Positions 1 to 64,000 of a DNA stretch of 64,000 nucleotides are shown in pieces (the first letter of the stretch is position 1; every line of letters begins with the position of its first letter). A program made the position numbers and the translations under genes. The notes below the pieces were generated by a model. It had not been told where the DNA came from. It was given only the letters and a program-made list of their open reading frames with translations, and did no database searches. Origin of the DNA: Candidatus Poribacteria bacterium (lineage in GTDB: Bacteria > Poribacteria > WGA-4E > WGA-3G); contig JAPOZO010000072.1 in NCBI GenBank assembly GCA_026706025.1, forward strand, positions 1-64,000, in the 5' to 3' direction.

Positions 1-2082
1 GCCTATCGTCCCTTAATGGCGTTTATGGGACACACCGTCGAAAATCTGAAAGAGGAAGGCACAAACGATGAAGTTTCTGATATCCAGAAAGTTCTCAATT
101 ACCTTGCAGCACTAAGTGAGGCAGAACGCCAAAAATTCAGAACCATTTTTGGTGGTGCCATTATTGGTCACTTGGTCGTCGCACGTAATCTAGACAATAA
201 TAGCGAGTTACTTCTCTCTTATGGAGATGGCGAAAAGTGGGGAATGATCAATATTGGGGATGCTGCGAGTTTTTACAATAGTATTGAAAACGACAGCATT
301 GAAACGCGCGTTGAGGCAATTGAAAACCCAAAACTCCATTTTGAAAATCTTGATAACGAAACCAGTCCGATAAATGTCCTGATTGGGAGCCGCAAGTTTG
401 CGGAAGGGTGGAATTCTTACCGTCTCTCCGTAATTGATCTGATTAATTTGGGACGTTCCAAAGGAAACCTGATTATACAGATTTTTGGACGTGGTGTTCG
501 GTTACAAGGGAAGGGTGGAGATGGAAAACGTCGATATATTGAGAAGGATCCAGACTTCCCCTACCCACTTCCGCATAAAAAAGATAAAGAAAGTGATATT
601 CGACGATTAGAAACGCTAACCGTTTTCAGCTTACAGCGAAGCTATCTTGAACATTTTCTTAAGGAAGTTCGCGCTGGTGGTATCCCAATTTACCACACCT
701 TTAAGATTGGAGTAAATCCAACCTTTTTTAAGGTAGATAACGGTACAACTATTCATTTTAATGAATATAACAGCAAATTGCCCATCTTTAAGCAAGCTGG
801 TAGCAGCGATAACTCAATCAAGCGCGTGGTATTCAGCAGTGATAAATCAATTAATTATACCTATTTTGAAGATAACACTGAAAAACATGGGATTATCAAC
901 AATTGGCAAGCACTGATGTTGGATTACCGAACAGACAAAGAGAAGGAAGAACCGAATATCCACGAAGATTTGCAGAAATATAACAAGGAATATTCTTGTT
1001 ATTTGAATCGAGCTAGGCTCGCTACCATCATCCGTCGCGAGGCGGCGAAAAATCATCTGCAAATCTACCATGAGAGCAATAGCGAACCCGCTATCTCAGA
1101 TTTTCTGGCACTTGTTGGGGGAATTCGTTACCGGAAAGCGGATAAAGATAAAATAACGTGGGCAGATCAACTCAATCGCCAAGTTGTCATTGAAGTCATT
1201 CGTAAACTACGAAACCGCATCAATGCCCATATCAATAGCGCTAACTATGTTTATGAACCATTGAATCAGGATGATTTTATCTATGAATATACGGTAACGA
1301 AGGGATTTAAAGATCGCGATGAATACGACGAGTTTCTTGCTAAAATCAGTGAGGCAGAGAAGAAACGTGACAGATCAAAAGCAAGACGCATAGATCCAGA
1401 AATACAGATCCAGAAAGAGTTAAACCTATTTTTAGATACACATCATCGGCATATTTATATACCGCTTTTGTTAGACCCAAAGGAAAGCAGCGGCGATAAA
1501 TTAAATGATGTCAAAGTCTCACCAGACCGGTTGAATGCGGGTGAACGAAAATTTGTTGAGGACATAACAAATTACATCAAGCAATTCTACAGGAAGAATA
1601 AACGGTATGAATTCTACCTAATGCGAAATGTAGGGAAAATTGGGATTTATTTAGAAAGTGACGACGGGAGTTATTATCCCGATTTTGTGTTGTGGATAGT
1701 GGATAAGGAGCAAACGGTAACCCACATCCTTTTCATAGATCCGAAAGGACAGCGCGGTATTATTGATGACGAGACACTTAGCTATCAAAATCATCCAAAG
1801 GTTAAACTGGCTCGAAAATCTGAGGATAAAACGCTTATCACTCTCGAAAAAAAATTAGAGGCTAAACAGGATCGGACATTCCATCTTAATTCATTTCTGC
1901 TGCTACGCGATAGTTCCAAATTAGGAAACAGACAATCCGATGAGTGGATTGAAAAGAATATGTTGGCATATAACATTCTTCGATTGAACTGGCACGAAAA
2001 AACAGAAAGCGGTTCTATCAGTCCTTTCAGAGATCGAAAATCATATTTAGATTTGATGTTTGAGAAAGTGGGAATTGGGTAG
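1..2082 (+). CDS. Type III restriction Res-like helicase/endonuclease, C-terminal part (5' truncated by window)
   Basis: The reading frame is open from base 1, so the N-terminus with Walker A and B lies outside; about 693 residues are visible. The second RecA-like lobe is present: SRKFAEGWNS at residues 130-139 and the arginine-finger motif QIFGRGVRL at 160-168. The C-terminal region carries a PD-(D/E)xK-like nuclease core, with D561 in YPDF and D580-P-K582 in IDPKG. This layout fits Res subunits of type III restriction enzymes and related DEAD/DEAH defence helicases, which translocate on DNA and cleave it. No Mod methyltransferase follows; downstream is a toxin-antitoxin operon, which fits a defence-type neighbourhood. 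A phage-defence helicase other than classical type III R is possible. Confidence 0.75.
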   Translation, partial: AYRPLMAFMGHTVENLKEEGTNDEVSDIQKVLNYLAALSEAERQKFRTIFGGAIIGHLVVARNLDNNSELLLSYGDGEKWGMINIGDAASFYNSIENDSIETRVEAIENPKLHFENLDNETSPINVLIGSRKFAEGWNSYRLSVIDLINLGRSKGNLIIQIFGRGVRLQGKGGDGKRRYIEKDPDFPYPLPHKKDKESDIRRLETLTVFSLQRSYLEHFLKEVRAGGIPIYHTFKIGVNPTFFKVDNGTTIHFNEYNSKLPIFKQAGSSDNSIKRVVFSSDKSINYTYFEDNTEKHGIINNWQALMLDYRTDKEKEEPNIHEDLQKYNKEYSCYLNRARLATIIRREAAKNHLQIYHESNSEPAISDFLALVGGIRYRKADKDKITWADQLNRQVVIEVIRKLRNRINAHINSANYVYEPLNQDDFIYEYTVTKGFKDRDEYDEFLAKISEAEKKRDRSKARRIDPEIQIQKELNLFLDTHHRHIYIPLLLDPKESSGDKLNDVKVSPDRLNAGERKFVEDITNYIKQFYRKNKRYEFYLMRNVGKIGIYLESDDGSYYPDFVLWIVDKEQTVTHILFIDPKGQRGIIDDETLSYQNHPKVKLARKSEDKTLITLEKKLEAKQDRTFHLNSFLLLRDSSKLGNRQSDEWIEKNMLAYNILRLNWHEKTESGSISPFRDRKSYLDLMFEKVGIG

Positions 2083-2090
2083 TTTTAACG

Positions 2091-2150
2091 TTGAAAATCG
2101 CCATTTTCTCGTTGTATAATAGTAGGGGTTGGGTTACCCAACCTCTATTA
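2091..2150 (+). promoter_or_regulatory. Promoter and operator-like palindrome of the toxin-antitoxin operon
   Basis: TTGAAA at 2091-2096 and TATAAT at 2115-2120 are separated by 18 bases. Over and just after the -10 lies a perfect inverted repeat, GGTTGGGT-T-ACCCAACC at 2127-2143. Outer arms TAATAG (2117-2122) and CTATTA (2145-2150) also pair. A palindrome covering the start point is the usual place for autorepression by an antitoxin or toxin-antitoxin complex; that role is inferred. The second antitoxin copy has no such site in front of it, so one promoter probably serves all three genes. Confidence 0.6.
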
Positions 2151-2184
2151 TGTTTCTGGATTTACGCAAAAAGGAGGCAACACG

Positions 2185-2433
2185 ATGGAAAACCCAACAA
2201 CTATCCAAGAGATTGTACAGCGATTAGACAAACTCACCCCCTGGCAACAGAAACAGATTTTGAATTCCGTCCTCTCTTTTTTAGGCGAACCGATAAGAGG
2301 TACACCGGGAAAGGAATTGCTTAAATTTGTAGGTACAATCTCGAAGGAAGACTTGGAAATTATGAAGCAGACGATTGAGGAAGGCTGCGGAATGGCATCC
2401 TTATCGCAAGGACAGCATATCAAAAAGCGTTGA
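2185..2433 (+). CDS. Antitoxin-like small protein, first tandem copy (no toxin attached)
   Basis: 82 residues. It opens with the same 15 residues (MENPTTIQEIVQRLD/E) as the next gene and shares its general plan: an N-terminal helix with a QQ-containing segment, then an acidic helical C-terminus. The Shine-Dalgarno stretch AAAAGGAGG is about 6 bases before the ATG and is also duplicated in the next gene. No PIN gene follows directly; the 85 bases to the next gene are non-coding. It therefore looks like an orphan antitoxin left by tandem duplication, or a second antitoxin acting on the same toxin. I cannot assign it to a named antitoxin family; the role is inferred from its paralogue overlapping a PIN toxin gene. 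Confidence 0.6.
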   Translation: MENPTTIQEIVQRLDKLTPWQQKQILNSVLSFLGEPIRGTPGKELLKFVGTISKEDLEIMKQTIEEGCGMASLSQGQHIKKR

Positions 2434-2518
2434 TTTCTCATACGACCTGTGATAAAATCTTTTTAAGAGATCAGTAGGTACAAAAACGCCATCCCTTAAT
2501 CAAAAAGGAGGCAACACA

Positions 2519-2752
2519 ATGGAAAACCCAACGACTATTCAAGAGATTGTGCAGCGATTGGAAAACCTTTCACCAGGACAACAGAGACAGGTTTTAGATT
2601 TTACGTTAGAGTTGTCCGGTGAATCTCCAAAAGGTATACCCCTTCAGGAACTGCTCGAATTTGCAGCAGGTCTATTCCCCCCTGAGGACTTGGAAGAAAT
2701 AAAACAAGCGATTGAGGAGGACTGTGGACAGGTCGATGAATCAGAATGGTAA
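2519..2752 (+). CDS. Antitoxin partner of the PIN toxin, second tandem copy
   Basis: 77 residues and acidic toward the C-terminus (EEIKQAIEEDCGQVDESEW), as expected for a segment that wraps a basic toxin. AAAAAGGAGG stands 7 bases before the ATG. The 3' end overlaps the toxin start at 2736 by 17 bases, so translation of the two is likely coupled. It is a paralogue of the gene at 2185-2433, with the same N-terminus and diverged middle. No ribbon-helix-helix or AbrB motif is obvious to me. The antitoxin role follows from the overlap and gene order typical of vapBC-type loci, not from a recognised domain. Confidence 0.65.
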   Translation: MENPTTIQEIVQRLENLSPGQQRQVLDFTLELSGESPKGIPLQELLEFAAGLFPPEDLEEIKQAIEEDCGQVDESEW

Positions 2753-3137
2753 ATATCTGTTGGACACCAACATTCTTATTGCTATGTTGGCCGATGATAT
2801 GATAATCCACACTCCAGACGAAATGCAAAATGCTCCTAAAGTGTCTTTGCCTTCGCCAGCAATTGGTGAGCTCTACTACGGTGCCCGGAAATCAAATAGA
2901 CCTATAGAAAATCTCACAAAAGTCAACCGGCTTACGCAGCGATTTCCACTCATCTCTTGTGATTTGGAAACAGCACAGTGGTACGGAATCATCAAAGAAC
3001 GGCTGCGAAGGAAAGGTAGACCCATCCCGAATAATGATATTTGGATTGCAGCAATTGCTTTGCAATATGATTTGATTCTCGTCACACGAGACGCACACTT
3101 TGATGAAGTCGAATCTCTACAGACAGAACGTTGGTAG
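2736..3137 (+). CDS. PIN-domain ribonuclease toxin (VapC-like)
   Basis: 133 residues from the internal ATG at 2736. An upstream in-frame start at 2712 would add 8 residues, but family members begin directly with the first strand (KYLLDTN). The PIN acidic residues are all visible: D10 in LLDTN, E45 in GELYYG, D101 in NDIWIAA and D119 in TRDAHF. VapC toxins use these with Mg2+ to cut RNA, often tRNA or rRNA. The gene overlaps its antitoxin by 17 bases and ends only 3 bases before the convergent acyltransferase gene. It appears intact; the length is normal for VapC/FitB. Confidence 0.88.
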   Translation: MNQNGKYLLDTNILIAMLADDMIIHTPDEMQNAPKVSLPSPAIGELYYGARKSNRPIENLTKVNRLTQRFPLISCDLETAQWYGIIKERLRRKGRPIPNNDIWIAAIALQYDLILVTRDAHFDEVESLQTERW

Positions 3138-3140
3138 ATC

Positions 3141-4499
3141 CTACACCAACAACAAATACGGGTCTTGAATATAACCGGAAACCGTTTGCAGGAACTGCGC
3201 TGCAGGCGCGCCGTCTATAACCCGGTGATCGAACGTCAGACTTAGTGCCAGCATACTCCGAACAACAATCTCATCTTCATGAACAACCGGCTTCTTCAGA
3301 ATCCGTCCCACCCCAAGAATCGCACTCTCCGGCGGATTGATGATCGGTGTGAACGCATCAATCCCAAAGTTTCCGAGATTCGTAATCGTAAAAGTCCCGC
3401 CTTGAAGTTCTCCGGGTGTCAACTGATTACCCCGTGCCCGTTCAGCGAAATCTTTTACTTGCGTTGAAAGCTCCGATAACCGCGCTTTGTCAGCATCTCG
3501 GACGACCGGGACTACCAACCCATCCTCCAGTGCGACTGCCACCCCAATGTTAATTTCTGATAATAGGTGTATCCCTTCATCCGTGAGTGTTGCATTGAGT
3601 CGTGGATGTTCCCGCAAAGCATTTGCCACAACCTTTACAAGCAAATCGGTGTAGGTAATACTTACCTCCCTTGCCTGTAGTTTATCGTTGAGCATCCCGC
3701 GTAATTCAACAAATGCCGTTGCATCGGCTTCGGTATGAAGCGTGACGCTGGCATTCGTCTGAACACTCAAGGTCATCCGTTCTGCGATAATTCCACGGAT
3801 GCCGTCCATAGCGATGACTTCTGCTGCCTGTTGAAGTGCCGGAGCCTCTGCAGCAGAGATTTCTGGTGCTGTGCTTGCAGCTTGTAACACATCGTCCCGA
3901 ACGATTCTGCCATCGGGGCCGGAACCCGCAATTGAACTGAGATCAACACCATGCTCCTTCGCTAATCGCCGTGCAAGCGGAGATGCTTTTAGGCGCGCCG
4001 TTTCGGTTGGCATCGGTCCCCTTAAGTCGATATACCGCTGAACATCGCCCTCAAGGATCCGTCCGCCAGGGCCAGAGGCAGTGACTTCGGTCAAGTTGAT
4101 AGCGAGTTTCTCAGCGAGTTGGCGTGCTGCTGGGGAGGCTTTTGGTGCAACAGTGGTCGGTGATGGTGTTGGCTTCGGCTGTACGGGTTGTGCCGGCTCT
4201 TCTGGTTCCGGTTCTTGCTGTGCCACCGCGGTATCTGCCGCGACGCGTGGGACTTCCTCACCGGGTGCCCCGATAACAGCGAGCAGCGCGTTGACGGGAA
4301 CATTGGTGCCTTCTTCAGCAAGGATATGGGCAATAACACCATCGGTAGGCGATTCCTGTTCATGGACAACCTTATCAGTCTCAATCTCCAATAAAGGTTG
4401 CCCCTCCGTGACAGTATCGCCCTCCTTAACAAGCCATTTCCCGATTTTCCCCTTGGTCATCGTCTGATCCATCTGAAGCATCTTCAATTCAACTGCCAT
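3141..4499 (-). CDS. Dihydrolipoamide acyltransferase (E2) of a 2-oxoacid dehydrogenase complex, with two subunit-binding domains
   Basis: 452 residues. Order: a lipoyl domain with the lipoylated lysine K43 in ETDKV; an Ala/Pro/Glu linker; two peripheral-subunit-binding domains at about 120-156 and 170-207, both opening KASP and containing a GxGPxGRI core; then the catalytic acyltransferase domain from about 230 with H425-R-V-I-D-G430. E2 moves acyl groups from the E1 product to CoA and forms the core of the complex. Most bacterial E2 proteins have a single binding domain, so the tandem pair is unusual. No E1 or E3 gene is in the window, so pyruvate or branched-chain specificity cannot be decided. 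Downstream it converges with the PIN toxin gene. Confidence 0.9.
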   Translation of the reverse strand: MAVELKMLQMDQTMTKGKIGKWLVKEGDTVTEGQPLLEIETDKVVHEQESPTDGVIAHILAEEGTNVPVNALLAVIGAPGEEVPRVAADTAVAQQEPEPEEPAQPVQPKPTPSPTTVAPKASPAARQLAEKLAINLTEVTASGPGGRILEGDVQRYIDLRGPMPTETARLKASPLARRLAKEHGVDLSSIAGSGPDGRIVRDDVLQAASTAPEISAAEAPALQQAAEVIAMDGIRGIIAERMTLSVQTNASVTLHTEADATAFVELRGMLNDKLQAREVSITYTDLLVKVVANALREHPRLNATLTDEGIHLLSEINIGVAVALEDGLVVPVVRDADKARLSELSTQVKDFAERARGNQLTPGELQGGTFTITNLGNFGIDAFTPIINPPESAILGVGRILKKPVVHEDEIVVRSMLALSLTFDHRVIDGAPAAQFLQTVSGYIQDPYLLLV

Positions 4500-4648
4500 A
4501 TTTTTAAGTTTCCTTGCGGTTAAGTTTCGTTGTTTGGTGAATTAACGGTTTTCGCTATTGAGTCGCCCTCCATTCCATTACGGGCTTGGTTTTGGACTAA
4601 GAGGAAACCACTTTCGGACATCGAACAGGAGAGGCTGTCCCTCCCGAC

Positions 4649-4945
4649 TCATGACTGTGCCTCAATCAATTCAATTAAGAGTTCAACATTCGCATCCTTT
4701 TCCAAGACGAGTGCGAATTTGTGGTATTCGTCACCTTTGAAAATCGCTTGAACAAAAGGGCTAAAGGCAATCAAAAATTGACTGCCCAAAAAGTTTAGGG
4801 GTTTGCAGGTCTCCAGAACGATAATTGCTGGCGCGGTCAGACCGCGCCGCACAATCCACGTTGCTGCCTTCTCAAGCAAAGCGTGCTGTTCCGATTCTGG
4901 AATGTCTTCAAGGACGGTTGGTATTTCGCTGTTTGGATTGAGCAT
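4649..4945 (-). CDS. Small conserved-looking protein of unknown function
   Basis: 98 residues from ATG at 4945; a GTG at 4954 is an alternative. An AGTAGG sequence stands 8 bases before the ATG. The protein has an acidic N-terminal helix, then a mixed hydrophobic segment (PAIIVLETCKPLNFLGSQF) and an acidic C-terminus ending in ELIEAQS. I see no signal peptide, no clear transmembrane helix and no catalytic motif. It lies 50 bases after the Gfo/Idh/MocA gene on the same strand and about 150 bases before the E2 gene, so it may share their transcript. I do not recognise the family. Confidence 0.55.
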   Translation of the reverse strand: MLNPNSEIPTVLEDIPESEQHALLEKAATWIVRRGLTAPAIIVLETCKPLNFLGSQFLIAFSPFVQAIFKGDEYHKFALVLEKDANVELLIELIEAQS

Positions 4946-4995
4946 AGCTAACACCTACTCAATATGCAACCTTCGCGAGGGCAGACTCATCAATC

Positions 4996-6036
4996 TTAGT
5001 GGTCTAAGTCGCTGAGGTAATCGGCAATCTGCTTCGGCTGTCCATCAAGGGTCGTCTCCATCGCGGCGATGACAAGCACAAAACTTTTGATATTGTCTTC
5101 AATCCGCGTATCAGAAGGTTCACCCCCATCAAGCCAATTCAGGAACTCATCAAACAGATGCTGATGTGCGTGATAAGGGATCGCTGGTGCCTCATAGACT
5201 TCCGTTTCACCACTGACACGATGGATAGTCATCTGGTTTCCGCCTGCGATTTCGACGGCACCTTCTTCAAATTCGGCGCGATAGTGTTCGGAATTCCAAC
5301 AATTGATGATGCCTGCGGAGGAACTGTTGCCCTCATAAGAGGTGTGGACCCCGTTATCCATCCGCATCATATAGAAGCCGCTTGAATAATGTTTAAAACT
5401 TGACCATTCGGGGTTCCAGCCAAATCCGATCAAAGTATCACAATCGCCGCCAGAAAGAAATCGAAGCATATCCAGATGATGAACAGAACCTTCAAAAAGG
5501 AGTCCGAAATCCATATCGTGCCGCCATGCTTTTCCCCACGAGAGGTAGCGACGGTAATCGCACGCGTATCTGCCTACAATATGTTGGAGTCGTCCCAATC
5601 TGCCTTCATCACGAATGCGAATCAATTCTTGCTTATTATCGGCATAGCGATAGTTTTGGATAATAGCACACGGTAACCCCGTTTTTTGCGCGGTACGTAC
5701 CATCGCTTTTGCTGCATCTAAAGTGTCCGCGATCGGTTTTTCGCAGATAACGGGCATCCCGTTTTCCATAGCGGCAATCGCTGCCGGACTGTGAAATTGG
5801 GGTGGGGTCGCCACACCGCAAAAATCTGCCTTGACCTCTGCACATGCCTCGTTAAAGTCTGTGAAGAGTTGTGAGGTGCTGAGTCCTAACGCCTCGCCTT
5901 GTGCTGCGAGAACGTCTGTATTCACGTCTGCTAATCCAATGATTTCAATCCGATCGCTGAAATTACTGGTGAAGTTGTGGATCCAGCCACCGGCCATACC
6001 ACTGCCGCCAATCATCAAACATGTTCGTTTTGCCAT
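4996..6036 (-). CDS. Gfo/Idh/MocA family NAD(P)-dependent oxidoreductase
   Basis: 346 residues, the usual size. The N-terminal Rossmann fold begins with MIGGSGMAGGW, a glycine-rich dinucleotide loop, and the family signature CEKPIADTLDAAK lies near residue 100. The C-terminal half is the alpha/beta substrate domain. Family members oxidise or reduce sugars, inositols and related polyols; the substrate cannot be read from sequence. The start is supported by GGAAG 4 bases before the ATG. It is on the same strand as the carbonic-anhydrase-like gene upstream, 58 bases apart. Confidence 0.88.
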   Translation of the reverse strand: MAKRTCLMIGGSGMAGGWIHNFTSNFSDRIEIIGLADVNTDVLAAQGEALGLSTSQLFTDFNEACAEVKADFCGVATPPQFHSPAAIAAMENGMPVICEKPIADTLDAAKAMVRTAQKTGLPCAIIQNYRYADNKQELIRIRDEGRLGRLQHIVGRYACDYRRYLSWGKAWRHDMDFGLLFEGSVHHLDMLRFLSGGDCDTLIGFGWNPEWSSFKHYSSGFYMMRMDNGVHTSYEGNSSSAGIINCWNSEHYRAEFEEGAVEIAGGNQMTIHRVSGETEVYEAPAIPYHAHQHLFDEFLNWLDGGEPSDTRIEDNIKSFVLVIAAMETTLDGQPKQIADYLSDLDH

Positions 6037-6094
6037 AATCTTCCTTTTTATTCGTTACCGTAAAATAAAAACCGCTATTACTGATAAAATGTAC

Positions 6095-6616
6095 CTATTG
6101 AGATGTCAAAGTAGATTTTTGCATTAATTTGCCACGCAGGATGTAATCGTCCTTACCGTGCCGGACGCGTTCAAGTTCAGCCTCGGTCGCCTCACGTCGA
6201 ACTTTCGCGGGGACGCCCATTGCGACAGTCCCGGCTGGAATCTCCTGTCCCTCACGGACAAGTGTGCCAGCGGCGACAATTGCACGCTCGCCAATTACCG
6301 AACCCGTCAAAAGAATCGCACCCATCCCAATCAGTGCTTCGTTGCCAATCGTACAACTGTGGAGGATGGCACCGTGACCAATCGTAACGTCATCGCCGAT
6401 AACGCACGGAATCTCTTTATCCATGTGTATTACCGTACCATCTTGAACATTGGTGCGACACCCGATGTGGATCGGTTCTAAATCTCCGCGGAGTACGCTG
6501 TTAAACCAGATGCTTGATTCTTCACCAATTGTTACATCACCAATAAGCATCGCCCCTGGAGCGACGAAGGCTGACGGATCCACATTTGGTGTTATACCCT
6601 CGTATTCTATCAACAT
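6095..6616 (-). CDS. Gamma-class carbonic anhydrase-like hexapeptide protein
   Basis: 173 residues forming a left-handed beta helix from hexapeptide repeats. The three histidines expected for the metal site are present, H64 (VIHMD), H81 and H86 (GHGAILH), with the H-x4-H spacing seen in Cam/YrdA/PaaY proteins. R43 and D45 in the LRGDLEPI segment also match the family. Members either hydrate CO2 or have lost that activity, so the enzymatic role is uncertain. The start is preceded by the purine-rich GGAAAGAGAG. It is followed by the Gfo/Idh/MocA gene on the same strand. Confidence 0.88.
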   Translation of the reverse strand: MLIEYEGITPNVDPSAFVAPGAMLIGDVTIGEESSIWFNSVLRGDLEPIHIGCRTNVQDGTVIHMDKEIPCVIGDDVTIGHGAILHSCTIGNEALIGMGAILLTGSVIGERAIVAAGTLVREGQEIPAGTVAMGVPAKVRREATEAELERVRHGKDDYILRGKLMQKSTLTSQ

Positions 6617-6660
6617 TTTCTCTCTCTTTCCTATGCGTTACAAATAGGCGAGGTTGCTAT

Positions 6661-6684
6661 GGGAAACACCCAAGCAAAAACACC
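6661..6684. repeat. Short dispersed repeat (ACACCCAAGCAAAAAC type)
   Basis: The sequence GGGAAACACCCAAGCAAAAA, continuing with CAC, occurs here and, reverse-complemented, at 29277-29300. Related copies are at 30865-30880, 30911-30927, 16914-16926 and 17087-17105. It is non-coding here, between the carbonic-anhydrase-like gene and the ABC permease gene. Confidence 0.5.
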
Positions 6685-6706
6685 TTGCCAGCAAGTAGTA
6701 CGGGCC

Positions 6707-8344
6707 TCATTGCTGTGCGACCAATAACTTGCGAAGGTTCCCGATACCCCACTTATAAGACACCACGAATATGCTCGCGAGGCTGACTATCAAGCCTGCA
6801 AATAGTACAATGCTCTTTGTATACCACGCGATCACCGGCGCGATTACAAGTCCAATATTAACAATAAGCACTACGGTGAAAGTAACAACCCGCAGGAGCG
6901 GCTTCGGTTGATGTGTGAGTTCCGCCATCCACGGCAGTGTCCCAATCGCCGTATTCAATACACACCCCGCAGGGAGCGTTATAACAGGTGTTAGCAATAT
7001 CGGCATCCAAACGTCTCTCGGCATTTGGAGTAGATAAATAATAACCAAAGACCAGAATTCAGCATACACCAATGCACAGAGAAGTGTGGTTAGGAATTTG
7101 CTTGTAAACACCAAATCCGGTGTGACAGGCGCAGATTTCAGCATCCACCATGTCTTCGCTTCATCCCGCAGCCCATTGCAACTGATGCCAAAGGTAATAA
7201 GAATGCTGTAAAGTACGACCTGTACGGTAAGAATCTCAGCAGCGTTTGCATCCGCTCCCTCCCCACGTGCGAATAATACGCCGATATGAATAGCTAAAAA
7301 AAGCGTGAGCATGACAGTCGCAATTAGCCGTCCGCTATGCCTGACAAAAATCAGAAAATCTTTTAACATCATAGTTCTGATTTTGCCGCGCCCGATTGCT
7401 ATGGCAATACCTTTGAGGCGTGATGCTTTAGAATCACCATTGCTCCGTATCGGTTTGCGCTTGGCTTTCAATTGGCGAATATTTTCCCAACCGCGCTGAT
7501 AAATCAGTTGCGCGACGAGAGTTACCACACCTACAGAAACGAGACATCCACCGATACCGCCCAATGCCCACCTCAAGCGGAGCCCTATTGTGGATTCAGT
7601 TGTCCAGGTTAACAGGAATTCCCCAATCCATTCGTGTGGATACCATTTAGCGGCTGCACCTGCTGTCTCCGAGGATACCCAATCCAGCAAAAGTTGTTTC
7701 ACCGGCACCAAATCCGATGTAGTAAACAGAGTCAACGATAACAGAAACCCCACGCCCACACCGATTGCTGTACCGAGCACCTTGAGTGTAGCAAGGAGCC
7801 ACCCCGATGAAAAGAAACGGGCAATCAACATGACGCTGATGGTAACATAACTCGCAATTATTACGAGAAGACACAAGCACGTCGGAAATAGTGCCACATA
7901 AAAATGCCACGGCAATCCAAATACCAGACCGAATACTACCCACGGCGGTCCCAAAAAACAGAGCATACTCAGGAGGCGAGTCATCGTCAAGTGAACAAAT
8001 TTATATCCGAAAATTGCCACCGGATGCATCGGCATAGCGTGTAAGAGTGCCGTGTTCGGTGCCTCATACAGGCTTTTCAGGGAACTCTCCATCAACTCCT
8101 TGGCAACAACAATCATTCCAAACGCCATGAACCCGTTAATAACGCCCAACAGAAGCGCGGGCTTCGCCTCAGTGGACCGCAAATGGCTGAAAAGGGAGTT
8201 ACCTAACACCGACAAGGCGACGATGAAGATGAAATAACCGATGCCTTTTAAAACGCCTTTCCGCCATGTCTCTCCACCACGTTTAAGACTATTCCCCCAG
8301 CCCTGCCAATCCGCTTTCAGTAAAATTTTAATACTTCTTAACAT
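6707..8344 (-). CDS. ABC-2 type exporter permease, large membrane protein
   Basis: 545 residues with many hydrophobic segments: one near residues 34-50 (GIGYFIFIVALSVLG), then clusters at about 85-220, 255-290 and 340-540. Soluble motifs are absent. It follows the ABC ATPase gene on the same strand with an 80-base gap that holds a heptad repeat element. ATPase plus one large permease is the usual arrangement for ABC-2 exporters; the cargo is unknown. The C-terminal basic tail (YKWGIGNLRKLLVAQQ) is probably cytoplasmic. Start at ATG 8344. Confidence 0.8.
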   Translation of the reverse strand: MLRSIKILLKADWQGWGNSLKRGGETWRKGVLKGIGYFIFIVALSVLGNSLFSHLRSTEAKPALLLGVINGFMAFGMIVVAKELMESSLKSLYEAPNTALLHAMPMHPVAIFGYKFVHLTMTRLLSMLCFLGPPWVVFGLVFGLPWHFYVALFPTCLCLLVIIASYVTISVMLIARFFSSGWLLATLKVLGTAIGVGVGFLLSLTLFTTSDLVPVKQLLLDWVSSETAGAAAKWYPHEWIGEFLLTWTTESTIGLRLRWALGGIGGCLVSVGVVTLVAQLIYQRGWENIRQLKAKRKPIRSNGDSKASRLKGIAIAIGRGKIRTMMLKDFLIFVRHSGRLIATVMLTLFLAIHIGVLFARGEGADANAAEILTVQVVLYSILITFGISCNGLRDEAKTWWMLKSAPVTPDLVFTSKFLTTLLCALVYAEFWSLVIIYLLQMPRDVWMPILLTPVITLPAGCVLNTAIGTLPWMAELTHQPKPLLRVVTFTVVLIVNIGLVIAPVIAWYTKSIVLFAGLIVSLASIFVVSYKWGIGNLRKLLVAQQ

Positions 8345-8354
8345 TTTTATGAGT

Positions 8355-8427
8355 CTTCAGCCATCAGTTATCGGTCGTCAGTTAAGAGGTTATTTGGTTA
8401 ATCAAGTGCCTCTTTTACTGACAACTA
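8355..8427. repeat. Heptad-repeat inverted element
   Basis: Left arm: 7-base units CAGCCAT, CAGTTAT, CGGTCGT, CAGTTAA followed by GAGG. Right arm: CCTCTTTTACTGACAACTA, the near-complement of the end of the left arm, so the two fold into a hairpin. Same family as the elements at 14590, 26487, 27595, 29216, 32873 and 63160. It lies between the ABC ATPase and permease genes. Confidence 0.6.
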
Positions 8428-9177
8428 TTCCGCCGTTAGATCAAGAAAAATATCCTCTAATGTTTCTGTCTGCTGATTGACATCGGCGGACTGCGCTCGG
8501 AGGTCTCGCTTCTTTTGCTGTAATTCCGAGAGCGTTCCAACAGCAATAAGCCGCCCTTTACTGATAATACCAACCCGGTCGCAGATCCGTTCGGCAATTT
8601 CAAGGATATGCGTTGTCATAAAGACGGTACAACCCTGTTCACAGCGTTCGCGCAAAATTTCCCTGACGGTGCGCGCGCTTCTCGGATCCAGACCACTGGT
8701 AGGTTCATCAAGAAATAGGATTTTCGGATGATGCACGAGGAGCGAGATCAGCAGAATCTTCTTCTGCATGCCGTAGGAATACCCTTTAATCTGATCATTA
8801 GCGGCATCGGCGAGTTCAAGCTGCTCAAGTAGGATTGCCATCTCATTCTCGGCTTGCCGCGGTGGCACCTCATACAAATCGGCAATCATACGGACAAACT
8901 GCCTACCCGTTAGTGCCTCATAAAGCTGCGGCGTATCCGGCATCAGTCCGAGAATCGCTTTTGCCTGTAGACTCTGCTCCTGAATATCGTACCCGCCAAG
9001 CGTTGCGGTACCGGATGTCGGATGGAGTAAGCCTGTGAGCATATTGATTGTCGTCGTTTTCCCTGCACCATTGGGCCCGAGAAATCCAAAAATCTCACCG
9101 GCATCTACCTGCAATGTTAGTGCATCAACGGCACACAACTTGCCGAAATATTTCGTCAACTCCAAGAGGTTAATCAT
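8425..9177 (-). CDS. ABC transporter ATP-binding protein
   Basis: 250 residues. Walker A is GPNGAGKT at 34-41, the signature helix begins YSYGMQKK (a degenerate LSGGQ as often seen in ABC-2 exporter ATPases), Walker B is ILFLDEPTSGLDP near 152-164, and a switch histidine lies in MTTHIL. It powers export through the permease encoded downstream. Its ATG overlaps the stop of the PspA-like gene in an ATGA arrangement (9174-9177), so the three genes form one operon with coupled translation. The substrate is unknown. Confidence 0.92.
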   Translation of the reverse strand: MINLLELTKYFGKLCAVDALTLQVDAGEIFGFLGPNGAGKTTTINMLTGLLHPTSGTATLGGYDIQEQSLQAKAILGLMPDTPQLYEALTGRQFVRMIADLYEVPPRQAENEMAILLEQLELADAANDQIKGYSYGMQKKILLISLLVHHPKILFLDEPTSGLDPRSARTVREILRERCEQGCTVFMTTHILEIAERICDRVGIISKGRLIAVGTLSELQQKKRDLRAQSADVNQQTETLEDIFLDLTAE

Positions 9178-9842
9178 TTTCGATCACTGCCCAAGACATC
9201 CTCTTTGAGGTCTGCGATTGCTTGGTCCAGATTGAAGTTGTCTCCCGTCATTTCCGTTTCGGTAGTCGTCTGGCAACTCTTGTCCTCCCACATTTTTGCT
9301 TCGGCTTCTGTCGTTTTTAATCTCTGCTCCGCCTGTTTGAAGACTTTGGACACATCGTTCCCAATTTCATCAAACAGTAACTTATAGAGCTTCGCACGCG
9401 TATCTGCCTGTTTCTGGCGTTGGCAGAGGGTTTCAGCACGTTTCACTGCGTCTTGGAACTGGTGATAAAATTCATGAAGGGCAGTCTTGAGACGGACAAC
9501 AACTGCTTCTTGAGCATCAATCTGGCGTTTATAATCGTCTGCAAGGCACTGATATTGTTGTTTATGTTGCCGTGCTTCGCTTGCGCGTCCGTGGTCTTCC
9601 TTCTGCAAAGCGGCGTCTGCTCGTTTGCCCCATGTTTCCGCGGTATCAATAGCATCTTGATAGGCGCGTTTGAGTCTCTGCTCCTCTGCGATCGCTGTAG
9701 CGATGAGATCTTTTGCCGCAGCGACCCGTTTTTTCATATCAAGGATAACTTTATCAATAAGGGACTCGCTACCGTCTGCTGCTTCCATAAATTGGGTTAT
9801 CCCCTCTCGAATCTGTTCCGAAATTTCCTTAAGTCCTTTCAC
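9174..9842 (-). CDS. PspA/IM30-like coiled-coil protein
   Basis: 222 residues, almost wholly alpha-helical and rich in Lys, Glu, Ala and Gln. The N-terminus (IREGITQFMEAADGSESLIDKVILDMKKR) shows the amphipathic helix and ID..I..M pattern of PspA/IM30/Vipp1, membrane-stress proteins that bind and repair the inner membrane. The start is a GTG at 9842 with GGGAGG 8 bases upstream; the ATG 8 bases earlier is out of frame and stops after 6 codons. The stop overlaps the ATG of the ABC ATPase gene. A PspA-like protein heading an ABC exporter operon suggests envelope-stress export, but this is inference. Confidence 0.75.
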   Translation of the reverse strand: MKGLKEISEQIREGITQFMEAADGSESLIDKVILDMKKRVAAAKDLIATAIAEEQRLKRAYQDAIDTAETWGKRADAALQKEDHGRASEARQHKQQYQCLADDYKRQIDAQEAVVVRLKTALHEFYHQFQDAVKRAETLCQRQKQADTRAKLYKLLFDEIGNDVSKVFKQAEQRLKTTEAEAKMWEDKSCQTTTETEMTGDNFNLDQAIADLKEDVLGSDRK

Positions 9843-10016
9843 TATTCATGCCTCCCTACACCTATCACATTCGTTTTTCGATAAATATCAAGCGACCCCT
9901 CTTACGATCAACTACAATCTGGTATCCATACTTATTAGAAACATCTATTTTGAAAAAGGATAGCCAAAAGTAGTTTCTTAACGCGCCGACACGGCATGAG
10001 CGACCAACAAATTCGT

Positions 10017-10898
10017 CTATTCTATTGCATGCGTGCTGAGCGCCTCGTAATCAGCGTTAACGAGTTCAATCCCGTAAGCCTCTAACCTATTCATGATACA
10101 CCTAATTGCGGGGATATTATTATCAATTAAAATTGAGGATCGATCATGTAGCGCAGCGGCTTCGCCGAATGTACCACTACCAGCAAAAAAGTCTAAAAGC
10201 GTGCTATCTGGTGATGAATGTACCTTAACGATGCGATTAAGAACCCCGAGCGGTTTTTGTGTCGGATACCCAGTTTTTTCATTCCCACTGGTACTGACGA
10301 TGGTATGCCACCAGACATCGGTTGGTGTTTTACCGCGTGCTGCCTTTTCTTTCCCGACCAAACCGGGTGCCATATATGGAATCCTATCCATCTCTTCAAA
10401 ATTGAAGGTATAGTGCTTAGGATTTTTAGCGTACCATAAGATATTGTCGTGTTTAGGTGACCACCACGATTTTGCGCGCCCTCCGTAATCGTAAGCCCAG
10501 ATAATCTCATTCATAAATGACGCGCGCCCGAAGATTCCATCAAGCATTACCTTACAGTAATGCACCTCCCTATAATCAATATGTAGAAAAAAACTGCCGT
10601 GTGGATGCAGTACCCGATACGCCTCTTCAAAACGAAGACGTAAAAACTGCAAGTAAGCATCTGAACTCTCAAATCTATCGGTATAGCGCGTGGTTTTGCC
10701 TTTGCGGGTCCGGTATGCTTTGCCTTGAAACCCGACGCGATCGCCTTGGGTATCCTGTTTGACCTCAATCTCTGTGCGTTGCTGGTGTTTTCCTGTATTA
10801 AACGGCGGATCAATATAGATCAAGTTGACCTTTTCATCAGGAATATACTCCTGAAGAATCGCAAGGTTATCGCCATAATAGAGACGATGGTTAATCAT
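10017..10898 (-). CDS. Orphan DNA methyltransferase, beta class (N6-adenine or N4-cytosine)
   Basis: 293 residues. The catalytic motif IV (DPPF, residues 30-33) comes before the AdoMet-binding motif I (DFFAGSGTFGEAA, about 237-249), the beta-class order also used by type III Mod and CcrM-type enzymes. A recognition-type variable segment lies between. No restriction gene adjoins it, and the Res-like gene at the window start is 8 kb away behind unrelated genes. It is therefore best read as a solitary methyltransferase that may act in epigenetic regulation. The ATG at 10898 follows a promoter about 120 bases upstream. Confidence 0.85.
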   Translation of the reverse strand: MINHRLYYGDNLAILQEYIPDEKVNLIYIDPPFNTGKHQQRTEIEVKQDTQGDRVGFQGKAYRTRKGKTTRYTDRFESSDAYLQFLRLRFEEAYRVLHPHGSFFLHIDYREVHYCKVMLDGIFGRASFMNEIIWAYDYGGRAKSWWSPKHDNILWYAKNPKHYTFNFEEMDRIPYMAPGLVGKEKAARGKTPTDVWWHTIVSTSGNEKTGYPTQKPLGVLNRIVKVHSSPDSTLLDFFAGSGTFGEAAALHDRSSILIDNNIPAIRCIMNRLEAYGIELVNADYEALSTHAIE

Positions 10899-11018
10899 TT
10901 AATTCCCTGTTTTGGCTATGATAGCGCGTGTGCGATGACCCTTTGCTGAAAAGTAAAAGAGCGATCTATGCAAGTTTCCGCCACCGCTTGCCACCTTTCT
11001 TCTATTTTTTATACTCAA

Positions 11019-11048
11019 ATTATAGCATACTTAAGACCAATTTATCAA
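11019..11048 (-). promoter_or_regulatory. Promoter for the DNA methyltransferase gene
   Basis: On the minus strand TTGATA (11048-11043) and TATAAT (11024-11019) are 18 bases apart. The -10 is preceded by TGC, an extended -10 (TATGCTATAAT). The same TATGCTATAAT occurs in the promoter at 41819-41847. The methyltransferase ATG is about 120 bases downstream. Confidence 0.6.
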
Positions 11049-11084
11049 CCCACTATCGGAATTTTTGCCTTCGCGAGATTTTCC

Positions 11085-11113
11085 TTGACTCCACACAACT
11101 TTTCGTGTAAAAT
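11085..11113 (+). promoter_or_regulatory. Sigma-70-type promoter for the UbiB-like kinase gene
   Basis: TTGACT at 11085-11090 and TAAAAT at 11108-11113 with a 17-base spacer. The start codon at 11154 lies about 35 bases after the predicted start point. It is arranged divergently from the methyltransferase promoter at 11019-11048. Confidence 0.65.
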
Positions 11114-11153
11114 TTAAAGTGGAATCGGGAAACCTATAGAGAGACGAAACCTC

Positions 11154-12935
11154 ATGCGCATTCTGAACCTGAACCGTAAACTTAAAAGCGCGAAACGCTT
11201 ACCTGAGATTGTTAGTGTCTTCGCAAGACACGGCTTTGGACATATTATCTCTCAAATCTTTGAGCGAGGTCGGACGACTCGTTTTAGGTTCAAAAAGGTG
11301 CTGGTACCAAAGGTGAGGGACGACGCGCATCCTCAGAAAAAACCGAAATGGTGGCACCTCGGAAGAAAGAAAAAAGGTTCAGATCACAGCCCTTCGGCGA
11401 CACTGCTATCCGTTCCAGAACGGTTAAGGCTCGCGTTTGAAGAGTTGGGACCCACATTTATTAAATTAGGACAGGTCCTTAGTACACGGGTGGACATCCT
11501 CTCTGAACTCGTTGGGCAAGAGGAGGCATTAACATGGATTACCGAATTTCAGAAACTGCAGCAACACGCCCAACCGTTTGATTTCTCAGAGGTTCGCACC
11601 ACCATCGAAACAGAATTCAAACGACCGCTTGAGGAGGTTTTCGGGACATACGAACAGCATCCGTTTGCGGCGGCTTCAATTGCCCAGGTGCACGCGGCAA
11701 CATTAAAAACAGGCGAACCGGTAGTTGTTAAAGTCCAACGTCCGCGCGTCGCAACGATTATTCAGACCGACCTCAACCTCTTGATGGAGTTAGCAGAACG
11801 GCTTGAGAATCGGGACCCGGAGATGCATCTCTTCAAACCGACTGAACTTGTTCGTGAATTTTCGCGTTCTGTCCGGAAAGAAATCGATTTTACAATCGAA
11901 GCGGCAAATACTGATGCTTTCTATTATAGGTTTTCGGAGTCACCGAAAGTGAAGATCCCGAAAGTTTATTGGGAATTCACGAACCGTCGTGTCTTGACGT
12001 TGGAACGCATTGACGGTGTACCGATTGACGCGATTGTCCAATTAGACGAGATGGGATTTAACCGCGTGGAACTCGCTGAAGTGCTTGTGGAACTATTCTA
12101 CACACAAGTACTGAGCGATGGATTTTTCCACGCGGATCCGCATCCGGGGAACGTTTTCGTCTTAGAAGATGGCAAGATCGGCTTAGTAGACTTTGGCATG
12201 GTGGGTAGGATAAGCGACGATATGTTACGGCACATCTGCAATTGGCTCAGTGCTGTGTTAACCAAAGATGCAGATGCTGTCGTCAGGAGTTACATTCGGA
12301 TGGGGATCCTTGGTGATGAGACAGACATAGCGGCATTGAAGTTGGAAATGAACGATTTTTTACAACGTTACTTCAATATGCCGCCGAGTCGGCTCCGCCT
12401 CGGTGAACTGATCCACGAAGTCTTTAATGCATCACTACGTCATCAAATTCATACACCGCCAGCATTCTTAATGCTCGGCAAAACGGTAGCGACAATGGAA
12501 TCGGTTGTGATGAAACTGAACCCAGATTTTGATATTTTGAAATTCAGCCAACCGTATATCACACAATTCATTGTCCAAAATGTTGGAACCAAACGCTGGG
12601 AACGGCAGCTCGCGGATTCCGTGGAAGATTTCACGGAACTGGCACGTGATATGCCACTCCAATTACGTCGTATCCTACAAAAATTACAACGCGGCTCTCT
12701 CAAATTTGAGTTAGAGCATCTGAGTCTTGAAGCAGTAATTAAGGCATTTGACCGTGTTATCAACCGAATTGCCTTTAGCGTGATCATCGCCTCCCTAATT
12801 GTTGGTTCATCAATTATCCTACAAGGTGTGGGGCTTTGGGAATGGAAGTTCTTTCTCGGTATTATGGGTTACTTAACTGCAACGTTCTTCGGATTCGGAT
12901 TGGTAATCTCTATCTTACGTTCAGGTCGCTTCTAA
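11154..12935 (+). CDS. UbiB/AarF/ABC1 family atypical kinase
   Basis: 593 residues. The ABC1 marks are all present: the KxGQ motif (FIKLGQVLSTR near 103-113), the alanine-rich loop (AAASIAQVHAA near 176-186), the lysine in VVVKVQRP, the metal and catalytic motifs FHADPHPGN near 330 and LVDFGMVG near 350. The C-terminus has two hydrophobic helices from about 540 on (IAFSVIIASLIVGSSIIL and FFLGIMGYLTATFFGFG). Family members have an atypical kinase fold with ATPase activity and support ubiquinone or other isoprenoid-quinone lipid metabolism at the inner membrane. The next gene, ruvX, is about 70 bases downstream. Confidence 0.92.
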   Translation: MRILNLNRKLKSAKRLPEIVSVFARHGFGHIISQIFERGRTTRFRFKKVLVPKVRDDAHPQKKPKWWHLGRKKKGSDHSPSATLLSVPERLRLAFEELGPTFIKLGQVLSTRVDILSELVGQEEALTWITEFQKLQQHAQPFDFSEVRTTIETEFKRPLEEVFGTYEQHPFAAASIAQVHAATLKTGEPVVVKVQRPRVATIIQTDLNLLMELAERLENRDPEMHLFKPTELVREFSRSVRKEIDFTIEAANTDAFYYRFSESPKVKIPKVYWEFTNRRVLTLERIDGVPIDAIVQLDEMGFNRVELAEVLVELFYTQVLSDGFFHADPHPGNVFVLEDGKIGLVDFGMVGRISDDMLRHICNWLSAVLTKDADAVVRSYIRMGILGDETDIAALKLEMNDFLQRYFNMPPSRLRLGELIHEVFNASLRHQIHTPPAFLMLGKTVATMESVVMKLNPDFDILKFSQPYITQFIVQNVGTKRWERQLADSVEDFTELARDMPLQLRRILQKLQRGSLKFELEHLSLEAVIKAFDRVINRIAFSVIIASLIVGSSIILQGVGLWEWKFFLGIMGYLTATFFGFGLVISILRSGRF

Positions 12936-13005
12936 TTCAATGTCCAACAGCCAATTAGCCAACTATAACTATCAACAGGCGATGGAAAACAAAAAGGGAA
13001 CCGTT

Positions 13006-13458
13006 ATGGCAGTTTTACTCGGATTAGATATTGGCGATATACGCATTGGCGTTGCCCTCAGCGATGAACTCGGTGTTGCAGCACATCCGCTGTGTACGCT
13101 GACCCGGAAAAATCGGAAGGTCGATCTGATTGCTATCTCAGACCTTATTTCCATCCACAAGGTAGAACGTGTTATTATCGGATTACCTCTCTCACTCGAT
13201 GGTTCGATGGGTCCACAAGCGGAAAAAGTTCAGAAGTTTGCGCAACGTTTAGAGGGTGTCATCAACATCCCGATTGAATTTCAGGATGAACGCTTTACAA
13301 CTGCTGAGGCTGAAGAGATTTTGCGAGAACTTAACAAAGACACAAAAGAACAGAAAGAACTCATTGACGAGGTCGCAGCAGTGATCATTCTCACTGACTA
13401 TCTGAACCAGGATCGTGAGACTGCATCTACAGCATCCATTAATGATACTAATGCTTGA
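13006..13458 (+). CDS. ruvX: RuvX/YqgF putative Holliday junction resolvase-like nuclease
   Basis: 150 residues from ATG 13006, which has AAGGGA 7 bases upstream. In-frame starts at 12940 and 12982 would add residues encoded by degraded heptad-repeat sequence, and the family begins directly at LGLDIGD. Visible motifs: LGLDIGDIRIGVALSDE at the N-terminus, VIIGLPLSLDG in the middle, FQDERFTTAEAE, and the C-terminal acidic IDEVAAVIILTDYL. These give the RNase H-fold acidic site. YqgF proteins take part in pre-16S rRNA end processing and were first proposed as resolvases. Followed by mltG at 61 bases, a common pairing. Confidence 0.9.
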   Translation: MAVLLGLDIGDIRIGVALSDELGVAAHPLCTLTRKNRKVDLIAISDLISIHKVERVIIGLPLSLDGSMGPQAEKVQKFAQRLEGVINIPIEFQDERFTTAEAEEILRELNKDTKEQKELIDEVAAVIILTDYLNQDRETASTASINDTNA

Positions 13459-13519
13459 TTTTCCGTCAGAACGTGAAATATTATAACTTGAGTTCTTTCA
13501 ACAATTACGATTAAAACGC

Positions 13520-14545
13520 ATGGGGTCAAGAAAAAAAAAGCGAATAATTAAGATAAGCATATTGACATTCTGCGGTCTCGGCACGCTCTGTCTCATCTGC
13601 GTATCAATTGCGGTATTCCTAATGTCACCTCCCACCTCTTCGGAAGAGATTGTTAACTTTGAGGTGCCCATTGGAAGTAGTTCGCGATCAATTGCAAAGC
13701 GACTCCTCGAACAAAAGTTAATTCGGAATGAATATGCGTTTCGTATAATCGTCCGACATAGGGGAACCGGTAGACGTTTACGCGCAGGCACTTATGCGTT
13801 GCGACGAAATATGGCGTTGTGGCACATCGTTGATGAATTTGAAAAAGGACAGGTTACGCTCGTTAGTTTGACAGTTCCAGAGGGTTTAACGACATCTGCC
13901 ATCGCCCAACTTTGGGAAACAACAGGTTTCGGCACAGCTGCGGCATTTCTGGAAGCCACCGAATCGCCTGGTCTGTTGAAACAGTATGGACTCGAAGATA
14001 AGACCGTAGAGGGTTACCTTTTCCCGAATACGTACAAATTCGCGAAAGGGACAACGGTTGAAAAGGCTGTTGGGATGATGCTCAACGAATTCCAACAGCG
14101 GTGGACCGAAACATTTGATGAAGAGGCACAAAACTTAGGGCTTACACAGCACGAAATCGTGACGCTTGCTTCCGTGATCGAAAAGGAAGCGCAATCTAAA
14201 TCGGAACGCCCTCGGATCGCGAGTGTCTTCCATAATCGACTTAAACGAAAATGGCGGCTTCAGGCGGATCCAACAGTGCTGTACGCTTTAGGAAATCCAA
14301 AACGACTCTTAACGAGAGCAGATTTGAGTGTTGACTCGCCTTATAATACATATAAACATAGGGGGTTACCACCGGGCCCTATTGCCAATCCGGGCATTGA
14401 TTCACTGAAGGCGGCACTCCGCCCCGAAAAAACAGACTATTTTTATTTCGTGGCAATAGGCGAAGGAAAACACCACTTCTCAAAGACACTTTCAGAACAT
14501 AACAGGATGATACGAAAAATTCGGCGTGCCTCTCGTGAACGTTAG
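13520..14545 (+). CDS. mltG: Endolytic murein transglycosylase MltG (YceG-like)
   Basis: 341 residues. One transmembrane helix near 10-35 (IIKISILTFCGLG and following) anchors it in the inner membrane. A LysM-like region (VPIGSSSRSIAKRLLEQKLI) is followed by the catalytic domain with the family glutamate in ASVIEKEAQ, then QADPTVLYALG, YNTYKHRGLPPGPIANPG and HHFSKTLSEHN. MltG cuts nascent glycan strands and sets their length. No Shine-Dalgarno sequence is evident before the ATG. The gene sits between ruvX and the lipid A genes. Confidence 0.93.
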   Translation: MGSRKKKRIIKISILTFCGLGTLCLICVSIAVFLMSPPTSSEEIVNFEVPIGSSSRSIAKRLLEQKLIRNEYAFRIIVRHRGTGRRLRAGTYALRRNMALWHIVDEFEKGQVTLVSLTVPEGLTTSAIAQLWETTGFGTAAAFLEATESPGLLKQYGLEDKTVEGYLFPNTYKFAKGTTVEKAVGMMLNEFQQRWTETFDEEAQNLGLTQHEIVTLASVIEKEAQSKSERPRIASVFHNRLKRKWRLQADPTVLYALGNPKRLLTRADLSVDSPYNTYKHRGLPPGPIANPGIDSLKAALRPEKTDYFYFVAIGEGKHHFSKTLSEHNRMIRKIRRASRER

Positions 14546-14589
14546 GCATGCTTTACAATAAACCGAAGGGATAGTTGTCACGGTTAATA

Positions 14590-14668
14590 GCTATCAGCAA
14601 TCAGCAGTCAGAAAGAGAAATCTGATGTGCATTAAAAAATTTTAGGATAGCGGATAGCCGATAACGCA
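14590..14668. repeat. Heptad-repeat inverted element
   Basis: Left array has units CTATCAG, CAATCAG, CAGTCAG; right array is GATAGCG, GATAGCC, GATAACG, the inverse type. About 35 AT-rich bases separate them. It fills the gap between mltG and lpxC-fabZ and ends 7 bases before the ATG of the latter. Confidence 0.55.
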
Positions 14669-14674
14669 TAAAAA

Positions 14675-15961
14675 ATGGAAAAGGCAGACTCACAGCAAAC
14701 AATTCAAAACGAGATAACAATTACAGGAAAAGGGTTAATGTTAGGGAAACCCGTGACATTAACCTTGAAACCGGCACCCGTGGATTCCGGTATCGTCTTT
14801 CGGCGTGTAGATATAGTAGACACGCCCGAAGTGAAGGTATGTCAGGAAAACTGGGCAGACATTTTGCCACGATGCACCAGCTTACGCAAGGGTGATACAA
14901 CAGTTAGTAGCGTCGAACACGTTCTTTCTGCTTTAGGGGGACTCGGTGTTGACAACGCGATAGTGGAACTGGATGCCCCAGAACCGCCGGGTCTTGATGG
15001 GAGTGCGGTGCCGTATGTCGAAAATATTCAAACAGTAGGGCTTACCTCGCAAGAGGCACCCCGAAATTTTATTGAGGTCCCAGAACCGTTTTCACTTTCC
15101 TCAGGAGATAGACAACTCGTTTTATTGCCTGCTGATGCGTTAGAGGTGACATTCGTTTACGCCCACCCCCAAACGACCCCGCAAATAGCAACATTCAAAA
15201 TAACGCCAGAATTGTATGCCCGTGATATAGCACCCGCGCGAAGCTTCTGTTTTGAGGATGAAATCGAAGCACTGCAGGCACTCGGCATCGGGAAAGGCGC
15301 GAGTTATGATAATGTCCTTGTTATTAACGCAGCAGGTGAACCCAGTACACCACTCCGTTTTGACGATGAGTTCGTCCGACATAAAATCTTAGACCTGATT
15401 GGGGATCTTTATCTCGCTGGACACCTCCCAAAGGCACATGTTATCGCTATGCGGACTGGACATACATTCCATGCTGAATTCGTGAAAGCCCTCGCTGAGG
15501 CAGGACACCTTCAACAGCGACCCGCTCAAGAACCTATTGAGGTAATGGAAATCTATGAAGTGTTACCGCACCGGCATCCGATGTGTATGGTTGATAGAGT
15601 CATTGAATATGAGAGTAAAAAACGGGCAGTTGGCATTAAGAACGTGACCTACAACGAGCCGATTTTTGAGGGACATTTCCCGACGCAGCCTGTGATGCCC
15701 GGTGTGCTACAGATTGAAGCACTGGCACAACTCGCAGCATGGCTCGTACTTCGAGACATCGGTAAAGAGGGTGAACTCGGTTACTTTCGTTCAATCAGTA
15801 AGGCGACATTCCGGCGTGCTGTCATCCCTGGCGATCAACTTCGACTGGAAATAGAAGTTGCACAATTGCGGAGCAGGCTTGCACGCATTGAAGGTCGTGT
15901 TTATGTAGGAGACGAACTTGCCACTGAGGCTGAATTATCAATCGTACTGGCATCTGTCTGA
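14675..15961 (+). CDS. Fused LpxC deacetylase and FabZ dehydratase
   Basis: 428 residues with two domains. Residues 1 to about 280 are LpxC (UDP-3-O-acyl-GlcNAc deacetylase, the committed step of lipid A synthesis): SVEHVLSAL with a zinc histidine, H-K-I-L-D in FVRHKILDLIGD, and the GHTFH segment. From about 290 it is FabZ ((3R)-hydroxyacyl-ACP dehydratase): LPHRHPMCMVDR with the catalytic histidine, GHFPTQPVMPGVLQIEALAQ with the catalytic acid. The same fusion is known from Bacteroidetes. Joining the two puts lipid A and fatty-acid steps that compete for hydroxyacyl-ACP under one start. The next gene, lpxA, follows after 55 bases. Confidence 0.93.
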   Translation: MEKADSQQTIQNEITITGKGLMLGKPVTLTLKPAPVDSGIVFRRVDIVDTPEVKVCQENWADILPRCTSLRKGDTTVSSVEHVLSALGGLGVDNAIVELDAPEPPGLDGSAVPYVENIQTVGLTSQEAPRNFIEVPEPFSLSSGDRQLVLLPADALEVTFVYAHPQTTPQIATFKITPELYARDIAPARSFCFEDEIEALQALGIGKGASYDNVLVINAAGEPSTPLRFDDEFVRHKILDLIGDLYLAGHLPKAHVIAMRTGHTFHAEFVKALAEAGHLQQRPAQEPIEVMEIYEVLPHRHPMCMVDRVIEYESKKRAVGIKNVTYNEPIFEGHFPTQPVMPGVLQIEALAQLAAWLVLRDIGKEGELGYFRSISKATFRRAVIPGDQLRLEIEVAQLRSRLARIEGRVYVGDELATEAELSIVLASV

Positions 15962-16016
15962 GTTGCGATCCTCCAATATTAACTGGCAAGATTTTCAGGA
16001 TTAGAGAGGAACATCT

Positions 16017-16841
16017 ATGCTAGAAACTAATATTCATCCTACGGCTATTATCTCTCCAAAAGCGACATTGGAAGAGGGGGTTAAGGTTGGCCCCTATAGC
16101 CTTATCAGTGAAGACGTTCATATTGGGCGTGGAACCGTGATAGGTCCGCATGTTCAGATTGAGAAATGGACAACGATTGGTGAAGAATGCGAGATTTTCT
16201 TCGGTGCCACCATCGGTAACCAATCTAAAGACTTGAAATACGATGGTTGGCGGAGTTATGTGAAAATCGGTAATCGCAATATTTTACGCGAGTACGTCTC
16301 TATCTCCAGGTCAACATTTGAAGAGGGTTCAACTATCGTTGGTGACAACAACCTGCTGATGAATTGGGTTAATCTCGCACATGACACCATCGTCGGTAAT
16401 AGAACGATCATGGCAAATTTTGTTTCGCTTGCGGGGCATGTTGTGATTGAAGATGATGTTCGATTGGGTGCGCACGCCGCGCTGCACCAATATGTACGTG
16501 TCGGCAAGATGGCAATGGCAGGCGGGTTCTCAAAGATTGTACAGGATATTCCACCGTTCATGCTGTCTGCCGGTCAACCGTCGCGCGTGCGGAGCCTCAA
16601 CCGTATCGGTATTCGAACATCACGGATTAACCCGTTGTCCCAGTTGACCCCCGAAACGCTGGCAGAGTTAAAGAAAGCATTCCGCATCTTGTTCCGCTCC
16701 GGTCTACCGCTGAAACATGCCGTCGCCAGAGTCAAAGCAGAACTCGAAGCGACTCCAGAAGTTGAATACCTGCTTGAATTTATTGAAACCTCCAAACGTG
16801 GCATCGGATTTAGCCAACCTAATCGTATCCTGAATGGTTAA
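16017..16841 (+). CDS. lpxA: UDP-N-acetylglucosamine acyltransferase LpxA
   Basis: 274 residues; E. coli LpxA has 262. A left-handed beta helix of hexapeptide repeats covers about 1-190. The catalytic histidine is in the family motif NLAHD, followed by LAGHVVIEDDV, GAHAALHQYVRVG and the GGFSKIVQDIPPF turn. The C-terminal helical part carries the acyl-carrier-protein-binding basic residues. It transfers a hydroxyacyl chain to UDP-GlcNAc in the first step of lipid A synthesis. GAGAGGA precedes the ATG. Order lpxC/fabZ, lpxA, lpxI is as in many diderms. Confidence 0.95.
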   Translation: MLETNIHPTAIISPKATLEEGVKVGPYSLISEDVHIGRGTVIGPHVQIEKWTTIGEECEIFFGATIGNQSKDLKYDGWRSYVKIGNRNILREYVSISRSTFEEGSTIVGDNNLLMNWVNLAHDTIVGNRTIMANFVSLAGHVVIEDDVRLGAHAALHQYVRVGKMAMAGGFSKIVQDIPPFMLSAGQPSRVRSLNRIGIRTSRINPLSQLTPETLAELKKAFRILFRSGLPLKHAVARVKAELEATPEVEYLLEFIETSKRGIGFSQPNRILNG

Positions 16842-17158
16842 GTATCGGGTTTCTGATGAAAACATCGGAAACGTAAGCCCGTAATGAAGCAGATCGCTTA
16901 TGGGGTTTTTGCTGGGGGTATTTGCTTGGGGTCTTTGATAGGGCGTTTCTGCGGATTTCTTCAAGTACGCCGCAAAATGGAGGGGTGTTTTTGCAATGTA
17001 ATACAAGGAACGGATTTAGTCTAACCCCAGACTAAATCCAGTCTATTCCCAGACTAAATCCGGTATTTCTGCGTATTGCTTGGGGGTTTCTTCAACCTTA
17101 CACAGAAGCCTGTCAAACCCTCAAATAACATGACTTAACCGCAAGGTAATACAAAAAT
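16842..17158. repeat. 317-base gap between lpxA and lpxI holding dispersed repeats
   Basis: No gene is supported here. 16880-16910 matches, exactly and reverse-complemented, 30922-30952 (31 bases). 16955-16984 likewise matches 30884-30913 (30 bases). Relative to the other copy there are about 30 extra bases between the two blocks. At 17026-17039 and 17048-17061 the 14-base unit CCCAGACTAAATCC is repeated directly. TTGCTTGGGGGTTTCTTCAA at 17087 is another member of the CACCCAAGCAA family. The gap separates two genes of one pathway. Confidence 0.7.
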
Positions 17159-17962
17159 ATGGAAAAATTGGGGATTATTGCAGGGGCAGGTGAGCTGCCG
17201 GTGCTATTGGTTCGTGCCGCTGTCGCCCATGATCGGAAGCCTGTTATCATCCAAATTACAAAATCTGATGCACAGCGCTTTGCCGGAATTACACCCGAAA
17301 TCCACACTTATGGTGTCGGACAAATTCAAAAGATTGCCCGAACACTTCTCAACTCAGGTGTAAAAGAGGTTGTGATCATCGGTAAGGTCGAAAAAAATAT
17401 CCTGCTTCGCCCATTTCAAATTGATACGACTACGATCAAAATTTTAGTTCAGAACCGACGTGAAAAACCCGCCGCAATTGTCAACGCAGCCCTCAATTAC
17501 CTTGAATCCGTTGGACTCACGATTCTCCCTCAAGACCGCTACCTTCACGATCTGCTCCCACAACCCGGCGTTTTAACAACACGACAACCTACCGCAAGCC
17601 AACAAGCCGATATTGAACTCGGTATCACCACAGCACGTCAAATCGCGAATATGGATATTGGGCAAACTGTTGTCGTTAAAAATCAGATCGTACTTGCTAT
17701 TGAAGCGATTGAAGGTACAGATGCGACTATTAAAAGGGGCGGCAATTTGGGAAGGAAGGGTGTGGTTGTCGCGAAAGCATCTGCCGAGAATCATGATTTC
17801 CGTATCGATGTTCCGACAGTTGGCATGCAAACATTAGCGATGTTGCATCAAGTTAAAGCGGGTGTACTTGCAGTAGAAGCACGCCGAACGTTCGTTATGG
17901 ATACCGAAACGCTTGTTCAGCAAGCAGATCAATGGAAGATTGCAATCGTCGCGGTGGATTAA
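17159..17962 (+). CDS. lpxI: UDP-2,3-diacylglucosamine pyrophosphatase LpxI
   Basis: 267 residues, the usual size for LpxI (formerly DUF1009). Visible family features: the N-terminal GIIAGAGELPVLL, the GVGQIQKI segment, and the C-terminal catalytic-domain marks EGTDATIKRGG, NHDFRIDVPTVGMQTL and AGVLAVEARRT. The enzyme cleaves UDP-2,3-diacyl-GlcN to lipid X and UMP, replacing LpxH. Its place after lpxC/fabZ and lpxA fits the Raetz pathway. No Shine-Dalgarno sequence is obvious before the ATG. Confidence 0.93.
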   Translation: MEKLGIIAGAGELPVLLVRAAVAHDRKPVIIQITKSDAQRFAGITPEIHTYGVGQIQKIARTLLNSGVKEVVIIGKVEKNILLRPFQIDTTTIKILVQNRREKPAAIVNAALNYLESVGLTILPQDRYLHDLLPQPGVLTTRQPTASQQADIELGITTARQIANMDIGQTVVVKNQIVLAIEAIEGTDATIKRGGNLGRKGVVVAKASAENHDFRIDVPTVGMQTLAMLHQVKAGVLAVEARRTFVMDTETLVQQADQWKIAIVAVD

Positions 17963-18090
17963 TTTTTAACCGTGGCGTTTCTGCTCGGTTTTGTCCGCTC
18001 CCGAGTAACGGGTGGAGACTCCTGTCCAAAAAGGTGTTTGCATTCTAATTTTATTTTCTTTCTCGGTAGTCTTCGCTGCAAGTTAGGAAT

Positions 18091-18130
18091 TAAAAAAAGA
18101 GGCGGAGGCAACACAATAGCAGCCTCCGCC
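18091..18130 (-). terminator. Rho-independent terminator of the SelW-like gene
   Basis: On the minus strand GGCGGAGGC (18130-18122) pairs perfectly with GCCTCCGCC (18109-18101) around a 12-base loop, followed by TCTTTTTTTA. It starts 21 bases after the stop codon of the gene at 18152-18382. Confidence 0.85.
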
Positions 18131-18151
18131 CTTCCAAAGATGAGATTCAAA

Positions 18152-18382
18152 CTATGCCGCGTCTATTGCAGTTGCTACCTGCTCGGTTGTTGGAAACTGT
18201 CCAGTTTCTAACTTCGAGTAGAGTAGCGTGCCGTTTAATGAGACTTCAAAAGCCCCACCACTGCCTGGAATTAGATCAACTTTCGCAACTTCTGCACCAT
18301 ACTTTTCTTTTAAGGCATCTGCCAAACTGGCTGCCCGTGGTTTGTAGTTTCAAGAGGTGCAGTATTCAATTCTCACTTCCAT
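18152..18382 (-). CDS. SelW/SelT-type Rdx family selenoprotein with in-frame TGA (Sec)
   Basis: 76 residues if TGA at codon 11 (18352-18350) is read as selenocysteine. The protein starts MEVRIEYCTS-U-NYKPRA, giving the Rdx redox motif C8-x-x-U11. It continues with the family's GAEVAKVDLIPGSGGAFEV and LLYSKLETGQFPTTEQV segments and stops at TAG. Rdx proteins have a thioredoxin-like fold and usually carry CxxC or CxxU. Support for a live gene: AGGAGG 9 bases before the ATG, a promoter at 18436-18464, and a strong terminator. About 18 bases after the TGA, GCC-AGTTT-GGC can form a small hairpin with GT in the loop, as expected for a bacterial SECIS; that element is weak. The alternative is a Cys-to-stop mutation, but the rest of the frame is undamaged. 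No sel genes lie in the window. Confidence 0.85.
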
Positions 18383-18435
18383 GGGGTATTCCTCCTCATT
18401 GAAATTTTGCCTGAATCCGACCATTCCATTTTAAA

Positions 18436-18464
18436 ATTTTACCATTAATATTGGGAAATTGCAA
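18436..18464 (-). promoter_or_regulatory. Promoter for the SelW-like gene
   Basis: Minus strand TTGCAA (18464-18459) and TAAAAT (18441-18436), spacer 17 bases. The ATG is 54 bases downstream of the -10. Confidence 0.6.
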
Positions 18465-18508
18465 GTTTTTTCGCGCGCTTTAAATATTTCGTCATTTCGT
18501 CCAAAAGA

Positions 18509-18525
18509 TTGGCACGAATCTTGCT
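18509..18525 (+). promoter_or_regulatory. Sigma-54 (RpoN) promoter upstream of the TonB-like gene
   Basis: TTGGCACGAATCTTGCT matches the -24/-12 consensus YTGGCACGRNNNTTGCW at every fixed position, with GG and GC at the correct spacing. It points toward the TonB-like gene, whose ATG at 18639 is about 114 bases downstream. Transcription from such sites needs an enhancer-binding ATPase; none is encoded in the window. Confidence 0.8.
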
Positions 18526-18638
18526 ACTATATTTAGTATAGATACTCGTTTTGCCTATAGAAATAGCGTCAAAGTATACGTCCCCGCTGTGTTAGGCACT
18601 GATTACCGATGTGAAGTTCGCAAGCAGGTGTTTAAATT

Positions 18639-19442
18639 ATGAACAACGCCATCCAATTTATGAACAAGTCTATAGTTTTATCTATCTGCCTTCACCTGAT
18701 GGGTGTAGGAATTGCTTCGCTGTCCATTGTTGGAACACCGGACAAGTATGGCGATGCGATCATTGCAGAGTTTGTCTCGTTCCCGAAGGCTCAAAAAACT
18801 TTGCACACGCCACGTCGGCTCAAGACCCCAGAACTAATGCAATCAGATATGCTGCGGTCACAGCCTCCGCGTATTGAGTCACCTATAGAGGTTGCTCACA
18901 TCCGGGAAAATGAACTGCAATTCGTTGTTGATACACTCCCAGTTTCCGCTGTTCACCAAACGGCTCCGGTAGAAGTTGGGATAGAAGATGAGCACCTACT
19001 CCAGTACCGTTCACCTCCGCGTCTGGCAGCAGCCAATGTTTCACAACCGACACGCTTTACACCGAAACGGATGCAGCGCCCAGAGTGGACATCCATATCA
19101 CTTGCTATTGCAAGCACCCAAACTGCAGAACTTCCAATGGTCTCTGTGCTTCCAAACGAACCAACACAAAATGCCAAATTCTTCCGCAAAGTTGATCCGA
19201 TATATCCTGAATCTGCCCGTCTTTCGCACAAACAAGGTCTCGTTGTCCTCGAAGCAACAATAGGCATAGACGGCGTAGCGAGAGATATCAAAGTTGTCAA
19301 AGTCGTTGAAGTTAGCGGCTTAGGGTGTGAAGAAGCGGCAGTTGCGGCACTCAAAGCGTCCCAATTCGTGCCAGCGAAACAGGGCAAAGTCGTTGTCAGC
19401 CAACGCCTCCGTATTCCTTATCGTTTCCAGTTTAAAAACTAA
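18639..19442 (+). CDS. TonB-family energy transducer
   Basis: 267 residues. One N-terminal hydrophobic segment (SIVLSICLHLMGVGIASLSIV, near 10-30) anchors it in the inner membrane. A long, low-similarity periplasmic spacer follows, and the C-terminal TonB fold begins at FFRKVDPIYPESARLSHKQGLV and ends with LKASQFVPAKQGKVVVSQRLRIPYRF. TonB links ExbBD to outer-membrane transporters; TonB-like proteins also act elsewhere. No exbB, exbD or TonB-dependent receptor gene is adjacent. The 100-base leader and sigma-54 promoter suggest expression only under a specific signal. Confidence 0.88.
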   Translation: MNNAIQFMNKSIVLSICLHLMGVGIASLSIVGTPDKYGDAIIAEFVSFPKAQKTLHTPRRLKTPELMQSDMLRSQPPRIESPIEVAHIRENELQFVVDTLPVSAVHQTAPVEVGIEDEHLLQYRSPPRLAAANVSQPTRFTPKRMQRPEWTSISLAIASTQTAELPMVSVLPNEPTQNAKFFRKVDPIYPESARLSHKQGLVVLEATIGIDGVARDIKVVKVVEVSGLGCEEAAVAALKASQFVPAKQGKVVVSQRLRIPYRFQFKN

Positions 19443-19780
19443 ACAATTCCACGTATAACATAATTCCGATACTGGTGCTTGCTGTTAGCGTCAACACAAA
19501 AAAGGCTTGCGCTATCACGGCATTCCACGTATAATCTTTCCTACCAAACGCATAGGGTTGTCCAGACCCAGAGATTGCTTTTGCCGTTATAGTAAAATCC
19601 GAAAATATGTTTACACTTATAGCATAGGAAACTGTTGGTTTCCTGTGCCTCTGTGAAACACACATTCACAAGTTCATATAACGAGGAAAGTGCATAAGTA
19701 ATTACGGGATCTACTATAAATGAATAGATTGTCGTGATTCGGAACTCTTTTATAGCGGAACAAGGAGGGAAATAAACAAT
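19443..19780. other. 338-base intergenic region without a supported gene
   Basis: ATTCCACGTATAA is repeated directly at 19445-19457 and 19526-19538. A minus-strand open frame across 19432-19665 encodes a hydrophobic tail but has no clear start or family, so I do not call it. The last 30 bases hold the ribosome binding site CAAGGAGGG of the SDR gene. Confidence 0.5.
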
Positions 19781-20533
19781 ATGGATGTTCAACTGAATAA
19801 TAAAGTAGCCGTGATTACTGGTGGATCTACGGGGATTGGTGCAGCAACAGCGATTGAATATGCGAAAGCAGGCGCGAAAGTTGTCTTCGGTGATATTAAT
19901 GAGGAAGATGCTGAAAAAACGCTTAGCACAATCATTGAAAATGGCGGGACTGCGAAGTTCCAACGCACGGATGTCACAGCAGAAACTGAGGTGGCGGATT
20001 TGATGGCAACGGCTGATATGGCATTCGGTGGGATTGACACGTTAGTAACTTCAGCAGGTGTCCTGCGCGGACCGAGCGTTCGCATTGATAACTTTGAAGC
20101 GGCGACTTTTGACTCAGTTATCGACGTGAACCTCAAAGGTACTTTTTTCGCGCTAAAACACGCTGTGCCGATAATGGGACGAGAGAACGGCGGTGTCATT
20201 CTGTGTATTGCATCAGGAGCAGGTGTTCGTGGTGGGAGTTCTTCGGTTGCTTACGCTTCCAGTAAGGGTGGGGTCAATGGACTTGTAATGACGGTAGAAA
20301 ACCAAGTTGGGGGAATGGGCATTCGCATGCACACTATTTGCCCTGGGGGATTAGCAACACCCCTTAAATTAGGACAAATTGCGGAATCAGCGAAGCGTGA
20401 TGGGCAAGATCCAGATGCGGCTGTGGCAAATGCCCGCAATTCACTCGGGGACCCAGCTGGTGTCGCTCGAGTACTTACCTTCCTTGCCTCTGATGCCAGT
20501 TCCTACACACGTGGACAGATCTTCACAAGGTGA
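19781..20533 (+). CDS. SDR family oxidoreductase, slightly short at the C-terminus
   Basis: 250 residues. The classical short-chain dehydrogenase marks are present: TGGSTGIG for cofactor binding near 14-21, the NAG-like TSAGVL, the catalytic serine in CIASGAG, and YASSK with the catalytic Tyr and Lys. It converts alcohols and ketones with NAD(P)H; the substrate is unknown. AAGGAGGG stands 9 bases before the ATG. The protein stops at YTRGQIFTR, whereas most classical SDRs continue with a VDGG segment; the expected tail is not in the two other frames just downstream as far as I can see. Confidence 0.88.
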   Translation: MDVQLNNKVAVITGGSTGIGAATAIEYAKAGAKVVFGDINEEDAEKTLSTIIENGGTAKFQRTDVTAETEVADLMATADMAFGGIDTLVTSAGVLRGPSVRIDNFEAATFDSVIDVNLKGTFFALKHAVPIMGRENGGVILCIASGAGVRGGSSSVAYASSKGGVNGLVMTVENQVGGMGIRMHTICPGGLATPLKLGQIAESAKRDGQDPDAAVANARNSLGDPAGVARVLTFLASDASSYTRGQIFTR

Positions 20534-20646
20534 TTTTTAACTATCGGGTTTTCGCTCCGATTTTTCCGTTGTCAAAATCGGGTTTTCGATGAACTTGAAC
20601 AACACCGGTAGAGATTAGGGGTTCTAAGAATTTTCATCAATGGACC

Positions 20647-21003
20647 CTAAGATGAAAAGATGTAATCGAAGTTCAGCCACAGACTTTTTGAATAACGATA
20701 GAAAAAAATAGGGAAAACCGCAGAAAAGAGTGCCCAGACACCTAAATTGACAAAGAAAGGGATAGCAGTGAAGGTTTCAAGGAGGAAATAACTCGGAAAA
20801 GCAATGAGGACGGTCGCCCCATAGTTGAGGTACATTGCACCAATAAAATAGCCGGATTCCCGTTCAAACTTTAAATCACAGGTTGGGCAATGGGTAAACA
20901 TTTTGAAATAGGTTTGAAACAGAGCCCCGTTCTCACACCGCGGGCATTTGAGCCGAAAACCGCGTCGCAGGATCCTACTGAGGACTCCAAGGGTTAACTT
21001 CAT
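20647..21003 (-). CDS. DUF983 small membrane zinc-ribbon protein
   Basis: 118 residues from ATG 21003. An N-terminal CPRCENG and a later CPTCDLKF form a CxxC...CxxC zinc ribbon, followed by two transmembrane segments (YFIGAMYLNYGATVLIAF and FVNLGVWALFSAVFPIFF). This pattern is DUF983. The function is unknown. Its start lies 4 bases after the stop of the sugar transferase gene, so it is the last gene of that operon. Confidence 0.8.
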   Translation of the reverse strand: MKLTLGVLSRILRRGFRLKCPRCENGALFQTYFKMFTHCPTCDLKFERESGYFIGAMYLNYGATVLIAFPSYFLLETFTAIPFFVNLGVWALFSAVFPIFFYRYSKSLWLNFDYIFSS

Positions 21004-21007
21004 TGCG

Positions 21008-21724
21008 TTAGTAGGTGTTACTATCCCAAAAAACCTTGAAGGTGCGGAGGAGTATCTTGAAATCGTTCCAGAAAGATAGATTTTCAATGTACTCAAGATC
21101 AACAGAAATGCCATCTCGGATTGTGCCTCGTCGGTGAGGACTGAGCTGCCAGAGTCCGGTCATTCCCGGACGAACGAGGTGGCGTTGATTTTCCCACGGT
21201 TCATAATGTTTAGCGAGGAAAGGCATCTCTGGTCGCGGGCCTACGAGGCTCATTTCACCCTTCAGGACATTAAAAAGCTGCGGTAACTCGTCTAAACTCG
21301 TTTTACGGAGCCATTTGCCGATCGGTGTAATGCGTTCATCATCCATCGCATCCGGTTTCTCTGAATAGGACGGTGTATCAACATGGAGGCTCCGAAACTT
21401 GTGCATGATAAACAGTTCGTTGTTTAATCCAATCCGCTTGTGAGAGAAAAAGACAGAACCGGATGAGGTGAGTTTAATAAGAATGGCAATCAATCCCATC
21501 AGCGGGGCAAAAATAATGATAAGGAAAAATGCAGCGATCGCATCAAACAAATGTTTGCCACGCTTTGCGTAGAAAGAGGAGAGTCGTTCCACTAGAGTCC
21601 CTATTTTTAGTATTTTTGGCGAAGCTTGCAAGCTAAAACTTGCCGTTAAACTTTCATCGCGATGCTGGTTCGTTTCGTCCGCATCTTTTCCTATCTGGTC
21701 GATGCTTCTTGATAGGAATGGCAA
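21008..21724 (-). CDS. Initiating sugar-phosphate transferase (WcaJ/WbaP-type bacterial sugar transferase)
   Basis: 238 residues. The core is typical of polyprenyl-phosphate hexose-1-phosphate transferases: a membrane hairpin ([20 protein letters not shown]), [21 protein letters not shown], the [25 protein letters not shown] block, and PGMTGLWQL. It loads the first sugar on the lipid carrier for polysaccharide assembly. The start is a TTG at 21724 with AGAGGA 7 bases upstream; a GTG about 45 codons in, also with a fair site, is possible. It is followed by the DUF983 gene and preceded by a GT4 gene. Confidence 0.9.
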
Positions 21725-21824
21725 GGTTAATTCCTCTGATTGCAGTTTAATCTCAGACGTAGATTTACACGACTATGTGTTGTTTTGACGAAATTCTCAG
21801 AGCGTTTATAATTAATAAACGTTG

Positions 21825-22943
21825 TTAACTCTGCTGGAGTTTCTCAAAAACATCAAGATATTGCTGTGCGATATTTTCCCAGTTGAATCGGTTTCGGATC
21901 TGTTCTGTGGCGCGTCGCCGGAAATTTTCAACCTGTTCCGGATGCTGTTCCAACATCTGAATTTTCTCTGTGAGCGAGGCGACGTTTTTGTCAAAGAGTA
22001 CGCCGTAACGCCCACCGTCCAAAACCTCATCGTTGAAGGGCGTATTCAATGCCAGAATGCAGTTGGAAAACCCTAATGCCTTCAGAATGGAAGGGTTAAT
22101 ACCGCCAAACTGATGCCCATGAATATAGGCAAAACAGTGATGATGAAGTTCTTTAATGTGTTCAGAACTATCAATATGCCCGAGGAATTTGACATTTTCG
22201 TTAGCAATATTTTTTAATTTTGTCAAAAATTCGTTTTCGAGTTTGTTACCTTTGTAATCAGCCCCACCTGCTATAGCAAGTTGTTTTTCGCTGTTCGCGG
22301 CAACGAACGCCTCCAAAATGAGATCAGCATTGTTATCCGGCACAAGCCTGCTGGCAATGAGATAATAATTCCGGGGTTCAAGCCCATAAGCTTCCAGAAC
22401 TTCTGGATGCTCCGAAGGCTCAATGTTTGCACCGTAAGCGATATAGGTCGTTTCTGCGCCCAATTCCTCAAGGTAGAGCCGTTTCATTTCAGACGCATCG
22501 GTAATGACAAGTGGAAACGCTGCCGTTGCCATCTTTGCCGCCCATTTGAAGTAAACTGCCCCGATGCCTTTCCATTTTGGACGGAGCCATTCCATCCCAT
22601 CAACATTGATAACAGCGGCTTTACCTGCGATGCGGAAGAACCATCCAAAAGGTCCGTTACCAGCATTCCATGTCAGGATGACATCAGACGGGGTAACAGA
22701 GGCGTGTAGGGTTGCGAGCAAACTGTGGCTGAGGGTACTAAACATTTTATGCTCTATGCTGGGTAAGTAAACGAGTTTGATGCCTTTCCATTCTGCAGGT
22801 CTCTCTTTGAAAAGTGCTTTCCGACAGTAGACAATGACTTCATGCCCAGCCTCCACCCAGCGCGGGGCGAGTTCCCCCATGATCGTTTCCAATCCACTAT
22901 AAGTGGCGGGAAGCCCGCGTATGCCCAATACCCGAATTCTCAT
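21825..22943 (-). CDS. Glycosyltransferase, DUF1972 plus GT4
   Basis: 372 residues. The N-terminus MRIRVLGIRGLPATYSGLE followed by a strongly hydrophobic-basic fold is the DUF1972 form of a GT-B donor domain. The second half has the GT4 nucleotide-sugar site with YLIASRLVPDNN and HGHQFGGINPSILKALGF, where GGINP.L.EAL-type residues hold the donor. It probably adds a sugar to the lipid-linked intermediate made by the downstream transferase. The promoter lies about 55 bases upstream. Confidence 0.88.
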   Translation of the reverse strand: MRIRVLGIRGLPATYSGLETIMGELAPRWVEAGHEVIVYCRKALFKERPAEWKGIKLVYLPSIEHKMFSTLSHSLLATLHASVTPSDVILTWNAGNGPFGWFFRIAGKAAVINVDGMEWLRPKWKGIGAVYFKWAAKMATAAFPLVITDASEMKRLYLEELGAETTYIAYGANIEPSEHPEVLEAYGLEPRNYYLIASRLVPDNNADLILEAFVAANSEKQLAIAGGADYKGNKLENEFLTKLKNIANENVKFLGHIDSSEHIKELHHHCFAYIHGHQFGGINPSILKALGFSNCILALNTPFNDEVLDGGRYGVLFDKNVASLTEKIQMLEQHPEQVENFRRRATEQIRNRFNWENIAQQYLDVFEKLQQS

Positions 22944-22997
22944 CCTTTTTTCTTACCTCGTCCCAATACACGTTGCAAATCAAAGGGTCCTGTATAT

Positions 22998-23027
22998 ATT
23001 ATACCCATTTTAGGCGCGAAAGTCCAA
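22998..23027 (-). promoter_or_regulatory. Promoter for the glycosyltransferase-sugar transferase operon
   Basis: Minus strand TTGGAC (23027-23022) and TATAAT (23003-22998), spacer 18 bases, about 55 bases before the ATG at 22943. Confidence 0.55.
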
Positions 23028-23162
23028 TTTCTTTTGACGACGGGACACCTCAAAGCAACGTTATACCACCTTTGATGATAAGAAGGATATAAATCTTCAC
23101 TTTTTATTAAAACATCGTTTTATCGGCTTTGATGACCGAAAGGAGCCAAACCTACGTTATTT

Positions 23163-24839
23163 TTACCAAGGAATTCGGGAGAGGAATTTGGCTTCGATTT
23201 CATTGGCATTTTCGTGTACATCTAAACGATTCCCTAAGTTTCGCCGCCATACACGAGTCCACTCCGCATAGATTGAATAACGTCCAATAACAACCCAGTT
23301 AGCCCCGACTGAGAGACGATGCTCACTTTGTGTAATCCCAGATAAAGGGGTCCATACGTCATCTTTTGGCGCGTCAGGCGGATGTTCCTTATCAATATTG
23401 CCCGTTCCGTGACGCTCCAATTCATACCCGAAAACCGTTTCAAGTTTATCTGTCCACCGGCGACGTAATTCCAGCCACAAGTTATCAGCATCGGAACCGA
23501 TCTGATGCCCAATAGGTGTAGTAAAGTGTTTGTAGACGTTCACGGGGTTTACATGTGTATATGCATATTGGTTGATAAAGGCGTACTCAGCATGGAAATC
23601 GGTATCTGGGATGCCAAAAGGATCCGTTAGGTATATGCCGCCTAAGATGCCGAACTTGGTATCCCAATGCTTAAAATTAGCGGCAGGATTCCCATCGTCA
23701 ACCATCAGTTCGCCATAAATTTCAAAATTGTCTATAGGGCGAAGACGCATATCAACACTCATAAGAACGTTGTCCCCACTGCCAGGGACGCGCCCATCTG
23801 CCCGCGAAATTGGTTGCTCGTTAATCAAGTAAATATTGACCGGATTCAGATAACCCGGTTCAAAACGATCCCCATAAACGACGACTTCGGAAAGCCCAAA
23901 GCCGAATCTATTCCAGAAATACCCCTCTACCCTATGCCCTGAAATATACTTATCATTGATGTCCTCCGCCATATCCTCTAATACGCCGGTAAATGCGGTG
24001 AAGGTGACAGGATCGTAGGTGGCTTGCAATTTGATCATGTCCATCGCCAACGGGTTTTTGGAGATTAACAGGCTGTCATGATAGCCAGGTCCCCACTGAA
24101 GCGTCTCTTGTCCGAGCTGCAACTCAAGCCACGGCAAGTCGAACTTCATATAACCGTTAATAGCAGTCCGATTTTTGAGGTTGCCTTCCAGTTGTCTAAT
24201 TTTCGTCTCGTCAGGGAAAAAATCTTCAAAGATTTCACCGTACACGAACCGATGCGCTATATCAGTGGTAAAGGCAAACGTTTCCCCCACCTGTCCATAA
24301 AGGTGCGGATAGATAGTGGTAACGAACATGTTGCCTTCAACAGGCTGCTCCCTCGATATATTATCAACAAGGTGTGTAATAGTACGTTGAGAGGCTCTTA
24401 GATCGAAGGAGAAACGATAGTCTTCACCTGCCATTGTCATCAGGTGCAATCGCCCGTTAGACTGGCTTTGGATTGTAGCCGTACCACCGTTTGCGGTAGC
24501 AATTTTCGGAAACTCGCGAACTTCACGGTAAAACGTTAACAAGGCGTTTAACCGTGCTTGATCAATAGCACTCAATTCGATTTCGCCGTTTTTCTGCTTC
24601 CGATGTACTTCGAGCAGATAGGATACCACCTGTTTTCGGGTAAGCGGTAGGGAACCACGCCGTATACCGGGTAAAACTCGCTTATTAAGTAAACGATGCA
24701 CAAAGCGATAGGTTTCACGATTAAAATCAGAAAGATCTGGGTTAAGGGGAACGTTAATCAGTGAAGAGGCTTCTGTTAGCGCGGAAGCTAATAGCAACAT
24801 TGCAAGATAGGTAATTAACAGGTTCCGTAAAACTATCAT
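23163..24839 (-). CDS. Wzi-like capsule assembly outer-membrane barrel
   Basis: 558 residues. A signal peptide (MIVLRNLLITYLAMLLLASALTEA) is followed by a short helical region and then a long beta-rich part. The segment LQLGQETLQWGPGYHDSLLISKNPLAMDMIKLQA resembles the conserved strand of Wzi proteins, outer-membrane barrels that fasten capsular polysaccharide to the cell surface. E. coli Wzi has 479 residues; this one is longer. It lies 26 bases after the lipoprotein gene on the same strand. Its presence suggests that the polymer made here stays attached to the cell. Confidence 0.75.
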   Translation of the reverse strand: MIVLRNLLITYLAMLLLASALTEASSLINVPLNPDLSDFNRETYRFVHRLLNKRVLPGIRRGSLPLTRKQVVSYLLEVHRKQKNGEIELSAIDQARLNALLTFYREVREFPKIATANGGTATIQSQSNGRLHLMTMAGEDYRFSFDLRASQRTITHLVDNISREQPVEGNMFVTTIYPHLYGQVGETFAFTTDIAHRFVYGEIFEDFFPDETKIRQLEGNLKNRTAINGYMKFDLPWLELQLGQETLQWGPGYHDSLLISKNPLAMDMIKLQATYDPVTFTAFTGVLEDMAEDINDKYISGHRVEGYFWNRFGFGLSEVVVYGDRFEPGYLNPVNIYLINEQPISRADGRVPGSGDNVLMSVDMRLRPIDNFEIYGELMVDDGNPAANFKHWDTKFGILGGIYLTDPFGIPDTDFHAEYAFINQYAYTHVNPVNVYKHFTTPIGHQIGSDADNLWLELRRRWTDKLETVFGYELERHGTGNIDKEHPPDAPKDDVWTPLSGITQSEHRLSVGANWVVIGRYSIYAEWTRVWRRNLGNRLDVHENANEIEAKFLSRIPW

Positions 24840-24865
24840 ATATTTTGGTCCAACCTAAATGATTC

Positions 24866-25399
24866 CTATGGAAATACTATAGTCACTTTTTGATCTTTCA
24901 CAGATTCCCTGAATAGCAGAAGGAGTTCTTCCTCATTCTTTTCAGGGAATTCAAACGATAGACGAAGATATTCAATGATTATCTCGTCAAAGGCTCCGAT
25001 GTACTGAAAGTAAAACATTTCAAGTGTGCCCGCTTTCAGTTTTTCAACAAAGGTATCTTGGAGGTTTTCAAACCCTTCCAACAACTCAGCATTTTCAAGG
25101 TTTTCTTGGCGATATATATCCACCAAACCAACCCAAAGTCCCTTTCTAAAACCAAGTTCTTCTCTAAAGATGTCCTCAGAGACAGTGAATACAGTAGAAA
25201 AATCACCTGTTTCTTCACCTTTTTGATGTGCTTCTGCGCGTCTTTCATTGACTTTTTCCATTGCCACTTGTGCTTTTTCTAATGAGCTCTGCGGAGGGGT
25301 GATAATTTCCATGATTGGTTGTTCCATCCCTCGGTCACACCCGGTAAGCAAGACAGATGCGCAAAGTATCAACACAATCAATAGCGTCAGTGATCTCAT
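24866..25399 (-). CDS. Lipoprotein of unknown function
   Basis: 177 residues. Signal peptide II with lipobox LLTGC (cysteine at 21). The mature part is acidic and helical and has no recognised domain; the C-terminus ends in a beta-like KVTIVF. AGGAG stands 5 bases before the ATG. Immediately upstream of the Wzi-like gene, so it may be an accessory for polymer attachment or export. Confidence 0.7.
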   Translation of the reverse strand: MRSLTLLIVLILCASVLLTGCDRGMEQPIMEIITPPQSSLEKAQVAMEKVNERRAEAHQKGEETGDFSTVFTVSEDIFREELGFRKGLWVGLVDIYRQENLENAELLEGFENLQDTFVEKLKAGTLEMFYFQYIGAFDEIIIEYLRLSFEFPEKNEEELLLLFRESVKDQKVTIVFP

Positions 25400-25476
25400 C
25401 TTAACTCCTTTTCAAATAAACTGTGAATTTATATAGTTATTCTATTTTGACAGTCCACTCATGTTAAAAAGTGCAC

Positions 25477-26478
25477 CTAACTATCATACCTTAATTTTCC
25501 CATTGTGTCATGGAAAATAGGGGCAATTTTCGGATGAACATCAAACGGTTTTCTGGCGGGTACCGGATGCAAGGTCTGCCTTGCATACTCACTGAATTTA
25601 CCGTCTACTGACAGTTCGCAAAAGTCGCATAATTCCGTGAGGGTCTTGTCTGGGTTTAATGTTAAATCTTCAAAACGAACGAGATGGATACAATCAGACG
25701 AGGCTTGCATTAAATGTAACCCCTCTTGCATAGTGAGTATCCATTCCACGGCTGCCCTATCAAGATGTCGCTCAAAATGCTTAATCTCATCGGCACTCTC
25801 AGCGAAAAGTGAGTCTGTTTTAACGAGTTGTTCGACTAAGAGTTGCCACTTTCGATCATTTACGCCCCACCAGTCATGTTTTTCGCTATTGACTTCGCCA
25901 CCGAGCCGCTTCGACCAGTTTGCAATTGAATGGCAGGTATCCCAACCGTTTCGCACGAGAAAGATAAAACGCGCATCGGGAAATAGGGCGCGTACGAAAT
26001 CTACCCTGAAGATAAGCTCCGGGTATTTATCAACGAGGCGTCTTGAACGAGTTGCTGTCAAATAAGCACCGAACATCTGAGCGGCGCGTTGATGCATTCC
26101 GTCCGTTGCGTCATCGGCGGTGAGACGATACTGTGCTTCGTTTCGGCTGTAGTTTCCGATGATGTCTTCATGTGGGTGAATGAGGTGCCATATCGCTTTC
26201 GGTTCATTGAGGTAACCGACTTCTTTGTGCATGGAAAACACGATGCCGAGTATTGTGGTGCCGCTGCGTCCGGTACCTAAGATAAAGATCGGTTTTTTAA
26301 TCGGTCTATATTTTCGGTTATTCGTGGAAACCGTTTTTAAAAGAGAAAAGACAAGTGGATTGATCCAGCGCCCTTTTGTGGTTACAGGGCGACCTTCAAA
26401 AAGGGCATAACTAATGAAGCGGGTTAGTGCTTTCATTGGACGCGTTTTGATATAATTCGGATTAATTTGGGCAATCAT
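25477..26478 (-). CDS. Sulfotransferase 1 of the polysaccharide locus
   Basis: 333 residues. The 5'-phosphosulfate loop is GTGRSGTTIL, about 68-77, and the 3'-phosphate motif is FLVRNGWDTCHSIANW, both for binding the donor PAPS. Such enzymes put sulfate on sugar hydroxyls or other acceptors. The 60-residue N-terminal extension is basic. An alternative start is the ATG at residue 15. It is followed after 77 bases by the lipoprotein gene. Second-nearest paralogue by motif is the gene at 26596. Confidence 0.85.
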   Translation of the reverse strand: MIAQINPNYIKTRPMKALTRFISYALFEGRPVTTKGRWINPLVFSLLKTVSTNNRKYRPIKKPIFILGTGRSGTTILGIVFSMHKEVGYLNEPKAIWHLIHPHEDIIGNYSRNEAQYRLTADDATDGMHQRAAQMFGAYLTATRSRRLVDKYPELIFRVDFVRALFPDARFIFLVRNGWDTCHSIANWSKRLGGEVNSEKHDWWGVNDRKWQLLVEQLVKTDSLFAESADEIKHFERHLDRAAVEWILTMQEGLHLMQASSDCIHLVRFEDLTLNPDKTLTELCDFCELSVDGKFSEYARQTLHPVPARKPFDVHPKIAPIFHDTMGKLRYDS

Positions 26479-26486
26479 AGCAAATA

Positions 26487-26591
26487 GTTTTCAGTTATCA
26501 GTTGTCAGTTAAAGAGTGTCCAGTAGCCAGTTAACAGTTAACAGTAAAAGAGAGTTCTGGTAACTGTTAACTAATCCTCTGACGACTGACA
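26487..26591. repeat. Nested heptad-repeat elements
   Basis: CAGTTAT, CAGTTGT, CAGTTAA open the region; CAGTAGC, CAGTTAA, CAGTTAA, CAGTAAA follow; the right side has TAACTGTTAACT and GACGACTGACAAG as inverse arrays. It fills the gap between the two sulfotransferase genes. Confidence 0.6.
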
Positions 26592-26595
26592 AGCC

Positions 26596-27591
26596 TTACA
26601 GCCTTCTTTGTAGGGTTTCACGGATGTTTTTCATCCGGTCCAGATTAAAGAAAAATGCTCCCGCTAATTTCATGGGAAACGTGAGTAGGTGAAGTCCTAA
26701 ACTCGCGATATTAGGTCTTATTGACACAGGTGTATAGTTATGTTTCCTCATTAGGACCGCAGTTATCGTCTGGTTGAGGTAAATTTCAGCGGAACTGAGT
26801 TCACCCTTTTGCCAACTGTGTGCTCGATGCGGATTGATACCGAGTTGCTGAGGTTGATCCTCGGCGACGGAAGAGCCGACTTGCGGCACTCGGAGCATCT
26901 CATCGGTGTAAGTAATACCTACAAAATCACAGATGGACTTGACTGTCGTTTCAGGGTGCATGAGAAGTTCCTCAAAGTAGATAGAAATAACCCGGTCATG
27001 CTGTAGAAACCGATCCGCTGCGTTAACAGCAGTCCGCCAGATGTGGCTGATGGTTATCGGATGATAGTTCATCCAATCACGAAGCATTTCTTTTATAGGC
27101 AGATCACTTCCACCAAGGAATCGGCGTTTCCACTTCCTTTTCTGGGATAGTAGTACGTCGCGCGGGTCTCGAATCATGTTAATAATCCGTGCGTTTGGGT
27201 AAAGCTCAAGGATATCCGCAATGTAAAAGACATTACGCGGCGTTTGGTCACAAGGTATAGTTTTATTGTTTTCAGCTGCTTCATGGTAGAGAAAGGTTTC
27301 AAAGAGAGATGCCGATGTATCTGGATATGTAGTTAAACGCTCAAGAAACGCTTGTGCCTCGTCTAAGAATCGACGCGAGCTTCCATGTGTACGATACCCC
27401 TCGCGTTGAATACAGTGCAACTCGGAAGCAAGTTCCTCTGCGTTTTTCTCATCCAATTCCGATGAAAATGGTGGCGCGCATAATTGACCAAAAAAGTGGA
27501 GTTCACCGAGGGTGTAAACAGTTGGGTGTCTCCCCAATATACGTCCCATCATGGTTGTGCCACTGCGACTATTCCCTACAACAAATATCAT
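26596..27591 (-). CDS. Sulfotransferase 2 of the polysaccharide locus
   Basis: 331 residues. The PAPS loop is at the very start (MIFVVGNSRSGTTMMG, residues 6-14) and the 3'-phosphate motif is IINMIRDPRDVLLSQKRKW. The rest fits a GAG-type or Stf0-like sulfotransferase. The catalytic base cannot be named with certainty. It lies between heptad elements and probably belongs to the same transcript as the neighbouring genes. Confidence 0.88.
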   Translation of the reverse strand: MIFVVGNSRSGTTMMGRILGRHPTVYTLGELHFFGQLCAPPFSSELDEKNAEELASELHCIQREGYRTHGSSRRFLDEAQAFLERLTTYPDTSASLFETFLYHEAAENNKTIPCDQTPRNVFYIADILELYPNARIINMIRDPRDVLLSQKRKWKRRFLGGSDLPIKEMLRDWMNYHPITISHIWRTAVNAADRFLQHDRVISIYFEELLMHPETTVKSICDFVGITYTDEMLRVPQVGSSVAEDQPQQLGINPHRAHSWQKGELSSAEIYLNQTITAVLMRKHNYTPVSIRPNIASLGLHLLTFPMKLAGAFFFNLDRMKNIRETLQRRL

Positions 27592-27594
27592 TTG

Positions 27595-27670
27595 TATCAG
27601 TTTTCAGTTTCCAGTTTCCAGTTAAGAAAGAAGGTTTACTGTTACGCTTGCGTCTTTAACTGGTTACTGG

Positions 27671-27682
<12 letters not shown>
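27595..27682. repeat. Heptad-repeat inverted element
   Basis: Left array CAGTTTT, CAGTTTC, CAGTTTC, CAGTTAA, then AAGAAAG; right array CTTTAACTGGTTACTGGCTA followed by CTGGTTAC. Same family and nearly the same arms as the element at 29216-29390. Confidence 0.65.
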
Positions 27683-29412
<1,730 letters not shown>

Positions 29413-29416
<4 letters not shown>

Positions 29417-30792
29417 AGTGTTATCTTCAAAGGCCTATAGGTTGGCAGTGCCCGATCACTGGCGAACATCAGACCTGCGCAGAGCCAGAAGTAAAAACCG
29501 TAGCCCCGGTATTCAAGGGTTCGATTAAAAAAAAGCAGGAATACGGTAACAGCAACGAGGCAGAGCATGATGATTGCGATCCGCTGTGTTACGCGCGAAG
29601 CAGGCGGCCCGCGCTCTATAACAGATGATGTACTGATGGATCTCTTGTAAAGGTTGAGCGCGGCGCGAAAGAGTTGGTAAAATATTAAGGCGAAGAAACC
29701 GAGACCCAATAGCCCATAGAAACAGAGGATCGCAACCCAATATACATCCTTGAAGCCGCTTTTACTGAGTATTTTCAGAAGGAACGATCGTTTACTCATA
29801 TTGAGTCCCTCAATCGTAGAATTCTGGTCTGCACCATAGCCCAAGATAGGTTTGTTTACGAGGACTGTTGGGACATTCCCAATTAACGACCCAAGTCGCT
29901 GTTTTTGTGCGATACGGACATAGGAACCTGAAAATACACCTGTTACGTTGCCGACGAGTCCGACCCTTGCTTTGCGCGGGTTTATGTATTCAAGGCCAAA
30001 CGGGTTTACGACTGCCAACAAAAGACCGAAGACTAACACGGTCGCGCATGCTAATTGGAGCGTCTTTTTCCATCCATAATGGAAATAATACCACGCGCCA
30101 CCAGCAAGTAGCGCGGAGAAAGTAGCAGCGCGCGAATACGAACGCGCAATAAAGAAAAATAGCAGTGCTGCACCGAGTAGATTTAGATACTCCAATTGTC
30201 GGACACGAGATAGATAGACAATGAGAACAAGAATCATGAAGATACCGTAAATCACGGTGTCGCCTAAAGTCCCGTAGATACTCCCAATTTCTCTGCCGAT
30301 CTCAAGCAATCTGTATTCTTTCGTAAACCCAGCGATACCGAGCGTTGACTCACGCGGCAGGAAGAAATCAAACGCTGCAGGCCCCCCTACCCACTGAATG
30401 AGACCCGTCGCGAGTTGGAAGATGCCGACACCGAGGATTATGCGTAAAAACGTTGTAATCTTTCCTTCTGACAGGGAAGAGTTTGCGACGAGATAGAAGA
30501 GCACAATATATCGTGCAAATGGTCGGATATTATAAATACTGCCCATCAAGGGAGACCTGTTTACCAATATTGAGAGCAGAACAACGGTATAAAACCCGAT
30601 AATTGGCAAATCAATCGCTGTTTTGACGAAAGGGATACCTTTATGGAGCTTATGAATGACAAGCTTTCCAAAAGCGATATAGATGAGTAATTCTCCGAAG
30701 AACCTTAAATAGGAGTAGACAATATCGCTCACCGGTAGAAACTTCAGTACAAACTCTTCAAAAGCAACGTACCCTGTCAAAAAGTAAATCAT
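29413..30792 (-). CDS. O-antigen ligase/polymerase-like membrane protein
   Basis: 459 residues with about ten to twelve hydrophobic segments spread over the whole length and one larger soluble loop around 280-340 (GNVTGVFSGSYVRIAQKQRLGSLIG). This fits the Wzy/WaaL (O-antigen ligase) superfamily, which polymerises or ligates lipid-linked repeat units in the periplasm. The loop carries R-x-x-x-W-like residues only in part, so ligase versus polymerase cannot be decided. Its stop overlaps the ATG of the GH gene (ATGA). Confidence 0.8.
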
Positions 30793-30861
30793 TATTTTTT
30801 AAAATACCTTGCGGATAAGTTTCATTAGTTTTCTGTCTTGATAGTTCTCGCTTTCGAGTTG

Positions 30862-30960
30862 AAGAAACACCCAAGCAAATAAACCCTCCATTTTGCGGCG
30901 TACTTGAAGAAATACCCAAGTAAAAACCCCATAAGCGATCTGCTTCATTACGAGACCTGG
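30862..30960. repeat. Dispersed repeat, second copy
   Basis: Contains 30-base and 31-base blocks (30884-30913 and 30922-30952) identical to the reverse complement of 16955-16984 and 16880-16910. Two CACCCAAGCAA-type units are included. An open frame on the minus strand (to 31011) has repeated GVFTWVFLQ-like peptides but looks like translated repeat, not a gene. Lies between the O-antigen gene and a sulfotransferase gene. Confidence 0.65.
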
Positions 30961-31025
30961 TTTCTGATGTGGACCAAAACCCGATTTAGTTCTCACTGCG
31001 AAGCAGGACAAATCGGCGCGGAGGT

Positions 31026-31952
31026 TTAATCCTTAAAACACCAAGAGGAGAGGTCTCTGTTTAATAACTCGGCTAATTGCTCGTTAAAGGGTTGAAAATA
31101 CGCCATCTGGCGTTCTCGTGTTTCTGGATTGAGCGGCGGAATTGAATTCACGTCCTTCTGGAATTTGTCGTTCCAATCCAGAATCGTTTTTCTTAACTTG
31201 TAGGCAGTAGCATCTGGCAGGAGTTTCCGAATCGCTCTTCTCAGCGGATTGTGGGACGCAAGAAACTGCGTAAATAGATAATTAAATCGTTCGGAACGCG
31301 GCATAGCGGCTTGGTTATGCCTTTCACCAATGACGGGTTTAAAATCGGTGCGGACACCGATACATGTAAAAAGCTGTTGACAAACAGCCTGCGCGTTTTC
31401 CTTCAAATCGTCAGTTAATATGCAGTGTACATTCTTCAAACCGAATTGCGTTATCAAATTTTTGACATGTGGATAATAGATACCGTTGTACTGGTAGGCA
31501 CACTGTCGCCATTTAAACCAGTCTTCGTTCAGGCGATCTTCCTCAGCAGCCAGTGCCTTTTCATAAGTTTTGATATTCTCCCAACCTCTTCGCCGAGCCC
31601 ACCAATAGGCGGAATAGGCACGTGCGACAGGTTCCCGCAGCAGGACGACGAGATGTATCTCAGGATTGTGTTTATAAATCCGTTGCATGACTTCCGGGGA
31701 ATGCATCACCATCACATTTTTAGCGAGGAGTCGTTTATCCGCGACCTCGGCATGGCCATGTTCTCCAGCAAAGTATTTTGCACACGCCCATTGATACCCA
31801 CGACTGTACTCACGGTCTTGGAGGAAAAAGGTCATCTCCGGCTGTGCGTGCGTGTGGATATCCGGGTGCTGTGCTAAGTAACGAAGGAGAGAGGAGGTCC
31901 CAGCTTTCTGTGCACCAACAATCATCAATTGGATTTTTGTAGAGGTTTCCAT
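31026..31952 (-). CDS. Sulfotransferase 3 of the polysaccharide locus
   Basis: 308 residues. PAPS loop IVGAQKAGTSSLLRYL near 10-26 and 3'-phosphate motif LVVLLREPVARAYSAYWW near 105-122, the pattern of heparan-sulfate-type and other carbohydrate sulfotransferases (P-loop Lys in QKAG). The ATG at 31952 overlaps the upstream sulfotransferase gene by 28 bases; an internal ATG at 31925 forms a TGATG junction with that gene's stop and would start at MIVGAQKAG. I prefer 31952 because strand 1 needs the preceding residues. Confidence 0.88.
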   Translation of the reverse strand: METSTKIQLMIVGAQKAGTSSLLRYLAQHPDIHTHAQPEMTFFLQDREYSRGYQWACAKYFAGEHGHAEVADKRLLAKNVMVMHSPEVMQRIYKHNPEIHLVVLLREPVARAYSAYWWARRRGWENIKTYEKALAAEEDRLNEDWFKWRQCAYQYNGIYYPHVKNLITQFGLKNVHCILTDDLKENAQAVCQQLFTCIGVRTDFKPVIGERHNQAAMPRSERFNYLFTQFLASHNPLRRAIRKLLPDATAYKLRKTILDWNDKFQKDVNSIPPLNPETRERQMAYFQPFNEQLAELLNRDLSSWCFKD

Positions 31953-32866
31953 GGTAAGGGGCTTCCAATCAATTCGGCAAGGGCATCAATATCACGCTGA
32001 TAATAATCAACTAAGCGATGTTGTGTTTCTTTTGACAACTGAATTTCCTTATCAGGTTGCGTGTTCAAACGGAGATAGATCGGTTCAATTGTCTGTCTGA
32101 TCATACGCAATGGATTATGAATGATCGGTTTGTCATGAGTCCACCGTCGCAGTCGGAATCGGAAGTCTCTATATTTCCGATGCAATTCGGAATTTCGCAT
32201 CTTTTCGGTGCGATTTGTTACTTTAAAAGTGTAGTCCGCATAAAAATCGGCATCTATACCGGCGAAGTTGCATAAACTCGCCATGACACTCACGGGTTCC
32301 GCTGCGAGCTCCTCATAAAAGAGAATGCGGATGCGCGCTGGACCGAATTGGTTAAAGTAGCGTTTCAAATAGGTAGTATAACATCCCTGCTGGAGTGTTT
32401 GCAAATGCTGTGCTTCACCTCGTCCGTTGCGTTTCAAGCCTGTAAATAATAACTCAACATACGCATCAAAACTCACGGTTTGTGGCAATTTGCCAATCTG
32501 CTTTGCGAACCGATACCATGAAGTTAACCTTGAAATGGGTTCACGTAGACTGAAGACTAATTTAGCGTATGGCAGAAACTCAGCGATTCTCTCACATGCC
32601 TTTTCACAATATAGGTAGTCCGGGGTCGATTCCATCCGTAATTGCGTTTCATCGCAGTTAGGAAACAGAGCAGCATATTCTTCGACATCACCGCTATATC
32701 GATATTTTGAGGGGAGCGGATAATCGCTGCTGAGGAAGAATCGAGTCTCCTTATAAGTAGCAGCGCAAATAGCCGGGTGGTCAGTCAGATAGGCGAATAG
32801 CGATGTTGTCGCGGCTTTCGTAGTACCACCTACAATAAGATAATTGAAATCTCCAACATTTTTCAT
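31925..32866 (-). CDS. Sulfotransferase 4 of the polysaccharide locus
   Basis: 313 residues. P-loop LIVGGTTKAATTSLFAYL near 9-26, with TTKAAT in place of the more usual QRxGT/QKAGT, and 3'-phosphate motif LVFSLREPISRLTSWYRF near 105-122. It is a paralogue of the gene at 31026, which follows with an overlap. Tandem, overlapping sulfotransferases suggest two positions on the same polymer are sulfated. Confidence 0.88.
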   Translation of the reverse strand: MKNVGDFNYLIVGGTTKAATTSLFAYLTDHPAICAATYKETRFFLSSDYPLPSKYRYSGDVEEYAALFPNCDETQLRMESTPDYLYCEKACERIAEFLPYAKLVFSLREPISRLTSWYRFAKQIGKLPQTVSFDAYVELLFTGLKRNGRGEAQHLQTLQQGCYTTYLKRYFNQFGPARIRILFYEELAAEPVSVMASLCNFAGIDADFYADYTFKVTNRTEKMRNSELHRKYRDFRFRLRRWTHDKPIIHNPLRMIRQTIEPIYLRLNTQPDKEIQLSKETQHRLVDYYQRDIDALAELIGSPLPWKPLQKSN

Positions 32867-32872
32867 AAGAGT

Positions 32873-32973
32873 TATCGGTTGTCGGTTGTCGGTTGTCGGT
32901 TAAGACCTTGTAGCGGGAACTTTTTTGATAAGGACCCCAAGATAACTCTTTAACCGAAAACTGAAAACCGAAA
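32873..32973. repeat. Heptad-repeat inverted element
   Basis: Left array TATCGGT, TGTCGGT three times, then TAAGAC; right array CTTTAACCGAAAACTGAAAA followed by CCGAAAG. It separates the flippase gene from sulfotransferase 4. Confidence 0.65.
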
Positions 32974-33009
32974 GATTTTTTCGCAGAAAAAATCGCACTG
33001 AAAACCATT

Positions 33010-34323
33010 CTAAAACCAAGAGACCCGCGTTCTCCTAAGGAGGTACGTCAGGTTTCCGACAGCAAGAAGTGCGGTGATTGATATGGACAACGCGACACCG
33101 AGAATCCACCACGTTTCGATTAAGCCGTAAGCGATCAAAAAATTAAGAGCAGCCATCGTTACCATATTTGCGAAAACGAGTCGGTAAGCCTTTTGTGCGT
33201 AGAGTCCAGCATTTAATACAGGTATCAGACACGAAAACACCATACCAGTACTGAGCCAAAAGAGGAGCTGCCCTATGAGTTCAATTGACGCGTTATCAAA
33301 GTCGCCACGCCCATACAACAACCAACTAATTTTTCCGTGGAATATCAGCATGAACAGGGTTACCGGAAACGCGATGATTATAGCGACTCGCGTATTTCGG
33401 CTGACAGTTTGTCCTAATTTCTCCTTATCGTTTACCGCGCCGTCGGCTGCCATATCGGGCAAGCCTGTTGTAGCGATACTGATACCGATGAGTGTCTGTA
33501 ACGCCGAGAAAATTTGAAAGGCAGATTTATAGAGTGTAACAACGCCCTGCCCAAGGTGCGAGACGAGATATATTTCAACTAACAAGCGGTTGGTAACTTG
33601 TCGGACTGCGAAACCAAGTGTCGGTAAAGTGACGGTATTTTTCAAGGAACGTAGCGTATCGAGAGAAATACCTGTAACCTCATACCGGTGTCCGATTCGA
33701 TACGCTCCGATGCATAACCAACCAAAGTATGTGATAAAGCCACCACTATAAGCGAGTGCAACCCAATTTTCAAGGTTTTGTGTGTTCCATAGCAGTAAAA
33801 ACACAAGTGCTGTAATACCAGCCGGTATTGCGTTTCGGAGTGCCACGGTTTTAAAATGCTGTTGACTGTTCAAGAACGCCCCGAGGACTGTGCTACCACA
33901 TCCAAATATAATCAGTGGGGCACATAACCGCAATAGTGTCGTCCCTTTTTGAGCATTGATAGTTGACTTCCTTAATAATCCACCTGCTATCCATGGTGCG
34001 AGCAGTTCAATTAGAACAAAAACCCCGAAGCCAACACAGATCAAAAAAAACAGGAGGCTATTCGTGAAGCGTCTGTATTCTGTGCGAGTCATCTCCTTTT
34101 CGCGTGTAACGAAGAGTGGCACAAGGCTAAATTTAGCACCTTCTCGGACAATCGTATCAACGACCAACACAATCGTCAATGCGGCAGTAAGTTCATCAGC
34201 TGTAACGGTAAAACCGAACCGCCTTGGAATCAAGATAGCCCGGACAAGGAGGCTCAACCCCATTCCAGCAAAGGTAATCACCATGACCGAAAAAGTCTTG
34301 TGCTGTAGGAGTTTTTTGACCAT
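33010..34323 (-). CDS. MurJ/MviN-like lipid-linked oligosaccharide flippase
   Basis: 437 residues from ATG 34323; a TTG at 34362 would add 13 residues and overlap the epimerase gene. About 13-14 transmembrane segments. The MurJ-type segment LLYGRGDFDNASIE and the ATTGLPDMAA loop are present. Because it lies in a polysaccharide locus it may flip the polymer's repeat unit (a Wzx role) instead of lipid II. That is inference from context. It follows the epimerase gene by 29 bases. Confidence 0.8.
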   Translation of the reverse strand: MVKKLLQHKTFSVMVITFAGMGLSLLVRAILIPRRFGFTVTADELTAALTIVLVVDTIVREGAKFSLVPLFVTREKEMTRTEYRRFTNSLLFFLICVGFGVFVLIELLAPWIAGGLLRKSTINAQKGTTLLRLCAPLIIFGCGSTVLGAFLNSQQHFKTVALRNAIPAGITALVFLLLWNTQNLENWVALAYSGGFITYFGWLCIGAYRIGHRYEVTGISLDTLRSLKNTVTLPTLGFAVRQVTNRLLVEIYLVSHLGQGVVTLYKSAFQIFSALQTLIGISIATTGLPDMAADGAVNDKEKLGQTVSRNTRVAIIIAFPVTLFMLIFHGKISWLLYGRGDFDNASIELIGQLLFWLSTGMVFSCLIPVLNAGLYAQKAYRLVFANMVTMAALNFLIAYGLIETWWILGVALSISITALLAVGNLTYLLRRTRVSWF

Positions 34324-34352
34324 AGCGGTTTTTGAGTTCCGGCTGGACGCAC

Positions 34353-35348
34353 TTATTTCCAACCTTCGGGCAGATTTTTGCGAATCTCAATGTCACTAAA
34401 CTGGGTAGCGGGACGTGGCCCAACCGATTTAGCCCACGCTGCCATGCGATGGAGTCCGTCGTCTAATGCGACCTGCGATGCTGTTCCGAAAACCTGCTGG
34501 AACCTCTCATGGGAACAATAGGCGTGTTTAACCTCTTCTCTCGCATGCACGTTGATAACACGCACTTCCTTATCCATTGCTGTCATCACTAAATCCGCTA
34601 ACTCGTTCACCGAGACGTGTTTATCCGAACCGACGTTAAAAATTTGACTCGACGCTCCGGGGACATCTACAGCGCGAGCGATGTGTGGGGCGACATCTGC
34701 GATATGTGTGAAAGCACGCGTCTGTTCGCCGTCTCCAAAAATACGGAGCGGTTCATCCTGCATAATGTTGTTCATGAAGATACCGATAACGTTTCGGTAC
34801 TTATCGCTGATATTCTGGAGTTCACCATAGACGTTGTGCGGACGAAAAATAGTGTAATCCAAGCCGAAAAGCCGTTTGGAGACAGCGAGTTCCTGCTCTA
34901 CGGCGTACTTGGCAATACCATAAGAATCTTCTGGCATAGGGGTAAGCCCTTCATGCATAGGGAGTTGGTTCTCCCCGTAAACAGCGATAGAAGAAGTAAA
35001 CACAAATCGTTTGACATTGTGGTTCACTGCGGCATTAATAAGATTTACACTCCCAATAAGGTTATTTTGGTAGTTAAATCGCTTGATGAAGTGGCTGAGT
35101 CCCTCTGCTGCATAAGCGGCAAGATGATAGATATAGTCGAATTGGTATTGCTCACAGAGTTTATTTATCAGCGAAACATCAAGGATGCTTCCTTCAACGA
35201 AGGTTGCGGTGGGGTTGAGATTTTCTCGGAAACCTCCGCTGAGGTCGTCAAGTGCGACGACATCTGTATCGCCATCGCGAAGAAGTTCATCGACTACGTG
35301 TGCGCCCATAAAGCCCGCACCGCCTGTAACTAATGCTTTTTTTTTCAT
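34353..35348 (-). CDS. NAD-dependent nucleotide-sugar epimerase/dehydratase 1
   Basis: 331 residues from ATG 35348; an earlier TTG start is unlikely. VTGGAGFMGAHVVDELL is the NAD-binding TGxxGxxG loop, and the catalytic Tyr-Lys pair is in DSYGIAKYAVEQ, with the serine in FTSSIAVYG. The protein resembles UDP-glucose 4-epimerase-type enzymes and probably makes a sugar donor for the locus. It is the upstream neighbour of the flippase gene on the same strand. Confidence 0.9.
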   Translation of the reverse strand: MKKKALVTGGAGFMGAHVVDELLRDGDTDVVALDDLSGGFRENLNPTATFVEGSILDVSLINKLCEQYQFDYIYHLAAYAAEGLSHFIKRFNYQNNLIGSVNLINAAVNHNVKRFVFTSSIAVYGENQLPMHEGLTPMPEDSYGIAKYAVEQELAVSKRLFGLDYTIFRPHNVYGELQNISDKYRNVIGIFMNNIMQDEPLRIFGDGEQTRAFTHIADVAPHIARAVDVPGASSQIFNVGSDKHVSVNELADLVMTAMDKEVRVINVHAREEVKHAYCSHERFQQVFGTASQVALDDGLHRMAAWAKSVGPRPATQFSDIEIRKNLPEGWK

Positions 35349-35510
35349 GTTTTTAATTTTAAGCCAAGCGTGAAATGACACCAATGGTAATTTCAGAGTT
35401 TGCTTAAGGTCCGCAACTCTCCGTTGTCAGCTTGCTGCTGGCCCTGTACGTTGTTCTCTTTCTCTCACTTCATGATTTATAGCACGGGAAGAAAAAGAGA
35501 AAGAAAATCT

Positions 35511-38126
35511 CTATTTCGTGACTACGAGTCGTTTTGTTTGCGTGAATGTTGGCGTTGTCAATTCATAGAAATAAACGCCGCTCGCGACCTGTTCACCCAA
35601 TTCGTTTCTACCGTCCCAATACGCTGCCTGATCGCGGCTGAGATAATACCCCGACGCTTGATGTCCAGAGAAAACTGTTCGCACAACCTGTCCTGACGCG
35701 TTATAGATACGTATCGTGACTTCAGCATCTCTTGCGAGTTGGTACGGAATCCAGGTTTCAGGATTAAACGGATTCGGATAGTTGGCATAGAGTTTTGTCT
35801 CCAAGGGACCATTAACAGGCATCAACAATTGTTTTAAAAAACGTTTTACCAATGCTATTTGTGTAGTGTTCCCTGGAACTTCTTCAATTTTTTGGTAAAA
35901 AGAATGGAGGTGGGCGATAGCGGCATCGGACAATGCGGTGATATCATTTGATATAGCAGTGGGCATCGGAGTAGTTTGATGTTTCCGAACCGGTGCTGCA
36001 GCGATATTTTGATTCTCTTCAATAACCTTAATAATCGCAACGAGATCCTCGATATTTATCTCTCCATCTTTGTTGGTATCAACTCGCCGGTCTGTAGGTG
36101 GTTTTTCGCCGAAATGTACTACGGTAATAAGGAGGTCAAGTATATCCACCTGGCCATCCTGATTGACATCGCCAGTATGAAACATTTGCTTACCCTGTTC
36201 AACAACGTGCAATACTTGATTGATGGGGACATCCGTTAATTTCTGTACGATACCACTGGGCCAGTTTATGACTAATTCACTCACCCTTTCATTCTGTGCC
36301 AATCCGAAATGGATGCGTTTCTGATCCTGCTGCGCTGTATGGATACCTCCACCATTTTCGCGGAGTTGGGTTTTCCCATCAGGTGTCGTTGCGAATAACC
36401 TTGCGCCGATCCCATCCCGATTTGAAACGGTTCCTTCCAGATCAATTTGGAGCCAATTATTGCCAACGCCCATATTTCGGAAAAGTTGATCAGGTCCCCT
36501 GCTCAAAGGGTAAGGGCCTCTGCCGTTGGTGACAAAAAAGTCAAGATAACCATCTCTGTCGTAGTCAGCCATCGTCACGCTTTTTCCTCGCCCTTGTGTG
36601 CTTCCATTTGCGCCGCCTGCGTCAGCGCGTTGGATAAAATCACCATTTCCTCGGTTTTCATAAAGGTGATTAGGAAGGTTCTCAGCACTTGTTGAACGCA
36701 CAAGATAGAGATCAATATCCATATCGTTATCAAAGTCACCTGCTGCGACAGAACATCCGTCTTCAAAGGTATTAAAAGTCCCCGCGGCTCCAGAACTCTG
36801 GAACATATTTCCGCGGTTAATCACCAGCCGAGACGACGGCTGCGGCTGCAGATCCGTCAATGAAAAGTTAATAGTTTCTAATTCTGATATAGGTTGTGTC
36901 GCTTCTACCATGGTTACTGAAGCGGGAAGTTTGTAGATGAGCGTCCATTTTTTTGTATCCGGCTGATACCCCACATAAATCCCATATTTTGGAAATGTAG
37001 CGCGAGGCTTCAACCCTATGACCCTCGGATCATCAGGAGAGAGTGTGACTTCAAAAATTGCCGATCGTCGGGTCGGTATTACAGCTTGAAACTCACCGCC
37101 ATCAAACGCTGTTACCGGGTGTCCATCGGCACCGATTACAACTAAAGGTAACCGCGGTCCCCATTCTGAGTACACTTGAAAAGAGACATCCCCTTCCGTT
37201 TTGAAACTAACCCCTTTTTCTGTTGGATTGTTTCGCATGTTTAATTCTAATTTCCAAGGATCTATCTGCGTTGCGTGAGACTGGTAAACCACGCGGGCGA
37301 CAAAGAAATCGGGGAGCAGATCTCCGTTAAAATCTGCAATTGCAGCATCTTGTACAGGGTAACTAAAAGGAATTTTAAGTATCCCAACTAAATTTTCAAG
37401 GAGACTTACAGATGTATCATATATTACGAGCGGATACTTCTGATTACTAATGATGATTTCCATATCTCCATCTGTAGTTATATCAGAATATTGTGCTAAC
37501 TTACCACTCGGTTGCAGGAACCCAGCAGCGGCGGTGATATTTTCAAAACCATTCATCGTTTGTGCGAACAGAGCAGATGGGGCTAAGTTACCAGTCTTAT
37601 CCCGCCCAGCATCACCCATGAGAAGAAGATCCAGCCGACCATCACGGTTTAAATCCAACCAGAGAGGGGTCCTACCTCGCAAATATGGATAATCCAAACC
37701 GAAGTCGGCAGCACGTTCTACCAATAGACCGTTCTCATTTATATAAAAATGGTTATAGTGGTTCCGGTGTAAATTGCCTGACCCGCCCCCAGCACCGGAT
37801 AACACAATCATATCTTGGTCACCATCGTTATCAAAATCTGCCCATGCCGAACCGTGTGTATCCGCCTCGGGATTTGCATCCCATACCTCGTCAATAACGT
37901 CTGTGAAGGTGCCATCACCATTATTCCGATAAAGGCTTGGTTTGTGGCGGTGATTATTAGCCCACAAATCAAGGTACCCATCACCGTCAAAATCACCCCA
38001 AGCATTCCCCCAACTTTCACCAACACGGTTAATACCCACTTGCTGCGACACATCCTCAAATCGAATTTCACTTGATGCTGTGCACAGCGGGCAAAAAATG
38101 AGCAGTAACGTTATTAAAATTCTCAT
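35511..38126 (-). CDS. Secreted VCBS/FG-GAP and ASPIC/UnbV protein with dockerin-like and C-terminal sorting-type domain
   Basis: 871 residues. Signal peptide (MRILITLLLIFCPLCTASS). Calcium-binding FG-GAP/VCBS repeats of the form DFDGDGYLDLW, DFDNDGDQDM, DLNRDGRLDLL, DFDNDMDIDLY and DYDRDGYLDFF indicate a beta-propeller. An ASPIC/UnbV segment (NWLQIDLEGTVSNRDGIGAR) comes next, and then a dockerin-like pair of EF-hand loops (DVNQDGQVDILDLL and DTNKDGEINIEDLV near 670-710). The last 90 residues start NYPNPFNPETWIPYQLA and end VASGVYFYELTT...KRLVVTK, an FlgD-Ig/T9SS type A-like domain. AAGGAG stands 4 bases before the ATG. The role is unknown; it is probably at the cell surface. Confidence 0.88.
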   Translation of the reverse strand: MRILITLLLIFCPLCTASSEIRFEDVSQQVGINRVGESWGNAWGDFDGDGYLDLWANNHRHKPSLYRNNGDGTFTDVIDEVWDANPEADTHGSAWADFDNDGDQDMIVLSGAGGGSGNLHRNHYNHFYINENGLLVERAADFGLDYPYLRGRTPLWLDLNRDGRLDLLLMGDAGRDKTGNLAPSALFAQTMNGFENITAAAGFLQPSGKLAQYSDITTDGDMEIIISNQKYPLVIYDTSVSLLENLVGILKIPFSYPVQDAAIADFNGDLLPDFFVARVVYQSHATQIDPWKLELNMRNNPTEKGVSFKTEGDVSFQVYSEWGPRLPLVVIGADGHPVTAFDGGEFQAVIPTRRSAIFEVTLSPDDPRVIGLKPRATFPKYGIYVGYQPDTKKWTLIYKLPASVTMVEATQPISELETINFSLTDLQPQPSSRLVINRGNMFQSSGAAGTFNTFEDGCSVAAGDFDNDMDIDLYLVRSTSAENLPNHLYENRGNGDFIQRADAGGANGSTQGRGKSVTMADYDRDGYLDFFVTNGRGPYPLSRGPDQLFRNMGVGNNWLQIDLEGTVSNRDGIGARLFATTPDGKTQLRENGGGIHTAQQDQKRIHFGLAQNERVSELVINWPSGIVQKLTDVPINQVLHVVEQGKQMFHTGDVNQDGQVDILDLLITVVHFGEKPPTDRRVDTNKDGEINIEDLVAIIKVIEENQNIAAAPVRKHQTTPMPTAISNDITALSDAAIAHLHSFYQKIEEVPGNTTQIALVKRFLKQLLMPVNGPLETKLYANYPNPFNPETWIPYQLARDAEVTIRIYNASGQVVRTVFSGHQASGYYLSRDQAAYWDGRNELGEQVASGVYFYELTTPTFTQTKRLVVTK

Positions 38127-38347
38127 TTTTCTCCTTACGGTGTAGTCCGTTAAAAGTTTCCTTATTAGAATTAAAAACGCTGGTATTTAACACCAAACCA
38201 CTCAGTTCCTACAGTTAAGACTCCTAATCTCGGTTTTTTGATTGGAAATATGTCTATTACTGGATTTACTAAAGAAGCCCAATTGAGAAATTGAGGGAAC
38301 ACGAGAAATGGAAAACCGAAAAGCAATTGGCTTTGCCTGATTTGATA

Positions 38348-40819
38348 CTATTTTTCAATAATCATTTTGCCAGTAGCCACGAAATCATTTGCGGTGAGTG
38401 TATAGAAATAGATACCGCTTGCCACAGACTCGCCGAATTCATTCCGGCCATCCCAATATGCTGCGCGAAACTTGTTGTGATATATTCCTACAGGCAACTG
38501 CCCCAACTCCAATGTTCTTACAAGTTTTCCATCCGTAGAATGAATTGAAATGCTAACCTCAGCGGGCTTTGCCAACTGATAGGGTATCCATGTCTCCGGG
38601 TTGAATGGATTTGGATAGTTTGCCAGTAGTGCTGTCACTTTCGGCGATTCTTCAATAAGAGTGAGAGATGCCAAGATCTGTTCCAAGACTGCAATACCTT
38701 TTTGTGTGCCCGGGTCCTGTTTAAGCTGCCTTGCAAGAGCAATCCACTTAGGAAGATTCTCTATAGTGAGACTGGATATCTCGCTTGGATTGTTCCTGAG
38801 CATGGGAGCGGCCGCGTCGGTATCTATTTCTGCAGCAACTTCGACTAAATCTTTCACATCAACAACACCATCGCCGTTAACATCTGGATAGACACCCAAT
38901 CGGGCGGCATCTGCAAAATCAGGATTGTCAAAGTGAACTGCCACTAAGATAAGGTCTATCAGATCCACAGTACCATTCCGGTTCACATCTGCTGTCTTGA
39001 CAAACGTCTCCATTTGATTACTATCATCATATTCCGTCAGATTCCCTATCAATCCAGCAATTGGAGAGAAATTCGATATCTGGTTGTCCCTAAGATTTAG
39101 TATCACTAAGTTTGTTAAATCTTTGAGAGCGGATATATCCGATATCTGGTTGTCATGCAGATCTAATTCTGTCAGTTTTACCATATCTTTGAGTGGTGAC
39201 ACATCCGATATCTGGTTGCCATCAAGATCAAGTATCGTCAGTTCCGTCATACCTTCGAGTGGCGACACATCCGATATCTGGTTGCCATCAAGATCAAGTA
39301 TCGTCAGTTTTACCATATCTCTGAGTGGCGACACATCCGATATTTCATTGTCGTTAAGATCCAATTCTGTTAGATTTACCATATTTTTCAGTGGCGACAC
39401 ATTGGATATCTGATTGTCTCCAAGATCTAACACTCTCAATAGTCTCAAATTCTTAAGTGCGGATATGTTCGATAACCCGTTGTCATCAAGATCCAGCAAT
39501 GTTAGTCCCACCATATCTTTGAGTGGCGACACATCTGATATCTGGTTGTGGTCCATATCCAGTTGCCTCAGTCTCGTCAAACCTGCGAGTGGCGACACAT
39601 CTGATATCTGGTTGTCATCAAGTTGAAGCCCGGAGAGTCTCGTCAAACCTGCGAGTGGCGACACATCCGATATCTGGTTGCCATCAAGTTGAAGTCCTAT
39701 GAGTCTCGTCAAACCTGCGAGTGGCGACACATCTGATATCTGGTTATCATCAATATCCAGTTGCCTCAGTCTCGTCAAACCTGCGAGTGGCGACACATCT
39801 GATATCTGGTTGTCATCAAGTTGAAGCCCGGAGAGTCTCGTCAAACCTGCGAGTGGCGACACATCCGATATCTGGTTGCCATCAAGTTGAAGTCCTATGA
39901 GTCTCGTCAAACCTGCGAGTGGCGACACATCTGATATCTGGTTATCATCAATATCCAGTTGCCTCAGTCTCGTCAAACCTGCGAGTGGCGACACATCTGA
40001 TATCTGGTTGTCGGAAGCATCCAGAAGTGTTAGTCCTACCATATCTTTGATCGGAGAGATATCTGATATCCAGTTGTGGTCAAAATCTAAGTATTCGAGT
40101 TTTGTTAAAACTTTGAGTGGCGACAAATCAGATATTCGGTTAGTTTCAATATCCAATCCTGTCAAGTTTATCAAATTACTGAGTGGCGATACATTAAATA
40201 CACGGTTGTGTTCAAGAGATAAGTAGGTAAGGTTTGTGAGGACACCGAGTGGCGAAACATCAAATACCCGGTTCCCCCATAGAGAAAGGTGTGTAAGGTT
40301 TGTCAAATTACTGAGTGGAGAAACATCGGATATTTTAGAGTTTTGGTGAAGATCTAACACTATGAGTTTTGTCAATGTTTTGAGTGGCGACACATCTGAT
40401 ATTTGGTTATGAGCAAGATGCAGCTCTTTCAAGTTGACAGCAAATTCAAGTCCGGTTAGATCTTGAATGTCGGTCCCGAATCTATCATCTGGACATCTCT
40501 GTGGTACTGGCAACCATCTTGGGATTCCGGTCGGTTTTAAAAAGTGACACCTGCTGGCTTGAAGCACTTCCAAACTTTCCATATCAGCCCGAGTAATGTC
40601 CGCCCCAGTCTCTTTATCAAGTGCCAATTCAAGGGCGGCGCGGAGATTCGGATCCGGAATATGTACAACTTGTGCGATTACCATTTGGTAGGGTGTGAAA
40701 AAGAGAGCGCATGCGATGAGAGTTAGGACGACAATATGGGCAATCCCCGCGGTCCAGTTTAAAAGCGGTGTGCGCATTGATACGGTATATGTGAAAAACT
40801 CCAAATTTATACTCCTCAT
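38348..40819 (-). CDS. Secreted leucine-rich-repeat protein with dockerin-like and C-terminal sorting-type domain
   Basis: 823 residues from ATG 40819; ATG 40777 just before the signal peptide is an alternative. After the signal (IVVLTLIACALFFTPYQMVIA) come about 20 internalin-type repeats of 22 residues (L..LDL..NQISDVSPL..L). Then comes a dockerin-like pair (DVNRNGTVDLIDLI and DVNGDGVVDVKDLV), a linker, and a C-terminal domain beginning NYPNPFNPETWIPYQLA and ending VASGIYFYTLTAND. Part of the repeat region is a perfect 198-base tandem duplication. LRR proteins of this sort bind proteins or glycans outside the cell. Confidence 0.9.
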   Translation of the reverse strand: MRSINLEFFTYTVSMRTPLLNWTAGIAHIVVLTLIACALFFTPYQMVIAQVVHIPDPNLRAALELALDKETGADITRADMESLEVLQASRCHFLKPTGIPRWLPVPQRCPDDRFGTDIQDLTGLEFAVNLKELHLAHNQISDVSPLKTLTKLIVLDLHQNSKISDVSPLSNLTNLTHLSLWGNRVFDVSPLGVLTNLTYLSLEHNRVFNVSPLSNLINLTGLDIETNRISDLSPLKVLTKLEYLDFDHNWISDISPIKDMVGLTLLDASDNQISDVSPLAGLTRLRQLDIDDNQISDVSPLAGLTRLIGLQLDGNQISDVSPLAGLTRLSGLQLDDNQISDVSPLAGLTRLRQLDIDDNQISDVSPLAGLTRLIGLQLDGNQISDVSPLAGLTRLSGLQLDDNQISDVSPLAGLTRLRQLDMDHNQISDVSPLKDMVGLTLLDLDDNGLSNISALKNLRLLRVLDLGDNQISNVSPLKNMVNLTELDLNDNEISDVSPLRDMVKLTILDLDGNQISDVSPLEGMTELTILDLDGNQISDVSPLKDMVKLTELDLHDNQISDISALKDLTNLVILNLRDNQISNFSPIAGLIGNLTEYDDSNQMETFVKTADVNRNGTVDLIDLILVAVHFDNPDFADAARLGVYPDVNGDGVVDVKDLVEVAAEIDTDAAAPMLRNNPSEISSLTIENLPKWIALARQLKQDPGTQKGIAVLEQILASLTLIEESPKVTALLANYPNPFNPETWIPYQLAKPAEVSISIHSTDGKLVRTLELGQLPVGIYHNKFRAAYWDGRNEFGESVASGIYFYTLTANDFVATGKMIIEK
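39566..40012. repeat. 198-bp perfect tandem repeat within the LRR gene
   Basis: 39566-39763 and 39764-39961 are identical by eye over all 198 bases, and a third partial copy runs to about 40012. Each unit encodes three 22-residue LRRs. The flanking LRR codons are much more diverged. Identical copies point to recent unequal crossing-over or slippage, and the true copy number may vary. Confidence 0.9.
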
Positions 40820-40851
40820 CAGCAATCTTAGAAAATCAATTTTATATTTCA

Positions 40852-40920
40852 GTTGACATACTCCCCCCGCTCCGCGCAGGCGGAAGGATCCCCCTGCGCG
40901 GAGCGGATTGTGGTATCAAC
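40852..40920 (-). mobile_element. Possible end of an IS200/IS605 (TnpB) type element, without a transposase gene
   Basis: GTTGACATACTCC is followed by a perfect 14-base hairpin (CCGCTCCGCGCAGG at 40867-40880, complement at 40893-40906, 12-base loop), then GATTG and TATCAAC. TTGA...CTCC-hairpin-GATTC-like ends are typical of TnpB-type elements. The next 40 bases (GGGCACTTGCG...CCCTCTACTCC) may belong to it. No tnpA or tnpB is near, so this would be a remnant or a non-autonomous palindromic element. A plain transcription hairpin is the alternative. Confidence 0.4.
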
Positions 40921-41017
40921 AAAGGGCACTTGCGATTGCAGGTCTTACACCCTCTACTCCAAAGGATAAACTTTAATATTTAGGTTCACTGAAGCAACTT
41001 AGGTGATTATTCGGGTT

Positions 41018-41689
41018 CTACTTTGCCATATTTGCTGCGCCAGGGGTCGCCTGTACAACTTGGAAATCACCGGTGCCATCTGGCAAGCGTCCGAAGGATG
41101 CGTCTGTCTCTTGCTCTCCAAACGTAACGCTATCCAGTACTCGATTGCCATGCGCGTCTGTCCCGACAAGGATGACCGTCTCACCACTTTTAGACAGTTT
41201 GAAGTTGGCATGCAGTCCTTCAGTCGCATTTTCGTCATCATGATCTTCATCTAACCACACAATCAAATACCCATTTGCTGTGATCTCGGTATTTTCCGGA
41301 AATTCCCACTTGGTAAGATTGTCCTCTTTGTCAGAAAGATACATTCCAGTGAGCAGCACAGCACTATCGGTGAGGTTATACAACTCAAGCCAATCGTCAT
41401 AATCTCCCTGTGGATCAGCGATAATATTGTCATTGTCTGCCATCAGTTCGTTAATAACGACAGAAGATCCTACCATAGTTGGGTCAGTCATATCTGGCAT
41501 ATCCACCACATCACTGGGTTCTGTCGTGTCAGTGGGTTCTGCTGTGTCAGCGGGTTCTGCTGTGTCAGCGGGTTCTGCGGTATCCGCCTCTGGCATGACC
41601 GGGCTTACTATTTGTTGTGCCCGCTCACAAGACATAAAGGCAATGCAACTCATCAAAACAGCAACGAGAAATATTTGAAATTTTAACAT
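41018..41689 (-). CDS. Lamin-tail-domain lipoprotein
   Basis: 223 residues. Signal peptide II with lipobox FMSC (cysteine at 20). A low-complexity hinge of ADTAEP repeats (about 35-60) precedes a lamin tail domain: VVINELMADN, DYDDWLELYNLTDSAVLLTGMYLSD, GYLIVWLDEDHDD, FKLSKSGETVIL. LTD proteins are extracellular, often joined to nucleases or adhesins, but this one stands alone. AAAGGA stands 8 bases before the ATG, and a strong promoter lies about 130 bases upstream. Confidence 0.85.
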   Translation of the reverse strand: MLKFQIFLVAVLMSCIAFMSCERAQQIVSPVMPEADTAEPADTAEPADTAEPTDTTEPSDVVDMPDMTDPTMVGSSVVINELMADNDNIIADPQGDYDDWLELYNLTDSAVLLTGMYLSDKEDNLTKWEFPENTEITANGYLIVWLDEDHDDENATEGLHANFKLSKSGETVILVGTDAHGNRVLDSVTFGEQETDASFGRLPDGTGDFQVVQATPGAANMAK

Positions 41690-41818
41690 AGTTAATGTCC
41701 TTTATTTTAAATTGTAAATCAAAAAGTTAATGAAAGGTTTAATCTCTGTTCTATGACCCTAAAGCGACAGGTTTGTGCACTTTAGGATACATTCTTCAGT
41801 ATACAACCTTGCTAAGAA

Positions 41819-41847
41819 ATTATAGCATATTTGGTCTCAATTTTCAA
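41819..41847 (-). promoter_or_regulatory. Promoter for the lamin-tail lipoprotein gene
   Basis: Minus strand TTGAAA (41847-41842) and TATAAT (41824-41819), spacer 17, with extended -10 (TATGCTATAAT). About 130 bases before the ATG. Confidence 0.65.
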
Positions 41848-41951
41848 AAAAAATCATGCTTATCCGCGATTTTTAAACGCGTCCTACAAACAGTTTACCG
41901 AATTGAAGCACAGAAGCAGCGTTTAGCAACATCTGATTTAGGAGAGAGTCT

Positions 41952-43154
41952 CTACAAAAATTGTTGATAGACATTCATAATCTTTTCATAATGAATCTCT
42001 GGATTAAACTCGGTTTCCACCTTGCGGCGGCCTGCGCGCCCCATCCCTATAGCTTCGGTTTTATGTTCAAACATCCATAACAAGCGTTCCCGCAGCGCGT
42101 CTCGTTCGCCCGCTGGAAAGAGCAATCCATCAACGTCGTCTTCGATGAGTTCAGGGATTCCACCGATATCGGCACCGATCGCTGGTCTGCCGTAGGCATA
42201 AGATTCTAAAATAGACATCGGACAGTTCTCATACAACTCGGATGGCAAGATCATACAAATGCTATTCTGAATTAGTTCCCGAAGTTCATCGCCCTGCTTA
42301 AAACCGAGAAGATGGATATGCTCACACCCATTCTGTTCAAGCATACGCTGGATTTCAGGCACCGCCTCACCATCTCCGACAATATAGAGGGGTACGTGCT
42401 TGAGTGGCAGCGCAGCTTCTATCAACGTAAAAATACCTTTTGCCCGATACAACCGCCCAAAATAGAGAAGATAGTCCCCGATTTTGGAACTCGGCGTGAT
42501 GTCGGAGACATCAACAAAGTTGTGTATGGTTGATATTTTATTTCCAGGGATACCATACTGTATCATCTTTTCCCGGTTGAAGTGGCATACCGAAATAAAA
42601 TGGTCAAACTTATCATGTGAACCGAGTATCCGAGAAACATAAGATTCGGTAACGTTCAAAGCAGTGCGTGTGAATGAACCCCTATTGCAGCGTTTCGGTA
42701 GCGCGCGCCAGAAGTGTTTACCTTCACAGGCTTCACAAATTTCTTCGTTTGAGATATGACTATGAACTGGGCAGGTCAATTTAAAGTCGTGTAACGTCTG
42801 AACGAGTGGGATGCCAACTTCTTTAAGTTCGCCTAAAATTGAGGCAGTTAATTTACCGTAGTAGATATGGAAATGCGCGAGGTCAATCTCTGTGTCCTTT
42901 AGCAATCGTCGAATTGATTTAACGGCATCTTGGGAATATAAAAAGCGTAGCAAGTCCGCTATCCGTGGTTGCTCAAAATTTGCACCGTGTGGAAAATAAC
43001 GTTCCCATTCGGAGGGTTCGTTCTCAGCACTCGCCGTCGTGAAGGGGATGATTCGGTGTCCGTGCTTTTGCAACAATTCGGCAAGCACAAAAAAGTAGCG
43101 GTCAGAGCCGCCGCGAATATAGTGGTTTTGGGAGACGTTCAGAATAGTGTGCAT
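41952..43154 (-). CDS. GT4 family glycosyltransferase
   Basis: 400 residues. GT-B fold with YIRGGSDRYFFVLAELLQKHGH at the N-terminus and the donor-site block FGRLYRAKGIFTLIEAALP, LLGFKQGDEL, LPSELYENCPMSILESYAYGRPAIGADIGGIPELI. An EACEG...CNRGS cysteine-containing segment near 140-160 is seen in a subset of GT4 enzymes. Part of the polysaccharide locus; the sugar is unknown. Follows the second epimerase gene after a 165-base gap. Confidence 0.9.
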   Translation of the reverse strand: MHTILNVSQNHYIRGGSDRYFFVLAELLQKHGHRIIPFTTASAENEPSEWERYFPHGANFEQPRIADLLRFLYSQDAVKSIRRLLKDTEIDLAHFHIYYGKLTASILGELKEVGIPLVQTLHDFKLTCPVHSHISNEEICEACEGKHFWRALPKRCNRGSFTRTALNVTESYVSRILGSHDKFDHFISVCHFNREKMIQYGIPGNKISTIHNFVDVSDITPSSKIGDYLLYFGRLYRAKGIFTLIEAALPLKHVPLYIVGDGEAVPEIQRMLEQNGCEHIHLLGFKQGDELRELIQNSICMILPSELYENCPMSILESYAYGRPAIGADIGGIPELIEDDVDGLLFPAGERDALRERLLWMFEHKTEAIGMGRAGRRKVETEFNPEIHYEKIMNVYQQFL

Positions 43155-43319
43155 TCTGCTACAATTGGCGAGGCTGTTTGGGTTTCCAGCGCGCCCAAGG
43201 TATATCTACATTTCGTGTCGCGAAGCGGGTTGTATTTTGTGTCATGCGCTCTGTATTGGTGGCTAAAGCAAAGTAGAAGATTACAACTGGGGTCTGATGT
43301 ATTGATTTTCATTCTCCAC

Positions 43320-44072
43320 CTAAGTGCCAACAAACTGAGAAAACACATCTCGAATTGGTTTAAAGCCGGGGATCATAAATTCTGAACGTGCTTGCAGTTC
43401 AAGGGGTGGGTGGTTTTCCCCTAAAACATCTGCAGCTGTTGTCTCCGTATAGAATTCGCCATCGGTTAACTTTGCGAGTTCTTTCACTTCAACGGCTTTC
43501 CCCGTTCCAACATCATAGGTGCCTGTAATATTTGAATCTTCAACATAGTGGACAGCCCGAACAATATCCTCTACGTGGATATAGTCTCGTCGGAATGGAT
43601 AGAATACATAGCGGAGTGTCCGCCGCATGAGTTTTTCAGGTACAGAATGGTTTTCAGGCGGCCGATTTTCCTCAGCACCGTAGACATTGTAGAGCCTTAA
43701 AATGCAATACTTTTCATTGTTGGCTCGGATGTAATCTTCAGCAACTCGCTTGGACCATCCATATAATGATTTCGGGGAGATTGCCGTGCAAGACGATATA
43801 AAAATGAGAGAGGCGTTTTCTTGACGCGCCATATCAGCAATTTGTTTTGTCGCTTCGTAATTCCATTTAAAGATATCAGGGTCTTGATAAAGCGAATCGG
43901 CTATTGCACCGCAATGAATAATTGTTGCTGCTTGTTCTATTGAATTTCGTATTTCAGAGAACAGTGTCTCCCAACGCTGAAAACATCTGTTTTCATCAAG
44001 CGTTTTTGCCGAAGGATATGCTTGATGCAAGTGTCCGCCAATGTAACCTCTGGCACCTGTTAAGAAAACCAT
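43320..44072 (-). CDS. NAD-dependent nucleotide-sugar epimerase/dehydratase 2
   Basis: 250 residues, shorter than most extended SDRs. NAD loop LTGARGYIGGHL, serine in FISSCTAISP, and YGWSKRVAEDY with the Tyr-Lys pair. It probably modifies a nucleotide sugar. GGGAGG stands 8 bases before the ATG. A consensus promoter is 110-135 bases upstream. The short C-terminal domain suggests a small substrate-binding part. Confidence 0.85.
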   Translation of the reverse strand: MVFLTGARGYIGGHLHQAYPSAKTLDENRCFQRWETLFSEIRNSIEQAATIIHCGAIADSLYQDPDIFKWNYEATKQIADMARQENASLIFISSCTAISPKSLYGWSKRVAEDYIRANNEKYCILRLYNVYGAEENRPPENHSVPEKLMRRTLRYVFYPFRRDYIHVEDIVRAVHYVEDSNITGTYDVGTGKAVEVKELAKLTDGEFYTETTAADVLGENHPPLELQARSEFMIPGFKPIRDVFSQFVGT

Positions 44073-44177
44073 CTAAATCACCTCCCAATAACATAGGTAT
44101 AAGTTTTGCGTAAAATAGCGATGCGGGTGCGATAAACCTTCAGAAACCGTGGAAAAACCCGCAGGCAACATGCCAAT

Positions 44178-44221
44178 ATTGTAACACATCCAACAGAAAT
44201 TGTCAAGCGACAAGTTGTCGC
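44178..44221 (-). promoter_or_regulatory. Consensus promoter with adjacent palindrome upstream of epimerase 2
   Basis: Minus strand TTGACA (44206-44201) and TACAAT (44183-44178), spacer 17. Directly upstream of the -35 lies the perfect palindrome GCGACAA-G-TTGTCGC (44207-44221), a candidate binding site for a regulator. Confidence 0.7.
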
Positions 44222-44330
44222 GGGAGCAGGCTACAACACACTGATACTCAGCACATCACACCCTCTGAATGTGTGCATTTTAATCCGAGACAAGCACCCT
44301 TAACACTGGTATAACCGTATCGGTCAACCT

Positions 44331-45215
44331 TTACTTTGAAAATAAAGAACTCACCCATTGATTAAGGCGTTGCGGGATTGTTGTGAGTTGCGCCCGGAAA
44401 AGCGCGCGCCGAGCATCATCGGCAATCGGAATAGTCTTCAGTTGATAGGGTGCAGTCTCAAGTGTATTCCAGCCTATAACCGTTGTGCGCGCTGATCGGA
44501 ATCCACCCGCTTTCACCATCTTAATTTCGCGTTCGGTATAATCACCGTTGGGGTAACTGAAATGAGAACATTCAACCCCCAAAAGTTTTTCTAAATCCAC
44601 CTTGCTCCCAATAATTTCTTGCCTACACTCCGTTTCGGTGCAATGCGGCAGAATCGGATGGAACTGCGTATGCGGTTGAAAGTCAACGTCCGCCATCATC
44701 TCCTTCATTTCCACGATATTCAGTGCCTGCCTGTCTGGATAAACATTTTCAGGTTCAAAGTCAGCCGTCCGTTTCAGGTATGCCAACCGTTCTGCATTCG
44801 GCAGCCGCTTGAGTTTTTCTCTTTCCGCTTTAGAGTGTTCATCTATTCTGAACCAAAAATGCCGATGCGTATTGATAATCCGAGTGCAGACAAAGAGCGT
44901 CGGACGAATACGATGCTGCTTGAAAAGGGGTAAGAGTTCAATATTACCGGCGTGACCATCGTCGATTGTAATTACAACACTTTTTTCGGGTACTCGTGAG
45001 AAATCCTTCTGGTAGATAGCAGAGACCAAGGTATCCAGTGATATGATCGTGTAATGGCGTGAAAGATAAGCGAGATGTTTCGCGAAGACTGTCGGCTTTG
45101 TATCGTGATACATGAGGATAGCGACCCGGTTCCGGCAGAGGAATTCCCGAATGAGAATGTGTATGCCTGATAAACAGATGAGGGTTGCCACCATATTTTT
45201 TAGAAAATCACGCAT
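44331..45215 (-). CDS. Polysaccharide deacetylase (NodB-like, CE4)
   Basis: 294 residues. A hydrophobic N-terminal segment (MVATLICLSGIHILI) suggests membrane anchoring. CE4 motifs: MYHD near 34-37, the catalytic base and metal Asp in TIDDGH, the histidines in QPHTQFHPILPH, and FSYPNGDYTE. It removes N-acetyl groups from amino sugars in a polymer. It is at the upstream edge of the polysaccharide locus and may create free amines for N-sulfation, which is inference. Confidence 0.88.
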   Translation of the reverse strand: MRDFLKNMVATLICLSGIHILIREFLCRNRVAILMYHDTKPTVFAKHLAYLSRHYTIISLDTLVSAIYQKDFSRVPEKSVVITIDDGHAGNIELLPLFKQHRIRPTLFVCTRIINTHRHFWFRIDEHSKAEREKLKRLPNAERLAYLKRTADFEPENVYPDRQALNIVEMKEMMADVDFQPHTQFHPILPHCTETECRQEIIGSKVDLEKLLGVECSHFSYPNGDYTEREIKMVKAGGFRSARTTVIGWNTLETAPYQLKTIPIADDARRALFRAQLTTIPQRLNQWVSSLFSK

Positions 45216-45286
45216 CTATTAGATTCTCCTGTAGCACATAGAATCCAACAGCATTAGCCCGCTCTGAAAGTGCGTTTTCAAGCTTA

Positions 45287-46204
45287 TTATTTCCCCAATT
45301 CAGCGAGGAGTGTTGAATATGGAAACCCAGCATCAACAATTCGGACATCCGTAAACGGTTCATAATGAACCGTGCCTATCTGCTTATTGATTAACCCTGG
45401 ATCGCCACCATCTATAATAACAGTCGCTATTTCGGTTGGATCTGAATGTCCCCACCAATTGTTGATGACTACGAGGTCAAACTTTACATTCAAGCGAAGC
45501 GCGAAGATATTCGCATTTAGATTGTTATGTTGAATGGTAGACTGGACATTTTCACAGAAAATACCGGTTTCATTCTTAGCAATATTGTTCTTTTCAATAC
45601 GAGGGAGCGTTTGCCGCCCAATCGTGCTAATTCCGATGCTATTGTCGACAATATCGTTGTACCGGACGCGTGCATCGCTACCATCTAAAGCGATAGCGGT
45701 TTCATTGAACCGAAGCGTGCATTCTGCTACCGTCGGTGATGTCGTTTTGACATCCAAGGCGACTGTGGCATATTCTATAACTGTGCCTCTAATAAAACTC
45801 TCCAAATCGTGCGTATGGTCGAAGAAGATACCGTTCCAATCACCAGGTGCAGGTCCGATATTGTCAGATGTAAGATACACGAGTTGGGTTACCTGCGCTT
45901 GTGCTAAAGGTGCACCAATTTTTAGGATCCCTTTTACAGTGACGAGAGCGTTTCGTCCAAATTTAACAGTGGTACCGGGTGGAATGTTGAGGGTCATACT
46001 CCGTGGAATTTCCAACGTCCCATTTACAATGTAAGTCTTCTCAGGTTCCCACGTTTCATCTCCGGTCAGTCGATAGTTTTCAAGTACAACTTCGGAGTTG
46101 TTTTCCGGTGTAGTAGGATTGGAAGTTTCTTGCCTTGTACAACTCGGGCATACTGCTAAACCGAGGCAAAAAATTAACAGGTAGTATAGTGATCGCTTTT
46201 TCAT
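45287..46204 (-). CDS. Right-handed parallel beta-helix lipoprotein
   Basis: 305 residues from ATG 46204. Lipoprotein signal with VCPSC. The mature part resembles pectate-lyase-type or NosD-type beta helices, with turns such as TVIEYATVALDVKTTSPTVAE, FNETAIALDGSDARVRYNDI, GISTIGRQTLPRIEKNNI and VINNWWG. Proteins of this kind bind or cut polysaccharides, but no catalytic set is evident. It lies between the RNA repair gene and the deacetylase gene on the same strand. Confidence 0.8.
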   Translation of the reverse strand: MKKRSLYYLLIFCLGLAVCPSCTRQETSNPTTPENNSEVVLENYRLTGDETWEPEKTYIVNGTLEIPRSMTLNIPPGTTVKFGRNALVTVKGILKIGAPLAQAQVTQLVYLTSDNIGPAPGDWNGIFFDHTHDLESFIRGTVIEYATVALDVKTTSPTVAECTLRFNETAIALDGSDARVRYNDIVDNSIGISTIGRQTLPRIEKNNIAKNETGIFCENVQSTIQHNNLNANIFALRLNVKFDLVVINNWWGHSDPTEIATVIIDGGDPGLINKQIGTVHYEPFTDVRIVDAGFPYSTLLAELGK

Positions 46205-46267
46205 TTCCAATGAAATTCCTATTTTCTAAGGTTCGTTGTAATCTTCAAAGATTTTCATCAAAAAACT

Positions 46268-48829
46268 TCAGAGTCTTGGATCGACTGCTTCACTTTCGAG
46301 TGCCAGAATCCCGAAAACGCATTCATGAACATGGGACAACGGTTCACTGTGAATGAAACGCTCAAGTGCCTCAACGCCCAACGCAAACTCTCGAAGCGCG
46401 AGGGAACGTTTGTGAGAGAGTCCGCGCGATCGGAGACGTTCTAAGTTTTGCGGTAAGGTATATTCCGGTCCATAGATGATCCGCAGGTATTCACGACCTC
46501 GGCACTTCACAGCGGGTTGGACTAAGCCTCGCTTGCCTTGAACGATAAAATCCAGAGGCTTGATGACTGTGCCTTCACCGCCTTGCTCGGTGAGTTCTTC
46601 CCATCGATGGATCGCTTTAGTTTGGCTTGTGTCGTCAGTTACATCAACCGTCCCGTAGGAAGTTGTGAACAACAGATTCCCTTCAGAATTTTCACAGAGC
46701 TTGCGAAGCGTTTCCATGTGCCAGAGATGGTTTTTATCGAAATATACCGTCCCTTCTGTAGCGAGTAAATGGAACGGTGCTAACTTCAGGTCCGCAATAG
46801 ATTGGACATGCCAACAGTACTGCTGATAAGCCTTGACGTATCCGGTCACTGCTTCTGCGCGTTGACGATAGTCATCTAATATAGGGCTTACGTCAATACC
46901 CTGTTCGGCAGCGGTTTCCAAGGCGGTAAGGGCTTCCTCCAAAGCAACACGCGCCGATGCGCCTACCGGGGCATATTGTTGCCGTAACAATTCTTGGGCT
47001 TTAACCGACCACGGCATGAGTTCACAGTCGAGACAGATCCAATCTGTGTTTAGGGTCTCCCAATAATCGGCTTTGTCAATTGCCGCCTTCACCCGTTTCA
47101 ACAGTTCGGTTTCAATTGTAGTATCGTCAAAGAAGCGTCTGCCGGTCCGTGTGTAACAGATGCCAAGCGTGTCGTCCGCGACACCAAATCGTCTTTTTGC
47201 GGTTTCAGGATCTCGACAAACGATAACGACAGCACGCGACCCCATGTGTTTTTCTTCCCAGACGACATTGGATACACCCTGTTTGCGATAATAAGTGAAC
47301 GCTTCCGCTGGATACTCAAGCAAACCGGGGCTGTTAGTTGTTTCGGTCGGAGACATTGTCGGTGGAAGGTAGATAAGCCATTTCGGATCTACAGCGAAAC
47401 GGCTGATTGTCTCAAGTGCGGTGATCGTATTCTCTTCACGGATTGTCACGTTGTGATGTAACCGCGTGCTGATAATGCGTTTTCCGAGTACATCATCAAT
47501 GTTTAGGATATCGTCGGACGCGTGTGTTTTGGTAGATCGTTGGCTCTCATCCGCAAGAAATGGCTTCGCCGGTTGATAATACGTTTGGTGTGCCGGGACA
47601 GATACGAGTTCTCTTTCAGGGTACTGTAGTGCCGTGAGTTTGCCGCCGAAAACACATCCGGTATCAATGTTGATTGTGCGGTTTACCCATTGCGGTTCTG
47701 GGATTGGGGTGTGCCCATAAACAACAGTTGCAGCACCGCGATACTCGTCAGCCCAATTGAGCCGAATCGGTAAGCCAAATTCATCGGTTTCTCCTGTGGT
47801 TTCGCCGTAGAGTGCGAATTCCCGGACGCGCCCGGATGCCCTACCTTGTAATTCTGTCTTCATTCCAGCATGCGCAACGACCAGTTTTCCATTATCAAGG
47901 ACGTAGTGGCTCACCAAACTATCTAAGAATTCTGCGATTTGTGTCTTGAATTCGGCTGGTTCTTTCTCCAATTGCGCGAGCGATTCTGCTAACCCGTGTG
48001 TCGGTTTTACATTTTTGCCGCGAAGTGCACGCACCAGTTTTACATCATGATTCCCCGGCACACAGATCGCTGCGTCAGCCTTTTGCATCTGCATGACTAA
48101 GCGTAAGACTTCTGGGACCTTTGGACCTCGGTCAACAAAATCCCCGACGAAGACGGCTTTCCTGCCCTGTGGTGGCGCAACGACGGTGTTACCATCGGAC
48201 TGTGTTGAGATAGTATAACCGAGTTCTTTAAGCAATTCAACCAGTTCATCGAAACAACCGTGAATATCACCAATGATGTCAAAGGGTCCCTGCTCGTCTG
48301 TGCGGTTCACCCATAAGGGTTGGCGTTCGACCTGGACGGCTTCAACGGCTTCCGGTGTGGACATCATATAGAGGAAGTTCCGAAAACCTTCGCGCTTAAG
48401 ATTGCGCAGTGAACGGCGGAGTTGCTGATGCTGCTGGCGGATAACATGCGGTTTAAAATTGCGGTCGGGACGTGCATCGTTTCTTTCCTGACAGAGTTTC
48501 GTGGGCATGTTAAACACAATAGCAACAATTAAACAGTGGTATTCGCGCGCCAATGCGACCAAAGGCTTCCGTGCTTCAGCTTGGACGTTGGTTGCATCAA
48601 TGACCGTCAATTTCCCAGCAGCGAGCCGTTTTGCAGCAATGAAATGCAGCACTTCAAATGCGTCGTTCGTTGCCGTCTGATCGGTCTCATCGTCCGAAAC
48701 AAGCCCTCGGCAGAAATCCGATGAAAGGATTTCGGTCGGCTTAAAATGCTTATGTGCAAAGGTAGATTTGCCTGAACCGGAGGGTCCAATGAGGAGGATC
48801 AGTGAAGGTTCAGGAACCCTAATAAGCAT
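46268..48829 (-). CDS. pnkp: Polynucleotide kinase-phosphatase-ligase Pnkp of the bacterial RNA repair system
   Basis: 853 residues from ATG 48829, with GAGGG 8 bases upstream; GTG 48844 is an alternative. Three modules: the 5'-OH kinase with Walker A GPSGSGKST; the metallophosphatase with GDIHG, GDFVDRGP and GNHD; and the ligase/adenylyltransferase with the lysine motif EEKHMGSR. The order and length match Clostridium thermocellum Pnkp (about 870 residues). With Hen1 it mends RNAs cut by ribotoxins, adding a 2'-O-methyl mark that prevents recutting. The hen1 gene is 48 bases upstream on the same strand. Confidence 0.95.
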   Translation of the reverse strand: MLIRVPEPSLILLIGPSGSGKSTFAHKHFKPTEILSSDFCRGLVSDDETDQTATNDAFEVLHFIAAKRLAAGKLTVIDATNVQAEARKPLVALAREYHCLIVAIVFNMPTKLCQERNDARPDRNFKPHVIRQQHQQLRRSLRNLKREGFRNFLYMMSTPEAVEAVQVERQPLWVNRTDEQGPFDIIGDIHGCFDELVELLKELGYTISTQSDGNTVVAPPQGRKAVFVGDFVDRGPKVPEVLRLVMQMQKADAAICVPGNHDVKLVRALRGKNVKPTHGLAESLAQLEKEPAEFKTQIAEFLDSLVSHYVLDNGKLVVAHAGMKTELQGRASGRVREFALYGETTGETDEFGLPIRLNWADEYRGAATVVYGHTPIPEPQWVNRTINIDTGCVFGGKLTALQYPERELVSVPAHQTYYQPAKPFLADESQRSTKTHASDDILNIDDVLGKRIISTRLHHNVTIREENTITALETISRFAVDPKWLIYLPPTMSPTETTNSPGLLEYPAEAFTYYRKQGVSNVVWEEKHMGSRAVVIVCRDPETAKRRFGVADDTLGICYTRTGRRFFDDTTIETELLKRVKAAIDKADYWETLNTDWICLDCELMPWSVKAQELLRQQYAPVGASARVALEEALTALETAAEQGIDVSPILDDYRQRAEAVTGYVKAYQQYCWHVQSIADLKLAPFHLLATEGTVYFDKNHLWHMETLRKLCENSEGNLLFTTSYGTVDVTDDTSQTKAIHRWEELTEQGGEGTVIKPLDFIVQGKRGLVQPAVKCRGREYLRIIYGPEYTLPQNLERLRSRGLSHKRSLALREFALGVEALERFIHSEPLSHVHECVFGILALESEAVDPRL

Positions 48830-48877
48830 TCTCAGTACCCTCACTCTTTATTTTTCCCGCCATAAACATCTGTTTTT

Positions 48878-50293
48878 TCATGTTATATGTTCTCCAGAAC
48901 CTTCGCGGTTAAAGACCGCCATCTGGGTCGGGGCACCAACGTCTTCAGCCTCCGGTCCGATCGGGTGAAACACAACGGTATACCCGAAGCGTTTGGCGAC
49001 ATCTGCTGCCCAAGACTGAAATTCGTCACGTGTCCACTCGAAACGATGGTCTTTATGCCGAAAATTCCCACCCTGTAGATTCTCAAATTTCACGTTGTAT
49101 TCTATGTTCGGTGTCGTCAACACAACCGTCCGTGGACAGGCAAACTCGAACAGGACTCGCTCAAAAGCCGCGAGTTGTGGTAAATCTAAGTGTTCAATTA
49201 CTTCTACCACCGCGGCGGCATCGTATCCAGTTAAGCGTTTATCTCGATACCCAAGCGACCCTTGGAACAAGCGAAGCCGTGCTTTCTGTTTCTCCGGCAA
49301 CCTGTCGTAATGGAGGCGTTCTTGTGCGATCTTCAGGGCGCGATGTGAAACATCCATTCCAACGATCTCTTCAAACTGCTTTTCAGCTAACAATTTACGG
49401 AGTAACTTTCCTTCGCCGCACCCTAAATCAAGAACGCGTTTCGCGCCGGACTGCCTGAGGCTCTCAGTCACCGTAGCCAAGCGAATTTCATTCAGCCCGA
49501 TCCGTTCTTCAACTTGTGCCTCTCCTACTTGAACCGTCTCGTCAGTCGCTTGTGCCTCTTCCTCGCGCAATTGGGCGAGTGCCTCACGCGTCAGGTGTCG
49601 TTGATGCTTTAAGTAGCGACGGGCAATAGATTCTTGTTCTGGATGCTCAGCGAGCCAATCGTTACCATGCTTTAAGAGTTTTTCGATCTCTGCATCACCC
49701 ACCCAGTAGTGCTTCTCGTCGTCAAGTACAGGCATCAAAACGTAGAGGTGCGTGAGGAGTTCGCTCACGCGACAGGTGTTTTCGAGTGTTACTGTGAAAT
49801 AACGGCTCTGTCCCCAATCTGGGAAGTGTGGGTCTAACCCGTGTCGTTCTGCTGTTACTGTATAACCCAGTGGCTCAAAAAGTCGTCGCAGCAATTTCTC
49901 TCCGCCGCGACACGGTAAGATGGATAATTGTGCCGTTAGAGGGATCTCGGTCTCCGCAAGTTGTGGACGCTCTTTGCATTTGCCGGACAACGCGCTGCCA
50001 AACACCCGCGCGATTGCGACACTCAAGAACGACGAAGCAACGTATGGACGGTCACTAACGTATTGTGCCAATGCGAAATTTTCTGCGAATTGCCCGTGAG
50101 GACGGCGGACAAGTGCAACCGAATCAATATCAAGCAGTAGTGCTGCTGTGCATTTTTCAGTGCGTGCTTCTGGATAGAAGACGTGTGCTTGCCCAAAAGT
50201 AAGTTCAAAAGATTGCAGCCGCGCAGGGTGTTTATGCAACAGATAACCGAGGTCTGTCGCAGGAGAATATGTGGTTGATATTGTCAATAGCAT
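48878..50293 (-). CDS. hen1: Hen1, 3'-terminal RNA ribose 2'-O-methyltransferase
   Basis: 471 residues. The N-terminal half is the Hen1-N domain needed for Pnkp ligase activation (LLTISTTYSPATDLGYLLHKHP is its usual start). The C-terminal half is the methyltransferase: AdoMet motif VLDLGCGEGKLLRKLL near 285-300, then EVIEHLD with metal ligands, TTPNIEYNVKF, and HKDHRFEW. Hen1 methylates the 2'-OH at the break before ligation by Pnkp. Operon hen1-pnkp. The upstream 393 bases contain palindromes with the sequence AAGTTACC. Confidence 0.95.
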   Translation of the reverse strand: MLLTISTTYSPATDLGYLLHKHPARLQSFELTFGQAHVFYPEARTEKCTAALLLDIDSVALVRRPHGQFAENFALAQYVSDRPYVASSFLSVAIARVFGSALSGKCKERPQLAETEIPLTAQLSILPCRGGEKLLRRLFEPLGYTVTAERHGLDPHFPDWGQSRYFTVTLENTCRVSELLTHLYVLMPVLDDEKHYWVGDAEIEKLLKHGNDWLAEHPEQESIARRYLKHQRHLTREALAQLREEEAQATDETVQVGEAQVEERIGLNEIRLATVTESLRQSGAKRVLDLGCGEGKLLRKLLAEKQFEEIVGMDVSHRALKIAQERLHYDRLPEKQKARLRLFQGSLGYRDKRLTGYDAAAVVEVIEHLDLPQLAAFERVLFEFACPRTVVLTTPNIEYNVKFENLQGGNFRHKDHRFEWTRDEFQSWAADVAKRFGYTVVFHPIGPEAEDVGAPTQMAVFNREGSGEHIT

Positions 50294-50643
50294 AGCACTT
50301 TTCGATTAAGGTTTATCGGCTTTATTTGATCTTTGCTGGGATATTTTCTCCACTGTCTTGAAAGATACCAAAAACAGATTTTTTATCCCGAAAAGTTACC
50401 AAATGGTAACTTTCTTCGTTTTTGGCAATTTTCTGATTTTCGCCGTGAACCCAGTCACTGTATGGGTTTTTTGGCAATTTCTGTATCATTTCTCGCTGCG
50501 AAAAAAGTTACCAAGGCAAATGTAATATTTCGGTTGCTACGGATCTTATGCAAGATATTTTCCAACTTATTTTTAGTATAGTATAATTATACTATGTTTT
50601 CGCGCGATTGTCAAGTTTTTTTGGTGTCATAGCGTAGCAAAAT
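50294..50643. promoter_or_regulatory. Regulatory-looking intergenic region between hen1 and the TrpD-like gene
   Basis: Perfect inverted repeat AAAGTTACC-AAAT-GGTAACTTT at 50392-50413, with a further half site AAAGTTACCAA at 50504-50514. TTGGCAATTT is repeated at about 50422 and 50471. ATAGTATAATTATACTAT at 50578-50595 is an 18-base perfect palindrome. No gene is supported. These may be operators for the RNA repair genes or the divergent gene. Confidence 0.5.
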
Positions 50644-50672
50644 TTGTTTTAATCTCCTAAAAGCAGTATAAT
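50644..50672 (+). promoter_or_regulatory. Promoter of the TrpD-like gene
   Basis: TTGTTT at 50644-50649 and TATAAT at 50667-50672, spacer 17. The predicted start point (about 50679) is only 8 bases before a possible TTG start at 50687, and 68 bases before the preferred ATG at 50747. Confidence 0.6.
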
Positions 50673-50746
50673 AGAATCAACTTCTCTTGTCAAAGACTTT
50701 GCCCCGTAGAAATGTAATTGGCGTTACGCTCGGAGGACCGCCTGAA

Positions 50747-52222
50747 ATGGCAGATTTTGATTCTCTTTCATATACACCGGCATATCCAGGGCCGAATGAT
50801 GATGTGCTTGAGGCACAGGCACGCGTTTGCACAGGGCCGCATCAGACACGTCCGTTGGGTGTGAACCCGTCGGATTTCCCACAACCGGCACCCATTCTCG
50901 AAACAATTTTAAAATCCATAACGGGTGAACTCCCAGCATCGGATGCTGCATCAGCGGCACAGATGGGTGCGTTTTTCGCGGCGATGACGCTCCGCGCCTA
51001 TTTCCCTAAACCGACGCAGTGGAGTCCAGCAGAAGCAGCGGCGTTTCGTAAATACCACTCGGTATTGACAGAACAACTGCCACCGGAAATTCAATACCTC
51101 ATGAACCCTGAACAGGGTTATGTCCCCGCGAACGCGACGGAGGTAGTTGTCGTGAACGCCTTGGAAAAGATTTTACGGGCAAAACATTTAAGTTACGCCG
51201 AAACGCGTGAGATGTGCGAAGCGATCCTCAGCGACGCTGTCAACCCCGCGTTCAAAGGTGCCGCACTTATCGGGCAACGGATGAACCGTGAAACTTACGA
51301 AGAGGTCAGAGGTTATCTTGATGCCTTTTTCGGGCCGGAAGCAGTTGAGCCAATTGATGTCGCGGCACTCACACATTTTGGGCAGCCTTACGATGGCGCG
51401 ACGCGCTATTTTCGTCCGACACTTTTTGTAGCAGCGGTGCGCGCTGCACTCGGTGAAGCATCACTTCTTCATAGTGTGGACGCAATGCCGCCGAAAAACG
51501 GTGTGACAGAGGAGACAATCTTGAAGACTCTCGGTGCGAACACACAACTCTCGCTTACGCAGACGGCTTCACTGATTACAGACGCATCGGTGGGATTTGG
51601 GTATATTAGTCAGCGTGAGTATTGTCGCGATGCTTACGATTTGCGTGAATTGCGGGTGCATATCAAGAAACGTCCGCCTTGGGCAGCGACGGAAAAGGCA
51701 CAGCAGTTCTTTTCGGCACGGGAGTCGAATTATATGGTGCTTGGTTACTACCACATCGGTTATGAGAAACCGCTCCTGCAATTGGCGTGGGAACGTGGTT
51801 TTGATGCGGCTGTTGCTATCAAGGGTGAAGAAGGCACAAGTCATTATGCGCTTCGTCTCGGCAAACCGTCTACAAGCGACAGGATGGCGGTCAACTATTC
51901 GCAAGGCTTTCGGCGTGTGGATGATGCGCGCGAAGACTTCGCGATGGATATAGACCCAGCGGTTTATGGAATTGAGTATATACGGAGTCCGCGTCCAGAG
52001 GTAGCGAGTGCAGAAGCGTTTACGGAATTAGGCGTGGCGGCTCTATCGGGTGAAAAAGGACATATCTACGATAGGATTCTACTGAATACGGCGATGGTAG
52101 ATTATCTATTGGGGATTTGCCCTGAACCTGCGGAGGCATTTGCACGGACGCGGGCGGTGATGGACAGTGGGCGCGCGTTGGAGCATTTGCGAGCGTATGT
52201 TAGAGAGAGCCATCGGGTATAG
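50747..52222 (+). CDS. Glycosyl transferase family 3/anthranilate phosphoribosyltransferase-like protein
   Basis: 491 residues from ATG 50747, with GGAGG 10 bases upstream; a TTG start at 50687 would add 20 residues. The helical part and the loop ALTHFGQPYDGATRYFRPTLFVAAV, HSVDAMPPKNGVTEETIL and IKGEEGTSHYALR recall TrpD/YbiB-type proteins. The PRPP-binding GTGGD motif is not evident, so the classical reaction is doubtful. The protein is longer than TrpD (about 340). No other trp genes are near. Function unassigned. Confidence 0.6.
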   Translation: MADFDSLSYTPAYPGPNDDVLEAQARVCTGPHQTRPLGVNPSDFPQPAPILETILKSITGELPASDAASAAQMGAFFAAMTLRAYFPKPTQWSPAEAAAFRKYHSVLTEQLPPEIQYLMNPEQGYVPANATEVVVVNALEKILRAKHLSYAETREMCEAILSDAVNPAFKGAALIGQRMNRETYEEVRGYLDAFFGPEAVEPIDVAALTHFGQPYDGATRYFRPTLFVAAVRAALGEASLLHSVDAMPPKNGVTEETILKTLGANTQLSLTQTASLITDASVGFGYISQREYCRDAYDLRELRVHIKKRPPWAATEKAQQFFSARESNYMVLGYYHIGYEKPLLQLAWERGFDAAVAIKGEEGTSHYALRLGKPSTSDRMAVNYSQGFRRVDDAREDFAMDIDPAVYGIEYIRSPRPEVASAEAFTELGVAALSGEKGHIYDRILLNTAMVDYLLGICPEPAEAFARTRAVMDSGRALEHLRAYVRESHRV

Positions 52223-52283
52223 CATTTTGTCAGCATCAACAGCACGTCTCATAAATAGTTTGCGCGTATTGGAAGAAACCCCC

Positions 52284-52310
52284 TAAATCCCCCTTATCAG
52301 GGGGACTTTA
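52284..52310. repeat. Short hairpin repeat CCCCCT-TATC-AGGGGG
   Basis: Perfect 6-base arms at 52289-52294 and 52299-52304, preceded by AACCCCCTAAAT. This kind of CCCCCTAAAT...AGGGGG unit is common as an intergenic repeat in several bacterial phyla. It could weakly terminate the TrpD-like gene. Confidence 0.45.
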
Positions 52311-52363
52311 AGACAGAATGCGTAAGTGCTAATAAACTGTTTAAAACGAAACAGAGGTTGTTT

Positions 52364-53278
52364 ATGAAACTGGGATTTGTGAGCGCGATTTTGCCGGAAC
52401 AGTCGTTGACAGAAGTCGTCCAATTCGCGGCTGATACCGGCTTTGATTGCGTCGAATTGATGTGCTGGCCCAAAGGGAAAGCGGAACGGCGTTACGCCGG
52501 TGTTACACACGTTGATGTAGCGGATCTTTCAGATGTGGAAGCAGATGAAATCCTACAATGCGTCTCGGATGCCGGGATAACAATCAGCGGCTTAGGCTAC
52601 TACCCGAATCCACTAACACCTGATGAAACCGAAGCGTCTATCTACAGTGAACACCTTAAGAAACTGATTCTGGCAGCAGAACGTCTGTCAATAGACATCG
52701 TGAACACGTTCATCGGCAGAGATCAGACACGCACGATAGATGAGAATTGGCACCGCTTTAAGCAGGTATGGGCACCACTCATTCACTTTGCTGCCGACCA
52801 CGGCATCCGCATTGGGATTGAGAATTGCCCAATGTTTTTCACTGAGGACGAATGGCCCGCTGGTCAAAACCTCGCCTACTGCCCCGCCGTTTGGGAACGG
52901 ATGTTTACGGAGATCCCATCCCCGAATTTCGGACTCAACTTCGACCCGTCCCACTTTATATGGCTCCAGATGGACTATCTGAAACCGCTTGTTACCTTCG
53001 CCGATCGAATCTTCCACGTGCATGCAAAGGATGTACGGTTAGACAGAGCAAAGCTTGATGAAGTCGGTATCCTCGCAACGCCTTTGTCTTATCATACACC
53101 GAAACTGCCCGGACTTGGCGATGTCGATTGGGGCAGCTTTTTCTCCGTCTTGAGTGATACTAACTACCAAGGCGCGGTCTGTGTTGAAGTAGAGGATCGG
53201 GCTTATGAAGAGACGTTAGAAATGCGACAACGCGCTTTGCGGCAGAGCCATCTTTTCCTGAGACAGTTCATGGGGTGA
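52364..53278 (+). CDS. Sugar phosphate isomerase/epimerase-like TIM-barrel protein
   Basis: 304 residues from ATG 52364 with AGAGG 6 bases upstream. Typical xylose-isomerase-like TIM barrel: [66 protein letters not shown] and [12 protein letters not shown], providing Glu, Asp, His and Glu metal ligands. The substrate is unknown. The next gene begins 3 bases after its stop, so the two are co-translated. Confidence 0.88.
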
Positions 53279-53281
53279 GAG

Positions 53282-54451
53282 ATGGATAGCCACGATTGGT
53301 TGGATACAGAATGCGCGGCACTGGAACAAGCAGGTTTACGCCGTCACCTCCGCACTGTCATGAGCGCGCCCACAGGCACAATCCATCTTGATGGACGCGA
53401 GGTCGTGCTGCTCGGTTCAAACAATTATCTGGGGTTAAGCACACACCCGCAGGTGATCGCTGCTGCTGTTGAGGCGACGCAAATTTTCGGCACAGGGGCA
53501 AGTGGATCGCGTCTCATCTCCGGGAACAGCAAACTCTACACAACGTTAGAAACCAACCTCGCCAAAACGAAGCACACCGAAGCCGCGCTTGTCTTCAGTT
53601 CAGGGTACGCTGCCAATACGAGCATTATTCCGGTGCTTGCGGATGAAGGCGACCTCATCTTGAGCGACGCACTTAACCACGCCAGTATCATTGACGGGTG
53701 TAGACTCAGCCGTGCCACTAAGAAGGTTTATCGGCACTGCGATATGGAGCATCTCAAGACGTTGTTATCGGAATCGACCGCGTTCCGGCGGCGACTCATC
53801 GTGACGGATGGTGTTTTCAGTATGGATGGCGATATTGCACCGCTACGGGATATTTACGAAGTCGCTACACACTACAATGCGATGTTACTGGTAGATGATG
53901 CTCATGGATTCGGCGTGTTAGGAAAAGACGGGAGCGGTACCGTTACGCATTTTGGATTGGAAGGGACAGATATTATCCAGATGGGGACACTCAGCAAGGC
54001 AGTCGGTGCCCTTGGCGGGTATATAGCGGGGAGTCGCTCGCTGATTGAATTGCTCATTAACAAGGCGCGCGGTTTCATCTTCACGACAGGATTACCACCT
54101 GCGATCTTGGCAGCGGCGAATGCTGCACTTGATGTCATGTGTTCTTCGCCTGAATTACGGCAACGTTTATCCTCGCATGCAAGATGTCTTAAAACTGCAT
54201 TGACTAATTTGGGGTACACCCTATTGCCGAGTGAAACACAGATTCTTCCGGTAGTGTTAGGAAACCCTCAACAGGCAACAAGCGTTGCGGATGCATTACT
54301 CGCCGAGGGAGTGTTCGCGCCAGCGATCCGTCCACCCGCGGTGCCACCGAACACAAGCCGCTTAAGGCTTACCGTCATGGCAACACACACCGAAGCAGAG
54401 ATACAACAGGCAATTGCTGGGTTTGCAACGGTTTTTCCCAAGACTCGTTAG
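53282..54451 (+). CDS. BioF/KBL-type alpha-oxoamine synthase (PLP enzyme)
   Basis: 389 residues. Fold-type I PLP enzyme: [34 protein letters not shown], the cofactor Asp in [13 protein letters not shown], and the Schiff-base lysine in [14 protein letters not shown]. The pattern is that of 8-amino-7-oxononanoate synthase (biotin) and 2-amino-3-ketobutyrate CoA ligase; the two cannot be separated here, and no other bio gene lies nearby. It follows the TIM-barrel gene by 3 bases. Confidence 0.88.
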
Positions 54452-54615
54452 CAGTTTGCAATCCTGATTCAGGCAATTAACACCCCACCGAAACGCTTTA
54501 CCCTCATAAGACCTCGTCGCCGATAATTGAAAACCAAACCGCCCTTTATTTCTTGATTTTTTTCCCACCTCGTGGTATACTGCGTCAAATCTTAGCGAAA
54601 GGTAACGGATTAAAA

Positions 54616-55029
54616 ATGAGCGAGAAAGCACATGTAATTGATTTTGGAAAACAGAACCCAATTGACCGAGGCACTGGCGTGAAAACCGTACCGTTAACGG
54701 GTAAATGGATCGATTCCACTTCGCTTACGAATGGTGTGACGATGTTTGAACCCGGCGCAGCGATCGCACGCCACTACCATAACTGTGATGAATCTGTCAC
54801 GATTCTTGAAGGCGAAGCTTCCTGTGAGGTTGATGGCGAAGTCTTTACAATGAAAGCCTACGACACGACATTCGTTCCCGCTGGCATCCCACACCGGTTT
54901 TGGAACGAAAGCAATGCCCCCATGAAAATTTTGTGGACTTACGCCTCTGTCAGCGTGACCCGTACCTTCACGGAAACGGGTGAAACAGTGGGACACTTGT
55001 CCGCTGGGGATCAAGCAGTCGTTACTTGA
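54616..55029 (+). CDS. Cupin-domain protein
   Basis: 137 residues from ATG 54616. One cupin: motif 1 in ARHYHNCDESVTILEGE (two His, Glu) and motif 2 in PAGIPHRFWN. This makes a small metal-binding barrel; functions of the family vary from sugar isomerases to dioxygenases and sensors. The substrate is unknown. The M20 gene follows at 21 bases with a shared strand. Confidence 0.85.
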   Translation: MSEKAHVIDFGKQNPIDRGTGVKTVPLTGKWIDSTSLTNGVTMFEPGAAIARHYHNCDESVTILEGEASCEVDGEVFTMKAYDTTFVPAGIPHRFWNESNAPMKILWTYASVSVTRTFTETGETVGHLSAGDQAVVT

Positions 55030-55050
55030 CAGCGACTGAGGAGATCTAAA

Positions 55051-56289
55051 ATGTCCGTACAAGCCTACATCAAGGACAATCAAGCCGCACTTTGTGCGTT
55101 GCTGCAGGAACTCGTCAGGATTCCTACTGTCAATCCGCCGGGCGAGAATTATGCCGAGATTGTTGGGCTGCTTGCGGCGAAATGCAAGGCACTGGGCATG
55201 CGAACCCGGATTGCCGAAGTCCCAAAACGGCGTGCTGGACAGGTTATCCCCAATGCCGATAGCCATCCACGGTTAAATCTCATCGCGCGTTGGGACGTAG
55301 GGGCAGAGAAGACGGTACATTTCAACGCACACTACGATGTGGTTCCCGTCGCAGGGGAGTGGCGTTTCGGCGATCCGTTTAGCGGTGAGATTGATGGCGA
55401 GTGGCTTTATGGGCGCGGTGCCGACGATATGAAGGACGCCATCGCTGCACTCCTGTTTGCAATTGAGGCTGTCCAAGAAACCGACACGGAACCGAAGTTC
55501 AACGTTGAATGCTCGTTCACCTGCGACGAAGAAACCGGTGGGGAGTTGGGGGCAGGGTATATCGTCGAGAAAGGCTTGGTTAATGCGGACTATGCTGTTA
55601 ACTGTGAGGGTGGTGCGGAGATGAACATCGGCAACGGGCATAACGGCGTACTCTGGTTAGAAATTGAAGTTAAGGGCAAAGCGGCGCACGGGGCACAGCC
55701 AGATAAGGGAATAAACGCCTTTGAGAAGGCTGCCGAACTCGTAACGGCACTCCAACGGGTTAAACGGAATTTGAAATCACCAGAGCGCGCATTTAAGCTT
55801 CCTGACGGTAGCGACCGCTATCCCACATTGAACATCGGTGGAACCTTTCTCGGAACCGACGGCGACAAAATCAACACTGTTCCAGCAAGCGTCACGTTCT
55901 CAATTGACCGACGAATTACCCCGAATGAAGAACTTGAATTTGCCGAACTCGAATTGCGGGAAGCGATTTCTGGCGCATGCCAATACTACCCCGATTTAGA
56001 GGCGGAAGCACGGGCAATCTTGCGCATCGAACCCTGTTTGACGGATACTGCTTCGCCGATAGCACAGGCGTTCGCCGACGCAGTGCGTATCGTCCGTTTC
56101 AATCAACCGAAATTTAAAGGCACTACCGGATTTACAGACTTGCACTATTTCGTCAATACAGGGTTGCCGGGAATCGGCTACGGACCGAGCGGGGAGGGTG
56201 GACATGCCATCAATGAGCGCGTACATATTCCCGATCTCGTGCGGACTTCCGCTATCTACGCAACCTTCATGACACGCGCAGAACTTTAA
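55051..56289 (+). CDS. M20 family metallopeptidase (ArgE/DapE-like)
   Basis: 412 residues. Metal ligands: HFNAHYDVVP (His, Asp), GRGADDMKD (Asp), CDEETGG (catalytic Glu), NCEGG (Glu), and a C-terminal histidine in GEGGHAINE. The dimerisation domain contains KGKAAHGAQP. Members hydrolyse N-acyl or dipeptide bonds, such as acetylornithine or succinyl-diaminopimelate. Specificity is not evident. GAGGAG stands 8 bases before the ATG. Confidence 0.9.
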   Translation: MSVQAYIKDNQAALCALLQELVRIPTVNPPGENYAEIVGLLAAKCKALGMRTRIAEVPKRRAGQVIPNADSHPRLNLIARWDVGAEKTVHFNAHYDVVPVAGEWRFGDPFSGEIDGEWLYGRGADDMKDAIAALLFAIEAVQETDTEPKFNVECSFTCDEETGGELGAGYIVEKGLVNADYAVNCEGGAEMNIGNGHNGVLWLEIEVKGKAAHGAQPDKGINAFEKAAELVTALQRVKRNLKSPERAFKLPDGSDRYPTLNIGGTFLGTDGDKINTVPASVTFSIDRRITPNEELEFAELELREAISGACQYYPDLEAEARAILRIEPCLTDTASPIAQAFADAVRIVRFNQPKFKGTTGFTDLHYFVNTGLPGIGYGPSGEGGHAINERVHIPDLVRTSAIYATFMTRAEL

Positions 56290-56365
56290 AATACACTAAA
56301 ATACACTGTAGCGCGAGGTCTCCGTGCCTCAGCGCATTTAATAAAAAATAAAAGAGGTTAATATA

Positions 56366-58462
56366 ATGCAAAACCGAAGACCTGCCCCGTTCAATGTTGT
56401 GCCAGGGGACACTATAGGAACAACATGGGCATTGCCGGAAGGCGCAATCGCCCGATTTGGAAAAGGGGAAGTAAATCACGGTAATGTTAAAGTATCTCCT
56501 GATAGCACATATTTTGCTGTCGGGACTGGCATGGGACTCTGGTGGTATGATGTACCCTCAATGTCCCCGGTCTCATTGTGGGAAACGAACAGAGGAATGG
56601 TTAATTCCATCGATTTTTCCGATGATGGCAAATGGATTATCATTACTTCAGATGGCATCATTAAAATACTGGATGTTCAAAGCAGAGAATGCGTCACGCA
56701 GATAGAAGGACACAATGCTGATGCAAGACTTGCCTGCTCCTCAAACGGTAAATGGATTGCTATTGCTGCTTCAAATGGCGTTGTTAAAGTATTGGATGTT
56801 CATAGCGGCGCGTGCATTGCAGAGATGGATCGAGGGGCGCACGAAGTCCAACTCAATGATATTTCCGAACTCAAATTTTCGCCGGATGGTGAATGCCTCG
56901 CTGCTCGGGCAGACAACCCTAAAGTTTCGCGCGACGGACGGGTTCTGAATCCGGACAGAGAAGGTCATCAAACTTACGTATGGCATCCAGAGACAGGTGA
57001 GGCAATTGTCAAGTTTGCGGGTAGAAATTTTGCCTTTTCTCCTGACAGTCGCCTGCTGGCAGGTGCGGCTGCTGATGAGACTTTGGATGATACCGATCGC
57101 GTTGATCGCTGTGTTTCAGTATGGGATGTAACAACCGGTGAACGCATCTCTCATTTCTCAGGACATAGCGATGGGGTGGATGTTGTAACTTTTTCGCCGT
57201 GTGGCGAATTTCTTTTGTCAAGCAGTAGAGATAATAGCCTGCGCGTGTGGGATATTGCCAACGGTGTGCAAACGGAGGTTTATAACGAGTTTGGAAGAGC
57301 CTGGAAGCAACCGTTCTATTCACCGGAAGGCACGCTATTCACTGCTGTGTTCGGCGGCAGCGGCGCAACCCAGACCATTGAAATATGGAACGTTGAACCT
57401 CGTGAAAAACTACAAGTGCTTGAATTTTCGGTAGGGAGCATTGGTGCGGAATGGTTTTTTAAATGTCCACAACTGGCTATCGCTTATGCCCTATCTAATA
57501 AACGATCAGATGGCAAGACGCAAACATTCCCGACACTTGATGAGCCTAATTTTCCCTGGCCCGACCCGAAAGTCGTATGGCTGGACAATCAAACCCTCGC
57601 GAGTAAGCGGCTTGGGAGGGGTATCGCTGGGGTCGGTATCGCATTATGGGACGTTGAAAGTAAACGGATACAAGAGACGTTAGTTGAAGATAAATTTATC
57701 CATTCTTTTACTGTCTTACCTTGTGGAGACGTTTTAGGAACCGACCTCAAGAGAGTCCCCAAGGTCTGGAATACCAGCAAACCCGACAAACCTATTGCTG
57801 AATTCACAGCATCTACGAAACCTCCAGATTGGGCGCGGCACGAAGTGTTTGCTCCCACGGGCAATCAGATCGCAACGGGGAGCAGAGAAGGCACACTCTA
57901 TGTATGGAGTTTCCAGCACCCAGAGGAACCAACATTGCTTACCGGACATACCGGGCACATCCGGGCATTAGCATTTTCACCAGATGGGAGACAACTGGCA
58001 AGTGGGTCAGATGACGAGACTGCCCGTCTGTGGGATGTTAAATCAGGTGAAGAAATTGCCACACTGCCTCTGGACGCACCTCACACAATTATGGGAATCG
58101 CGTTCTCACCGTGTGGTAAGATAATTGCTGGCGGAATGGACAACGAAATCCGCTTCTGGTGTGCTGAGCAATTAACAACGTTACGCACAATCCGGCAACC
58201 TGAAAACAATCACCGAACGTATGCCCTTGCCTTTTCGCCTTGTGGAAAATATCTCGCCTCCGGCACTTGGTGGCAGAAAGGGATGGAGAAGATGGCAATC
58301 CGATTATGGGAAGTTGCCACCGGTGAGAATATTCATACCTTCTGGGGACATACATCAGACGTACAATCCTTGGCATTTTCACCCAATGGCACGCTACTGG
58401 CAAGTGGCGGTTTTGATGGCACAATCCTGCTGTGGGATGTCAAATCCTTTATAGACGTTTAA
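56366..58462 (+). CDS. WD40 repeat beta-propeller protein
   Basis: 698 residues with about a dozen WD-type repeats in two groups. Clear ones are GHSDGVDVVTFSPCGEFLLSSSRD, GHTGHIRALAFSPDGRQLAS and GHTSDVQSLAFSPNGTLLAS, each closing in LWD-like ends. No signal peptide or kinase, protease or NACHT domain is visible, so it is a free cytoplasmic scaffold. AGAGG stands 9 bases before the ATG. It is followed by the AAA ATPase gene after a gap with its own promoter; a functional tie is possible but not shown. Confidence 0.9.
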   Translation: MQNRRPAPFNVVPGDTIGTTWALPEGAIARFGKGEVNHGNVKVSPDSTYFAVGTGMGLWWYDVPSMSPVSLWETNRGMVNSIDFSDDGKWIIITSDGIIKILDVQSRECVTQIEGHNADARLACSSNGKWIAIAASNGVVKVLDVHSGACIAEMDRGAHEVQLNDISELKFSPDGECLAARADNPKVSRDGRVLNPDREGHQTYVWHPETGEAIVKFAGRNFAFSPDSRLLAGAAADETLDDTDRVDRCVSVWDVTTGERISHFSGHSDGVDVVTFSPCGEFLLSSSRDNSLRVWDIANGVQTEVYNEFGRAWKQPFYSPEGTLFTAVFGGSGATQTIEIWNVEPREKLQVLEFSVGSIGAEWFFKCPQLAIAYALSNKRSDGKTQTFPTLDEPNFPWPDPKVVWLDNQTLASKRLGRGIAGVGIALWDVESKRIQETLVEDKFIHSFTVLPCGDVLGTDLKRVPKVWNTSKPDKPIAEFTASTKPPDWARHEVFAPTGNQIATGSREGTLYVWSFQHPEEPTLLTGHTGHIRALAFSPDGRQLASGSDDETARLWDVKSGEEIATLPLDAPHTIMGIAFSPCGKIIAGGMDNEIRFWCAEQLTTLRTIRQPENNHRTYALAFSPCGKYLASGTWWQKGMEKMAIRLWEVATGENIHTFWGHTSDVQSLAFSPNGTLLASGGFDGTILLWDVKSFIDV

Positions 58463-58500
58463 ATAAAGTTTCATTAGGCGTTATTTTCTTGTTATCCTAC

Positions 58501-58562
58501 CTGTCTAAGGATAGACAGACCGTCCGCTTTGGTTTGATTCCGTGCCTTGGGTATGTTATCAT
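58501..58562 (+). promoter_or_regulatory. Promoter and hairpin before the ATPase-DUF4276 operon
   Basis: CTGTCTA-AGGA-TAGACAG (58501-58518) is a perfect inverted repeat. TTGATT (58534-58539) and TATCAT (58557-58562) have a 17-base spacer and TG one base before the -10. The ATG at 58609 is 47 bases downstream. The palindrome may be an operator or the end of the WD40 transcript. Confidence 0.5.
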
Positions 58563-58608
58563 TTTCATATCGCATTTACAGAAAATCTATTTGGGGAAAC
58601 TTACTGTT

Positions 58609-59760
58609 ATGATTATCAATCGGCTTATCGCAAAGAACTGGCGGAATTTTCAAGGAATTAATGTTCCGCTTAGAGAGCGGCAGTTTATCGTCGGTCCGAA
58701 TGCTTCTGGCAAATCCAATCTGCTGGACATCTTTCGCTTTCTCCGCGATATCGCCAAAGCCGAAGGTGGCGGACTTCAAAAAGCAATCAGTGACCGAGGT
58801 GGTGTCTCCAAAATTCGGTGCCTGTCCGCGACACAGGATGTAGAGGTTTCCATTGAAATTCATATCGCCGACACGCCAGATGCTCCTGCAACATGGCGAT
58901 ATGGTGTAGGATTTCGCCAGGAACCGCGTGGGCTTCGCCAGACCTATCTCACATACGAACGCGTCTGGAGAGAGGGGGAACTCCTCCTTAATAGACCCGA
59001 TGCGGAGGACAACGAGGATCCAGATCGTCTTACGCAGACCGCGCTTGAACAGATCGCTGCGAATGCGAAGTTTCGAGAGATTGGAGGATTTCTTCGGAAT
59101 GTCACCTATCTCCATCTGGTACCGCAACTCATTCGTTTCGCTGATTCGATACAAGGTAAAATTATTGAAGACGACCCTTTTGGTCAGGCTTTCCTTGAAA
59201 GAGTCGCGAGTGTGCATCCGAGCACCCGCCGCGCTCGTCTCAAAAGGATTGAACGTACCCTCAAAATCGCTGTCCCGCAGTTTGAAAAATTAGAATTTAT
59301 TCGCGACAAAATAGGACGACCGCATTTACGAGCGCGTTATTCCCACTGGTACCCAACCGAGGAAGGGCATTGCGAAGACCAATTTTCGGACGGAGTGCTT
59401 CGGCTGATTGGACTCCTATGGTCTCTGCTTGAAACCGACTCAATAATATTATTAGAAGAACCAGAACTCTCCTTAAACATGGGCATTGTTTCTAAACTCG
59501 CGCCTTCTATTTCTCGCCTACAAAGAAACCGAGGATCTCAAGTATTGGTTAGTACACAAAGTGATACATTCCTTATAGAACCTGGTATTGATGGTAGGGA
59601 GGTGCTTTTACTAACACCTACAAAGGAAGGGACACTGGTCAGGGTTTCGTCCCATACAGATGATGTCCGCATTCTCCTTGAAAATGGGTTTACTGTAGGC
59701 GAAGTTGTACTCCCGCAAACCCACCCAAAGCATATTGGAGGGTTGGTTTTACCAGAATGA
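58609..59760 (+). CDS. AAA family ATPase (AAA_21/OLD-like)
   Basis: 383 residues from ATG 58609. Walker A GPNASGKSN near 34-42, a long insertion between, QFSDGVLRLIGLLWSLLE as ABC-type signature, and Walker B IILLEEPELSL near 288-298; H-loop replaced by QVLVSTQSDTFL. This is the SMC/ABC-like family of OLD, RloC and AbiEii-partner type ATPases. Its stop overlaps the start of the DUF4276 gene (ATGA). ATPase plus TOPRIM-like protein pairs often act in phage defence, e.g. PARIS; here the partner has a different domain. Confidence 0.88.
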   Translation: MIINRLIAKNWRNFQGINVPLRERQFIVGPNASGKSNLLDIFRFLRDIAKAEGGGLQKAISDRGGVSKIRCLSATQDVEVSIEIHIADTPDAPATWRYGVGFRQEPRGLRQTYLTYERVWREGELLLNRPDAEDNEDPDRLTQTALEQIAANAKFREIGGFLRNVTYLHLVPQLIRFADSIQGKIIEDDPFGQAFLERVASVHPSTRRARLKRIERTLKIAVPQFEKLEFIRDKIGRPHLRARYSHWYPTEEGHCEDQFSDGVLRLIGLLWSLLETDSIILLEEPELSLNMGIVSKLAPSISRLQRNRGSQVLVSTQSDTFLIEPGIDGREVLLLTPTKEGTLVRVSSHTDDVRILLENGFTVGEVVLPQTHPKHIGGLVLPE

Positions 59761-60368
59761 GCATAACCAACATAATCCTGGCAGTTGAGGATGAACTTAG
59801 TGAATCAATTTCAACGCAAATTCTTGGGCATTTTGACATTGAAATCTGGTACACAATTCGAGGTAAGGGAAATGTTTCTCTTCGACAAAAAGCACCCGAA
59901 CTCAATAGATCCGCTAATGGGGCATCCATTTTTTTGTTGACAGATTTAGACTCGCCCAAGGAGTGTCCACCAGGACTTATCCGCTCATGGATCAGAGGTG
60001 CTCTTAATCCCAGTTTTCTCTTTCGTGTGGCAGTTATGGAGGTTGAATCTTGGGTGATGGCGGATCGGATGGGATTTGCGGACTTTCTATCTGTCCCCTC
60101 GCATCGAATCCCATCGCCGACAGACAACATCTTGAATCCCAAAGAGTTTCTTTTAGCACTTGCCCGGAGAAGTAAAAAGAAGGCTGTCCGTGAAGCATTG
60201 GTGCCGGCACAAGGCGCAACACTCAGCGTAGGCAATCAATATAACACACTTTTGAGTGAATTCGTCCAAGAGCACTGGAATTTAGAACGCGCCGCCTCGG
60301 TGTCGCCAAGTCTAAAACGAACATTAGACCGACTCGCACAAGGCAAGAATATGAGTACTGACCAGTGA
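59757..60368 (+). CDS. DUF4276-like, TOPRIM-related protein
   Basis: 203 residues. IILAVEDELSESI gives the first acidic residue of a TOPRIM-like fold, LLTDLDS the DxD, and AVMEVESWVMADR matches the family signature ExExWxxAD of DUF4276. The C-terminus is helical and basic. DUF4276 genes are usually next to AAA_21 ATPase genes, as here, and translation is coupled by ATGA. The biochemical role is not established; a nuclease is possible. The stop overlaps the next start (GTGA). Confidence 0.72.
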   Translation: MSITNIILAVEDELSESISTQILGHFDIEIWYTIRGKGNVSLRQKAPELNRSANGASIFLLTDLDSPKECPPGLIRSWIRGALNPSFLFRVAVMEVESWVMADRMGFADFLSVPSHRIPSPTDNILNPKEFLLALARRSKKKAVREALVPAQGATLSVGNQYNTLLSEFVQEHWNLERAASVSPSLKRTLDRLAQGKNMSTDQ

Positions 60369-60670
60369 ACAAAAAATTTCAACGCCACATTGAAGATTTC
60401 ACCTGCGCCCAGTGTGGCACCTCCGTCAAAGGAGACGGCTACACCAACCACTGTCCAGAATGTCTCTGGAGCCAGCATGTTGACGTGAATCCCGGCGACC
60501 GGTCCGCGTCCTGTCGTGGGTTGATGAAACCGGTAGCGTTTACTGTAAAGCACGGCAATTACATCCTGACACATCGCTGTACGACTTGCGGCATAAAGAA
60601 AAACAACAAGACCTCAAAAAATGATAACTTTGAAGCCATCCTTAGTCTACAAGGAGAATTAAATGTCTAA
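60365..60670 (+). CDS. RNHCP-domain zinc-binding protein
   Basis: 101 residues with a GTG start at 60365 that overlaps the previous stop. CAQCGTSV, the family name motif around TNHCPECLWSQHVD, PGDR, and CTTCG give a zinc ribbon with up to six cysteines. RNHCP is a small domain of unknown function. It overlaps the OmpA-family gene by 8 bases. Confidence 0.85.
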   Translation: MNKKFQRHIEDFTCAQCGTSVKGDGYTNHCPECLWSQHVDVNPGDRSASCRGLMKPVAFTVKHGNYILTHRCTTCGIKKNNKTSKNDNFEAILSLQGELNV

Positions 60671-61565
60671 AAAAGGAATTCTCGCAGTTATAGCTATTGG
60701 TATTGCTGCTGTTGCTGCCATCGTTCTGGCGGTACTACTCCATTTAGTTTCGAGTAATTTTGAACAGACGCAAGCTGAATTGGCTACGACCAAAGCCACA
60801 TTGCAAGAAACTGAAACCGCCAAAACCGATCTGGAAAAGAAGTTAGCTGAAACGCAAGCCACGCTGGAGAAAACGCGTTCAGAATTGAGTCAAACGCAAG
60901 AGATATTACAAAATGCAAGCGAAGCCGCTCGGAAAATCGCAGCGGAACGGAACGCGCTCCAGCAGGACAAAAGCGCGCTTGAAAGTGAAAAAGAGAGTCT
61001 CCGCACAAAACTCACTGAGATTGAATCTGAATTACAGAGGATTCGGGAGCAATCGCAACGTTCAATTACCGCTATCCAAGATCGGTTTAAAGATACAGTG
61101 GGTGCTGTGTTGGATGAGGCAGGACGGTTGACACTTGATGTTAAAGGAAAAATTCTGTTTGAAACAGGCAGTGCGATTCTGAGTGCCGAAGGAAAAGAAC
61201 TTCTGGACGCGATTGCGGAAGAAGTGTTGCTAAACGTAGACTATTCAAATTACGCGATTCGGATTGAGGGACATACAGATAATACACCTATCGGCGGCTC
61301 AGCACTGCGGAATTGGAATCTTTCCACCGAACGCGCAATCGCAGCAGTGAAGTACTTGCAAGAACACGCCAACGTTAGTGCAGAACGTTTGGCTGCAACT
61401 GGATATGCCTTCTATCAACCCATAGATACCGCCGAAACGCCGGAGGCGAAAGCCAAAAATCGGAGGATCGAAATTATACTCGTGCCACCGCAAGATTTTT
61501 TGTCCGAACTCCTAACATCGCTCCAAAATGTAATGGCATCTATTGAGATGAAGGCATCGCAGTAG
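60663..61565 (+). CDS. OmpA-family protein with N-terminal membrane anchor and coiled coil
   Basis: 300 residues. A transmembrane segment (ILAVIAIGIAAVAAIVLAVL) near 5-27 is followed by a long coiled coil (about 30-145, Glu/Thr/Lys rich). Then comes the OmpA-like peptidoglycan-binding domain: FETGSAILSAEGKELLD, IRIEGHTDNTPIG, NWNLSTERAIAAVKYL, ATGYAFYQPIDT and NRRIEIIL. MotB-like layout but no plug sequence or MotA gene. AGGAG stands 6 bases before the ATG. Its overlap with the RNHCP gene makes it the fourth gene of the coupled set. Confidence 0.9.
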   Translation: MSKKGILAVIAIGIAAVAAIVLAVLLHLVSSNFEQTQAELATTKATLQETETAKTDLEKKLAETQATLEKTRSELSQTQEILQNASEAARKIAAERNALQQDKSALESEKESLRTKLTEIESELQRIREQSQRSITAIQDRFKDTVGAVLDEAGRLTLDVKGKILFETGSAILSAEGKELLDAIAEEVLLNVDYSNYAIRIEGHTDNTPIGGSALRNWNLSTERAIAAVKYLQEHANVSAERLAATGYAFYQPIDTAETPEAKAKNRRIEIILVPPQDFLSELLTSLQNVMASIEMKASQ

Positions 61566-61575
61566 CGTTACCCAT

Positions 61576-62418
61576 CTACTTCTTTTTTGCCCTCGCGCGT
61601 TTTGCTTCCACCGCAAGTTCTGTCGCGCGTGTGATGAGTCGTCTCGTTTCATCAATCTGCTCAAGTATCTGCGCATTCGTCCACGAAACAGAGGCGAGGT
61701 AACGCAACTCGTCTGGGTTGTTCAAGGTTTCAGCACCGAGTGCAACCTGAAGTCCGCTCGATGCTAAGTATCGCACACCTAAGTTCATACCCGCACCATC
61801 GAATTCCAAACTTGTCGTAATGTCGCCCCTCGCGAAAGCCGGTCGGAACGCCTTGCTCAGTCCAACAAACACGCCTATAGGTTGTTCTTCAGACGCAAAC
61901 CGCTGCGTGCCAATTCCGATGTGCCCAGAAAATCGATGTATCCGCGGCAAGTTAAAAGTTTTACTGACAGCAAGAAAAGCGGAAGGCGTTTCACCAACTT
62001 CTGCTTCCGAATCCGATGCGAAAATCTTGTTGCCGAGCCTCTCTACACCGATTGCCACACTCGGAATTACCCCTGCCTCTGGCTCTTCTAAGAGTTGGAA
62101 CTTCAAACTCGCGGTCCGATCAGAAGAGGATTCTGAACCGTGTTCTTCCCATAACTGTGTCAGTCCGATTTCAACTCGGTCAAACAACCCAAAGTTGAGA
62201 CGAATCGCAACGGCATCACCAAGGCTTGTCGTAGAACGGTCCATCATCCGTTGCTGGAAACCGAGATACGTACCTGCCTCGAACACGCCGTGTTTCAGGA
62301 CCCGACCCGTTGGAATATCCACCAACCCACTCCCCGTAAACACTTCACTCCTAACGGGGTTAGAGACCGTGAGGGAGGCAAATACAAGTAAGAAAAGCAC
62401 GATCGTGTGTCGAAGCAT
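61576..62418 (-). CDS. Outer-membrane beta-barrel-like protein
   Basis: 280 residues. Signal peptide (MLRHTIVLFLLVFASLTVSNPVRS). The mature part has alternating hydrophobic strands ending in aromatic residues, with TGSGLVDIPTGRVLKHGVFEAG near the start, as in YjbH/PorV-like barrels. The C-terminus is a helical, basic tail (ITRATELAVEAKRARAKKK). Its role is unknown. It follows rpiA by 5 bases; probably one operon. It converges with the OmpA-family gene with only 10 bases between the stops. Confidence 0.75.
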   Translation of the reverse strand: MLRHTIVLFLLVFASLTVSNPVRSEVFTGSGLVDIPTGRVLKHGVFEAGTYLGFQQRMMDRSTTSLGDAVAIRLNFGLFDRVEIGLTQLWEEHGSESSSDRTASLKFQLLEEPEAGVIPSVAIGVERLGNKIFASDSEAEVGETPSAFLAVSKTFNLPRIHRFSGHIGIGTQRFASEEQPIGVFVGLSKAFRPAFARGDITTSLEFDGAGMNLGVRYLASSGLQVALGAETLNNPDELRYLASVSWTNAQILEQIDETRRLITRATELAVEAKRARAKKK

Positions 62419-62423
62419 TGATG

Positions 62424-63113
62424 CTACTCCATATACTCGATAGCAGAAGACGTGCCGATGATGATTTTGTCAGCACGATTCACAAAAATCCCGTTCTCTA
62501 CCACACCCGGAATGTTGTTTAGCTGCATCTCTACCTCTTCGGGTGCGGGGATACCATCAAAGTGGCAGTCGAGGATATAGTTGCCGTTGTCGGTGATGAG
62601 TGGCGATGCGTCTCCGCCTTGTGAGGTGTTCTGTCGTAATGTTGATTCCCCACAAATCCGATTAACAGCGGTTTGGGTGGCTTCCCATCCGAACCGTACG
62701 ATTTCCACAGGGAGTGGGAATGTCGTGCCGAGGACACGTGATAGCTTGCTTTCGTCAACGACAATTAATATCTCTTTAGAAGCGTTAGCGATGATCTTCT
62801 CTCTAACGAGCGCGGCACCACCACCTTTAATCAGATTAAGATGGGCATCTACCTCATCGGCACCGTCAATAGTTAGGTCAATGGTAGAGTGTGTCGCGAG
62901 CGTTGTCAGCGGTATCTTTTGTGCTGACGCGATTTTCTCAGTGCCCTCGGAGGTAGGGATGCCAATAATATCAAGTCCTTCACTCACCATCGCGCCGAGT
63001 TTCAAGAGCGCGTAATAGACGGTGGACCCTGTCCCCAACCCTACAATCATACCGGATCGGACGCTCTCTGTCGCTTTTTCTGCAGCAATTTTTTTCAGGT
63101 TTTCAGTGTTCAT
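62424..63113 (-). CDS. rpiA: Ribose-5-phosphate isomerase A
   Basis: 229 residues from ATG 63113; E. coli RpiA has 219. The family motifs are present: GLGTGSTVYYAL, DLTIDGADEVD, LIKGGGAALVREKI and VVDESKL. It interconverts ribose-5-phosphate and ribulose-5-phosphate in the pentose phosphate pathway. A possible earlier start at 63152 would add 13 residues from the repeat-derived spacer and is unlikely. Confidence 0.94.
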   Translation of the reverse strand: MNTENLKKIAAEKATESVRSGMIVGLGTGSTVYYALLKLGAMVSEGLDIIGIPTSEGTEKIASAQKIPLTTLATHSTIDLTIDGADEVDAHLNLIKGGGAALVREKIIANASKEILIVVDESKLSRVLGTTFPLPVEIVRFGWEATQTAVNRICGESTLRQNTSQGGDASPLITDNGNYILDCHFDGIPAPEEVEMQLNNIPGVVENGIFVNRADKIIIGTSSAIEYME

Positions 63114-63159
63114 GATGCATATAAGTTTACCAGAAGATCGCCTTGAAATCAAGTTTTTA

Positions 63160-63352
63160 ATAGTTATCGGTTATCAGTTTGCCTCGCAGTGCGAGTTAAG
63201 AGATTTCCGATCCTCCAATGTCTCTTTGTAACCGTCGTTATCTATAATGGATAACGACCATGACAAGCAGATTTTAGAGAATCAAAAACCAGACTGATAA
63301 CTGACAACTGATAACTGACGACTATTCTTCTGATAACTGACAGCTATCCCTC
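63160..63352. repeat. Heptad-repeat region upstream of rpiA
   Basis: TAGTTATCGGTTATCAGTTT opens the region on the left; ACTGATAACTGACAACTGAT continues with AACTGACGACTA on the right, the inverse type, and CTGATAACTGACAGCTAT follows. The middle has a GTTATC-TATAATG-GATAAC hairpin (about 63238-63256). The whole 286-base gap (63114-63399) contains no supported gene; it separates the divergent rpiA and AstE/AspA-like genes. Confidence 0.6.
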
Positions 63353-63399
63353 TCATAAAACATTTGATTCTTTTTACCCGTTGTGCTAAAATACCCATC

Positions 63400-64000
63400 A
63401 TGAGGAATAATATACGCCATAGCAGCTTGGTGGTTGGGCAACTGGTAGCCGAACCTGCAACTCGGACGGAAGGTCATCTCAAAGTTGGCACGATGCCTGA
63501 CGGAACGGCTGTCCGACTGCCTGTTGTACTCATCAACGGGAGGTCCCTAGGCAAAACACTCTATATCCAAGCAATTAGCGACGGAGATGAACTCAACGGT
63601 ATCGCTGTTGTTCACAACATTCTCCAAACGGTCGCGCCAGAGCAGTTGCACGGCAAGATTATCGCCGTGCCGCTTGTCAATTTTCACGCGTTCCATGCCA
63701 AACAGGCACTCAGCCCTGTGGACAGTCGCAAAATGAATCGCTGTTTCCCGGGCAGACGGGACGGCACGTCAAGTGAACGGATCGCTTATAACCTCTTTCA
63801 ACACGCTGTTCAGCAAGCGGACTACTGCCTCGATCTGCACCAAGGCGGCGTACATCCAATGATAGATGAGGTTCGCGTCCGCGTTGGCGAAAAACATACA
63901 CTTCACAATGCCTGCCTTGAACTTGCACGCGTTTTCGGTATCGGACACATTCTCGATCAGAAGGGTCCGAAGGGGCAACTTGCACAAGCAGCACCAGAGA
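63400..64000 (+). CDS. Succinylglutamate desuccinylase/aspartoacylase-like metallohydrolase (N-terminal part, cut by window end)
   Basis: 200 residues visible from ATG 63400; the frame runs on. The AstE/AspA pattern is clear: DGDELNGIAVV at the first metal-binding loop, PLVNFHAF, the MNRCFPGR substrate-binding block, and LDLHQGG with a metal histidine. In the usual motif HGDE the histidine is here replaced by Asp (SDGDE), so the zinc site may be altered. The enzymes remove acyl groups from amino acids. Confidence 0.85.
   Translation, partial: MRNNIRHSSLVVGQLVAEPATRTEGHLKVGTMPDGTAVRLPVVLINGRSLGKTLYIQAISDGDELNGIAVVHNILQTVAPEQLHGKIIAVPLVNFHAFHAKQALSPVDSRKMNRCFPGRRDGTSSERIAYNLFQHAVQQADYCLDLHQGGVHPMIDEVRVRVGEKHTLHNACLELARVFGIGHILDQKGPKGQLAQAAPE

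Follow-up and report, generated by a model that had tools for sequence, protein, structure and literature searches.

SelB, charged with the selenocysteine (Sec) tRNA, recognises a stem-loop and inserts Sec at UGA. The bacterial SelW-like selenoproteins, which are described by the PF10262, TIGR02174 and NF041051 models, carry a CxxU motif near their N-terminus with Sec encoded by UGA, and they are the most frequent selenoproteins in marine samples, with 427 sequences in GOS (PMC2398784). In sponge symbiont bins, selA and selB have been noted in passing (PMC5649159), and our literature search, which covered few subscription journals, found no paper joining "selenoprotein" with "Poribacteria". 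Here we describe a gene that shares the CxxU motif and the UGA of these proteins. It lies in a stretch of 64,000 nucleotides (the window, contig C72 of a 96% complete, 6.27 Mb MAG assembly of a sponge symbiont of Candidatus Poribacteria), whose closest named loci all belong to Candidatus Poribacteria MAGs, with protein identities of up to 97%.

Results

The selW-like coding sequence occupies positions 18152 to 18382 on the minus strand, from an ATG at 18382 to a TAG stop at 18154-18152. Its translation bears out the preliminary description of a 76-residue frame broken only by a TGA: when this codon is read through (18382-18152), a single protein results, MEVRIEYCTSUNYKPRAASLADALKEKYGAEVAKVDLIPGSGGAFEVSLNGTLLYSKLETGQFPTTEQVATAIDAA, with just one TGA, in a YCTSU context. 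This is codon 11 (18350-18352), the predicted Sec codon, which places a CTSU motif at residues 8-11, near the N-terminus, in keeping with the CxxC/CxxU arrangement of the family. With U replaced by C for profile scoring, the protein matched Pfam Rdx PF10262 (91.7 bits, E 3.4e-26; cut-off 22.6) and the NCBIfam SelTWH models TIGR02174 (81.3; cut-off 34.2) and NF041051 (91.9; cut-off 88), so that the Rdx/SelW pattern first recognised by eye is now backed by three curated models, which assign the gene to the SelW/Rdx family; at an E value of 3.4e-26 the frame is not a chance match. As had been anticipated, ordinary ORF calling loses the gene, since a table 11 reading stops after ten codons and the table 11 ORF list holds nothing of at least 60 aa on this frame. 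Eight distinct solved sequences matched the protein, the best being Agrobacterium Atu0228 (PDB 2fa8; E 1.3e-12), and the others including C17orf37 (2ljk) and Selenoprotein W (2npb; E 9e-4). These solved Rdx proteins have their CxxC/CxxU at the same position and align over residues 2-73, from which a thioredoxin-like fold can be predicted.

The gene is a stand-alone, monocistronic unit. Sequences fitting the promoter, AGGAGG site and strong terminator claimed for it at the outset are all in place on the minus strand, and they were compared across 16 aligned congeners (a count that includes the window itself). A promoter-like block, TTGCAA-17-TAAAAT (18436-18464), is kept in the 16 sequences while its surroundings have diverged; the AGGAGG ribosome-binding site (18391-18396) is found in 16/16, and 79 of 82 homologues have a site rich in purines; and the intrinsic terminator (18093-18130), in which a GC-rich GGCGGAGGC...GCCTCCGCC hairpin precedes a run of T, folds with a z of -5.1 and has its stem kept in most congeners. 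Scans of the window for Rfam elements and for tRNAs found no known element and no tRNA, respectively. In nearly all members of the genus that were read, selW and lpxI are convergent, and most of these members have, upstream of selW, a TonB-type gene together with an SDR gene. A function drawn from the gene neighbourhood was considered and rejected: other genes flank selW in the sister genus (g3), so its position gives no functional clue. The lipid A genes convergent to selW in the window (13520-17962, plus strand), given their names on visual inspection of the ORFs, comprise MltG-like, LpxC-FabZ fusion, LpxA and LpxI-like genes.

Searching 146 genomes yielded 84 Rdx matches. A single TGA is present in 83 of them, in every case at the CxxU position; the Cys and the TGA of the motif are invariant across these 83 rows. 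Within the phylum, every one of the 78 genomes in which SelW was found has the TGA form, and none of these homologues has TGC or TGT at the codon, which disposes of the possibility, raised in the preliminary description, that sister genomes would carry a Cys codon here and frameshifts elsewhere. The search for Cys-form homologues returned a single example (L017 of genome G132), which lies outside the phylum and whose genome gave neither selB nor selC in the same searches. Among the 83 TGA-bearing genomes, selB was above cut-off in 78 and selC was detected in 74, with at least one of them in 81; the two genomes with neither are assemblies that are 80-81% complete.

A hairpin after the TGA had been regarded as possible but short. 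We located a bacterial SECIS-like hairpin at 18313-18336 (minus strand), with a core of GCCA-GUU-UGGC at 18321-18331 and the loop G lying 22 nt after the TGA. Published bSECIS rules call for a loop of 3-9 nt, an upper stem of 4-16 bp, a G as the first or second loop nucleotide, a spacing of 16-37 nt and an MFE of -7.5 kcal/mol or lower (PMC13188914). The loop (GUU), the stem (4 bp), the leading G and the spacing (22 nt) all fit; as for energy, the hairpin reaches -9.6 kcal/mol with its flanking lower stem while the core alone gives -4.4 at best and misses the threshold, so that the outcome on this point depends on the stretch chosen. The hairpin is indeed short. When four windows downstream of the TGA were folded as single sequences, it was not stronger than shuffled sequences (z about -0.6), for which reason comparative evidence was used. 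Among 38 distinct rows, the six-pair stem had 89.5% of its cells paired, versus 15-46% in slid controls, and its covariation score was reached by none of 500 shuffles, a result to be taken as support rather than proof because shuffles do not preserve relatedness. Two of the pairs changed on both sides, as in the C-G to U-A replacement at 23-31 (4 sequences). At the hairpin, the codons for Ser (AGT, 78/78), Ala (GCC, 68/69), Leu (TTG, 74/78) and Asn (AAC, 74/74) are nearly fixed, and those of the apex are locked far beyond what the amino acids require. RNAalifold returned only 3 consensus pairs. Genome-wide, a loose pattern of UGA plus SECIS loop gave 2372 matches, against 1729 in a backward control, and was of no diagnostic value.

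These data bear on an alternative in which the selenoprotein is real but what SelB recognises is not the short core: it would be another structure, or a longer one, or for the most part the AGUUU primary sequence. The modest folding of the window copy, the A-A mismatch that many congeners have at pair 21-33 and a lower stem that varies between genera all lean that way; nevertheless, covariation and codon lock are both centred on the short core, whose spacing and loop G agree with the published model (PMC13188914), and we consider this alternative unlikely.

That the locus might instead be a pseudogene or a sequencing error, namely an ordinary Cys-type Rdx gene in which TGC or TGT has become TGA, is suggested by the single base that separates these codons and by the premature end of the table 11 frame. 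The same TGA, however, recurs in homologues from independent assemblies, single-contig chromosomes among them, and no relative of the same phylum has Cys there. Moreover, the 65 codons downstream of the TGA are under purifying selection: in 49 usable comparisons, all with relatives sharing 60% identity or more, the median dN/dS is 0.12. The conserved TGA and the selection on the codons after it already refute this explanation.

Most of the homologues end in TAA or TAG and 6 end in TGA, and hence TGA still also serves as a stop in this lineage. The genome holds the entire Sec machinery that had been proposed as a check: on contig C84, selB scores 352.8 bits against a cut-off of 242, and the adjoining selC 78.1 bits against a gathering score of 47, the selB ORF ending about 15 nt before selC, while selA is found on contig C89 (604 bits) and selD on contig C56 (359.8 bits). 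As selB and selC are both present, their absence can no longer be held against the reading of the TGA as Sec. Another match to the SelB profile (C40:27448) fell below the cut-off and, judged by its length, is probably EF-Tu. A general reassignment or suppression of TGA (e.g. to Trp or Cys) would likewise open the selW-like frame, but it is highly improbable given long neighbouring genes that are normal under table 11, the 6 homologues that terminate at TGA, and the dedicated selA, selB, selC and selD genes.

Reading the window genome further, we noted 12 other frames, in addition to selD, with a single TGA at a redox-active position. Seven are AhpC/TSA-like (peroxiredoxin-like) frames with the motifs FTGGU, FGRGU, WUPFC, TUGFC, WUPNS, YUPVC and WUGC, on contigs C63 (two in tandem), C89, C30, C66 and C81 (L197-L202); their TGA looks to be at the peroxidatic or active cysteine, making them candidate selenoproteins. 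Four thioredoxin-like frames have the TGA as the first residue of UxxC (WUPFC, WUGFC, FUIYC and GUPFC; C69:41646, C65:30166, C59:38311 and C59:40417; L208-L211), and CDYU, a CxxU motif, occurs in an AhpD/CMD-like frame (C84:23704-23898, L203) on the selB/selC contig. SelD itself is a selenoprotein candidate, with a single in-frame TGA in CAGUASK (C56:238667-239590, L106).

Discussion

Overall, we favour, with a probability of roughly 0.95, SelB-dependent insertion of selenocysteine at the UGA, giving a CxxU redox protein of the SelW type; codon 11 of the gene is almost certainly read as Sec. SelB carrying Sec-tRNA(Sec) would decode the UGA, positioned by the short stem-loop whose G lies 22 nt further on, and the product would be a 76-residue protein of thioredoxin fold. 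By analogy with SelW/Rdx proteins, its CxxU pair probably performs thiol/selenol redox chemistry on a partner protein.

The suggestion that the organism uses selenocysteine gains support from the selA, selB, selC and selD genes, the conservation of the TGA, selection past it and the covarying hairpin, and we infer that Poribacteria, a sponge-symbiont phylum, very probably do so. A wider proposal, to which we incline by a small margin, is that this phylum depends on selenium and has a redox selenoproteome of unusual breadth, with at least a dozen members in the window genome (SelW and SelD besides several peroxiredoxin-like, thioredoxin-like and AhpD-like proteins), and that its SelW is obligately a Sec protein with no Cys variant left; if so, much of the antioxidant system of Poribacteria would be invisible to ordinary annotation. 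For annotation, the locus offers a clean example of a 76-residue gene truncated by table 11 ORF calling.

The selW-like gene adds a new, well-supported example to a known gene type that ordinary gene finders truncate. The bacterial solved relatives 2fa8 and 2ojl differ from it in having Cys at the position of its TGA and in being about 30 residues longer. With the E. coli fdhF-type SECIS, the hairpin shares the form of a small stem-loop within the coding region after the UGA and a conserved loop G-U, and some relatives carry a GGUCU apex; the window hairpin, in contrast, reads AGUUU and shows no obvious bulged U. From the bacterial SelW-like selenoproteins the gene differs only in its host lineage, Poribacteria, and in details of the hairpin, with no functional difference seen.
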